Below, piece after piece: positions 1 to 39,218 of a stretch of DNA of 39,218 nucleotides. Source of the DNA: Candidatus Rothia avicola (GTDB taxonomy: Bacteria; Actinomycetota; Actinomycetes; Actinomycetales; Micrococcaceae); contig DXCN01000059.1 in the NCBI GenBank assembly GCA_019115985.1, forward strand, positions 1-39,218, read 5' to 3'. The translations under genes and the position numbers were made by a program. Under the pieces are notes generated by a model. That model did not search any database and had not been told where the DNA came from. It saw only the letters and a list, made by a program, of their open reading frames with translations. The stretch's first letter is position 1. Every line of letters starts with the position of its first letter.

Positions 1-776
1 CCGCCTACCACGAAGGCGGCCACGCCCTGGTCGCGGCTGCCCTGCGCAACTCAGCGCCCGTCACCAAGATTACGATTCTTCCGCGCGGACGCGCCCTGGG
101 TTACACCATGGTCATGCCCCAGGACGACAAGTACTCCACCACCCGCCACGAACTGCTCGACCAGATGGCCTACGCTATGGGTGGCCGCGCCGCCGAAGAG
201 CTGATCTTCCACGACCCCTCCACCGGTGCGTCCAACGATATTCAGAAAGCAACCGATACCGCCCGCAAGATGGTGACCGAGTACGGCATGAGCGCCAAGG
301 TCGGTTCAGTTCGACTTGCAGCTAAGGAATCTGACCCCTTCCTGGGCGGCGGTGCTGGCGGCGGAAACAACTTCTCCGACGAGATGGCCTACCTGGTTGA
401 CCAGGAAGTCGCAGCCCTGCTGGAGCAGGCCCACGATGAGGCCTACGAGATTCTGCGCGATAACCGTGACGTGCTCGATGCCCTCTCCCTGGCCCTGCTT
501 GAAAAGGAAACCCTACTCGAAAATGACCTGGCAGAAATCTTTGCGGGCGTGCGCAAGCGCCCCGAGCGCGACCACTGGTACTCCAAGTCCAACCGCGAAC
601 CCTCAGCCCTGCCCCCGGTCAAGGTAGCCAAGGCAGAGGCCGACGAGACCCCGGTTGACGAGGAGCCCATCGTCCAGCAGCCTACCGTTGACCCCATGGA
701 CCCTGGTAACCCCCACCCCGGTGCCGCGGGCCCCGCAGGTAACCCCGACGTTGACCCCCTGGGAGGGCCCCGTTAA
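1..776 (+). CDS. ftsH: FtsH AAA+ zinc metalloprotease, C-terminal part
   Basis: This is the 3' end of the membrane-bound ATP-dependent protease FtsH, which degrades misfolded and regulatory membrane and cytosolic proteins. The reading frame is open from the left edge, so the transmembrane and AAA+ modules lie outside the window. The zinc motif HEGGH is encoded at about 9-23, followed by the usual peptidase-domain segment [17 protein letters not shown] and the AEELIF region, where FtsH supplies its third zinc ligand. The last 70 or so residues form a Pro/Asp/Gly-rich tail typical of actinobacterial FtsH. The TAA stop overlaps the ATG of folE by one base, so the two are probably translationally coupled. 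An ftsH-folE-folP-folB-folK order is common in Actinobacteria. Confidence 0.97.
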
Positions 777-1342
777 TGGCAGTTGACCAGCCCCGTATCG
801 AGGCCGCTGTCCGCGAGATTCTGCTGGCTATCGGCGAAGACCCCACCCGTGACGGTCTGCTCGATACCCCCGCCCGCGTAGCCCGCGCCTACGACGAAAT
901 GTTCGCCGGCCTGCACCAGAGCGCCGGTGACCTTCTGGGAACCACCTTCGATGTTGACCACTCCGAGCTGGTGCTGGTGAAGGATATCCCCTTCTACTCC
1001 ACCTGCGAGCACCACCTGGTGCCCTTCTTTGGGCACGCCCATATCGGCTACATTCCCGGTGGTGACGGTAAGGTTACCGGCCTGTCGAAGCTTGCCCGCC
1101 TGGTTGATGTCTACGCTAAGCGCCCCCAGGTGCAGGAGCGGTTGACCACCCAGGTGATTGAAGCTCTTGAAGAGCACCTGAAGCCTACCGGTGCGATTGT
1201 GGTGATTCAGGCTGAGCACATGTGCATGTCGATGCGCGGTGTGCGCAAGCCTGGGGCGAAGACGGTGACGAGTGCCGTCCGCGGGGTCCTGCGCGACCCC
1301 GCCACCCGTGCCGAGGCAATGAGCCTGATCAAGGCCTCCTAA
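776..1342 (+). CDS. folE: GTP cyclohydrolase I
   Basis: The 188-residue product converts GTP to 7,8-dihydroneopterin triphosphate, the first step of tetrahydrofolate synthesis, and is cytosolic. The length fits the family. The zinc and active-site signature [18 protein letters not shown] is present near residue 80, and the second signature [19 protein letters not shown] near residue 150 supplies the remaining Cys-containing and substrate-contact region (EHMCMSMRG). The start ATG sits in the TAATG junction with ftsH, with GGGAGG just upstream inside ftsH as ribosome binding site. A strong hairpin terminator follows, so folP downstream is probably transcribed separately. Confidence 0.97.
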
Positions 1343-1348
1343 CCTCCC

Positions 1349-1419
1349 CCAAGGGGACCTGATTTTCAAAAAAGGACCGCATAATATGCGGTCCTTTTTA
1401 GGCTTTGCGGTCCCCTTGG
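1349..1419. terminator. Nested bidirectional terminator between folE and folP
   Basis: A perfect 15-bp stem at 1369-1399 (AAAAAGGACCGCATA and its complement around one base) ends in T5 on the plus strand and A-rich DNA on the other. It sits inside a wider inverted repeat, CCAAGGGGACC at 1349-1359 and GGTCCCCTTGG at 1409-1419. The inner stem alone is a good intrinsic terminator for folE. Confidence 0.85.
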
Positions 1420-1444
1420 CTAAGGTGGGCAGGGACGCGCGTGT

Positions 1445-1450
1445 TAGCCT
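1445..1450 (+). promoter_or_regulatory. -10 box of a leaderless promoter for folP
   Basis: TAGCCT matches TANNNT and ends 6 nt before the folP ATG, so transcription should begin at or next to the A of the start codon. No Shine-Dalgarno is seen. Confidence 0.55.
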
Positions 1451-1456
1451 GGGTGC

Positions 1457-2350
1457 ATGACTCTTCCCCACGCCCACGGCTCCTACGAGAATCTACCGAC
1501 CGACCGCACCCTAATTATGGGTATTCTCAACGTCACCCCCGATTCCTTCTTCGACGGGGGCCTGCACGCGGACGCCGCCACGGCAGTCGCGCACGCCAAG
1601 ACCCTGGTTGCGCAGGGGGCAGACATTATCGATGTGGGAGGGGAGTCCACCCGTCCCGGCGCTACCCGGGTGCCGCTGGCTGAGGAGCAGCGCCGCGTCC
1701 TGCCCGTTATCGAAGCTTTAGCCGCCGAGAATATCGTCATGTCGGTTGATACCCTCAACCCCGAAACCGCCCGCGCCGCCGTCGCCGCTGGGGCCCACAT
1801 CATCAACGATGTTGCCGGGATGAGCCTGCGCGAAGACATGATTGAGACCGTTGCTGAGCTGGGCGTACCCTATATCCTCATGCACTCGCGCGGCACCTCC
1901 CTCACTATGGACTCCCAGGCTGTCTACACCGACGTTGCCGCTGAAGTGTTTAACGAGCTCTTTACCCTGCGCGAGCGGCTCATCACCGGGGGAGTAGCCC
2001 CCGGGCAGATTATTCTTGATCCGGGCCCCGGTTTTGCTAAGCATGGGCAACAGAACTGGCAGATTCTAGCGGGCCTGCAGGCCCTGGCCGCCGAGGGGCA
2101 CCGGGTGCTGGTGGCCGGTTCCCGCAAACGTTTTATTGCCAGGCTTCTGCAGGAGCAGGACGCCGCAGCCTCCGGCCTGCCTGCAGAGCAGGTTGCTGAG
2201 CGAGCGGCAACCGAACGGGACGTCGCCAGTGCGGCTCTTTCAGTCATGGCTGCTGAGGCAGGGGCCTGGGCTGTGCGCGTACACAATGTGCAGGCAACCG
2301 CCGATGCCCTGGCCGTGCGTGAGGCCTGGCGGCAGGCGTCCGCCCGCTAG
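1457..2350 (+). CDS. folP: Dihydropteroate synthase
   Basis: The 297-residue enzyme condenses 6-hydroxymethyl-dihydropterin pyrophosphate with p-aminobenzoate to dihydropteroate; the family is the sulfonamide target. Visible signatures are IMGILNVTPDSFFDGG near residue 21, GADIIDVGGESTRPGA near residue 54, DPGPGFAKHGQQNW near residue 188, and a C-terminal segment with GSRKRF and VRVHN typical of the TIM-barrel fold. The start ATG at 1457 is supported by the -10 box 6 nt upstream and by the short N-terminus before the first conserved strand. It lies between folE and folB in the same pathway but is flanked by terminator-like hairpins on both sides. Confidence 0.97.
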   Translation: MTLPHAHGSYENLPTDRTLIMGILNVTPDSFFDGGLHADAATAVAHAKTLVAQGADIIDVGGESTRPGATRVPLAEEQRRVLPVIEALAAENIVMSVDTLNPETARAAVAAGAHIINDVAGMSLREDMIETVAELGVPYILMHSRGTSLTMDSQAVYTDVAAEVFNELFTLRERLITGGVAPGQIILDPGPGFAKHGQQNWQILAGLQALAAEGHRVLVAGSRKRFIARLLQEQDAAASGLPAEQVAERAATERDVASAALSVMAAEAGAWAVRVHNVQATADALAVREAWRQASAR

Positions 2351-2410
2351 GGGCTAAGCAGCGATTGGGCGTGACACAGAAGCGTCATAAATGAAAATGT
2401 CTTTGTGACT

Positions 2411-2447
2411 TTAAGCGCTTTAGAGGTCGTACTCTAAGCCCGCTTAA
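2411..2447 (+). terminator. Stem-loop after folP, candidate terminator
   Basis: TTAAGCG (2411-2417) pairs with CGCTTAA (2441-2447), and inside it TTAGAG (2420-2425) pairs with CTCTAA (2432-2437). A pyrimidine-rich stretch with TTTT follows about 8 nt later, so termination is plausible but not certain. Confidence 0.5.
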
Positions 2448-2540
2448 CTACTGCTTTTCCCAATAAATGCCCGGGTGAGGCTGTCTTTGGGTATGTCTGA
2501 GGGCACACACAGCGGTCACCGGGCACCGCCCCCGGGCGTG

Positions 2541-2546
2541 GATAAT
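2541..2546 (+). promoter_or_regulatory. Possible -10 box for folB-folK-DUF3180
   Basis: GATAAT, preceded by TG, lies about 70 nt before the folB start in the 260-base gap after folP. No convincing -35 hexamer is seen. The rest of the gap holds only the stem-loop after folP. Confidence 0.4.
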
Positions 2547-2613
2547 GGCTACAAAGCACCGGCGCTTCAACTCTGAACTACCACCGGTGAACCAGACTCG
2601 GTGAAAGGTGACC

Positions 2614-3024
2614 ATGCACGATCACAGCTCATCGTCGGGCCAGCGAGATTACTCCCGTACCGACCGCATTACGCTCACTGGCGTGGGTAGCGTGGGCTAC
2701 CACGGTGTGCTCGACTCTGAGAAGCAGACCGGCCAGCCCTTCTTCGTTGATATCACCATGTTCACGGACTTCACCCAGGCAGTCGCCACCGACAACGTCG
2801 CGCACACCGTCAACTACGCCGAAGTAGCAGAGGTCATCCGCGAAATCGTGACCGCTGAATCCCTCGACCTCATCGAAACCCTGGCCGAGCGTATCGCGTC
2901 CGCTGTGCTCGAGAAGTTCCCCCTGCTCGCGGTTGAACTGACCGTGCACAAGCCCAAAGCCCCTATCGAGGTGACCTTCGCTGACGTGTCGGTGACGATT
3001 TTTAGGGAGAAGCATGCCGGTTAA
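2614..3024 (+). CDS. folB: Dihydroneopterin aldolase
   Basis: The enzyme cleaves 7,8-dihydroneopterin to 6-hydroxymethyl-dihydropterin and glycolaldehyde. The small T-fold protein shows ITLTGVGSVGYHGVLDSEK near the N-terminus, the NYAEVAEVI segment, the LIETLAERIA helix and the C-terminal VHKPKAPI stretch, all typical of FolB. A GTG at 2608 would add two residues, but it overlaps the AAAGG ribosome binding site at 2604-2608. The ATG at 2614, five bases after that site, is therefore the better start and gives 136 residues. The 3' end overlaps folK by 11 bases, so the two are co-translated. Confidence 0.95.
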   Translation: MHDHSSSSGQRDYSRTDRITLTGVGSVGYHGVLDSEKQTGQPFFVDITMFTDFTQAVATDNVAHTVNYAEVAEVIREIVTAESLDLIETLAERIASAVLEKFPLLAVELTVHKPKAPIEVTFADVSVTIFREKHAG

Positions 3025-3520
3025 AGCGATCCTTGCCCTGGGGTCTAATCTGGGCGATAGCGAAGATACCCTCATCAAGGCGATTGGTGATATCTGCTCC
3101 CACGAGAAAATCGCGGTGACCAAGATTTCCCCCATCGCTATCACGGTGCCAGTGGGTGGCCCGGCTGGCCAGCCCGACTACGCCAACATGGTGGTCGAAA
3201 TCGAAACCAGCCTACGCCCCTTCCTGCTACTGGAATACACCCAGCAGATTGAGCAGAAGCACCACCGTACCCGCGACGTCCGCTGGGGCCCGCGCACCCT
3301 TGACATCGACATCATCGATATTGCCTCACTTGAGATGGACGACCCCGACCTCACCCTGCCCCACCCGCGCGCTGCTGAACGCGCCTTTGTGCTGGAACCC
3401 TGGGCCCGCATGGACCCCTCAGCCCTGCTCCTCGGCTCATCGGTACGCCAGCTGGCAGACAAAGCAGCGGACGCCGGCGGCATCCGCGAGTTCCACCCAG
3501 CACCGGTGGTCTGCGCGTGA
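3014..3520 (+). CDS. folK: 2-amino-4-hydroxy-6-hydroxymethyldihydropteridine pyrophosphokinase
   Basis: HPPK transfers pyrophosphate from ATP to 6-hydroxymethyl-dihydropterin, producing the substrate of FolP. The 168-residue length is normal. ALGSNLGD near the N-terminus, the RDVRWGPRTLDIDIIDI catalytic and Mg-binding region, and LPHPRAAERAFVLEPW are the family signatures. The ATG lies inside the end of folB, with GGGAG upstream as ribosome binding site. The stop TGA overlaps the GTG of the next gene (GTGA), so folB, folK and the DUF3180 gene form one tightly packed operon. Confidence 0.97.
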   Translation: MPVKAILALGSNLGDSEDTLIKAIGDICSHEKIAVTKISPIAITVPVGGPAGQPDYANMVVEIETSLRPFLLLEYTQQIEQKHHRTRDVRWGPRTLDIDIIDIASLEMDDPDLTLPHPRAAERAFVLEPWARMDPSALLLGSSVRQLADKAADAGGIREFHPAPVVCA

Positions 3521-4044
3521 AACTGCGAAGCCGGGCCCTTGCCCTCCTAGCGGGTGTAGGCGTTGCAAGCGGGGCGGTCCTCAACCTCCTGAGCGTTCAG
3601 TCAGGCGGCCCCGAGCTGTCCCTGCCCGCCCTCACCCTGGTCGCTGCCCTCATCCTGGCAGGCCTGGCTCTCTACTTCGCCCGGCAAGTCCACCGGTATA
3701 GCCGGGTCGAGACCCGTAAGAAGGCCGGTTCCATGAACCCCCTCATGGCCGCCCGGGTCGCTGTCTTCGCCCAGGCCCTGGCCCTTACCGGTGCCCTGGT
3801 CGGCGGCTGGCAGGTCGCGATTGTGGTCTACCAGGTGGGGCTGGCGTCCGCCCGTGCCACCGCCCAACCCCTCATCGAGAGCCTGCTTGCCCTCGCTGGC
3901 AGCCTGGTGATGCTGGTTGCCGGTATCGTCGCCGAGAACTGGTGCAAGGTACCTCCGGGAGATAGGGACGCCGGTGGTGGGGTCGGCGGGGTCAGCCCGC
4001 AGACCGGCCACCTGGCCCGTAATAAGCCGGACGCCTCGTCCTAA
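3517..4044 (+). CDS. DUF3180 family membrane protein
   Basis: This 175-residue protein of unknown function is found next to folK in many Actinobacteria. Four hydrophobic segments are visible at about residues 5-25, 35-55, 80-105 and 117-137, with the family-like RVAVFAQALALTGALVGGW segment around residue 75. The C-terminal 35 residues are hydrophilic and Gly/Asp-rich. The GTG start overlaps the folK stop by four bases. The conserved location suggests a link to folate genes or just a frozen operon; I see no catalytic motif. Confidence 0.85.
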   Translation: MKLRSRALALLAGVGVASGAVLNLLSVQSGGPELSLPALTLVAALILAGLALYFARQVHRYSRVETRKKAGSMNPLMAARVAVFAQALALTGALVGGWQVAIVVYQVGLASARATAQPLIESLLALAGSLVMLVAGIVAENWCKVPPGDRDAGGGVGGVSPQTGHLARNKPDASS

Positions 4045-4114
4045 GGTAACGTCCGGTTTAGCTTCCTCACCTCCGTGTCATAATGGTGTAGACCACATTT
4101 GAAGCGTATAGAGG

Positions 4115-4366
4115 GTTTTTATAAGGTATGTCAGGCTCACGCTCACTGCCGACCCTCTCGCTGGTTCGCTAGCTGGCTCGCAGGCTCGCCAGATTCGCAC
4201 CGAGATTTATTTTCCTCGCGCACTCGGAATCTCGGTGCTCATCACTGGCGATTCACGCCCCGCCTAGCGGCGGATTCTGTTCGCTCTTGCGTGCTATCGC
4301 ACCCGCTCACTTCATCCGAGCCAGCAGCTTCGCTGTGAGCCTGCCTACCTACCTTTATGAATAAGC
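4115..4366. repeat. Dispersed palindromic intergenic repeat, copy 1
   Basis: This element fills most of the 345-base gap between the DUF3180 gene and the next gene. Outer inverted arms are ATAAGGTA (4121-4128) with TACCTTTAT (4350-4358), and CAGGCTCAC (4132-4140) with GTGAGCCTG (4335-4343). A central perfect 11-bp hairpin pairs GCACCGAGATT (4197-4207) with AATCTCGGTGC (4228-4238). A small CCGCC-TAGC-GGCGG hairpin lies near 4260-4273. The right part (about 4252-4345) matches the reverse complement of 11082-11179 very closely. The loop of the central hairpin is nearly the same as in copy 2 but on the same strand, while its stem differs by paired changes. No coding potential is evident. Confidence 0.8.
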
Positions 4367-4389
4367 CTTATACGTAACGAGAGAGCACC

Positions 4390-4947
4390 ATGAACGAGCC
4401 GCAATTTACACCTACCCTGCCCCCGCTCGACCTTGATGGCCTGGGCAAGCAGACTATAGATCTGCCCGAGGTCAGCTGGAAGCGGGTTTCGCCGAAGTAC
4501 GTTCGGGTTAAGCTCATCACCTCTCTGGTCTGGTCTCTCATTCTGTTGGGGCTGGTGTCCTTGCCGCTTATCATGACGCTTGTGGTGGAGAGCTGGAACT
4601 GGGCACCCTGGGCCTACTGGGGCCTACCTGCCCTGGTGCTCATCTGGCGGCTGTGGACGCTGATACTGGTCAAGCGCCGGGTGCAGGCTATCGGCTACAG
4701 TGAACGTGCTGACCACCTGCTCAAGCGCTCCGGCCTGCTCTTCCGTTCAGTTACCGCCGTACCCTACGGGCGTATTCAGTACGTCGATGTGTCTTCTGGA
4801 CCGCTCGAAAACGCGCTCTCACTGGCCAGCGTCGAGGTAAAAACCGCGGCCAACAGCATCACCATTCCGGGCCTGGCCAGGAGCGAGGCTGACCAGCTGC
4901 GCGAGGTTCTCACCGACCTGTCAGACGCCAGAATGGAGGGCCTCTAA
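4390..4947 (+). CDS. PH-domain (bPH2, YdbS-like) membrane protein
   Basis: The 185-residue protein has a cytoplasmic N-terminus, two adjacent transmembrane segments at about residues 41-63 and 71-93, and a C-terminal bacterial pleckstrin-homology-like domain. That domain is recognised by RADHLLKRSGLLFRSVTAVPYGRIQYVDVSSGPLENALSLASVEVKTA-type spacing (RSGLLFRSVTAVPYGRIQYV is the core). A partner with the same fold follows immediately at 4948, as in the ydbS-ydbT pair of Bacillus. The biochemical role of the family is not settled. GAGAG upstream of the ATG is a weak ribosome binding site, and the intergenic repeat lies upstream. Confidence 0.85.
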   Translation: MNEPQFTPTLPPLDLDGLGKQTIDLPEVSWKRVSPKYVRVKLITSLVWSLILLGLVSLPLIMTLVVESWNWAPWAYWGLPALVLIWRLWTLILVKRRVQAIGYSERADHLLKRSGLLFRSVTAVPYGRIQYVDVSSGPLENALSLASVEVKTAANSITIPGLARSEADQLREVLTDLSDARMEGL

Positions 4948-6573
4948 ATGAGTGAACAGGTACCCACCTCAGAACCACCGGCGGTTTCCACCGATATCAC
5001 CGCCCGCGAAGAAGCCTCCCTTACCTGGCGTCGTGCTCACCCGCTCTCACCCCTGGTGAGGGCCTGGCTGATTATCGTCGTGTTCGTCTACACCGTCGCT
5101 AACAACCTGGTCGAGGACCTCTTCACCAGCGAAGAACCCCTTGACCTGCGCGAACTTGGGCAGAGCGGCCCGCCAGATACCGTCTTCCTCTCCTGGACGA
5201 GCATCTTCGGGGGCTTCTGGTTCCTGGGAGTGCTGGCCGTCTTCTTCCTTCTCTTGTTACTGCCCTTCCTCTCGACCTGGTTCTTTTACCGGTTTGCGGT
5301 CGATGACCACAATGTCTACATCAAGAGCGGCATGCTCTTCAAAACCGAGCGCAAGGCCCGGCTGGACCGCGTGCAGTCTATTGACGTCAACCGCCCCCTG
5401 ATGGCCCGCCTGCTGGGCCTGGCAGAGCTTAAATTCGACGTGGCAGACGGCGACTCTTCTGCACTGCGGGTGCAGTTCCTCAAGTACGCCGACGCCCGCG
5501 CCCTGCGTGAGCAGCTTCTAGCCCGGGTGCGCACCCTCAAAGCCGATGCGGCAGACTCCCCGGCGCCGGCGTCCGCTCCTGCCGATCAGCCCGCCCACCG
5601 CGACATGGCAGACCGCCTGAGCGACCATCTCACCGAGAATTTTCTGGGGGTTAAGGACGCCGGTGAGCAGCTTATCGTCAAGGTGCCGGTTGCGCGGCTG
5701 TTGGGGTCGATGGTGCTGAGCCTGGGCTGGGCCGTGGGCCTGCTGTTCCTCTTGGCGATGGGAGGGCTGATGTTCTGGGCAGAGATGTCCCTGGGGGCTA
5801 TTTTCGCTTCGAACGTGGCGGTTATCCTGGCTATCGTTTCGAGCGCCTGGAAGCGCTTTAACACCGGTTTCAATTTTTCGCTGTCCACCAGCCCGGACGG
5901 CCTGAAAACCCGCTTCGGTTTTACCGACACCACCACCCAGACCCTGCCCGAGGGCCGTATTCAGCGTATTTCGGTGGAGCAGCCCCTGCTGTGGCGCATG
6001 GCCGGCTGGTACCGAATCAAGGTCACTCTGCTGGGTAAAGGCAGTGACCAGGGTGAATTTGCCGGGGAGCTGTTGCCGGTGGGCACGCTCGATGACGTGA
6101 TGCGGGTGCTGCCCCTGGTGCTCCCTGCCCAGCAGGACGGCGGCGTGTCACCTGACCAGCTCTTAGCCGGCCTGGCGGGAAGCAGCACCGATCAGGGCTT
6201 TACGGTATCTCCTGAATCTGCCCGCTGGTTTGACCCGCTCACCTACCGCCGCAACGGTTTTGCGGTAACCCCTCTGCTTCTCTTGGCCCGCTCGGGTCGC
6301 TGGGTGCGCCGTCTAACCTTTGTGCCGCACCGTAAGGTGCAGAGTTTTGAGCTGGCCCAGGGGCCCTTGCAGAAGAAGGCTGGGCTGGCCCACCTGTCCT
6401 TGCGGGTCGCAGGGGGAACGCTGTCCACCTCCGTGCATAATGTGGACGCCGAGGTCGCCCGCGCCCTGACCGTCCGCCTGGCCCAGATGGGGGTTGCGCC
6501 TGCATCACCCTATTCTTTTTCTCTTCACCCTGAGACAAACTCTAGGGTAAAGAGAGAAGGAGTAGGGTCTTAG
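4948..6573 (+). CDS. PH-domain (bPH2, YdbT-like) multi-repeat membrane protein
   Basis: This 541-residue partner of the preceding gene starts directly at the base after its stop codon. It contains three bacterial PH-like repeats, each with the KARLDRVQSIDV / EGRIQRISVEQPLLWRMAG / HRKVQSFELAQGPLQKKAG pattern, near residues 130, 335 and 455. Paired transmembrane segments occur near residues 30-50 and 88-112 and again near 247-300. The middle (about 190-220) is an Ala/Pro-rich linker. Its length and repeat number match YdbT-type proteins. The two products probably form one membrane complex; the function is unknown. Confidence 0.85.
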   Translation: MSEQVPTSEPPAVSTDITAREEASLTWRRAHPLSPLVRAWLIIVVFVYTVANNLVEDLFTSEEPLDLRELGQSGPPDTVFLSWTSIFGGFWFLGVLAVFFLLLLLPFLSTWFFYRFAVDDHNVYIKSGMLFKTERKARLDRVQSIDVNRPLMARLLGLAELKFDVADGDSSALRVQFLKYADARALREQLLARVRTLKADAADSPAPASAPADQPAHRDMADRLSDHLTENFLGVKDAGEQLIVKVPVARLLGSMVLSLGWAVGLLFLLAMGGLMFWAEMSLGAIFASNVAVILAIVSSAWKRFNTGFNFSLSTSPDGLKTRFGFTDTTTQTLPEGRIQRISVEQPLLWRMAGWYRIKVTLLGKGSDQGEFAGELLPVGTLDDVMRVLPLVLPAQQDGGVSPDQLLAGLAGSSTDQGFTVSPESARWFDPLTYRRNGFAVTPLLLLARSGRWVRRLTFVPHRKVQSFELAQGPLQKKAGLAHLSLRVAGGTLSTSVHNVDAEVARALTVRLAQMGVAPASPYSFSLHPETNSRVKREGVGS

Positions 6574-6635
6574 GGAGTGAGTAGCACGGGTGCCCCGGTA
6601 AACTAAGCAGGCAGGACGCAGACAGAAAGGGCCCC

Positions 6636-7538
6636 ATGCAGAGCACCAACCACCTCAAGCCCGCCCGCCTGGGCATCGGCGTAATCTCCGCAGGGAAGGT
6701 AGGAGCCGTGCTCGGCGCAGCCCTCCGCGCCGCCGGGCACCTGATTACCGGCGTCCACGCCGTCTCAGAAGCTTCCCGCACCCGAGCCGAAGCCCTGCTC
6801 CCCGGCGTCCCTGTCTCCACCATCCCCGAGATTATTACCACCAGCGAAGTAGTGCTCCTGGCCGTACCCGACGACGCCCTACCCGACCTGGTCAAAGGTA
6901 TCGCCGAAACCGACGGCTGGCGGCCCGGGCAAATTCTCATCCACACCTCGGGGCGCCACGGTGTGGGCGTCCTAGCCCCTGCTACCGCCCAGGGCGCCAT
7001 CGGCCTAGCCATTCACCCGGCCATGACCTTCACCGGCCTCTCCCTCGACCTACCCCGCCTCGCCAACACCAGCTTCGGCGTCACCGGCCCTGCCCCCTTC
7101 ACCCCCATCGCCCAGGCTCTGGTCGTCGAAATGGGAGGGGAGCCCGTCCTCATCGCCGAAGGCGACCGCCCCCTCTACCACGCAGCCCTCGCCCACGGAT
7201 CCAACCACCTGGTCACCATCACCGGCCAGGCCCTCCAAATCCTGACCTCCATCGGCATCGAGAACCCGGCCCGCTACATCGAACCGCTGCTGAGAGCCTC
7301 CCTCGACAACGCCCTCGCCAACGGCGATAGCGCCCTCACCGGCCCCGTCGCCCGCGGAGACTCCCACACCGTAGCCGCCCACGCCCAAACCCTAGCCAGC
7401 TACGCACTCGAAGAAAACGCAGACGACATCAAGGCCGCCTACCTGGCCCTCGCCCGCGCCACCGCCGAACGCGCCCATAGCCGCGGAGCCCTCACCGCTG
7501 AGAGCTACCATGCTGTGCTTCAAGCGCTCGCCGGGTAA
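6636..7538 (+). CDS. Rossmann-fold DUF2520 dehydrogenase-like protein
   Basis: The 300-residue protein starts with a dinucleotide-binding region (IGVISAGKVGAVLGAALRAAG, residues about 13-33) in which GxxxxG spacing replaces a strict GxGxxG. It is followed by the VVLLAVPDDALPDLV strand typical of 6-phosphogluconate/ketopantoate-reductase-like enzymes. The C-terminal half is the helical DUF2520 domain with HPAMTFTG and HAALAHGSNHLV. It lies 39 bases upstream of panC on the same strand, and homologues sit beside panC in many Actinobacteria. A ketopantoate or related 2-oxoacid reductase role in pantothenate synthesis is a reasonable inference, not proven. GAAAGGG precedes the ATG. Confidence 0.8.
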   Translation: MQSTNHLKPARLGIGVISAGKVGAVLGAALRAAGHLITGVHAVSEASRTRAEALLPGVPVSTIPEIITTSEVVLLAVPDDALPDLVKGIAETDGWRPGQILIHTSGRHGVGVLAPATAQGAIGLAIHPAMTFTGLSLDLPRLANTSFGVTGPAPFTPIAQALVVEMGGEPVLIAEGDRPLYHAALAHGSNHLVTITGQALQILTSIGIENPARYIEPLLRASLDNALANGDSALTGPVARGDSHTVAAHAQTLASYALEENADDIKAAYLALARATAERAHSRGALTAESYHAVLQALAG

Positions 7539-7577
7539 ACTGGGAGGGCGCAAAACACGAAAGGACCCCTCACCACC

Positions 7578-8495
7578 GTGACGAGTCAAGCCCCTATCGC
7601 ACACACCATCACCGATCTTGGCAACGAAATGCTCCTGGCCCTCACCACCGCCAGCCGCCGCCGAGACACCGGTGAAACCCCCGCCGCAGAGAAGCCCCTC
7701 ACCGTAGGCTATGTAGCCACCATGGGCGCCCTGCACGACGGGCACGCCACTCTGATTCGCCGTGCCCGCGAACAGAACGATGTTGTGGTGCTCTCTATCT
7801 TCGTCAACCCCCTCCAGTTCGGGCCCAACGAAGACTACGACCGCTACCCCCGCACTCTTGAAGCGGACGCCGCCCTGGCGACCGAAGCGGGCGTCGACGT
7901 CATCTTCGCCCCCACTGTTGAAGAAATGTACCCCGGTGGTGACCCCAAAATCACCGTTGTCTCCGGCAAGCTGGGTACCCTCTTTGAGGGCAAGACCCGC
8001 CCCGGCCACTTCGACGGTGTGCTGACCGTGGTCAATAAGTTCTTCAATATCCTCAAGCCCCTGGTAGGGGAGGGTACCCTTAACGCCTACTTTGGGCAGA
8101 AGGACGCCCAGCAGCTGGCCCTCATTCAGCGCATGGTTAAGGACTTCAACCACCAGGTAACCATCAAGCCTGTGCCCGTGGTACGCGCGGACGACGGCCT
8201 TGCCCTCTCATCGCGCAACCAGTACCTAAGTGCTGAAGAGCGCGAAGCGGCCCTGGTGCTTTCCCGCACCCTGGCAACCCTGCGCGAAAAGTACATCACC
8301 GGCAGCTTGAGCGCAGAGGACGTCGCCCAGGCCCGTACCACCATCGATAGCACCGACGGAGTGCGCCTGGACTACCTCGAAGTCGTCGATACCGACACCT
8401 TTGAGGCCCCCCAGAGCGAACAGGCACGTGTGCTAGCGCTCGTGGCAGCCTACGTGGGCTCCACCCGCCTCATCGATAACATGGAAATCAACTAA
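7578..8495 (+). CDS. panC: Pantoate--beta-alanine ligase
   Basis: Pantothenate synthetase joins pantoate and beta-alanine using ATP, through a pantoyl-adenylate. The 305 residues include VATMGALHDGHATLIRRA (HxGH nucleotide-binding motif, about residues 50-67), VVLSIFVNPLQFGPNEDY, the YFGQKDAQQLALIQRM stretch and the LALSSRNQYL motif that plays the KMSKS-like role. The GTG start is chosen because AAAGGA lies 13 bases upstream and no better start exists. The first 45 residues before the catalytic core are somewhat longer than in E. coli PanC. A TAAACT hexamer at the end of the DUF2520 gene could provide an extra promoter. Confidence 0.96.
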   Translation: MTSQAPIAHTITDLGNEMLLALTTASRRRDTGETPAAEKPLTVGYVATMGALHDGHATLIRRAREQNDVVVLSIFVNPLQFGPNEDYDRYPRTLEADAALATEAGVDVIFAPTVEEMYPGGDPKITVVSGKLGTLFEGKTRPGHFDGVLTVVNKFFNILKPLVGEGTLNAYFGQKDAQQLALIQRMVKDFNHQVTIKPVPVVRADDGLALSSRNQYLSAEEREAALVLSRTLATLREKYITGSLSAEDVAQARTTIDSTDGVRLDYLEVVDTDTFEAPQSEQARVLALVAAYVGSTRLIDNMEIN

Positions 8496-8529
8496 GACCT
8501 CTATACCCAACCTAAGAACAGGTACATCA

Positions 8530-10050
8530 TTGACTGAACAGGGCAACACCCCCGCCGAAACCACCGCCTTCGACCACGGCGTCTCAGAGCAGATGCAGAT
8601 TCGCCTCGAAAAGCGCGCCAAGCTGCTCGAATCTGGCCGCGAAGCCTACCCCGTGGGCGTCCCCGTCACCCACACCATCACCGAAATTCGTGAGAAGTAC
8701 GATGGCAAGCTTGAAGCAGACCAGACCACCGGCGACATCGTTGGTGTGGCCGGACGCGTCGTTTTCGTCCGCAACACCGGCAAGCTCTGCTTCGCCTCCC
8801 TGCAGCAGGGTAACGGCACCCGCATTCAGGCCATGATTTCGCTGGCCAGCGTGGGCGAAGAATCCCTGGCTGACTGGAAGGCCCTGGTTGACCTGGGCGA
8901 CCACGTCTTCGTCAAGGGCGAGGTCATCTCATCCCGCCGCGGCGAGCTCTCCATCATGGCGGACGAATGGCAGATGGCATCCAAGGCCCTGCGCCCCATG
9001 CCCAACCTGCACTCCGACCTGAACGAAGAGACCCGCGTCCGCCAGCGCTACCTCGACCTGATGGTGCGCGACGAAGCCCGTGACCTGGTCATCAAGCGCG
9101 CCAAGATCACCCAGACCGTGCGTAACGTGCTGAATGACCACGGCTACATCGAGCTGGAAACCCCCATCCTGCAGCTCATTCACGGTGGTGCGGCCGCCCG
9201 CCCCTTCGAAACCCACCTGAACGCTTTTGACCAGCCCATGACCCTGCGCATCGCCACCGAGCTCTTCCTCAAGCGTGCTGAGGTGGGCGGCCTGGAACGT
9301 GTCTACGAAATTGGCCGTGTCTTCCGCAACGAGGGCGTAGACTCCACCCACAGCCCCGAATTCACCACCCTGGAATGCTACGAGGCCTACGCCGACCAGT
9401 TCGTCATGGCCAAGCGCATGCAGGAAATCATCATGGCCTGCGCCGACGCTGTGGGCGTGCACCAGATTGAAACCGAAGCCGGTACCATCGACCTGACCGG
9501 TGAATGGAAGTGGCTAGGTGTTTACCCCGGCCTGTCCGAGGCCGTGGGCGTTGAGATTACCCCCGCCACCACCGCAGAAGAACTGCGCGCTATCGCCGAG
9601 AAGCACGAGGTCCCCGTTGACCCCAAGTGGGACGCCGAGAAGCTGGTTGTTGAGCTCTTCGGTGAAATCGTTGAACCCACCCTCATCAACCCCACCTTCG
9701 TCTACGACTACCCGCCCTCAGCCCAGCCGCTGGCCCGCCAGCACCGCTCTGAGGCCAACCTCATCGAGGCCTGGGACCTCATCATCGGCGGTATGGAGCG
9801 AGGCACCGCCTTCTCCGAGCTCATTGACCCCGTGATCCAGCGTGAGCGCCTGACCGAGCAGTCCAAGCTGGCAGCAGGTGGCGACGACGAGGCCATGCAG
9901 CTCGACGATGACTTTCTGCGCGCCCTCGAATACGGTGCTCCCCCCATGGGCGGCCTGGGGCTGGGCATCGACCGCCTGATTATGCTCTTCACCGGTGTAG
10001 GCATCCGCGAAACCATCCTCTTCCCGCTCATGAAGCCCGAAGCTGAGTAA
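8530..10050 (+). CDS. lysS: Lysyl-tRNA synthetase, class II
   Basis: The 506-residue enzyme charges tRNA-Lys. The N-terminal OB-fold anticodon-binding domain spans about residues 60-165 (VAGRVVFVRNTGKLCFASLQ), and the class II catalytic core follows, with motif 2 YEIGRVFRNEGVDSTHSPEF and motif 3 GLGLGIDRLIMLFTG. The start codon is TTG at 8530, with AGAACAGG upstream; there is no nearer ATG or GTG that keeps the N-terminus. A rho-independent terminator follows directly. A tRNA-Lys gene also occurs in this window but far away. Confidence 0.96.
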   Translation: MTEQGNTPAETTAFDHGVSEQMQIRLEKRAKLLESGREAYPVGVPVTHTITEIREKYDGKLEADQTTGDIVGVAGRVVFVRNTGKLCFASLQQGNGTRIQAMISLASVGEESLADWKALVDLGDHVFVKGEVISSRRGELSIMADEWQMASKALRPMPNLHSDLNEETRVRQRYLDLMVRDEARDLVIKRAKITQTVRNVLNDHGYIELETPILQLIHGGAAARPFETHLNAFDQPMTLRIATELFLKRAEVGGLERVYEIGRVFRNEGVDSTHSPEFTTLECYEAYADQFVMAKRMQEIIMACADAVGVHQIETEAGTIDLTGEWKWLGVYPGLSEAVGVEITPATTAEELRAIAEKHEVPVDPKWDAEKLVVELFGEIVEPTLINPTFVYDYPPSAQPLARQHRSEANLIEAWDLIIGGMERGTAFSELIDPVIQRERLTEQSKLAAGGDDEAMQLDDDFLRALEYGAPPMGGLGLGIDRLIMLFTGVGIRETILFPLMKPEAE

Positions 10051-10070
10051 AGCGTCCTTACCACCCCTCT

Positions 10071-10103
10071 AGCCCGCCTGGCAGCCTGCCGGGCGGGCTT
10101 TTT
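10071..10103 (+). terminator. Intrinsic terminator of lysS
   Basis: AGCCCGCC (10071-10078) pairs with GGCGGGCT (10092-10099) and is followed by a T run. Confidence 0.9.
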
Positions 10104-10170
10104 CGCGCCCTGTTTGCCAGCTATCTGGGGTAGATTGGAGGGAGCATAACCCCACGAAAGGTAAGAAGAG

Positions 10171-10368
10171 ATGGAATTCCTGATTGGCCTGGTTCCCTCC
10201 ATCGGTGCAGGCCTGGTGCTTTATTTCATTTTGCGCTGGATGAACCGCGCTGACCGCACAGAGCGCGCCGCCCGGCAGGATATCGAAAAGGACGCCGAAG
10301 CCTGGTACCGCTCTGTAAAAAAAGCGGACGGAACCCGAGACCCTTTTGGAACATCAGAAACTAAATAA
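10171..10368 (+). CDS. Small single-pass membrane protein
   Basis: The 65-residue protein has one N-terminal transmembrane helix (about residues 3-23, LIGLVPSIGAGLVLYFILRW) and a highly charged cytoplasmic tail rich in Arg, Asp, Glu and Lys. GAAAGG lies 9 bases upstream of the ATG. Codon usage matches neighbouring genes, so it is very likely real. It sits between lysS and lsr2 and has its own upstream space. I do not recognise a function; similar short proteins occur beside lsr2 in related genera. Confidence 0.7.
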   Translation: MEFLIGLVPSIGAGLVLYFILRWMNRADRTERAARQDIEKDAEAWYRSVKKADGTRDPFGTSETK

Positions 10369-10407
10369 AACCCTTTGTGTTCTCTAAAGCGTGACCTTAC
10401 TTCCTTT

Positions 10408-10436
10408 TTGAGAAAAGAATATGTATTATCTATTTT
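10408..10436 (+). promoter_or_regulatory. Promoter for lsr2
   Basis: TTGAGA (10408-10413) and TATTTT (10431-10436) are separated by exactly 17 bases in AT-rich DNA. Transcription would begin near 10443, giving a leader of about 127 nt. The leader contains the imperfect stem GGGTAGAGGC/GCCTCCCTACCC and the short stem GTTGAG/CTCAAC before the AAGGAG ribosome binding site. Confidence 0.6.
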
Positions 10437-10569
10437 AGTCATCAAGGGTGACTAACTCGATTGCGTACCCCACAGACAAGGGTAGAGGCTGATATTTCCT
10501 ACAGGCCTCCCTACCCACAAACGCGGTTGAGCTCATATTCCCTCAACAACTTCATCCAAGGAGAAAATA

Positions 10570-10923
10570 ATGGCTCAGAAGGTCAAGATTATTCTTGAAG
10601 ACGATCTCGACGGCGGCCCCGCAGAAGAAACTGTACGCTTCGGTCTCGATGGCGGCCAGTTCGAAATCGATCTTTCTAGCGCCAACGCTGCCCGTCTGCG
10701 CGACGCCATCCGTCCTTTCGCCGCTAAGGCCCGCCGCGTCCAGGGTGCCCAGCGCACCCCCGGCCGCCCCGCAGGCTCACGCACCACCGCTAAGCGTAAC
10801 CCCGAAATCGCTAAAATTCGTAAGTGGGCCCAGGAAAACGGCTACGAGGTTTCTAGCCGCGGCCGTATTCACCAGAACATTCAGGATGCCTACTACAAGG
10901 CTATGGGCAAAGAAAGCAAGTAA
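10570..10923 (+). CDS. lsr2: Lsr2 nucleoid-associated protein
   Basis: Lsr2 is the actinobacterial H-NS analogue: it bridges AT-rich DNA and silences acquired genes. The 117-residue product begins MAQKVKIILEDDLDGGPAEE, the N-terminal beta-sheet dimerisation domain. After a Pro/Arg/Lys-rich linker (residues 57-77) comes the C-terminal DNA-binding domain (about 78-117, IAKIRKWAQENGYEVSSRGR). The SRGRI segment contains the RGR AT-hook-like motif that inserts in the minor groove. AAGGAG lies 8 bases upstream of the ATG. The AT-richer AbiE-like locus at 14091 and the tRNA-linked island are natural targets within this window (inference). Confidence 0.96.
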   Translation: MAQKVKIILEDDLDGGPAEETVRFGLDGGQFEIDLSSANAARLRDAIRPFAAKARRVQGAQRTPGRPAGSRTTAKRNPEIAKIRKWAQENGYEVSSRGRIHQNIQDAYYKAMGKESK

Positions 10924-10944
10924 ATAATCTTCTTCTTGTCTCTA

Positions 10945-10976
10945 TGAGGTGGAACCCGATGGGCGGGTTCCGCCTC
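10945..10976 (+). terminator. Hairpin after lsr2
   Basis: A 13-14 bp stem, TGAGGTGGAACCCG with CGGGTTCCGCCTCA, contains one G-T wobble. It is followed by AT-rich but not strictly T-rich sequence, so it may be a terminator or an mRNA-stabilising 3' end. Confidence 0.65.
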
Positions 10977-11057
10977 AATTATTTATAAGCGACCTATAAA
11001 ACATGCGTGTAGAAGAAAAATTGGGTGATTTTCGGCAGGTCCTATCGGGTAAATGAA

Positions 11058-11283
11058 GCTTATTCAATAAGTGCGGGTGAAGCATGCTCACAGCGAAGCT
11101 GCTGGCACCGATGAAGTGAGCGAGTGCGAGTGCGCGAGCACACAAGAGCGAACGAAATCCGCCGTTAGGCGGGGCGTGAGGGTCAGGCTTGCGCCTATTC
11201 CGCCCGCAGATTTATTTCCTCGCGCGCTCGGAATCTGCTGGGCTTCATCCAGTGTGAGCATGCGGAACCCCTGATAAATAAGC
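11058..11283. repeat. Dispersed palindromic intergenic repeat, copy 2
   Basis: This copy lies between lsr2 and clpC. Outer arms are GCTTATT (11058-11064) with AATAAGC (11277-11283), and GCATGCTCAC (11082-11091) with GTGAGCATGC (11254-11263). The central hairpin pairs GCAGATT (11206-11212) with AATCTGC (11232-11238), extended by GCCC/GGGC across one bulge, around a loop nearly identical to that of copy 1. The segment 11082-11179 is the reverse complement of the right half of copy 1. Arms differ between copies by paired changes (CAGGCTCAC/GTGAGCCTG against GCATGCTCAC/GTGAGCATGC), which argues for selection on folding. Confidence 0.8.
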
Positions 11284-11370
11284 CCCATTCATTCCGTGGC
11301 GAACAGGGCCCCGCAGGCTGAAAAACGCGCGTAATCTTTTGGGTAATAGTAAGTTTCCAAGGAGTGTTCA

Positions 11371-13989
11371 ATGTTTGAACGGTTTACCGACCGCGCCCGC
11401 CGCGTCATCGTGCTTGCCCAAGAAGAAGCACGCATGCTGAACCACAACTACATCGGCACCGAACACATTCTGCTCGGTCTGATCCACGAGGGTGAAGGTA
11501 TTGCGGCTCGCGCTCTTGAGTCGCTCGGTATTAATCTCACTGCCGTGCGCGACCAGGTGCAGGACATCATCGGTTCTGGCCCCCAGGCGTCCAGCGGTCA
11601 TATTCCCTTTACCCCGCGCGCTAAGAAGGTTCTTGAGCTGTCGATGCGCGAGGCTATCCAGCTGAACCACGGCTACATCGGTACCGAGCACATCCTGCTG
11701 GGTATGGTGCGCGCTAATGAGGGTGTGGGCAACCAGATCCTGACCAAGCTGGGTGCTGAGCCCGCTAAGGTTCGCCAGACCGTGATGGACCTGATTTCTG
11801 GCTACCCCGGTAACAACAACGGTGAGGGCGGTAAGGAGACTGCCGGTGTGGGCGCGGGCAACTCCCGCGAGGGCACCCCGGCTGGGTCTGCCATTCTTGA
11901 CCAGTTCGGACGCAACCTCACAGCTGCGGCGCGCGAGGGCAAGCTTGACCCCGTGATTGGTCGCCATAAGGAGATGGAGCGCGTTATGCAGGTGCTCTCT
12001 CGCCGTACCAAGAATAACCCCGTGCTGATTGGTGAGCCCGGTGTGGGTAAGACCGCCGTTGCTGAGGGCCTGGCCCAGGCTATCGTCCACGGGGACGTTC
12101 CTGAGACCCTCAAGGATAAGCACCTTTACACCCTGGATCTGGGTTCCATGGTGGCCGGTTCTCGTTACCGCGGTGACTTCGAAGAGCGCATGAAGAAGGT
12201 GCTGAAGGAGATCCGCAACCGCGGCGACATCATCCTCTTCATTGATGAGATCCATACCCTAGTTGGTGCCGGTGCCGCTGAGGGCGCTATCGACGCAGCC
12301 TCAATTCTGAAGCCCATGCTGGCCCGTGGCGAGCTGCAGACCATCGGTGCAACCACCCTCGATGAGTACCGCAAGCACATTGAGAAGGACCCTGCCCTGG
12401 AGCGCCGCTTCCAGCCTATCCAGGTCGACGAGCCCAGCCCCGAACTGGCTGTTGAGATTCTCAAGGGCCTGCGCGATAAGTACGAGGCCCACCACCGCGT
12501 CACCATCTCAGATGAAGCCCTGGAAACCGCCGTTAACCTGGCCCACCGCTACATCTCTGACCGCTTCCTACCCGATAAGGCTGTTGACCTGATTGACGAG
12601 GCCGGTGCCCGCCTGCGCATCAAGCGCATGACCGCTCCGCCTGAAATCAAGGCGCTCGAAGAGCGCATCGCCAAGCTCAAGGGCGAGAAGGAAGAAGCCA
12701 TTGCAGCTAACGAGTTCGAGAAGGCAGCTGATCTGCGTGATAAGGAGCAGAAGCTGGCTGCTGAGAAGGAAGAAGCCGAGCAGCAGTGGCGCAATGCCGG
12801 CGACGCCTTCGGTGAGGTGACCCCCGAGGTTATCGCCGACGTCCTTGCCTTCTCCACCGGTGTTCCGGTCTACAAGATCACCGAGGAAGAGTCCGGCCGT
12901 CTGCTCAAGATGGAAGAGGAGCTGCACAAGCGCGTCATCGGCCAGGAGAACGCTATCAAGGCTCTCTCCCGTTCAATCCGCCGTACCCGTGCGGGCCTCA
13001 AGGACCCCAAGCGTCCCGGTGGCTCCTTTATCTTTGCAGGCCCCACCGGTGTCGGTAAGACCGAGCTGGCTAAGGCCCTGGCTGAGTTCCTCTTTGGCGA
13101 CGAGGATGCCCTCATCACCCTGGACATGTCGGAGTACCAGGAGAAGCACACTGTGTCCCGCCTCTTCGGTGCCCCTCCCGGCTACGTTGGCTACGAGGAG
13201 GGCGGCCAGCTGACCGAGAAGGTTCGCCGTAAGCCCTTCTCCGTTGTGCTCTTTGACGAGGTCGAAAAGGCTCACGCTGACCTGTTCAACTCCCTGCTGC
13301 AGATTCTGGAAGACGGCCGCCTGACCGACTCCCAGGGGCGCGTGGTGGACTTCAAGAACACCGTCATCATCATGACCACCAACCTAGGTTCCCGCGAAAT
13401 GGCCCGCCGTGTGCCCGTGGGCTTCCAGCAGGTCGGCGACGACCAGGGCTCCTACGAGCGTATGCAGGGCCGCGCGATGGAATCCCTCAAGGAGCACTTC
13501 CGCCCCGAGTTCCTCAACCGCGTGGACGACATCATCGTCTTCCCCCAGCTCTCCGAGTCTGAGATTCTGCAGATTGTTGACCTCTTCATTGCCCGCCTGG
13601 CCAAGCGCCTGGCTGAGCAGGATATGTCAATTGAGCTGACCGATAAGGCTAAGGCTCTCATGGCAGCTAAGGGCTACGACCCCTCTATGGGTGCCCGCCC
13701 GCTGCGCCGCGAGATACAGCGCAACCTGGAAGACCCGCTCTCTGAGAAGATTCTCTTCGGTGAGATCAAGTCCGGTGAGAAGATTACCGTGGACGTTGAA
13801 GGCGAGGGTGACCTGGCCAAGTTCACCTTCTCGTCAGCTCCCCTGGGTGAGCTGGACGCCGAGGCCTTCGACAAGGCCTTTGGCGAGGACGAGAAAGAGC
13901 TGCCCGCAATCCCCGAAGCTGAGGTAGCTAACGAGATCGCCGAGCAGCGTTTCGAGGCTGAAGAGGCCCGCGAAGCCGACGAGCGCTAA
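11371..13989 (+). CDS. clpC: ClpC AAA+ unfoldase, ATP-binding subunit of Clp protease
   Basis: ClpC unfolds substrates and feeds them to ClpP. The 872-residue protein has the duplicated N-domain ([20 protein letters not shown] and [19 protein letters not shown]). AAA-1 carries Walker [17 protein letters not shown] (near residue 222) and Walker [15 protein letters not shown]-like coiled middle domain follows ([19 protein letters not shown], near 450), then AAA-2 with Walker [17 protein letters not shown] (near 560) and Walker [11 protein letters not shown]. The C-terminus is acidic. AAGGAG lies 7 bases before the ATG. The ORF is complete, and its length is slightly above the usual 840-850 because of the acidic tail. 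Confidence 0.97.
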
Positions 13990-14007
13990 GTCGCCTCTGT
14001 AAGTGCA

Positions 14008-14054
14008 AGCCGCCTGCGGCGTCCTGATACCAAGGACGCCGTAGGCGGCTTTTT
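14008..14054 (+). terminator. Intrinsic terminator of clpC
   Basis: AGCCGCCTGCGGCGTCCT pairs with AGGACGCCGTAGGCGGCT with a single mismatch and is followed by T5. It separates clpC from the AbiE-like locus. Confidence 0.92.
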
Positions 14055-14105
14055 GTTCACAAATTTTGATTGTTCACATATTATGAATATGTGGAAAATG
14101 TGAAC
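14053..14105 (+). promoter_or_regulatory. Promoter and candidate operator of the AbiE-like operon
   Basis: The -10 box TATTAT (14079-14084) lies 6 nt before the GTG at 14091, giving a leaderless arrangement. Around it are two direct copies of TTGTTCACA (14053-14061, 14070-14078), an inverted TGTGAAC (14099-14105), and CATATT/AATATG (14077-14082, 14086-14091) overlapping the -10 box. AbiEi antitoxins repress their own operon by binding repeats near the promoter, so these are candidate binding sites. Confidence 0.55.
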
Positions 14106-15131
14106 GGAACTGTTTTTGAAAGGGCCTTAGGGCGACTTATGGAGCTCTTTCCAAGAGGCAGATGGGAGGCTGAGAAGTCTCTTTTCTACCCTTGCGAAGG
14201 GCAAAAGCCATACTTTCTAGAAGCTCGGGAAGCATCACGTAACTCTGTTAATGCTTCGATATTTATGCGACAAGTGAAAATGAATAGACAGCAAGCACCA
14301 GAAATGCAGGAAGTTTATGATGAAGTGAATGCAACGACTTTGCTGGTTTTACCGTATGTAACTCCAAGCTTCCATGAATGGATCCGGCAGCAAAATCAAC
14401 AGTTTATCGACGTTGCAGGAAATGCCTATCTTGAGGGTCACGGTTACAGGATATGGATTGAAGGAAGAAAAAAGGGCGGTAACCTTAGTCAAGGCTCCTC
14501 GAAGAGTGCATCGAGAGCTTTTACTCCTGCAGGGCTTAGGGTTGTTTTTGCAGTTCTGGTGAACCCTGATTTGCTTAATGAACCTGTTAGAACACTGGCA
14601 GATGCTGCTGGGGTGTCGATTGGTGCTGTTTCAAATGCTCTCAGAGATTTGGACCGGGATGGTTATATAAGGGTAGCGAGGAGCGGACGTTTTCTTCTGA
14701 AGCCTCAGCAGCTCGCCCGACGGTGGGTAGAGCTTTATGCTGGCATTCTTAAACCCAAGCTCCGTACCCGGGTTTGTTTAGGGCCTGGGCCTTACGAAAT
14801 TGTTGAAGAGGTGAAGGCCTGGGATAGCGACGTCCAGCTGGGCGGTGAAACGGCAATGTTGACTAAGGGTTACGGGATTCGCCCTGAAGAAAGCCTGTTT
14901 TATGGCGTTTACCCTTGGAAAGAGGTAACTCGTGCTTTGCGGCTTCGTCCTGATCCTGAGGGCAACATCGTACTGAGAGAGAGATTTTGGAATCCCACTT
15001 ATTTCCCTAAGAGTGGCTTAGCACCTTCCTTGCTTATCTTTGCTGATGAGTTTGCAGATGGGGATGAGCGTCAAGCCCTGATAGCACAAGAGATGTGGAG
15101 CCATGATGAAGACCTTCAAAGGTTCCACTAG
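14091..15131 (+). CDS. AbiEi-like type IV antitoxin / transcriptional regulator
   Basis: The first gene of a two-gene locus encodes about 346 residues. The N-terminal 150 residues end in INNQFID-like VAGNAYLEGHGYRIWIEGRK, a motif pattern I associate with AbiEi-family antitoxins but cannot place further. Residues about 165-215 (LLNEPVRTLADAAGVSIGAV and the following ALRDLDRDGYI) form a clear winged-helix DNA-binding domain. The C-terminal third may be the toxin-neutralising part. A TTG at 14070 would give 353 residues; I prefer GTG 14091 because a -10 box ends 6 bases upstream. Base composition is clearly more AT-rich than neighbours, which suggests horizontal acquisition. The family assignment is from motif and context only. 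Confidence 0.7.
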   Translation: MENVNGTVFERALGRLMELFPRGRWEAEKSLFYPCEGQKPYFLEAREASRNSVNASIFMRQVKMNRQQAPEMQEVYDEVNATTLLVLPYVTPSFHEWIRQQNQQFIDVAGNAYLEGHGYRIWIEGRKKGGNLSQGSSKSASRAFTPAGLRVVFAVLVNPDLLNEPVRTLADAAGVSIGAVSNALRDLDRDGYIRVARSGRFLLKPQQLARRWVELYAGILKPKLRTRVCLGPGPYEIVEEVKAWDSDVQLGGETAMLTKGYGIRPEESLFYGVYPWKEVTRALRLRPDPEGNIVLRERFWNPTYFPKSGLAPSLLIFADEFADGDERQALIAQEMWSHDEDLQRFH

Positions 15132-15918
15132 CGACGACGTGTTTGCCTTTCTTGAGGACAAGATACTAGAAATTGATAACTTACTGGGTAGACATGAGTA
15201 CATGATAATTGGCTCTTATGTAAGAGACATCCATCTGAATAGAGCCGGTTTGAAGAGTCCTAGAGGAACCCAGGACCTTGATGTGAGCGTTGCCGTTCAA
15301 GATTTCCCTGACTTTAGGGAAAAGCTTGATGCGTTTGGCTCTCAGCGTGGGGTGCTCACTCGCCGTTATCTTGGTGGAACACCCATTGATATTATCCCTT
15401 TTGGGCCCATAGCGAGGGATGGTTCTTTTAGCCATGGTGATAGTCGTTGGGAGCTTCGCGGTTTGGCGGAGGCCTATAAGACAGCTGAACTTCTTGAAAT
15501 AGGTGACGCTAGTGTAAAGATTCCTCGGTTACAAGCAATGATGGGGCTCAAAATCATTGCCTGGGGAGAGCGTCTGCTCCCAACCGACTGTAGCGATTTT
15601 CGTCATCTTCTGAGGGCTTCTACTAACCTCTCTCTGAATCAGGAGAAGGGGAGTATCTGGGATTCTGACGTGTGGGAGAATGAAGACATTATTGAGCTAT
15701 GTGAGGGAGACCCGGTGTTGCTAGCTGCCTACGAAGCAGGGCAAAAATTGGCTGGCCTGTTCTGGGGCGAGGCTCTGGAACAGTGTCTTGAGGTACTGGC
15801 AGATGAGAGTGAGCAGGAAGATTTTGCCATGTCTGCTCTGCGAGATATCAAGGAGGAGGAGAGTCGGAAAACATACAAAGACGCTCAGAAGGTCTTCCTG
15901 CGCGGTATGCAGAGCTAA
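15103..15918 (+). CDS. AbiEii-like nucleotidyltransferase toxin
   Basis: The 271-residue protein has a nucleotidyltransferase core near the N-terminus: IIGSYVRDIHLNRAG followed by GTQDLDVSVAV, giving the G-S...D-x-D pattern of DNA polymerase beta-like transferases. A further Asp lies in GTPIDIIPFG. AbiEii toxins of type IV toxin-antitoxin systems belong to this superfamily and act on tRNA or other RNA ends. It overlaps the preceding gene by 29 bases. GGAG lies 5-8 bases before ATGATG, so the start is 15103 or 15106. AT-rich base composition is shared with its partner. Calling it a toxin is inference from gene order (regulator first, transferase second). Confidence 0.7.
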   Translation: MMKTFKGSTSDDVFAFLEDKILEIDNLLGRHEYMIIGSYVRDIHLNRAGLKSPRGTQDLDVSVAVQDFPDFREKLDAFGSQRGVLTRRYLGGTPIDIIPFGPIARDGSFSHGDSRWELRGLAEAYKTAELLEIGDASVKIPRLQAMMGLKIIAWGERLLPTDCSDFRHLLRASTNLSLNQEKGSIWDSDVWENEDIIELCEGDPVLLAAYEAGQKLAGLFWGEALEQCLEVLADESEQEDFAMSALRDIKEEESRKTYKDAQKVFLRGMQS

Positions 15919-15964
15919 CGCGCTGTATCTTTGAATCGTCGGTTCTGTTTAAAAAGGAGGAGCT

Positions 15965-16031
15965 AGCCGTATGAGTCCTATCCCCTGAGATTTGAGAGAA
16001 TCGCCTATCCTGTGAGGGCGGACGGCTTTTT
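15965..16031 (+). terminator. Candidate terminator of the AbiE-like operon
   Basis: AGCCGT (15965-15970) pairs with ACGGCT (16022-16027), followed by T5. A small CGCC/GGCG stem lies inside. The loop is long, so confidence is moderate. Confidence 0.5.
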
Positions 16032-16133
16032 ACCTGATGGGTCGAATAAGGGGGAAATGATACCGAAACTTTACCAAGCTCCCAGGAAGGACACAGATTC
16101 TTTAAACCGTCACCCAAGGCTGGCTTGTCATAC

Positions 16134-16284
16134 TTGAGTCATACGGTTCGACAGAGCCCCTGAAGACTCAATGCCCCGGTGTGTGGGGCAACTTTAGGAC
16201 AAGAAGACTCTTGTGTGTATGTGTGTGTAATGATGTAAATCAGCTCTCGCACCGCTTAGCGGTCGGGGGCTGATTTATTGTTTA
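16134..16284 (+). ncRNA. Chain of stem-loops ending in a terminator; candidate small RNA
   Basis: Four hairpins follow one another: TTGAGTC/GACTCAA (16134-16140, 16165-16171), TGCCCC/GGGGCA (16172-16177, 16185-16190), ACAAGA/TCTTGT (16199-16204, 16209-16214), and AAATCAGC/GCTGATTT (16237-16244, 16269-16276) followed by ATTGTTTAT. A TG-rich microsatellite (16212-16228) lies between the last two. No ORF is evident and no clear promoter was found. It may be an sRNA, a processed 3' UTR or just a terminator with chance structure. The argA promoter lies downstream of it. Confidence 0.35.
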
Positions 16285-16332
16285 TGCGGCTTTGCGCCTC
16301 ACGGGGCTTTGGCCTCCGGGTGGGCAGGGCAG

Positions 16333-16338
16333 TAGCCT
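16333..16338 (+). promoter_or_regulatory. -10 box of a leaderless promoter for argA
   Basis: TAGCCT is followed by 6 nt and then the ATG at 16345. The same hexamer and spacing occur at folP. Confidence 0.55.
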
Positions 16339-16344
16339 TGAGAA

Positions 16345-16851
16345 ATGACAGATGTGACCGTCCGCCCCGCCACCGTGCACGATGTACCCGCTATCCAGGC
16401 CCTAGTACGCCCCCTGGCGCTTGAGGGGATCCTGCTTGATAAAGAGGCCGTGGCCTACTATGAAGCTATCCAGGAGTTCCTCATTGTTGAGGACGCCGCC
16501 GGGCAGGTTCTCGGCTGCGGAGCCCTGCACGTGATGTGGCAGAATATCGCTGAAATTAGGACGCTGGTGGCAGCTCCTGCTGCGCGCGGTCGGGGAGTGG
16601 GGCACACCCTGGTAGCCGCTCTGGTGGAGCGGGCCCGGCATCTGGGAGTTGCCAGTGTTTTTTGCCTGACCTTTGAGGTAGATTTCTTCAAGCGCCAGGG
16701 ATTTAGGGTGATGGAGAACCAGGATCAGATTGATTCTGAGACTTTTATGGAGCTGCTGCGGTCGCACGATGAGGGTGTGGCTGAGTTTCTTGACCTTGCC
16801 CGGGTGAAGCCCAATACGCTGGGAAATACCCGGATGATTCTGGAAATCTAG
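16345..16851 (+). CDS. argA: Single-domain N-acetylglutamate synthase (GNAT family)
   Basis: The 168-residue GNAT protein closely follows the short actinobacterial amino-acid N-acetyltransferase, as in the Mycobacterium tuberculosis ArgA (Rv2747), that makes N-acetylglutamate for arginine synthesis. Recognised stretches are VRPATVHDVPAIQALV at the start, CGALHVMWQNIAEIRTL, the acetyl-CoA loop ARGRGVGHTLVAAL, FFKRQGF and the diagnostic end GVAEFLDLARVKPNTLGNTR. It lacks the amino-acid-kinase-like domain of the E. coli enzyme, as expected. The gene stands alone between the AbiE-like locus and the duplicated cassette. Confidence 0.88.
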   Translation: MTDVTVRPATVHDVPAIQALVRPLALEGILLDKEAVAYYEAIQEFLIVEDAAGQVLGCGALHVMWQNIAEIRTLVAAPAARGRGVGHTLVAALVERARHLGVASVFCLTFEVDFFKRQGFRVMENQDQIDSETFMELLRSHDEGVAEFLDLARVKPNTLGNTRMILEI

Positions 16852-16942
16852 GGGGGAGGAGCTGGAGGTTTTTCTTCTGCAGGTCTAGAATACGTCTGGC
16901 TTTTAAGGTAATCTAGTTCACAACTTCTGAAAGGTGTGAACC

Positions 16943-17500
16943 ATGAATCGTCAGGATTTATAGGGAACATACCGTCAGAAAAAGCGACCCGGCATCGTTG
17001 CCGGTGCCGCACTCGGCTTGAGCCTCCTGCTCGCCGTTGCTGCCTCGTTTTTCCTGGCGGGAATTTCAACTTTAGGGCGCTCACCGGGCAGTGAGCCTAT
17101 TGAACATATTACGGTGACCCGCAAGGCAGCAGTGCCAGGCTATTCCGATGCCCAGTGCTGGCAGGCCTTCACCCGCGTGGCCGAAACGAATATTCTGGGC
17201 AAGGAGCTTCTGGCCCATAAATTCTCCGTTATCTGGTGCGCGAAGGACGGCGGCATCGTTTACCAGCAGGACGCCACCACGGTTGACTACGAGGGCCCTA
17301 ATATGCGCTCAGACCCGCCTGCTAACCCCGATTATTCGCTGGCCTATGAGCTGGATTCTCTCGAGTCATACCGCACGGTTATTAGCCGCATGGTGAATAA
17401 CAGTAGCGGACTGCCGAGCTACGGTTTCGAACGGTGCGTGGCCTTTACCCTCGACGCTGAAGGTACAGCGGAAGGAGAGCTCTCGTGCGTCCCCAATTAG
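16943..17500 (+). pseudogene. Cassette protein A1: membrane-anchored Cys protein with an amber codon at position 7
   Basis: The natural start is ATG 16943, with GAAAGG 8 bases upstream and TAATCT at 16909 as possible -10 box. Codon 7 is TAG (16961-16963), after which the same frame stays open to 17500. It encodes a basic stretch (RQKKRPG), a hydrophobic anchor and an exported domain of about 140 residues. The only downstream start is TTG 17018, inside the hydrophobic segment and without a ribosome binding site. The exported domain has Cys in QCWQA, VIWC, ERC and SC, all shared with the protein at 17840. Either the gene is inactivated, the codon is suppressed, or the base is an error. Function unknown. 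Confidence 0.6.
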
Positions 17501-17814
17501 ACCTAGAACAGGTACCCGGTACGGTTCTGGCTGAGGACGGTCGCCCGGTCTTTCTACAGACAGCACCCGGCCTCTTTGCGACCTGGGTTTATCCTTTGGC
17601 CCTGCTCCTGCTCTTGCTCGTGAATCAGCCCCTAGCCCTGTGGCTGGTGTTAGCTGCTGGTGTTTATGCCCACGGGGTGCGCTACCCCAGGGTCTATGAG
17701 GTCTTTTACCCTGTTTACTTCTATCTTTCGGTGGTGCTTGTGGCCCTCCTGCCCGTGGTACACCTGGTGCTTACCTTAGCGACCGGGGTGAGCGTGACGG
17801 ACGCGCACCCCTAG
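17485..17814 (+). CDS. Cassette protein B1: small membrane protein
   Basis: This 109-residue protein has a short hydrophilic N-terminus followed by three hydrophobic segments (about residues 31-46, 48-62 and 75-100). Between the second and third lies YAHGVRYPRVYEVF, which matches YANGVRYPRQHGVF in the protein at 18400. The GTG start lies inside the end of the preceding gene (16-base overlap) with GGAGAG just upstream, so the two are translationally coupled. I do not recognise the family. Its fate is tied to the broken A1 gene: if A1 is untranslated, coupling may reduce B1. Confidence 0.7.
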   Translation: MRPQLDLEQVPGTVLAEDGRPVFLQTAPGLFATWVYPLALLLLLLVNQPLALWLVLAAGVYAHGVRYPRVYEVFYPVYFYLSVVLVALLPVVHLVLTLATGVSVTDAHP

Positions 17815-17839
17815 CCCCAGCGAGAAAGCGAGGAGAACG

Positions 17840-18406
17840 GTGAAAACTGGGCATCATACCATCCTGCTAGGGCGGGTATGTACCGCTGTGCTGGTTATTC
17901 TGCCCCTCTTGCTGGGCTGGCTTGTTTCTAGTCAGCAAATGAAGAACTGGGACTACATGCGGAACAATGACGGTGCCCTACTTGTATCGGTGAACTCCTG
18001 GAGCGTCAGCAACCTGGTAACGGGATCAACCCGCGATAAGATCACCGAAAAAGAAGCGGCCCTTTATACAGACCATCAGTGCTGGCAGGCGAGCACACCG
18101 GTGACAGAAGAAAACCTGCTGGGTTCTGACCTGACCACCACGGTTTTCTCCCTGGGCTGGTGCACCGACGGCTCTGCCATCACCTACCTGAGTAACCTCA
18201 CCTACACCTCATCCAGCTTCTCCCTGCTTGGCGATAACTCGGTCTACGACAGGGAGCCTAAGATATGGGAAGAAAAGGGGCCTGCAGCCCGGGTATCGGT
18301 GGTGCGGGAGTTCAACCGCACCAGCCTCAACAGCTATGGCTACACCCGTTGCGTGAACTTCTCCATTGACAGTGAGGGCACCGCAGAAGCGAGGCTGACA
18401 TGCTAA
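17840..18406 (+). CDS. Cassette protein A2: membrane-anchored Cys protein
   Basis: The 188-residue paralogue of A1 has an N-terminal transmembrane or signal-anchor helix (about residues 10-30) and an exported domain. Conserved with A1 are HQCWQA, the N(I/L)LG segment, GWC (VIWC in A1), YG(Y/F)xRCV, and the end EGTAEARLTC (EGTAEGELSC in A1). The four conserved Cys could form two disulfides outside the cell (inference). GAGGAG lies 5-10 bases before the GTG start. It overlaps B2 by seven bases. No known domain recognised. Confidence 0.75.
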   Translation: MKTGHHTILLGRVCTAVLVILPLLLGWLVSSQQMKNWDYMRNNDGALLVSVNSWSVSNLVTGSTRDKITEKEAALYTDHQCWQASTPVTEENLLGSDLTTTVFSLGWCTDGSAITYLSNLTYTSSSFSLLGDNSVYDREPKIWEEKGPAARVSVVREFNRTSLNSYGYTRCVNFSIDSEGTAEARLTC

Positions 18407-18699
18407 AGAGAACAGACACCCACTACGACACCACCGGCCGTCAGGTTTACCTCAACTACCGACCTGGTTTCTTCGCCCAGCCCTGGTACCCGGTGCTGGT
18501 CTTTGTGCTCCTTGCTCCCTCTGCCCAACTTTTGTCCCTTATTCTGCTCATCGCAGGCACATACGCTAACGGGGTGCGCTACCCCCGCCAGCACGGGGTC
18601 TTCAAGCGAGGCTACTTCTTCTTCTCCTTCATTGCCGGAGTGGTTATTCCCTTCGCAGCGATTTTCTGGGGCAGCGCAACGACCGTGAGCTTCGGTTAA
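18400..18699 (+). CDS. Cassette protein B2: small membrane protein
   Basis: This 99-residue paralogue of B1 has the same layout: a hydrophilic N-terminus with a YxxTGRQVYL stretch like EDGRPVFL in B1, two close hydrophobic segments, the YANGVRYPRQHGVF motif and a final hydrophobic segment. The ATG overlaps the end of A2. It ends tail to tail with mutY, the two stop codons overlapping by four bases. Together A2-B2 repeat the A1-B1 arrangement. Confidence 0.72.
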   Translation: MLKRTDTHYDTTGRQVYLNYRPGFFAQPWYPVLVFVLLAPSAQLLSLILLIAGTYANGVRYPRQHGVFKRGYFFFSFIAGVVIPFAAIFWGSATTVSFG

Positions 18700-19661
18700 A
18701 GGCTGACCTTATCGCCCTCAACCAGCCGGGCGAGGCCGTCCGCCAGGAGCCCCGAGAAACAGCGCTCAACCTGCTCCGGCGGGGGAGACAGAGCCTGCAG
18801 CTTGGCAACAGCAGGAACAAGCCCCTCGGGAACAACAATATCTGCCCGCCCCACACTGGTCAGCAGCTGGGTCGGAACCGGCTCCTGGGCGGCGCGCAGC
18901 ACGCCCATCATGGCACCCCGCAGCTGACGGTCGGTCCCGGCCCAGGCCTGGCCCTTAGGCACATAGTCGGCCTCGGGGCGTCCTGCCGCAACCCAGGCGC
19001 AGGAATCCACCACCGGGCAACGCTCGCAGCTCGGGGTTTTAGCGGTGCAGATGAGAGCTCCCAGCTCCATGACCGAGACATTCCACAGGCAGGACGCCGC
19101 CAGGTCAGCGGGCATCAGCTCGTCGGCTAAGCGGGTTTCGGCAGCCGTAAGCGCCTTAGCAGGCAGCGCCTTGCCCGAGATAAGGCGGGCATGAACCCGA
19201 CGGATATTGGTATCAACCACCGTGGCCCGTGCCCCAAACGCAAACACAGATATAGCTGCCGCGGTATATGAGCCCACGCCGGGTAAGGCCAAAAGCTCCT
19301 CGTAGCTACCCGGCACCTGACCATCGTACTGCTGAACGATTGCCTGCGCCGCAGCGTGTAGGCGAAGTGCCCGGCGGGGGTAGCCCAGACGTCCCCAGGC
19401 CCGCACAGCCTCGCCCGAATCTTCAGCCGCCAAATCAGCGGGGGAGGGCCAGCGTTCTAACCAGGTCTCCCAGACTGGCAGTACCCGCTTAACCGGAGTC
19501 TGCTGCAGCATAAACTCACTGACCATCACCTCCCAGGGAGTATTGCTCCCGGTGCGCCAGGGCAGGTCACGGCGGTTCTCTAAATACCACCCGTTAATCT
19601 CGGTATGTAGGTTCTCAAGTTCCTGGGGAGTCAGCTGGCTCAGCGGCAAAGTAAAAGACAC
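18696..19661 (-). CDS. mutY: A/G-specific adenine glycosylase
   Basis: MutY removes adenine mispaired with 8-oxoguanine or guanine. The 321-residue protein has SEFMLQQT with catalytic Glu49, the helix-hairpin-helix LPGVGSYTAAAI (about 126-137), catalytic Asp150 in VVDTNIRRVH, and a 4Fe-4S loop with Cys205, 212, 215 and 221 (C-x6-C-x2-C-x5-C). The C-terminal part after residue 235 is short for the 8-oxoG-recognition domain. The GTG start at 19661 is supported by TAGAGT ending 6 bases upstream. It is divergent from the Ser-rich protein gene and close to disA and radA, all genome-maintenance genes. Confidence 0.95.
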   Translation of the reverse strand: MSFTLPLSQLTPQELENLHTEINGWYLENRRDLPWRTGSNTPWEVMVSEFMLQQTPVKRVLPVWETWLERWPSPADLAAEDSGEAVRAWGRLGYPRRALRLHAAAQAIVQQYDGQVPGSYEELLALPGVGSYTAAAISVFAFGARATVVDTNIRRVHARLISGKALPAKALTAAETRLADELMPADLAASCLWNVSVMELGALICTAKTPSCERCPVVDSCAWVAAGRPEADYVPKGQAWAGTDRQLRGAMMGVLRAAQEPVPTQLLTSVGRADIVVPEGLVPAVAKLQALSPPPEQVERCFSGLLADGLARLVEGDKVSL

Positions 19662-19667
19662 TCCAAC

Positions 19668-19673
19668 ACTCTA
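19668..19673 (-). promoter_or_regulatory. -10 box of a leaderless promoter for mutY
   Basis: TAGAGT on the minus strand is followed by 6 nt and the GTG start. It lies back to back with the promoter of the gene at 19748. Confidence 0.5.
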
Positions 19674-19735
19674 AAACACCCGCAACCAGGAGCACGAACA
19701 CAGCGCAAAAGTTCCGCAGGTGGCATAGAAAAAGG

Positions 19736-19741
19736 TACTCT
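19736..19741 (+). promoter_or_regulatory. -10 box of a leaderless promoter for the gene at 19748
   Basis: TACTCT is followed by 6 nt and the ATG at 19748; no Shine-Dalgarno is seen. Confidence 0.5.
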
Positions 19742-19747
19742 AGATAT

Positions 19748-20524
19748 ATGTCTGAAAACGTTGATTCACAGGTGGAAGAAGTCTCACCCGAGGTCTACCG
19801 CCGCCGCCGCATTGTTGCCGTCCTCATCCTGGTTCTTGTTCTGCTCCTCATTATCGGTCTGATTAGCTGGTTGGCAGGTCGGGGTAACAGTTCCGATAAC
19901 GCAACCGCCACCGCAAGTACCTCTACCAGCGCCGAAGCCTTCAGCGACTTTAGTCAGCGCGCCACCGAATCAGCGACCCCCTCAGAAAGCGCTGAAGCCA
20001 GTGAATCTGCAAACGCCAGCGAATCAGCAACCGCTAGCGAGAGCGCAGAGGCTAGCGAATCAGCTGAGCCTACCGAGTCTGCTGAAGCTACCGAATCAGC
20101 TGAACCCACTGCGTCCGACTCACCCACCGAGGCCGTCGTAACAGCCTGCACCGCAGCCGACCTGCAGGTAAGCCTGACCGCCGACCGCACCAGCTACGCA
20201 GCAGGCCAGAACCCCGCCCTGGCTGTCACCTACACCAACACCTCCGGTAACCCCTGCATCGTGACCGGCGGCGCCAACAACGTAGACGTTAACATCACCT
20301 CCGGCCCTGCCCAGGTCTACAACTATGCCCAGTGCTACGCCAACCCCGTAGCCGACGCCGAAGTTGCCGCCGGTGCCACCAACACCACCGCCCTGACCTG
20401 GGACCGCTCCCTCAACGTCCTGGGTTGCAACACCGCAGCAACCATCCAGCCCGGCTACTACTGGGCAACCGCAACCGTCAACGGCGTGGCCTCACAGCCC
20501 GTCCGTATCATCGTCACCGGCTAA
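19748..20524 (+). CDS. Anchored exoprotein with Ser/Glu/Ala repeat stalk
   Basis: The 258-residue protein has an acidic cytoplasmic N-terminus, a YRRRR stop-transfer stretch and one transmembrane helix (about residues 23-44). A low-complexity stalk follows (about 52-128), built from degenerate (A/T/P)-S/T-E-S-A-E units. The C-terminal domain of about 125 residues (from VTACTAADLQVSL) has three or four Cys and beta-strand-like alternation, resembling DUF4232-like exported domains. The stalk probably projects the domain through the cell wall. The repeats are encoded by related 6-12 base units (about 19960-20120), so length variation between strains is likely. Function unknown. Confidence 0.75.
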   Translation: MSENVDSQVEEVSPEVYRRRRIVAVLILVLVLLLIIGLISWLAGRGNSSDNATATASTSTSAEAFSDFSQRATESATPSESAEASESANASESATASESAEASESAEPTESAEATESAEPTASDSPTEAVVTACTAADLQVSLTADRTSYAAGQNPALAVTYTNTSGNPCIVTGGANNVDVNITSGPAQVYNYAQCYANPVADAEVAAGATNTTALTWDRSLNVLGCNTAATIQPGYYWATATVNGVASQPVRIIVTG

Positions 20525-20547
20525 GCCCCCTAGCCCCACAGACCGCT

Positions 20548-20582
20548 ACCGCCCCGGCCCGCCCTGTGCCTGCCGGGGCGGT
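20548..20582 (+). terminator. GC-rich hairpin before disA
   Basis: ACCGCCCCGGC (20548-20558) pairs perfectly with GCCGGGGCGGT (20572-20582), followed by a weak T run. It is a likely terminator of the Ser-rich protein gene. Confidence 0.7.
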
Positions 20583-20606
20583 GCCGTTTCTAGCCTCCCT
20601 GTGCAC

Positions 20607-20612
20607 TAAAAT
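20607..20612 (+). promoter_or_regulatory. -10 box of a leaderless promoter for disA
   Basis: TAAAAT ends 7 nt before the GTG at 20620. Confidence 0.5.
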
Positions 20613-20619
20613 TGGTGGA

Positions 20620-21687
20620 GTGCTAACGGCTTATAGTGAATCTCTGCTGAAAACAATCGCCCAAATCGCCCCCGGTACCGAACTCCGCGAGGGGCTGGAA
20701 CGTATCTTGCGCGGCCGCACCGGTGCGCTAATCGTGCTGGGCAGCGATAGAACCGTAGCGCAGATGTCATCGGGCGGGTTTGCTATCAACACCGAATTCT
20801 CTGCCACCCGTGTGCGGGAACTCGCCAAGATGGACGGCGCGATTGTTTGCGACAAGGACGCTTCCACCCTGCTGGCAGCCGGGGTACAGCTCCTGCCCGA
20901 CCCGTCTATCGATACCAATGAGTCGGGTACCCGCCACCGCACCGCAGAACGCGTGGCAAAACAAACCGGCTTCCCCGTCATCGCGGTGAGCGCATCGATG
21001 TCCCTGATCTCGGTCTACACCGAGGGGATCCGCTACACGGTTGAAGACACCCAGTCGCTCATGAGCCGCGCTAATCAGGCTATCCGCACTCTCGATAGCT
21101 ATACAGAGCGCCTTGAACAGGTGCTCCACCAGCTCTCTTCCCTAGAAATTGAAGCTAACGTAACCCTGCGCGACGTAGCCAGCACCCTACAGCGCATGGA
21201 GATGGTCCGTAGAATCACCGTTGAGGCGGGCCACTACGTGGTGGAGCTGGGCAAGGTGGGCCGCTTGGTTGCTCTGCAGCTTGAAGAACTGACCACCCAT
21301 GACCTGCCCGCTACCTGGGTCGTCTTGCGCGATTACCTGCCCGCAGACACAAGCCCCGAAGACCTCCAGGCTGCTGTGGACGCTCTAGCCCAGCTTGACG
21401 ATAAGGAAATCGTTGATCCCCTGACCATCGCCCGTACCGCAGGGCTGGGTGAAGAGCTAGACGCCCCCCTGCACCCCCACGGCCACCGCCTGCTGGCCGG
21501 TATCAAGTCCATGCCCGGGGCAGTTGCTGACCGCCTGGTTGACCGCTTTGACGGCCTACAGTCGCTCATGGCTGCCAGCCTCGATGACCTGCGGGCCGTG
21601 GAAGGTATCGGTGAACAGCGCGCCCGCGTGATTCGAGAATCCCTCTCTCGCATGGCCGAAAGCTCGCTCTTAGAGAGATTTATGTAG
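20620..21687 (+). CDS. disA: DNA integrity scanning protein, diadenylate cyclase
   Basis: DisA makes cyclic di-AMP from two ATP and scans DNA for branched structures. The 355-residue product has the DAC domain with the DGA motif (residues 72-74) and RHR motif (105-107, in TRHRTAERV), a helical linker, and a C-terminal helix-hairpin-helix DNA-binding domain (near 310-345, VEGIGEQRARVI). The frame is open far upstream into the previous gene, but that part is out of frame with real coding sequence. GTG 20620 follows a hairpin terminator and a TAAAAT box, and gives the usual N-terminus. radA follows 64 bases downstream; the two are often neighbours. Confidence 0.95.
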   Translation: MLTAYSESLLKTIAQIAPGTELREGLERILRGRTGALIVLGSDRTVAQMSSGGFAINTEFSATRVRELAKMDGAIVCDKDASTLLAAGVQLLPDPSIDTNESGTRHRTAERVAKQTGFPVIAVSASMSLISVYTEGIRYTVEDTQSLMSRANQAIRTLDSYTERLEQVLHQLSSLEIEANVTLRDVASTLQRMEMVRRITVEAGHYVVELGKVGRLVALQLEELTTHDLPATWVVLRDYLPADTSPEDLQAAVDALAQLDDKEIVDPLTIARTAGLGEELDAPLHPHGHRLLAGIKSMPGAVADRLVDRFDGLQSLMAASLDDLRAVEGIGEQRARVIRESLSRMAESSLLERFM

Positions 21688-21739
21688 GCTTTAGCTACTG
21701 GCGGCAGCTGGCCGTGCTTAAAGTGTCAGCCACCGGCCT

Positions 21740-21745
21740 TATGCT
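21740..21745 (+). promoter_or_regulatory. -10 box of a leaderless promoter for radA
   Basis: TATGCT is followed by 6 nt and the ATG at 21752. Confidence 0.5.
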
Positions 21746-21751
21746 GTTCAT

Positions 21752-23155
21752 ATGGCTACCCGTAAAACAACCCGCTCACGCTCCGCTAACGCCTACCGCT
21801 GCACCGAATGCGGTTGGACCACCGCTAAATGGGTGGGGCGTTGCGGCGAATGCCAGTCCTGGGGCACTGTAGAAGAAGCCGTCGGGCCGGTTACCGCGAA
21901 AACCACCGTGGCATCGAGCGTGCAGACTCCCGCCCAGCCCATTGGGCGGGTCGATTCTACCGTGGCTCAGTACATGAGCACCTGCAACCCGGAGTTCGAC
22001 CGTGTCTTAGGCGGTGGCCTTGTGCCGGGAGCTGTTATCCTCATGGCCGGTGAACCCGGCGTCGGTAAGTCCACCCTGCTGCTCGACGTGGCCGCTACCT
22101 TTGCCCGCGGTGAATCAACGGGAAAGCCCCACAACGTCCTGTATGTGACCGGCGAAGAGTCGGCGGCCCAGGTTAAGCTTCGCGCCGACCGTATCGGGGC
22201 CCTGGCCGATACCCTCTACCTGACCAGCGAAACCGATCTTGGCACCGCTTTGGCCCATATTGAGCAGGTCAACCCCGACCTACTGATTGTGGACTCGGTA
22301 CAAACCCTGGCCTCATCTGAAGTCGAGGGGAGCGCCGGCGGCGTCACCCAGGTGCGAGAGGTTGCCGCCTCATTGATTGCTGCCGCTAAACGCCGCAATA
22401 TGTGTACCCTGCTGGTGGGTCATGTGACCAAGGAAGGCACTATCGCTGGCCCCCGCCTGCTGGAACACCTGGTCGATGTTGTCTGCCAGTTCGAGGGTGA
22501 TAAGCATACCCCTATTCGTATGCTGCGGGCTATCAAGAACCGCTTCGGCCCCACCGACGAGGTGGGTTGTTTCGATATGCACGAGGACGGCATCGCCCCC
22601 GTCACCGACCCCTCGGGCCTCTTTGTCTCCCGCACCCCGCACCCAGTCTCAGGTACCTGTGTCACCGTCACTATGGAGGGCCGCCGCCCCCTGCTTGCTG
22701 AGGTTCAGGCCCTGCTCGACACCAGCGCCACTCCGCAGCCCCGAAGAACCACCAGCGGCCTCGACAGCTCCCGTATCTCTATGCTCTTAGCTGTGCTCCA
22801 GAAGCGGGCCGGGTTCAACGTGGGCAAGCTAGACTGCTATATCTCAACCGTGGGTGGGGCTAAGATTTCTGAGCCGTCCGCCGACCTGGCCTGCGTGATC
22901 GCCCTGGCCTCCGCCGCCCAAGATAAGCCCCTGCCCCGCAAGCTGGCGGTCTTTGGCGAAGTCGGCTTAGCGGGTGAGGTACGAGCTGTTCCCGGCATCC
23001 GCCAGCGGATCGCCGAGGTCGGGCGACTGGGCTTTACCCACGTGATTGTGCCTGCTTCACCTGCCGGTGTGGGTGATGTACCCGCCGGGGTATCGGTACG
23101 CGAGGTGGCCTCGCTAGGGGAGGCCCTGGCCCTGCTCTTTCCCGGCCAGGGTTAG
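21752..23155 (+). CDS. radA: DNA repair protein RadA (Sms)
   Basis: RadA is a RecA-like, DnaB-like ring ATPase that extends recombination intermediates. The 467 residues contain an N-terminal zinc ribbon with Cys17, 20, 31 and 34. Walker A GEPGVGKSTLL lies near residue 100, followed by a Walker B LLIVDSVQTL, the RadA-specific KNRFG motif near residue 262 and a C-terminal Lon-protease-like domain (KLAVFGEVGLAGEVRAVPG). It ends tail to tail with the FUSC gene, overlapping by four bases. Confidence 0.97.
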   Translation: MATRKTTRSRSANAYRCTECGWTTAKWVGRCGECQSWGTVEEAVGPVTAKTTVASSVQTPAQPIGRVDSTVAQYMSTCNPEFDRVLGGGLVPGAVILMAGEPGVGKSTLLLDVAATFARGESTGKPHNVLYVTGEESAAQVKLRADRIGALADTLYLTSETDLGTALAHIEQVNPDLLIVDSVQTLASSEVEGSAGGVTQVREVAASLIAAAKRRNMCTLLVGHVTKEGTIAGPRLLEHLVDVVCQFEGDKHTPIRMLRAIKNRFGPTDEVGCFDMHEDGIAPVTDPSGLFVSRTPHPVSGTCVTVTMEGRRPLLAEVQALLDTSATPQPRRTTSGLDSSRISMLLAVLQKRAGFNVGKLDCYISTVGGAKISEPSADLACVIALASAAQDKPLPRKLAVFGEVGLAGEVRAVPGIRQRIAEVGRLGFTHVIVPASPAGVGDVPAGVSVREVASLGEALALLFPGQG

Positions 23156-24633
23156 TCGCCCTTCTCCTTCTTGAGGTTCTGCTCAATCACGGTTAGCTGG
23201 GCTGTATTCAGGGCCTGCTGCTTCTCAACTCTAGCAGCGCTGTCGAGCATCTGGGCGGACGCATCCGCCCCGCTTCCTGCCGGGGGTACGGCAGGCATAC
23301 TGCGGGGGTCGCGTACCGAGGCTTCGCGGATCTCCCGAATGGGGGCGCGGTCTTTAGCCCGAAGTACCGTGGTGAGCTGGCGGGTATCGTCCCGGTGCTT
23401 CTGTTCTACCCGCTGCCGTCGGGAACCCTGCTGGCCACCGGCGTCCGCATCTGCCTGCACCGGGAGCATCGTGGTGGTGGGGGCGTGCTCCGTCATGGAA
23501 TCGCCCAAGGGCACCAGCATATCCACTGCCTGCTGGTGGGTCAGGCCCGAAGCTTCTAGCAGGTCAACCACCAGGGGGCGGAGCATCAGCGCCAGGGCCT
23601 CGGCCTCCATGGTGCGCACACCCATCATGTGCGGCTCTAGCCGTCCAGCCAGCTGCGAGAGATCACGGCGGGCTTTCATCTTCCGCTCGGTACGGACGTC
23701 CGCCTCGGGGGCAGACATACCTTCACCCAGCACCTCCACCGCGTCACCAATGCTCTTCAGCGCCTCAGCGATAGAGGTGATAGCCTCCTGCGAAATCTGC
23801 ACATTGTTGATGGTTGAAGCGAGTCGGCGGTTGAGTACCCGGGTGTTGCGGATAGCGTAGTCAATCTTGCCCAGGGCCTGTGAATAGCGGTCGAGCTCCT
23901 TCATATGAGACCGGCCCGTCCAGGCCAGCTGGGCCATGCCCTTTGAGGTAATAATGTCCTTCTCACAGGTGTTATAGAGCGGCTGTAGGCGACGGGCAGA
24001 TGCCAGGGCATGCCAGGCCTCCTTGCCGTCGTAGTGCTCCATGGCCTCACCGGCATCGCGGAAGACCGCTGCAAAAGAACCCATCATGGTTTTAGCGTTC
24101 TCACGCGGGGTGCGACGCGGGTCTTTAGGGAAGAGGAACATGAGCAAGAAAGCACACAGGCCACCGACAATACCGTCTAGGCTTCGGGCAAAGGGACCGT
24201 CAATATTCGGCGGCAGTAAAACCACCAGACAGGACTGCAGACCCATCTGAATCGTAAAAAGAATACCGTTATCCAAAAAACGGGCCAGCATAATCGACAG
24301 GAACATCACCAATCCCGCCTGCCAGATGCCCCGCCCCAGGGCCAGCATCATCATGTCGCCTATCAAAATACCCAGGGTCACCCCAAACGACACTTCTAGG
24401 ATGCGGCGGGCGTGGGTAGCGCCGGTGATATAGCCCAGAGAAACAATGGCAGCGGTCGCCGCAAAAATCGGTTCGGTATGCCCCAGCACCTTCTCCGCAA
24501 AAAGATAGGCCCCGATACCCGAGGCCACAATCTGAAGAGACTGGAAAAAGCCATCCTTCATACGGCGCCAGCCCAAACGGCTATGCTCCTGCGCCCGCTT
24601 CTTTAAACTCTCAACCTGCTGACCAAAACCCAT
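23152..24633 (-). CDS. FUSC-family (aromatic acid exporter-like) membrane protein
   Basis: The protein of about 493 residues has an N-terminal membrane domain with roughly five or six transmembrane segments (about residues 28-165), showing the ATAAIVSLGYITGATHARR and GDMMMLALGRGIWQAGLVMF stretches typical of FUSC/ArAE exporters. It is followed by a long cytoplasmic helical region and a charged, Gln/Asp/Arg-rich tail. An ATG at 24642 would add MVG, but it overlaps the -10 box; ATG 24633 lies 7 bases after TAGAAT. It is divergent from pstS. The substrate is unknown; it exports small amphipathic molecules by family analogy. Confidence 0.78.
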   Translation of the reverse strand: MGFGQQVESLKKRAQEHSRLGWRRMKDGFFQSLQIVASGIGAYLFAEKVLGHTEPIFAATAAIVSLGYITGATHARRILEVSFGVTLGILIGDMMMLALGRGIWQAGLVMFLSIMLARFLDNGILFTIQMGLQSCLVVLLPPNIDGPFARSLDGIVGGLCAFLLMFLFPKDPRRTPRENAKTMMGSFAAVFRDAGEAMEHYDGKEAWHALASARRLQPLYNTCEKDIITSKGMAQLAWTGRSHMKELDRYSQALGKIDYAIRNTRVLNRRLASTINNVQISQEAITSIAEALKSIGDAVEVLGEGMSAPEADVRTERKMKARRDLSQLAGRLEPHMMGVRTMEAEALALMLRPLVVDLLEASGLTHQQAVDMLVPLGDSMTEHAPTTTMLPVQADADAGGQQGSRRQRVEQKHRDDTRQLTTVLRAKDRAPIREIREASVRDPRSMPAVPPAGSGADASAQMLDSAARVEKQQALNTAQLTVIEQNLKKEKGD

Positions 24634-24640
24634 ACCCACC

Positions 24641-24646
24641 ATTCTA
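24641..24646 (-). promoter_or_regulatory. -10 box of a leaderless promoter for the FUSC gene
   Basis: TAGAAT on the minus strand ends 7 nt before ATG 24633. Confidence 0.5.
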
Positions 24647-24701
24647 AACCCGCGGCTTCAACCCGACCGCCTGCGTCCTTAACCCTAACTGTGCGCCCCC
24701 T

Positions 24702-24734
24702 GTTCACCCACCGTTCACCCACTGCTAGCCCACC
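24702..24734 (+). promoter_or_regulatory. PHO box (PhoP-type direct repeats) upstream of pstS
   Basis: GTTCACCCACC (24702-24712) and GTTCACCCACT (24713-24723) are adjacent 11-bp direct repeats with 10 of 11 bases the same, followed by a degenerate third unit GCTAGCCCACC (24724-24734). This is the architecture of actinobacterial PhoP sites (Streptomyces consensus near GTTCACC). A weaker pair of 11-bp units lies at 24791-24812 (CGTCTCACACA, GTTCTCACACG). It predicts induction of pstSCAB under phosphate limitation, and could also touch the divergent FUSC gene. Confidence 0.75.
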
Positions 24735-24850
24735 TGCTACCTAACGCCCCTAAAGTCAGATGCGTTAGACACCGTTCCCTTCCTACTCACCGTCTCACAC
24801 AGTTCTCACACGAGACAGGGTAGGGCATACAAACTCAAAGGAAATTACCT

Positions 24851-25960
24851 GTGAAGGCTAAGTCACTTGCTCGTTGGGGCTCCCTTGTAGCTGTAGGCGC
24901 ACTCGCATTCACCGCTTGCGGTTCAGATAACGCAACCGGCACCGCCACCTCATCAGACGCAGGCTCCAGTGCAGCTTCCCTACCCTCCACCCCCCTGACC
25001 GGCGTCGGCGCCTCATCCCAGCAGGCCGCAATCACCGCCTGGGAAACCGGTTTCGCCAACCTGGGCGGCACCGTCCAGTACTCACCGGACGGCTCCGGCG
25101 CAGGCCGCGAGGCCCTGCTCGCTGGCGGCGCCAAGTTCGCCGGCTCAGACCGCCCCCTCAAGGCCACCGAATGGGAAGAATCAAAGGCCGTCTGCGGTGA
25201 CGGCGGCGCCATCAACATCCCCGTCTACATCTCCCCCGTAGCCGTAGCCTTCAACCTGCCCGGTGTCTCATCACTGAACCTGGACGGCGAAACCATCGCT
25301 AAGATCTTCAAGGGCGAAATCACCACCTGGAACGATGCAGCTATCGCCTCACAGAACGAAGGCGTCACCCTGCCCGACACCAAGATCACCGTCGTCCACC
25401 GCTCAGATGACTCCGGCACCACCCAGAACTTCACCGAATACCTGGCTGCCACCTCTAACGGTGCCTGGGACGTAGAAGCAGACGGCAACTGGCCCTCCCA
25501 GTACGCCGGTGAATCCAACAAGGGCACCTCCGGCGTTGTCTCCACCACCTCCTCCACCGAGGGTGCCATCACCTATGCTGACGCCTCCGCCATCGGCGAC
25601 CTGGGTAAGGTCAACGTCAAGGTCGGCGACTCCTACGTTGAACTGTCAGCAGAAGCAGCAGCTAAGACCGTTGAACTCTCCGAGCGCGTCGGCGGAATGA
25701 ACGAGAACGACATGGCAATCAACATCAACCGCACCCCCGATGACTCCACCGCCTACCCCGTCGTCCTGGTCTCTTACCACATCGTCTGCTCCGGCTACTC
25801 CTCAGAAGACGACGTCACCCTGGTCAAGGCCTACGAGAACTACGTAGTCTCCGAGCAGGGCCAGCAGGACGCCGCTGACGCAGCCCACTCAGCCCCCCTG
25901 ACCAGCGCACTGACCGCTGATGCCCAGAAGGCTATCGAATCCATCACCGTTACCCAGTAA
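24851..25960 (+). CDS. pstS: Phosphate-binding lipoprotein of the Pst ABC transporter
   Basis: PstS captures inorganic phosphate outside the membrane and delivers it to PstCA. The 369-residue precursor has a basic n-region, a hydrophobic core and a lipobox-like LAFTAC with Cys23 as lipidation site. The mature protein shows GVGASSQQAAITAWETGF, PDGSGAGREALLAGGAKFAG, and VVHRSDDSGTTQNFTEYLA, the phosphate-contacting segments of the family. GTG is the start, with AAAGGAAA about 7 bases upstream. A hairpin separates it from pstC, which usually gives an excess of the binding protein. Confidence 0.96.
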   Translation: MKAKSLARWGSLVAVGALAFTACGSDNATGTATSSDAGSSAASLPSTPLTGVGASSQQAAITAWETGFANLGGTVQYSPDGSGAGREALLAGGAKFAGSDRPLKATEWEESKAVCGDGGAINIPVYISPVAVAFNLPGVSSLNLDGETIAKIFKGEITTWNDAAIASQNEGVTLPDTKITVVHRSDDSGTTQNFTEYLAATSNGAWDVEADGNWPSQYAGESNKGTSGVVSTTSSTEGAITYADASAIGDLGKVNVKVGDSYVELSAEAAAKTVELSERVGGMNENDMAININRTPDDSTAYPVVLVSYHIVCSGYSSEDDVTLVKAYENYVVSEQGQQDAADAAHSAPLTSALTADAQKAIESITVTQ

Positions 25961-25971
25961 CACCGTGTTCC

Positions 25972-26010
25972 TCAAGGTGCGGCCAGGTTTCCCACCCGGT
26001 CGCACCTTGA
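25972..26010 (+). terminator. Intercistronic hairpin between pstS and pstC
   Basis: TCAAGGTGCG (25972-25981) pairs perfectly with CGCACCTTGA (26001-26010). No T run follows, so it more likely stabilises pstS mRNA or attenuates read-through than stops transcription fully. Confidence 0.65.
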
Positions 26011-26043
26011 ACCGCGTCAAAACGACAAAGGCTTCACATTCCC

Positions 26044-27012
26044 ATGTCAACCACAGCAGCACCGCAGCCGGGCACCAGCAGCGCCCGCGCGAAAACCAAG
26101 GACCTTCCCGAGGTCGGCAACCCGGCAGCAGATAAAATCTTCTCGGGTATCTCCCTCGGCGCCGGCGTCCTTATTCTTATCGTCCTGGCAGCTGTCGCTA
26201 TCTTCTTGGTCGCCCAGGCCATGCCGGTCTTCACCGCAGACCCAGCAGACCTCACCAGCGGTAGCTTCATCCAGTACATCATCCCGCTGGCTATCGGCAC
26301 CCTCATCGCCTCAACCATCGCCCTGCTCCTGGCAACCCCCATCGGCATCGGCGTGGCTCTGTTCATCTCCCACTACGCCCCCCGCAAGCTGGCTAAGGGC
26401 ATCGGCTACGTGATTGACCTGCTGGCCGCTATCCCCTCCGTTATCTTCGGTGCCTGGGGCGCTTCGGTACTAGCCCCCAAGATTGTGCCCTTCTACGACT
26501 GGCTGGCCACCTACCTGGGCTTCATCCCCATCTTCGAAGGCCCCGCCTCACAGACCGGTAAGACCATTCTGACCGCGGGCATCGTCCTGGGCATCATGAT
26601 TCTGCCGATTATCACCTCCATGTGCCGCGAAATCTTCATCCAGACCCCTACCCTGCAGGAAGAAGCAGCCCTGGGTCTGGGCGCCACCCGATGGCAGATG
26701 ATTCACATGACCGTCTTCCCCTTCGCCCGCACCGGTATCATTTCCTCCGTCATGCTGGCCCTGGGCCGCGCCCTGGGCGAGACAATGGCAGTGACCCTGG
26801 TGCTGGCGTCCGGCCCGCTGACCGCCTCCATCATCAAGTCCGGCAACCAGACCTTCGCCTCAGAGATCGCCCTCAACTTCCCCGAGGCCTACGGTCTGCG
26901 CATGTCAGAGCTAATCGCCGCAGGTCTGGTGCTCTTCGTCATCACCCTCATCGTCAACGTCCTGGCCCGCATGATCGTGGCCCGCTACAAGGACTTCTCA
27001 GGAGCTAACTAA
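26044..27012 (+). CDS. pstC: Phosphate ABC transporter permease PstC
   Basis: One of two permeases of the Pst system. The 322-residue protein has a cytoplasmic N-terminus and six hydrophobic segments, the first at about residues 39-60. The ABC permease EAA-like loop appears as QEEAALGLGATRWQMIHMTVFP, followed by LGRALGETMAVTLVL near residue 240. An IPSVIFGAWG stretch typical of PstC is present. The last base of the stop codon is the first base of the pstA ATG (TAATG). Confidence 0.95.
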   Translation: MSTTAAPQPGTSSARAKTKDLPEVGNPAADKIFSGISLGAGVLILIVLAAVAIFLVAQAMPVFTADPADLTSGSFIQYIIPLAIGTLIASTIALLLATPIGIGVALFISHYAPRKLAKGIGYVIDLLAAIPSVIFGAWGASVLAPKIVPFYDWLATYLGFIPIFEGPASQTGKTILTAGIVLGIMILPIITSMCREIFIQTPTLQEEAALGLGATRWQMIHMTVFPFARTGIISSVMLALGRALGETMAVTLVLASGPLTASIIKSGNQTFASEIALNFPEAYGLRMSELIAAGLVLFVITLIVNVLARMIVARYKDFSGAN

Positions 27013-28109
27013 TGTCTGTAGCTACCACCTCATCCCGCTTCGCTAGCCGCCAGGCCCCCAAGTGGCTGCCCCTGGCCGTCGGCGCAGGCTCCCTGATTCT
27101 GGGCGCCGCCGCCAGTGCCCTCACCGGCTTCTCCATCGCAACCTTCGCCCCCTTTGCAGGCATCATCTTCATGATTGCCGGCCCCCTGGCCGTGACCTCC
27201 TTCGAGGGCAAGCGCAAGGGTCAGGACGCCTTCGCCCGCTACCTGGTCTACGGCACCTTCCTGGTGGCCCTCATCCCCCTGGTTTCGGTACTCTACACCG
27301 TAGTAGCCAAGGGTATCCCCGGCCTGTCAGGTAACTTCCTGAGCACCTCTATGAAGGGCGTCACCGGCGTACACGACAACGCCGCCGCCGCAGGCCAAGG
27401 CCCCGTGCTCGGCGGTATCTACCACGCCATTATCGGTACCCTCGAAATCACCCTGCTGGCCACCGTCATCTCGGTGCCCATCGGCCTGCTCACCGCTATC
27501 TACCTGGTGGAATACGGCCAGGGCAAGTGGCTCTCCAAGGCCATCACCTTCTTCGTGGACGTCATGACCGGCATCCCTTCCATCGTGGCGGGCCTCTTCG
27601 CGGCCTCCTTCTTCACCCTGGTATCGGGTAACCCCATGAACCGCATGGGCCTGGTGGCAGCGGTCGCCCTGTCCGTCCTCATGATCCCCACCGTGGTGCG
27701 TAACGCCGAAGAAATGCTGCGTATCGTGCCCAACGAACTGCGCGAGGCCTCCTACGCCCTGGGCGTCCGTAAGTGGCGCACTATTATGAAGGTCGTTATC
27801 CCCACCGCTATTTCGGGCATCGCATCGGGTGTGACTCTGGCTATCGCCCGCGTCATCGGCGAAACCGCCCCCATCTTGGTGACTGTAGGCTTCGTCACCT
27901 CCATCAACTGGAGCGCCTTCAGCGGCTGGATGGCAACCCTGCCCACCTACATCTACTACCAGATTATGACGCCTACCAGCCCCACCGCAGCCTCTGTCTC
28001 AGAGACCCGCGCCTGGGCTGCCGCACTGATCCTGATTATCATCGTGATGGTACTCAACCTCATCGCCCGAGCCATCGCCAAGATCTTCGCTCCCAAGACC
28101 GGACGATAA
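27012..28109 (+). CDS. pstA: Phosphate ABC transporter permease PstA
   Basis: The second Pst permease, 365 residues. An extra N-terminal pair of hydrophobic segments (about residues 18-65) precedes the canonical six-helix core, which is longer than E. coli PstA but common in Actinobacteria. The core shows YLVEYG, MTGIPSIVAGLFAA, NELREASYALGVRKWRTIM (EAA loop) and ARVIGETAPILVT. The start overlaps pstC by one base, ensuring coupled synthesis. Confidence 0.95.
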   Translation: MSVATTSSRFASRQAPKWLPLAVGAGSLILGAAASALTGFSIATFAPFAGIIFMIAGPLAVTSFEGKRKGQDAFARYLVYGTFLVALIPLVSVLYTVVAKGIPGLSGNFLSTSMKGVTGVHDNAAAAGQGPVLGGIYHAIIGTLEITLLATVISVPIGLLTAIYLVEYGQGKWLSKAITFFVDVMTGIPSIVAGLFAASFFTLVSGNPMNRMGLVAAVALSVLMIPTVVRNAEEMLRIVPNELREASYALGVRKWRTIMKVVIPTAISGIASGVTLAIARVIGETAPILVTVGFVTSINWSAFSGWMATLPTYIYYQIMTPTSPTAASVSETRAWAAALILIIIVMVLNLIARAIAKIFAPKTGR

Positions 28110-28173
28110 ACCCCGCAGCGCACCAGCCTAGCGTGCCCACCGGCTCTAAGACTTTTAGAAAAAGGAAAACTCC

Positions 28174-28953
28174 ATGTCAAAGCGCATCGACGTTGAAAAC
28201 CTGAACGTGTACTACGGCGACTTCCTCGCGGTAGAAGACATCTCCATGGAAATCGAACCCCGCACCGTCACCGCCTTCATCGGCCCCTCAGGCTGCGGCA
28301 AGTCCACCTTCCTACGCACCCTCAACCGCATGCACGAGGTTATCCCCGGTGCCCGCGTTGAAGGTAAGGTGCTGCTCGACGGCGAAAACCTCTACGGCAA
28401 GGGCGTTGACCCCGTGATCGTCCGCTCCCAGATCGGTATGGTCTTCCAGCGCCCCAACCCCTTCCCTACCATGTCCATCCGCGAGAACGTGCTGGCGGGC
28501 GTCAAGCTCAACAACCGCAAGATCTCCAAGACCGACGCAGACGAGCTGGTCGAGTCATCCCTGCGCGGCGCCAACCTCTGGAACGAGGTCAAGGACCGCC
28601 TCGACAAGCCCGGCTCCGGCCTCTCCGGTGGCCAGCAGCAGCGCCTCTGCATCGCCCGCTCCATTGCGGTCAAGCCCGATGTGATTCTCATGGACGAGCC
28701 CTGCTCCGCCCTCGACCCCATCTCAACCCTGGCTGTTGAAGACCTCATCAACGAGCTCAAGGAAAACTTCACCGTCATCATTGTGACCCACAATATGCAG
28801 CAGGCAGCCCGCGTCTCAGACAAGACCGCCTTCTTCAACATTGCGGGCACCGGCAAGCCTGGCAAGCTCATCGAGTACGCCCCCACCCAGGAAATCTTCA
28901 ACAACCCTAGCCAGAAGGCCACCGAAGACTACGTCTCAGGCCGCTTCGGCTAA
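28174..28953 (+). CDS. pstB: Phosphate ABC transporter ATPase PstB
   Basis: The cytoplasmic ATPase of the Pst transporter, 259 residues, normal length. Walker [18 protein letters not shown] lies near residue 37, followed by the Q-loop [12 protein letters not shown], the ABC signature [16 protein letters not shown] near residue 149, Walker [16 protein letters not shown] and the H-loop [23 protein letters not shown] precedes the ATG, 64 bases after pstA. No phoU gene follows in this operon. Confidence 0.97.
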
Positions 28954-29049
28954 GCCTAGCGCCCCCGCTAACGCCCGCCCTAAGCGGGCCTACAAAACTT
29001 CTCTCACCCCGTAGCTGTGCGGGGGAGGGAACACCATGGGAATGTGTGT

Positions 29050-29103
29050 GCCGCCCGCCCCCGTCCTTTCGCTGCTGGAAAGGACGGGGGCGGGCGGCTT
29101 TTT
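29050..29103. terminator. Very long hairpin terminator between pstB and the convergent gene
   Basis: A perfect 21-bp stem (29050-29070 with 29078-29098) with a 7-base loop is followed by T5. It lies between convergent pstB and the pyruvyl transferase gene, so it may serve both strands, though a T run is present only on the plus strand. Confidence 0.92.
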
Positions 29104-29154
29104 AGTGTGGCAGCCCGGCTTATACCGGGGTTCATCTTGTCTGCCGCTGCATGG

Positions 29155-30639
29155 CTATTCGCCGCGCATCTTGCGGCGCACCCACCCGCGCAGGGTGGCG
29201 TTTTCTTCGGCCTCGATGAGGGAGTCAGCTAGCTCGGCGTTACGACGCTCTAGCTCATCGGCTCGCGCCTGGGCCCGGTCGCGCTGGAGTAGACGCTGGT
29301 AGTCCCAAGAGAGGGCCCGGTCGGTCTCTGCGCTCGCACGGGCAGCAGCCAGTGAAATCTCGGCAATATCGTCGCGCACCAGCAGGTTGGTTATGTTCCA
29401 CTCGCCGGTAAAGATGGTGGGGGTACTACCCAGCTCGCGGACGTCCGGGGCAGCCTGCCCTGCCCCGTGCAGGAGGACGTGGGAGGCGGCGTCCCACCAG
29501 CTGGCGGAGAAACCGCGCAGCTGCTCGGCTCGCACCAGCAGGGTTTCAGAGAGCTCATTGCGCAGCTGAATGACCTCGTGCAGGGCTTCAGCCGGGGCAG
29601 CAGAATTGAGCAGAGCCAGGGGAATAGCGTAGTTTTCAGCCCCGTACTGTTCCATCATGCCGCGCACCCGCATATCGGTGAAGGCATCTGGCAGCAGTGC
29701 CACAAAGGGAACGCCCGCTGAGAGGGAGAAGACACCGGGGTGGTAGTGGGTAGAGACCGCGATGAAGGCGCCGCGGTGAACCTGCACGGCGTCGTCCGCG
29801 TGCACCATGGGTAGTTGCACGGGATCGGAGAACATGTGCGAGGCAATCTCGGCGTGCACTGCCACATCGCCCTGGTCGGTCAGGGGCTCACCCATGTGGG
29901 GCAGGAAGACGGTGCGCAGGCCGTATTCCCGGTGCATATCGTCAAGCAGCTGCCCAATAACCCGGGCCTGCCCCGGGGCAAGGCCCGAGAAAGTGGCGCA
30001 GATGTAGTGTTCGGGCAGGTCAACGACCGGGCGGCCGGGCAGGGAACGCTTCTGGTGCTGGTAGAAGGTAGCGTCGTCCACAATCAGGTGGGAATCGATA
30101 GCCGCGTTATGCGCCCAGGCCTGGGAGAAGCGCTCCCGCATACCCACAAGCTGGGCTGACGAGAGCATATCGCGCAGGGTCGCGGCGTCCGCATCGGTAA
30201 GCACGGGCCCTACCGACTGGCCAGAGATAACCAGGGGAATCTCGTGGGCTTGGGCTACCAGGGCGTAGGCGGCACGCTCGTAGAGCAGGTGCCCGGTAGC
30301 TGAGTTCATGTTACCGCCACCGGCGATGACAATGCCGTCCATATTGGCTACCTGACGTACAAACTCTTCTATCTCGGGGCGGGCTGGCTCGCCCCTAAGG
30401 TGGGCTTTAACGTCGTTAAGATAGATTTCACGCTCCGCAGGCGGCCAAGGGAATTCAAGAGTTTTGATATAGCCGGTAGCCGAATCAATATAGGTCTGGG
30501 AATGTTCGATGCTGCGAGTTGCGATGAAGACTTCGTAGCCGCGGCGGGTAAGCTCGGCGACAGTTGCGATGCCCATGGCTTCGTCACCAACGTGGTACAC
30601 AGACTGCCCTAGGTCTGCGAGCACTAGGATGCGAGGCAT
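29155..30639 (-). CDS. Polysaccharide pyruvyl transferase family protein
   Basis: The 494-residue protein resembles the CsaB/ExoV family that transfers pyruvate from phosphoenolpyruvate to sugar residues of cell-wall polymers. The N-terminus LVLADLGQSVYHVGDEAM is the typical first strand with GDEA. DGIVIAGGGNMNS, VISGQSVGPV, a receptor-like ISTHYHPGVFSLSAGVP segment and PFVALL support the fold. The C-terminal 70 residues, with DRALSWDYQRLLQRDRAQAR and ELERRNAELADSLIEAEEN, are predicted coiled coil, unusual for a plain transferase. GAAAGG precedes the ATG by 9 bases. Substrate unknown. Confidence 0.8.
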   Translation of the reverse strand: MPRILVLADLGQSVYHVGDEAMGIATVAELTRRGYEVFIATRSIEHSQTYIDSATGYIKTLEFPWPPAEREIYLNDVKAHLRGEPARPEIEEFVRQVANMDGIVIAGGGNMNSATGHLLYERAAYALVAQAHEIPLVISGQSVGPVLTDADAATLRDMLSSAQLVGMRERFSQAWAHNAAIDSHLIVDDATFYQHQKRSLPGRPVVDLPEHYICATFSGLAPGQARVIGQLLDDMHREYGLRTVFLPHMGEPLTDQGDVAVHAEIASHMFSDPVQLPMVHADDAVQVHRGAFIAVSTHYHPGVFSLSAGVPFVALLPDAFTDMRVRGMMEQYGAENYAIPLALLNSAAPAEALHEVIQLRNELSETLLVRAEQLRGFSASWWDAASHVLLHGAGQAAPDVRELGSTPTIFTGEWNITNLLVRDDIAEISLAAARASAETDRALSWDYQRLLQRDRAQARADELERRNAELADSLIEAEENATLRGWVRRKMRGE

Positions 30640-30692
30640 AGTAGCGGTTTCCTTTCACAAAGCCTAGGTGCGCTACGGGGGAGCGCCCTGAG

Positions 30693-30711
30693 TGCCCATG
30701 CCGGGTGGGCA
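30693..30711 (-). other. Hairpin in the leader of the pyruvyl transferase gene
   Basis: TGCCCA/TGGGCA (30693-30698, 30706-30711) and GCGCT/AGCGC (about 30670-30685) form two stems in the 137-base gap between pit and this gene. They may be a weak terminator of pit or leader structure. Confidence 0.35.
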
Positions 30712-30776
30712 GCTTTGAGGTGGTGCGAGTGGTTTCTTATATACAGTCTAGTCTCGCATTATTTGCGGTGGGGGCG

Positions 30777-31787
30777 CTACAGCAGGGGTGAGAGTGCCAG
30801 GAAGAGGACTGCCGAGAGAACGAAGCAGGCTGGCATGGTAATAAACCAGGTCAGGATTATGCGGAGCACAATTTTGTGGCGCACGGCGGCAAAGCGCTGG
30901 TTGACCCCTGATCCGAGGACGGCGGAGGCCGCGAGGTGGGAGGACGAGACCGGGGTGTTGAGGAAGAACTGCAGGAGCACCATGGCTAGTGCGGTTGAGC
31001 TTTGGGCAACGGCCCCGCGGAAGGGGTCAACTTTGACCATCTGGTGCGCGAAGGTGTAACCGATGCGGGAGCTGCCCCGGGCGGTGCCGAAACCCAGCAC
31101 CATGGCCAGGAAGATAGCGGAGATGATATAGGTGGTGGGGCGTACGTCGAGCCCGGCGGAAAGTAGGAGAACAGCATAGATGACGACGGCCCGCTGGCCG
31201 GTTTGGATTCCGTGAATCAGGGAAATCAGTGAGTTGGCGAGGGAGAGGACGCTGCGGGAGAAGCGGTTGACGGTGGAGGGGTAGGAGCGTTGGAGCAGAC
31301 CGTAGAAGGGGAAAACCGCTGCCCAGGCGAGCACGAAGAGGACGATGGGGGCCAGAATAAGGGGCACAAAAAGGAAGGTGGCGAGGGGCTCAGAGAAGGG
31401 GGAGGAGATGCCCAGGTCGGTGGCTCGGCCAGCCCAAGCAGCACCGGCAAGACCCCCGAGGAGGGCGTGGGTGGAGGAAGAAGGAATGCGGAACCACCAG
31501 GTAATAATGCCCCAGATAATAGCTGAGACGAGGGCCGTAAGAATGAGCCCCAAGCCGGTGTTGTTGTGGGGCACGGCCAGCCAGTGGGTGGTGACGGAAC
31601 CCAGCATGATACCCGTGATGGCCATGCCGATAGTGTTGAAGAGGGCACTGGTGCGCAGGGCTATTTTAGGGGTTAGGGCCCTGGTTTTGACGGGTATGGC
31701 GGTGGCGTTGGGGGCGTCGTGAAAGCCCGTGACGAAGGTGAAGGCAATCAGGGCCAGGCAGCTGAGGACAAAGAGGGTGAGGGTCAC
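30777..31787 (-). CDS. pit: Inorganic phosphate transporter, PiT family
   Basis: A low-affinity phosphate (metal-phosphate) permease of 336 residues in the cytoplasmic membrane. The PiT signature FVTGFHDAPNATAIPVKTRAL is at the N-terminus, and its inverted counterpart appears as the GFGTARGSSRIGYTFAHQMV and PVSSSHLAASAVLGSG segments. RIPSSSTHALLGGLAGAAWA is another conserved block. About nine or ten transmembrane segments can be counted. The start overlaps the end of the DUF47 gene (TAGTG), so they are translated together. Confidence 0.94.
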   Translation of the reverse strand: MTLTLFVLSCLALIAFTFVTGFHDAPNATAIPVKTRALTPKIALRTSALFNTIGMAITGIMLGSVTTHWLAVPHNNTGLGLILTALVSAIIWGIITWWFRIPSSSTHALLGGLAGAAWAGRATDLGISSPFSEPLATFLFVPLILAPIVLFVLAWAAVFPFYGLLQRSYPSTVNRFSRSVLSLANSLISLIHGIQTGQRAVVIYAVLLLSAGLDVRPTTYIISAIFLAMVLGFGTARGSSRIGYTFAHQMVKVDPFRGAVAQSSTALAMVLLQFFLNTPVSSSHLAASAVLGSGVNQRFAAVRHKIVLRIILTWFITMPACFVLSAVLFLALSPLL

Positions 31788-32404
31788 TAGGATTCCTGCA
31801 CGATGATGCGGCCGATTTCGGTGGCGACGGTGCGCATGGCTTCGGACGCCTCAATGAGTTTATGCACGAAGCGGGTGGTCTGCAGGTAGCGGGTCTGCTT
31901 GTAGCGGTCCTGGATGTCTGCATCGTATTCCTCTGCGATGCGCACGGCCTGCTTGGTGATGCGGAGCATGGTGATCCAGTAGCCGTCGAGGTCGCGCAGG
32001 GTGCTGAGTTTAGGGATGATTTCGGTGGTGAGCACTGCCTGGCGCTGGATGAGGTCGAGCAGGGTCGCTGCCTTGGGCGAGAAACGCACGATGTGGTAGA
32101 GGTGCAGAATATTGGCTGCTGAGGTGAGCTTTTCAACGACGTTATTGAGTGAAACAGCCAGGGTATAGATATCTTCGCGGGGGATAGGCGTTGAAAAGGA
32201 GCTGCGCACAGCGGTCATGGTGGTGTGCAGCATCTCGAGGGTCGCAGCCTCGTGGGTGAGGGTGCGTTCCAGAAGTTCCGGGTAGCGGTCTTCGGGGGAG
32301 CCTACCATTTCTGAGAGCAGGGCAGCTGCTCCGGTGGCCTGTTCTGAGAGCGCGGCGAGGGCGGTCAGCGAGGTGTTTTCTTGGGGGAACATGCGTTGGA
32401 GCAT
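31787..32404 (-). CDS. DUF47 family (PhoU-like) Pit accessory protein
   Basis: A helical PhoU-like protein of about 205 residues of the DUF47 family, which is almost always encoded next to PiT transporters and thought to regulate them. The longer frame from 32551 is not used in my call: ATG 32404 has AGGAGA 9 bases upstream and gives the usual FPQENTSLTALAALSEQATG beginning. The upstream extension would lie in the structured leader. It is the first gene after the candidate regulatory RNA, and overlaps pit by one base. Confidence 0.88.
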   Translation of the reverse strand: MLQRMFPQENTSLTALAALSEQATGAAALLSEMVGSPEDRYPELLERTLTHEAATLEMLHTTMTAVRSSFSTPIPREDIYTLAVSLNNVVEKLTSAANILHLYHIVRFSPKAATLLDLIQRQAVLTTEIIPKLSTLRDLDGYWITMLRITKQAVRIAEEYDADIQDRYKQTRYLQTTRFVHKLIEASEAMRTVATEIGRIIVQES

Positions 32405-32504
32405 GGGCCAGCTCTCCTGGGTGTGGGCGGGTGGGCAGGTGCTGAGCTTATGGTACCGCGCCAAGGTTAACGGGGTGGTGCTCGCCTGTAATGCGGGCGG
32501 ACGC

Positions 32505-32549
32505 AAAAGCCGGGCTACCTGCCTCGTGGAAAGGGAGGCGGAGCCCGGC
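32505..32549 (-). terminator. Terminator-like hairpin in the DUF47-pit leader
   Basis: Read on the minus strand, GCCGGGCT (32549-32542) pairs with AGCCCGGC (32516-32509), with an inner GCCTC/GAGGC stem (32539-32535 with 32525-32521), and is followed by TTTT (32508-32505). It lies about 21 nt after the structured RNA and 100 nt before the start codon, the position expected for an attenuator. Confidence 0.7.
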
Positions 32550-32570
32550 AAATGCGGTATGAAGTTTAGC

Positions 32571-32660
32571 GATGTCAGGCTGGGAGCGCCTCTCGGCGGA
32601 AGGCCGCTCGAAGCGGCTAAAGATTTGGAGCCCGGGGCTACCTATTAGCAGCCTGACATC
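32571..32660 (-). ncRNA. Structured leader RNA of the DUF47-pit operon, candidate riboswitch
   Basis: A perfect 12-bp closing stem, GATGTCAGGCTG and CAGCCTGACATC, spans 32660-32649 with 32582-32571. It encloses three hairpins on the minus strand: AGCC-CCG-GGCT (32639-32629), GCCGCT-TCG-AGCGGC (32617-32603) and CGCC-GAGA-GGCG (32598-32587, a GNRA tetraloop). The result is a four-way junction of 90 nt beginning about 3 nt after the predicted transcription start. The 5' hairpin carries AGGTAGCCC-CGG, which recurs in the 3' arm of the terminator downstream, so the terminator 5' arm could pair with either. I cannot match it from memory to a known riboswitch class. Confidence 0.65.
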
Positions 32661-32669
32661 TTGGTATCT

Positions 32670-32698
32670 ATCATTCTCCTGTTCGCCAGCGGTGTCAA
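32670..32698 (-). promoter_or_regulatory. Promoter of the DUF47-pit operon
   Basis: On the minus strand a consensus -35 TTGACA (32698-32693) is separated by 17 bases from AATGAT (32675-32670). Transcription would start near 32663, just before the structured RNA. Confidence 0.65.
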
Positions 32699-32751
32699 CC
32701 CTGGGCGGTGATCCTGGCTTTTTGCCTGTTGGGGAGGTATTGTCACGGCCT

Positions 32752-33462
32752 TTAGTCGAGGGTTCCAGCCCGCCAGTTGAGGGCGGCTTCTTCGAGCTCG
32801 CGGGCTGTTCCGGTGAGCCTACGGGCAGCGGTTCGCAGGCGGACGGCCCGCGTAGCGGCCTCGTCGCGCACCTCGGCTGAGGGGGTGTGTAGCTCGGTCA
32901 CCTCATCGGGGTGCCGGCCCCTGGGCGAGACCCACTGGCCGTGCCTCAGCTCGAGGGCGACGTCGTCCTGCCCCAAAGCCAGCACGCGGCAGAAAGCCGC
33001 AAAGCGGTTGAGGGCAACGTCGAAGTCACCGGTGTAGGCGCCTGCCAGAATAGCATCGACGGTGGCACAGATTTCGTCGGCGGTCGGTGGTGAGGGCACC
33101 CCGGCCAGAGCCTGAGCCAGGTAGCTGGAGTGCATGCCGCGCTCGTAGTAGTGGCTCATGAGCTGGGAATTAGCACGAATGACACCGCGCAGGGCATAGA
33201 TACGCCAGAGAGCCCCGGCAACAGTCACGGGGGCTGCCCGCGACCAGAGTTCCGCTACGGCTTCGATACCGAACTCGTCGGTGTAGTGCACCAGGCGCTT
33301 GGTGACGGAGGGGTCTTCGTTGGCGCGTCCGCGGGCTAGCAGGGCGCTGGCGGACGCCTGGGCGGCGGCAGCTAGGTCTTCTGGACTGCCAGCGCCCTGG
33401 TAGCGTTCGAATTTTTCGGTAGAGAGGCGGACGGGGCGGTGAAAGCGGGCATCAGAAGGCAT
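32752..33462 (-). CDS. Conserved hypothetical actinobacterial protein
   Basis: A soluble, mostly helical protein of 236 residues with no membrane segment or known catalytic motif. It has an N-terminal RPVRLSTEKFERYQGAGSPE, a region GIEAVAELWSRAAPVTVAGA, and a charged C-terminus with LRTAARRLTGTARELEEAAL. The frame stays open upstream to 33678 but that part reads as a shadow of another gene fragment. ATG 33462 lies 7 bases after TACACT, supporting this start. Its 3' end is 54 bases before the pit promoter. Function unknown. Confidence 0.7.
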   Translation of the reverse strand: MPSDARFHRPVRLSTEKFERYQGAGSPEDLAAAAQASASALLARGRANEDPSVTKRLVHYTDEFGIEAVAELWSRAAPVTVAGALWRIYALRGVIRANSQLMSHYYERGMHSSYLAQALAGVPSPPTADEICATVDAILAGAYTGDFDVALNRFAAFCRVLALGQDDVALELRHGQWVSPRGRHPDEVTELHTPSAEVRDEAATRAVRLRTAARRLTGTARELEEAALNWRAGTLD

Positions 33463-33468
33463 GCCTAC

Positions 33469-33475
33469 CAGTGTA
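33469..33475 (-). promoter_or_regulatory. -10 box of a leaderless promoter for the gene at 32752-33462
   Basis: TACACT on the minus strand lies about 7 nt before ATG 33462, within the sequence AGTTCTACACTGGTAGGC. Confidence 0.45.
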
Positions 33476-33500
33476 GAACTGCTACGGGAAGAGGGAAAGG

Positions 33501-33712
33501 TTATGTGCTGAGAGGTAAAACCCGGGTGCGGGTGATGATGCTGGTGAGCAGGAGGGCAATGATGGCGAGCTGCAGGCAGGCCCGCAGGATAGCGATATAG
33601 GGCTGCTGCGGAGCTGAATCTTTTGGGCAGCGAACAGGGCCGTGGTGAGGCCGACGAAGAGTAGGAGGGCTGCGGCATAGTGGGTGAGGAGGGTGTTCAG
33701 TGGGGCGGTCAC
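33501..33712 (-). pseudogene. Truncated, frameshifted fragment resembling a FetB-type permease
   Basis: From GTG 33712 one frame reads LNTLLTHYAAALLLFVGL and then AAQKIQLRS. After a frame change it continues as QQPYIAILRACLQLAIIALL up to a stop at 33501. The total of 212 bases is not a multiple of three. Together the two parts look like the first transmembrane segments of FetB/UPF0014 iron-export permeases (usual length about 260), including the AxxRAxxQL pattern. The rest of the gene is missing. The similarity is by pattern recognition only. Confidence 0.5.
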
Positions 33713-33761
33713 ACAGCTATTAGAGCACGGCAGCGGTGCGGACGCCTGTTGCGGCCGGTTT

Positions 33762-33790
33762 TTGGAGCTTTGCGTCACGGGGTGTATAGT
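33762..33790 (+). promoter_or_regulatory. Promoter of the tRNA-Lys gene
   Basis: TTGGAG (33762-33767) and TATAGT (33785-33790) are separated by 17 bases, about 28 bases before the tRNA. Confidence 0.6.
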
Positions 33791-33817
33791 GGAAGGCGCT
33801 GAGTTTACTCAGTGGAT

Positions 33818-33890
33818 GCGCCTTTAGCTCAGTTGGTAGAGCATCGGACTTTTAATCCGTGGGTCGTGGGTTCGAGCCCCACAGGGCGCA
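33818..33890 (+). tRNA. tRNA-Lys (anticodon TTT)
   Basis: The acceptor stem GCGCCTT (33818-33824) pairs with AGGGCGC (33883-33889) with one G-U pair, and the discriminator is A. The D-arm GCTCAGTTGGTAGAGC, an anticodon arm with loop CTTTTAA (anticodon TTT) and a T-arm GTGGG-TTCGAGC-CCCAC are all present. CCA is not encoded. Its 3' side borders a mosaic region, so it may be an integration site. Confidence 0.97.
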
Positions 33891-34197
33891 CATTGTCACC
33901 CCGTTCCGGCGATGCCGGGGCGGGGTTTTCTGTATCTTCACCGGTGAGGGGTGCATCAACTACAGGACCAAGAAGCTGTCCGAGGGTGATTCCCATATGT
34001 GCCGCAATCACACCTAAGTCGTTGATGGTAAACGCGCTTACTCCTCGAAGTCTCTTTGATAAAGCAGAGTGGGCCATGCCTATTTTGTCTGCCAGTTGAC
34101 GGGCACTTAGTCCACGTCTTCCCATCCAGGCCTTTACCTCCCCTGCAACAGCTTGTTCAAATTCAGAAACAGGGCCACTTGTCCATGTCTTAGGCAT
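33829..34197 (-). CDS. XRE-family helix-turn-helix regulator reading into the tRNA gene
   Basis: A protein of about 122 residues with a Cro/CI-type helix-turn-helix at about residues 28-80: GLSARQLADKIGMAHSALSK is the turn region and LGVIAAHMGITLGQLL the following helices. The N-terminus EFEQAVAGEVKAWMGRRG is intact. The last 20 codons are the antisense of the tRNA-Lys gene, a frequent outcome when a mobile element inserts at a tRNA 3' end. GGGAGG lies just before ATGATG; spacing is short for either ATG. It may be a phage- or element-type repressor. Confidence 0.7.
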   Translation of the reverse strand: MPKTWTSGPVSEFEQAVAGEVKAWMGRRGLSARQLADKIGMAHSALSKRLRGVSAFTINDLGVIAAHMGITLGQLLGPVVDAPLTGEDTENPAPASPERGDNVRPVGLEPTTHGLKVRCSTN

Positions 34198-34201
34198 CAT
34201 G

Positions 34202-34710
34202 CCTCCCTACGACGCGATGACCTCTACACCGACCATGGTCTCTCCGGCGCACTGGCCAAACGCCCCGGCTTGGATAAAGCACTGACTGCACTGCATCCGG
34301 GTGACACGCTCGTGATCACCACTTTGGACAGGCTCGGGCGCTCCACCCAGAAAATGCTCGAACTCGCCGAGGAACTACGAGATCGCAATATCGGATTGTG
34401 CGTGCTCAACCTGGGTGGTGGTGATGTGGATACTAAAACACCCATGGGTGCCATGGTCTTCACCGTCATGGCAGCCCTGGCCCAAATGGAACTAGAGATT
34501 AAACGCGAATGCATCACCGACTCCGTCACCAAACGCCGCCCCACCGGCGGCGACCGCGGTGGCCGACGCCCCACCTTCACTGAATCCCAAATCCGCACCG
34601 CATTCAAACTCATCTAAGCCGGCGAACCTGCAACCCAAGTTGCCAAGGATATGGGGATGTCCCGTGCGACGCTTTACCGAAGAATCAAAGACGCGGATTC
34701 TTCTTTATAG
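34202..34710 (+). pseudogene. Broken serine recombinase (resolvase)
   Basis: Residues from DDLYTDHGLSGALAKRPGLD onward, with TLDRLGRSTQKMLELAEELR, PMGAMVFTVMAALAQMELE and a C-terminal helix-turn-helix AGEPATQVAKDMGMSRATLY, are those of a Tn3-type resolvase/invertase. The first 40-45 residues with the catalytic Ser are missing: upstream is the start of the XRE gene on the other strand. A TAA at 34615-34617 interrupts the frame just before the helix-turn-helix, where related proteins usually have Glu (GAA), and the frame then continues 30 codons to TAG at 34708. It is thus doubly disabled. Confidence 0.85.
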
Positions 34711-34921
34711 TCCTATCTCATTTGGACATGTTCGACATTGAAGTGCTCTGATCGCTCTCAGTCTTGTGCAGCCTGAGATTATGGCTGCCTTTATCCTTTG
34801 CGGGCCTCCAATTCCCGTCTCTTCTGATGTTTCTCAAGACCATGAGACGCCGTATCGGTAATGCTTGAGATACCGCGCTCAATGCACTCGTCCTACATTG
34901 GCAGACACCGCTCCGAAATAG
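34711..34921. other. Gap without recognisable features
   Basis: About 210 bases between two coding remnants. I see no convincing gene, repeat or RNA here. Base composition is lower in GC than the chromosome backbone, in keeping with mosaic debris. Confidence 0.4.
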
Positions 34922-35119
34922 TCTGCTCTCGCACGATATATCCGGGAACATGATGCTGATTTCCGTCGAGCTTCGATTGTCATCAAAGATTCGGCAGGGC
35001 AACTGTTAGCAATTCAACTTTCCGGACAGAGCGATGACCGGCTGGAACTTCGGCTCGCTGAATCAACGTCCAAAGAGAGCATGAAACAAGTATTCCGCGA
35101 AGTCGGAGGAACTTACTAA
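34922..35119 (+). pseudogene. Unidentified coding remnant
   Basis: After a TAG at 34919 a frame of 65 codons reads SALARYIREHDADFRRASI, continues with IVIKDSAGQLLAIQLSG and ends GGTY before TAA at 35117. The residue pattern looks like real protein (amphipathic helices, few rare residues) but there is no start codon near its beginning. It is most likely the C-terminus of a disrupted gene. I do not recognise the family. Confidence 0.4.
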
Positions 35120-35224
35120 CATTCCCGAAGGAGTCATCCCGCAACGAACGGTCCAAAAAGGTCCACCATAGGGTTTTGGGCTATAAGCTAACGAAACAGA
35201 GTTATGAGAAACCAGCACCAGTAA

Positions 35225-35291
35225 AATCGCGCCATTCGATCATCCAGCTCGAATGGCGCGATTATTCATCCCCAAAATCATCAATTTTGGG
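35225..35291 (+). terminator. Two adjacent strong hairpins before cmtR
   Basis: A perfect 15-bp stem (35225-35239 with 35249-35263, AATCGCGCCATTCGA) is followed by CCCAAAAT/ATTTTGGG (35271-35278, 35284-35291). They insulate the metal operon from upstream transcription. Confidence 0.7.
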
Positions 35292-35303
35292 CGCTGCCAC
35301 TAG

Positions 35304-35323
35304 TACAGCAAGTGCTGTATAGT
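35304..35323 (+). promoter_or_regulatory. ArsR/CmtR-type operator overlapping the cmtR promoter
   Basis: TACAGCA-AG-TGCTGTA (35304-35319) is a 7-bp-arm palindrome. It overlaps the -10 box TATAGT (35318-35323), which lies 7 nt before ATG 35331. A repressor bound here would block RNA polymerase, the normal mode for this family. Confidence 0.8.
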
Positions 35324-35330
35324 ACATCGC

Positions 35331-35699
35331 ATGATGAACATTGAGTCGCGGATCGATGCGATGAACCGGCTTGGTCGCGCCATGGCCGACCCCACCCGGT
35401 CACGCATCCTCCTGTCCTTGCTGCACGAACCCGGATACCCAGCGGAACTTGCCCAGGCCCTGGGACTGAGCCGCGCCAACGTTTCCAACCATCTGACCTG
35501 CCTGCGCGGGTGCGGAATTGTCGTGGCGAAAATGGAAGGCCGCAAAACCCGGTACGAAATCACCGATCCTCACCTCACCACCGCCCTGAGTGCCCTGGTT
35601 GAGGTGACGTTGGCCGTCGATGATCAAGTACCTTGCCTGGACTCTTCCTGCCCTGACTGCGCCACCAGCGCCGATCGAGAACACAAGGAGCAAGCATGA
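35331..35699 (+). CDS. cmtR: ArsR/SmtB-family Cd/Pb sensor CmtR
   Basis: A metal-responsive repressor of 122 residues with a winged helix-turn-helix (LAQALGLSRANVSNHLTCLR). Cys57 and Cys61 in the recognition helix (LTCLRGC) and Cys102 occupy the same residue numbers as the Cd/Pb ligands of Mycobacterium tuberculosis CmtR. Additional Cys follow in SSCPDC near the C-terminus. Metal binding releases the protein from the operator at 35304. The transcript is predicted leaderless. ATGA overlap with the next gene shows co-translation. Confidence 0.9.
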   Translation: MMNIESRIDAMNRLGRAMADPTRSRILLSLLHEPGYPAELAQALGLSRANVSNHLTCLRGCGIVVAKMEGRKTRYEITDPHLTTALSALVEVTLAVDDQVPCLDSSCPDCATSADREHKEQA

Positions 35700-37636
35700 G
35701 TTCCGCCTGCGGTTGCGATTCACCGGAACCCACCGAAGAATTCGAAGAGGAACTGCCCTGGTGGCGGGATTGGCATGTGCTCGTCCCCATAGCCTCAGGC
35801 ATTTTCTTCCTCACTGGGCTCGTCCTTGAATGGAGCACCCACGGCGAAAGCACCGCCATCGTGGCCTTGGTGCTGTTTTGGATCGGCCTGCTACTAGGCG
35901 CTTTTACCTTTGTACCCGGCGCCCTGCGAAACCTGTTCACGAAACGGAAACTCGGCATTGGGCTGCTAATGACCATCAGCGCCACCGGTGCGGTCATCCT
36001 CGGCTATGTCGAGGAAGCCGCAGCCCTGGCGTTCCTGTATTCCATTGCCGAAGCCCTGGAAGACAAAGCCATGGACAGGGCACGCTCGGGCCTGCGCTCT
36101 TTGTTGAAGCTCGTCCCTGAAACGGCCACCGTCATCCGTGACGGCGCACCGGTCGTGGTCAGTACAGCAGAGATCAAGATTGGCGATTCACTGCGCGTGA
36201 AGCCTGGTGAACGCTTGGCAACCGATGGCGTGGTCAGTCAAGGATCAAGCAGCTTAGACACCTCCGCTATCACGGGGGAATCAATTCCCATGGAAGTAAC
36301 CGTGGGTGACCAGGTTGCTGCTGGTTCCATCAATTCATCCGGCGCTCTAGTAGTCACTGCAACGGCGAACGGCACGGACAACTCCCTGACCACGTTGGTG
36401 AGCCTAGTCGAGCAAGCCCAGTCGGAACGTGGCGAACGGGCACGGCTCGCTGACCGCATTGCCCGCCCGCTGGTTCCCGGTGTCATCGTCCTGGCAGTAC
36501 TGGTCGCTGTGCTTGGAGCGATCTTTGGCGATCCCGAAACATGGATCACACGCGCACTGATCGTGCTGGTCGCAGCCTCGCCTTGCGCGATGGCCATCGC
36601 CGTTCCTGTCACCGTTGTGTCCGCCATCGGAGCTGCCAGCAAATTCGGTGTCATCATCAAAAGCGGAGCAGCCTTCGAACGGCTTGGTTCCCTGCGCCGC
36701 ATCGCGGTAGATAAAACTGGAACGCTCACACGCAATCAGCCAGTGGTCACGCAAGTCCAGACTGTTGATGATGCGACCAGCGATGAGGTGCTCGCCGTTG
36801 CCGCCGCCCTGGAACAGCACAGCACCCACCCTCTAGCTACGGCCATCATCTCAGCAGTACCCGCAATCCCGGAGGCAACGGCGGTTAACGAAGAGCCAGG
36901 ACACGGCATTACCGGCGTCCTGGATGGTGTTCAGGTCGGGGTAGGTAGTCCTCGATGGATTGCCCCAGGATCGCTTACTTCCGCCGTTGAATCCATGGAA
37001 GCCTCCGGGCAAACCTGCGTCATGGTCACTCGTGCAGAGCAGGTCATTGGCGTGATCGGCGTGCGCGATGAACTACGCCCTGAAGCGGCCGAGGCAATTC
37101 GAGACCTGCATAACCAGGGAATCGACGTGGTGATGCTCACCGGCGATAACTCCCGTACTGCCCACGCGCTGGCTTCAATCGCCGGTATAGGCACCGTTCA
37201 TGCCGAACTGCGACCTGAAGACAAGGCCCGTGAAATCGCTTCGTCAGTGCAGCAGGTTCCTACAGGGATGATCGGTGACGGGATCAACGATGCCCCTGCC
37301 TTGGCTAGCGCTACCGTGGGGATTGCGATGGGCGCTACCGGTGCCGATGCCGCCATAGAATCAGCCGATGTAGCCTTCACCGGCCATGATTTGAGACTGA
37401 TTCCGCAAGCCTTGTCCCATGCCCAACGGGGCCGGGCGATAATGAATCAGAACATCGTCCTGTCAATGGCGATCATCGTTGTCCTGTTGCCCTTGGCTAT
37501 TACCGGAGTGCTGGGCTTGGCCGCGGTAGTGCTGGTTCACGAGGTCGCAGAAGTCATCGTGATTGCCAATGGACTTCGTGTTGCCCGCGTCCACCGCAAG
37601 CAGCTCACACAGCAGCCTGGCAACGTCCTACATTAG
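35696..37636 (+). CDS. Heavy-metal P1B-type ATPase (CtpG/CadA-like efflux pump)
   Basis: A 646-residue metal-exporting ATPase under CmtR control. It has no N-terminal HMA domain, only a short CGC motif at residues 5-7. The sequence shows TGESIP in the actuator domain (about 194-199), the membrane motif SPC (295-297), DKTGT with phosphorylated Asp339, the nucleotide-domain HP (about 377), MLTGDN and GDGINDAP. SPC instead of CPC and HEVAE in the last membrane segment resemble P1B-4 type pumps (Co/Cd/Zn range). With CmtR, cadmium, lead or zinc are the likely substrates (inference). Codon use differs mildly from the backbone. Confidence 0.9.
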   Translation: MSSACGCDSPEPTEEFEEELPWWRDWHVLVPIASGIFFLTGLVLEWSTHGESTAIVALVLFWIGLLLGAFTFVPGALRNLFTKRKLGIGLLMTISATGAVILGYVEEAAALAFLYSIAEALEDKAMDRARSGLRSLLKLVPETATVIRDGAPVVVSTAEIKIGDSLRVKPGERLATDGVVSQGSSSLDTSAITGESIPMEVTVGDQVAAGSINSSGALVVTATANGTDNSLTTLVSLVEQAQSERGERARLADRIARPLVPGVIVLAVLVAVLGAIFGDPETWITRALIVLVAASPCAMAIAVPVTVVSAIGAASKFGVIIKSGAAFERLGSLRRIAVDKTGTLTRNQPVVTQVQTVDDATSDEVLAVAAALEQHSTHPLATAIISAVPAIPEATAVNEEPGHGITGVLDGVQVGVGSPRWIAPGSLTSAVESMEASGQTCVMVTRAEQVIGVIGVRDELRPEAAEAIRDLHNQGIDVVMLTGDNSRTAHALASIAGIGTVHAELRPEDKAREIASSVQQVPTGMIGDGINDAPALASATVGIAMGATGADAAIESADVAFTGHDLRLIPQALSHAQRGRAIMNQNIVLSMAIIVVLLPLAITGVLGLAAVVLVHEVAEVIVIANGLRVARVHRKQLTQQPGNVLH

Positions 37637-37956
37637 CGCTGGTTTCGTTGCTGTTGAAGGTAACGGGCACTATTTCCACCAGGAAATCAGCACCCCGCCT
37701 TCAACCATTTAGAACTAAAGTGAATCGTGCTGTGCGATGCGCCATTTTTAACGGTGATGAACCGCCAATTGAAACTAACAGTCATATGCCGGGGATTCCC
37801 GGTTTTTGGTTGCTTGGTCAAGAACGGTCGTTTTTGACACATTGAGCGACGGTGCTTAAAAGTCTGTTTCAATACTAGATTGTCTCACAGCCTATAAGAC
37901 GCGGGCGGATGAGGCTATGAGGAAAAGCCCGGCGGGACAACCCCCGGGCCCATCTA
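37637..37956. other. Gap after the metal ATPase
   Basis: About 320 bases without a supportable gene. It holds the short hairpin at 37789-37807 and otherwise reads as non-coding or degraded sequence with lower GC. Confidence 0.4.
37789..37807 (+). terminator. Possible terminator of the cmtR-ATPase operon
   Basis: CCGGG-gatt-CCCGG is followed by T5, 150 bases after the ATPase stop. Confidence 0.6.
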
Positions 37957-38115
37957 CTAGCCAGGACCATCACGATGGTCGCCGAGAAGAGCGGAAAAGG
38001 CCGCCTGGGAGTCAAAGCACGGCAGACACAACCAATCAATGTTGCCCTGCCGGCAGACCAGGGCGGCCGTGTGAGTATCGGACAATAATGCGTAGTCCTC
38101 CAAGGGTCTGGACAC
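37957..38115 (-). pseudogene. N-terminal fragment of a glycoside hydrolase family 15 enzyme
   Basis: From GTG 38115 (preceded by GAGGAAAGGGGG on the minus strand) a 52-codon frame reads PLEDYALLSDTHTAALVCRQ and then GNIDWLCLPCFDSQAAFSAL up to TAG at 37957. This matches the well-known start of GH15 glucoamylase/trehalase-type proteins (HTAALV, GSIDWLCLPRFDS, ALLG). The remaining ~550 residues are missing. It is debris of a carbohydrate gene inside the metal region. Confidence 0.7.
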
Positions 38116-38176
38116 AGGAGATTACCCCCTTTCCTCAGTGGTGCGACCAGAGGGAGAAGAAACATCCACCCCGGTG

Positions 38177-38217
38177 CACCTGCTGCGGTGACAACGACCC
38201 ATCGCCCGCAGCAGGTG
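38177..38217. other. Inverted repeat
   Basis: CACCTGCTGCG (38177-38187) pairs with CGCAGCAGGTG (38207-38217), a perfect 11-bp stem with a 19-base loop. Role unknown; it could be part of the 3' end of the DUF305 transcript or an element end. Confidence 0.5.
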
Positions 38218-38238
38218 GCAATCGTCACGGTTATCCCT

Positions 38239-38273
38239 CTTTTTCAGATTCCTGTCCTCGGGATCAGAAAAAG
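38239..38273 (-). terminator. Probable terminator of the DUF305 gene
   Basis: CTTTTTCTGATCCC on the minus strand pairs, with two mismatches, with GGAATCTGAAAAAG. It lies about 12 bases after the stop codon. T runs occur on the stem arms rather than after it, so efficiency is uncertain. Confidence 0.5.
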
Positions 38274-38284
38274 ACGGGCACCTG

Positions 38285-38941
38285 TCATAGGTCAGTGAGC
38301 ATCTGCTTCATCTGGGAGATCTCGGCCTCCTGGTCGCTGATAACTTGTTCGGCCAGGGTGATCGCATGGGGATTCTGGCCGTCAGCAACCTCGTCACGGG
38401 CCATGTCGACCGCACCTTCGTGGTGGGTGGTCATCTGCTCCAGGTAGAGGCGGGCAGCCTCGGTGCCTTGGGCTTCCTCAAGGGCTGTCATGTCCTCCTG
38501 GCTCATCATCCCGCTCATGCCACCCATCTTGCCATGATCCATGCCACCAGAGTCGGTGACCGGCTGCTGGTCCCAGGCCTCGAGCATGGCGTTCATCCGG
38601 TTAATCTCCGGTCCCTGGGCGTCAATAACCCCCTGGGCAAACTCCACGACCTGGGCGGGGATACCCTCCTTGGCCAGGAGCATCTCACTCATCTCCACGG
38701 CCTGCTGGTGATGGGGGATCATCATCTGGGCAAACATGATGTCCGCGTCGTTGTGATCGGCGGAGATCTCCCCGTCCGCCTCAGTCGTCGCCGTGGTGGT
38801 CTCGGTCGTCTCAGGTGTAGTCGTTGTAGTGCTGGTGGCAGAGGTGGTGGCGTCGGTGGTGGCGTCGGTGGCCTCACCGCAGGCGGCCAGCGCCAGGGTG
38901 GAGGCCACGGCGAGAGTGGAAAGAACAAGGGTGCGCTTCAT
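38285..38941 (-). CDS. DUF305 lipoprotein (ferritin-like fold, metal-linked)
   Basis: An exported lipoprotein of about 218 residues. The signal peptide ends in the lipobox LALAAC, followed by a Thr/Ala-rich linker (about residues 25-60) and a DUF305 four-helix domain with MFAQMMIPHHQQAVEMSEML and the second MTTHHEGAVDMA repeat. A Met/His-rich segment (GGMDHGKMGGMSGMM) suggests copper binding. ATG 38941 is chosen over 38962 because GAAAGG lies 7 bases upstream and the signal peptide then begins MKR. It is next to a copper-type ATPase. The linker style resembles Corynebacterium proteins, in keeping with transfer. Confidence 0.85.
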   Translation of the reverse strand: MKRTLVLSTLAVASTLALAACGEATDATTDATTSATSTTTTTPETTETTTATTEADGEISADHNDADIMFAQMMIPHHQQAVEMSEMLLAKEGIPAQVVEFAQGVIDAQGPEINRMNAMLEAWDQQPVTDSGGMDHGKMGGMSGMMSQEDMTALEEAQGTEAARLYLEQMTTHHEGAVDMARDEVADGQNPHAITLAEQVISDQEAEISQMKQMLTDL

Positions 38942-38988
38942 GGTGGAGCCTTTCAGTGTCATATGGGGCAGTGGAGAGAAGTGGTGAA

Positions 38989-39218
38989 TCAGTGGACGGC
39001 AGTGGATGCCGGAGTAGGCGTGGTGTGTTCCTCCTTCGGACTGGTGGGAGCCAGGTGGGCCGGGTCCAGATCAATCCGGCGCAACAGCTGGGCGTTCAGG
39101 GCCACCACGATGGTCGAGGCAGACATCAAGATTGCGCCCACGGCCGGGGACAGCACGAACCCGATCGAGGCGAGCACTCCGGCGGCCAGCGGCACGGCGA
39201 GGATGTTGTAGCCAGAGG
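38989..39218 (-). CDS. Copper-type heavy-metal P-ATPase, C-terminal end
   Basis: The frame is open from the right edge and gives the last 76 or so residues: [20 protein letters not shown], then [20 protein letters not shown] and LRRIDL, the final two transmembrane helices of CopA/CopB-type ATPases. The hydrophilic tail ([18 protein letters not shown]) follows. The catalytic domains are outside the window. It is on the same strand and 47 bases upstream of the DUF305 gene, so both are probably one copper-resistance operon. Confidence 0.88.

Follow-up and report, generated by a model that had tools for sequence, protein, structure and literature searches.

OxyS is a stress-induced small RNA (sRNA), and scr2952 is reportedly an sRNA of Streptomyces coelicolor described by Vockenhuber et al. 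in 2011. The accessible sections of the published literature name scr2952 among the experimentally confirmed ncRNAs of S. coelicolor (PMC8388888), list SCO2952 as a HelD homologue (PMC10719064) and, where they mention scr2952, describe its conservation within Streptomyces only. The same partial sources describe 6C RNA, an actinobacterial sRNA that is conserved across genera and consists of two hairpins with C-rich loops (PMC8388888, PMC4046766), and Ms1/6S, an sRNA that is found in the majority of Actinobacteria (PMC9130861) and is reported beside a HAD hydrolase gene.

The element described here lies on the minus strand of a 39,218-nt stretch of Candidatus Rothia avicola DNA, the whole of which we call the window. 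We consider it likely that the element encodes a structured sRNA that is free-standing, acts in trans and belongs to an uncatalogued family extending across the class Actinomycetes. The RNA resembles 6C RNA in being an actinobacterial sRNA with a C-rich loop and conservation across genera, but it forms a four-way junction instead of two C-loop hairpins and does not match the 6C model of Rfam where scanned. It is comparable to Ms1/6S in its broad occurrence and differs from it in having a core of 90–98 nt with four helices and no 6S match in Rfam. The likeness to OxyS is one of regulation: in the lineages where GGAA[C/T]-N17-19-GTT precedes the RNA, it appears to be under the control of a stress regulator. 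In a Streptomyces-like genome the subtype-I RNA (locus L144) adjoins a UvrD-family helicase gene, which we take as HelD-type, and the Streptomyces copy is probably scr2952, judging by its gene neighbourhood. A difference is that the accessible part of PMC8388888 places scr2952 in Rfam, whereas no family reached threshold in the present loci.

Scans of the window, 20 class loci and 20 subtype-II loci with Rfam 15 at the gathering threshold matched only tRNAs, and permissive scans of the leader stretch and related loci gave only sub-threshold hits. A scan of the leader, which the initial annotation of this DNA had proposed, thus matched no known RNA family. Known Rfam families, including 6C, 6S, SRP, tmRNA, the Scr sRNAs and riboswitches, were rejected as candidates because none reached threshold where scanned. 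In the literature covered, partly in excerpt, we found no description of a class-wide family, of its fold, of two subtypes or of stress-type promoters, and the accessible text of PMC3765725, PMC9205884, PMC8780764 and PMC11109978 likewise does not describe the family; supplementary tables and most subscription papers fell outside this scope, so prior notice is possible.

The leader region in the Rothia window

The initial annotation had described a promoter, a 90-nt structured RNA, a terminator and the start codon of a DUF47-pit operon in this order, and all of these parts were found on the minus strand, to which all coordinates of the leader refer. The promoter is as described, with a -35 element TTGACA (32693..32698) separated by 17 nt from a -10 element AATGAT (32670..32675). 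The pentamer TTGAC is fixed at the matching distance in Rothia, and AATGAT is a weak assignment. Throughout the Micrococcaceae the -10 element departs from TANNNT, which fits one of 30 Rothia upstream regions and none of the 25 from other genera, and AAGACT- or AAAACT-like elements recur. The gap between promoter and RNA, given as about 3 nt, needs correction, as nine nucleotides separate the -10 hexamer from the stem. The RNA core occupies 32566..32663, where it is matched by both covariance models described below (R1 and R2). It is closed by the 12-bp stem P1, in which the 5′ strand GATGTCAGGCTG (32649..32660) pairs with the 3′ strand CAGCCTGACATC (32571..32582), and P1 encloses the three hairpins P2 (GGTAGCCCCGGGCTCC, 32627..32642), P3 (GCCGCTTCGAGCGGC, 32603..32617) and P4 (CGCC-GAGA-GGCG, 32587..32598), the last with the GAGA loop noted earlier. 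The intrinsic terminator at 32505..32549 comprises a hairpin (32549–32509) and a TTTT tract (32508–32505), and its sequence is not conserved among related loci. The ATG of the DUF47 gene, at 32404, follows 100 nt past the terminator. The fold of the leader is more stable than expected by chance, with one of 200 shuffles of the 295-nt sequence equally stable (z = -3.1). Transcription would most likely start at or just before P1, would proceed through a core of ~95 nt and would end at the terminator, giving an RNA of ~150 nt in all.

The downstream neighbours are a DUF47/PhoU-like protein (31787..32404, minus strand), which matches PF01865 at E = 3.4e-4, under the Pfam cut-off, and whose named relatives belong to Rothia in 10 of 10 cases, and a PiT phosphate transporter (30777..31787, minus strand; PF01384, E = 2.8e-48). 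On the other side of the RNA is a frequent upstream neighbour, the uncharacterised protein UP (32752..33678, minus strand), which has no Pfam or NCBIfam match and is helical in its AF2 model. Homologues of UP match only up to ~33459, so its real start may be internal; the UP alignment leaves out loci L024 and L063, in each of which a stop was reported in the chosen range. Further along the window, a tRNA gene is found near a resolvase-domain ORF, an ArsR-type regulator and a P-type (E1-E2) ATPase (33818–33890, 34153–34617 and 35331–37636, all on the plus strand), a cluster that is perhaps a tRNA-linked insertion carrying metal resistance.

Distribution, fold and covariation

The initial annotation had made its reading depend on the structure being kept in close relatives, and with the leader as blastn query the RNA was found in 35 of 35 Rothia genomes. 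The Rothia loci used below number 31, as 30 of the 35 genomes gave a locus in this search and one was added later. A 106-nt blastn query found the RNA in 292 of the 295 family genomes sampled, covering 32 of 32 genera, and those of the 292 genomes with a retrieved locus entered the family alignment. The covariance model R1, built from 26 blastn-found family sequences, matched 293 of the 297 genomes sampled from the order, representing 20 families; two of the four genomes without a match measure 0.8–0.9 Mb and the other two are 75–76% complete. In the class sample, R1 matched 167 of 296 genomes and the broader model R2 matched 190. In a phylum sample, which doubles as a negative control, R2 matched 23 of 296 genomes, 22 of them within the class, and the sole match outside the class is weak (E = 0.0033). 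In the order, the R1 search usually found one copy of the RNA per genome; each of 12 genomes listed for family f14 has two to four copies. Tandem copies 88 nt apart were observed at locus L197 (G772:C1:1926886-1926979 and 1927068-1927161). Given its near-universal presence in the order, its occurrence in Streptomyces- and Mycobacterium-like genomes and no Rfam 15 match where scanned, the RNA would rank among the widest uncatalogued bacterial sRNAs.

Covariation among related leaders, suggested at the outset as a check, is strong in P1. In the class alignment A2, which contains 71 chosen diverse loci, 98.2% of cells are standard pairs, 15 of 23 pairs changed on both sides, and covariation reaches a score of 0.366, compared with 0.175 ± 0.007 in shuffles, none of 500 of which scored as high. 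All 11 modelled pairs of P1 show compensatory changes, and sliding the partner strand by one to three columns lowers the paired share to 35–40%. These counts are biased towards structure to the extent that most A2 sequences outside the Micrococcaceae were retrieved with the structure model. The Micrococcaceae set A1 (26 of 41 loci) was obtained by blastn only; it is 99.7% paired, with changes on both sides in nine of 12 P1 pairs, and its further pair types are not above shuffles (17 vs 17.9). The hairpins P2, P3 and P4 vary little across the 71 sequences of A2: the CCCC and GG of P2 are invariant (71 of 71), one C-G pair of P3 is replaced by U-A in 12 sequences, and P4 scarcely varies. The pairs of P3 and P4 hardly vary and therefore rest mainly on conservation. 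A small protein gene or a mobile repeat is an extremely improbable explanation of this pattern. Protein coding was rejected because even the best reading frame stays open in only 51 of the 71 sequences and the spacing of P2–P4 is not in multiples of three; a mobile repeat is contradicted by the mostly single copy of the RNA in the order.

Flanking genes, terminator and the proposed riboswitch

The initial annotation interpreted the element as a riboswitch or attenuator of DUF47-pit that senses phosphate, Mg or a metabolite, and the order of promoter, RNA, terminator and gene in the window agrees with such a device. We compared the genes flanking the RNA in 31 Rothia loci, 25 loci from other Micrococcaceae, 35 from other families of the order and 42 from the class outside the order, with tblastn at E 1e-3, a threshold at which a diverged DUF47 can escape. 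In the 450 nt downstream of the RNA, a co-directional DUF47 gene was detected in 28 of 31 Rothia loci, 19 of 25 loci from other Micrococcaceae and 11 of 35 loci from other order families (not detected in the remaining 24), and PiT in the retrieved downstream stretch in 29 of 31, 19 of 25 and 19 of 35 loci, respectively. These associations also favour a pit riboswitch, but in the class outside the order neither gene was detected downstream of the RNA in any of the 42 loci, and on this ground a pit-specific riboswitch was rejected. The counts by group suggest that the pit neighbourhood is old within the order and not common to the class. No constant downstream gene was found across the class among the loci compared, and rough ORF calling placed the next gene on the other strand in eight of 12 class loci. 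In the Streptomyces-like genome, the RNA is flanked by the helicase gene and by a malic enzyme gene that HU follows; in a Mycobacterium-like genome its neighbours are a WhiB gene on one side and, on the other, a convergent carboxyl transferase gene. UP was found upstream of the RNA in 21 of 31 Rothia loci, 19 of 25 loci from other Micrococcaceae, 28 of 35 from other order families and 22 of 42 class loci. An obligate link between the RNA and UP was rejected, as 15 of 18 tested genomes with the RNA lack UP; most of the 18 were picked because UP was missing beside the RNA.

Terminators are enriched behind the RNA. Within 100 nt downstream, hairpins scoring at least 32 were found in 70 of 196 distinct stretches versus nine of 588 shuffles, and at a score of 24 in 85 of 196 versus 62 of 588. 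The scan requires a nearly unbroken stem; it leaves about two thirds of the loci without a strong terminator and also misses the bulged terminator of the window. Among loci the terminator drifts freely while the RNA core stays conserved, which does not favour regulation of pit through the terminator. The mechanism proposed by the initial annotation relied on AGGTAGCCC(C)CGG, which occurs in hairpin 1 and in the 3′ arm of the terminator and would give the 5′ arm of the terminator two mutually exclusive partners. Both occurrences are present in the window, but the mutually exclusive pairing is not conserved: AGGTAGCCC is found downstream exactly in five of 31 Rothia loci and with at most one mismatch in nine of 31. 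When forced in the one five-pair register tried, the alternative pairing gave -54.2 kcal/mol versus -73.5 kcal/mol, ~19 kcal/mol worse, and with AGGTAGCCC so rarely kept the alternative terminator pairing was rejected. No conserved anti-terminator or expression platform was seen beside the RNA in the loci compared. With a copy number of usually one per genome and varied neighbours as well, a riboswitch or attenuator dedicated to DUF47-pit is highly unlikely. What holds from the initial annotation is a conserved structured RNA that has its own promoter-like elements, strong covariation and no match in Rfam where scanned. The promoter, RNA, terminator and gene layout of one genome can mimic a riboswitch.

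The RNA could also have a dual role, as a trans-acting sRNA that was co-opted in the Micrococcaceae and part of the order as the attenuated leader of DUF47-pit, with expression through terminator read-through. The co-directional DUF47 or PiT genes in most Micrococcaceae and many order loci, and a distance of ~165 nt between RNA and DUF47 in the window, would fit this arrangement, but the freely drifting terminator and the lack of a conserved anti-terminator in the loci compared make it unlikely. As read from sequence, the family combines a common fold and its covariation, promoter-like elements in most lineages, terminator enrichment, unrelated flanks and a change of promoter type. Taken together, the fold, covariation, promoter-like elements, terminator enrichment and varied neighbours are best explained by a free-standing sRNA, to which pit is an old neighbour in this order.

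Promoter types, subtype II and possible function

Over all groups together, family f38 included, 167 of the 197 distinct upstream regions contain at least one of the tested promoter elements. In Rothia, each of the 30 distinct upstream regions has TTGAC at the expected distance (0.76 expected), as do 17 of 25 loci from other Micrococcaceae; the other eight have none of the tested elements. In the other families of the order, TANNNT lies 0–9 nt ahead of the RNA in 30 of 35 loci (1.43 expected), and it is present in 13 of 13 loci of family f45. In the subtype-I class loci outside f38 and f45, GGAA[C/T]-N17-19-GTT is found just before the RNA in 27 of 39 (0.08 expected); elsewhere it fits two of 90 order loci, none of 10 loci in f38 and none of 13 in f45. 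The 30 fits considered in detail, three of them subtype II, come from families f22, f25, f36, f37, f39, f41, f47 and f57, with a spacer of 18 nt in 23 and 19 nt in seven, and with GTT located 3–10 nt ahead of the RNA model. According to the accessible part of PMC10012870, the SigH consensus is GGAAT-N18-19-GTT, the SigH/SigE consensus is GGAAC-N17-18-cGTT, and SigR of S. coelicolor is encoded by the orthologue of SigH.

In most groups these elements occur far above their frequency in shuffles, and the RNA is predicted to carry its own promoter in most lineages, f38 excepted. In the class lineages the upstream sequence apparently fits the SigR/SigH/SigE stress type, making the RNA a putative member of that regulon. 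TANNNT likewise fits 24 of the same 39 class loci, its overlap with GTTAGNNT accounting for part of these fits, and dual recognition is therefore possible; together with f38 and the eight Micrococcaceae loci in which no tested element was recognised, these double fits make the sigma factor uncertain. In Rothia, where the promoter resembles the primary type, expression is expected to be constitutive, and we infer stress induction only where the GGAA[C/T] promoter precedes the RNA. SigR/SigH/SigE-type sigma factors would induce the RNA under redox, heat or envelope stress in Streptomyces-, Mycobacterium- and Pseudonocardia-like lineages, and the stress-type promoters offer an immediate experimental handle. 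None of the tested elements was found in any of the 10 f38 loci, in which a conserved block GGCGACAGCC..C(C/T)CTCG-like precedes the RNA (loci L116, L119, L120, L122, L123, L125, L126, L127, L139 and L141), and this block is possibly an extra hairpin or the site of a different sigma factor.

The longer, weaker copies found by R2 form a second subtype, subtype II. Subtype II retains P1, the CCCCGGG of P2, and P4, while its P3 is enlarged, with internal bases that are conserved and a tip that varies in some of the copies; the alignment A5 holds 38 of 42 distinct subtype-II sequences. The model R3, built from five of these copies, matches 70 of 296 class genomes, often two to four times in family f35, with some weak hits that are subtype-I loci. 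Since 20 of the 70 lie outside the 190 genomes that R2 matched, ~210 of 296 carry one or both subtypes. GGAA[C/T]-N17-19-GTT precedes subtype II in 35 of 45 loci overall (~0.1 expected), made up of 32 of 40 loci and three of five further loci, and in family f35 it is found upstream of 26 of 30.

The RNA is proposed to act in trans and to fold into a four-way junction; its hairpins P2 (which contains CCCCGGG), P3 and P4 (whose loop is of the GNRA type) are nearly invariant. The hairpin loops are constant while the sequence of P1 varies freely, a pattern that favours a protein as partner. Therefore, P2–P4 may form a rigid surface for a conserved partner that is more likely a protein than one mRNA, an interpretation to which we give slightly less than even weight. 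Repression of mRNAs by base pairing, through the C-rich P2 loop or the CUCC stretches, is a possible but doubtful alternative: the CCCC is invariant in 71 of 71 sequences and 6C RNA, another actinobacterial sRNA, has C-rich loops in the available account (PMC8388888), yet the CUCC beside P2 is not retained in Streptomyces-like copies and much of the conservation falls in stems and stable loops. The variable closing stem around a constant junction is also an aptamer-like pattern, and the larger conserved P3 of subtype II would suit an sRNA that senses a ligand, such as a redox metabolite. However, no conserved expression platform adjoins the RNA and the downstream gene is not constant across the class, so that a ligand-sensing sRNA appears rather improbable. 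More tentatively, for the free-standing sRNA that we prefer, the two subtypes might together constitute a class-wide family that gives the SigR/SigH/SigE stress response of Actinobacteria its common RNA arm, binding a protein or metabolite and transcribed from a housekeeping-type promoter in the Rothia order, where it is near-universal, and from stress ECF promoters elsewhere. The subtype-II loci (L190–L194 and L213–L252) are mostly from f35 and f37 genomes, with up to four copies per genome.
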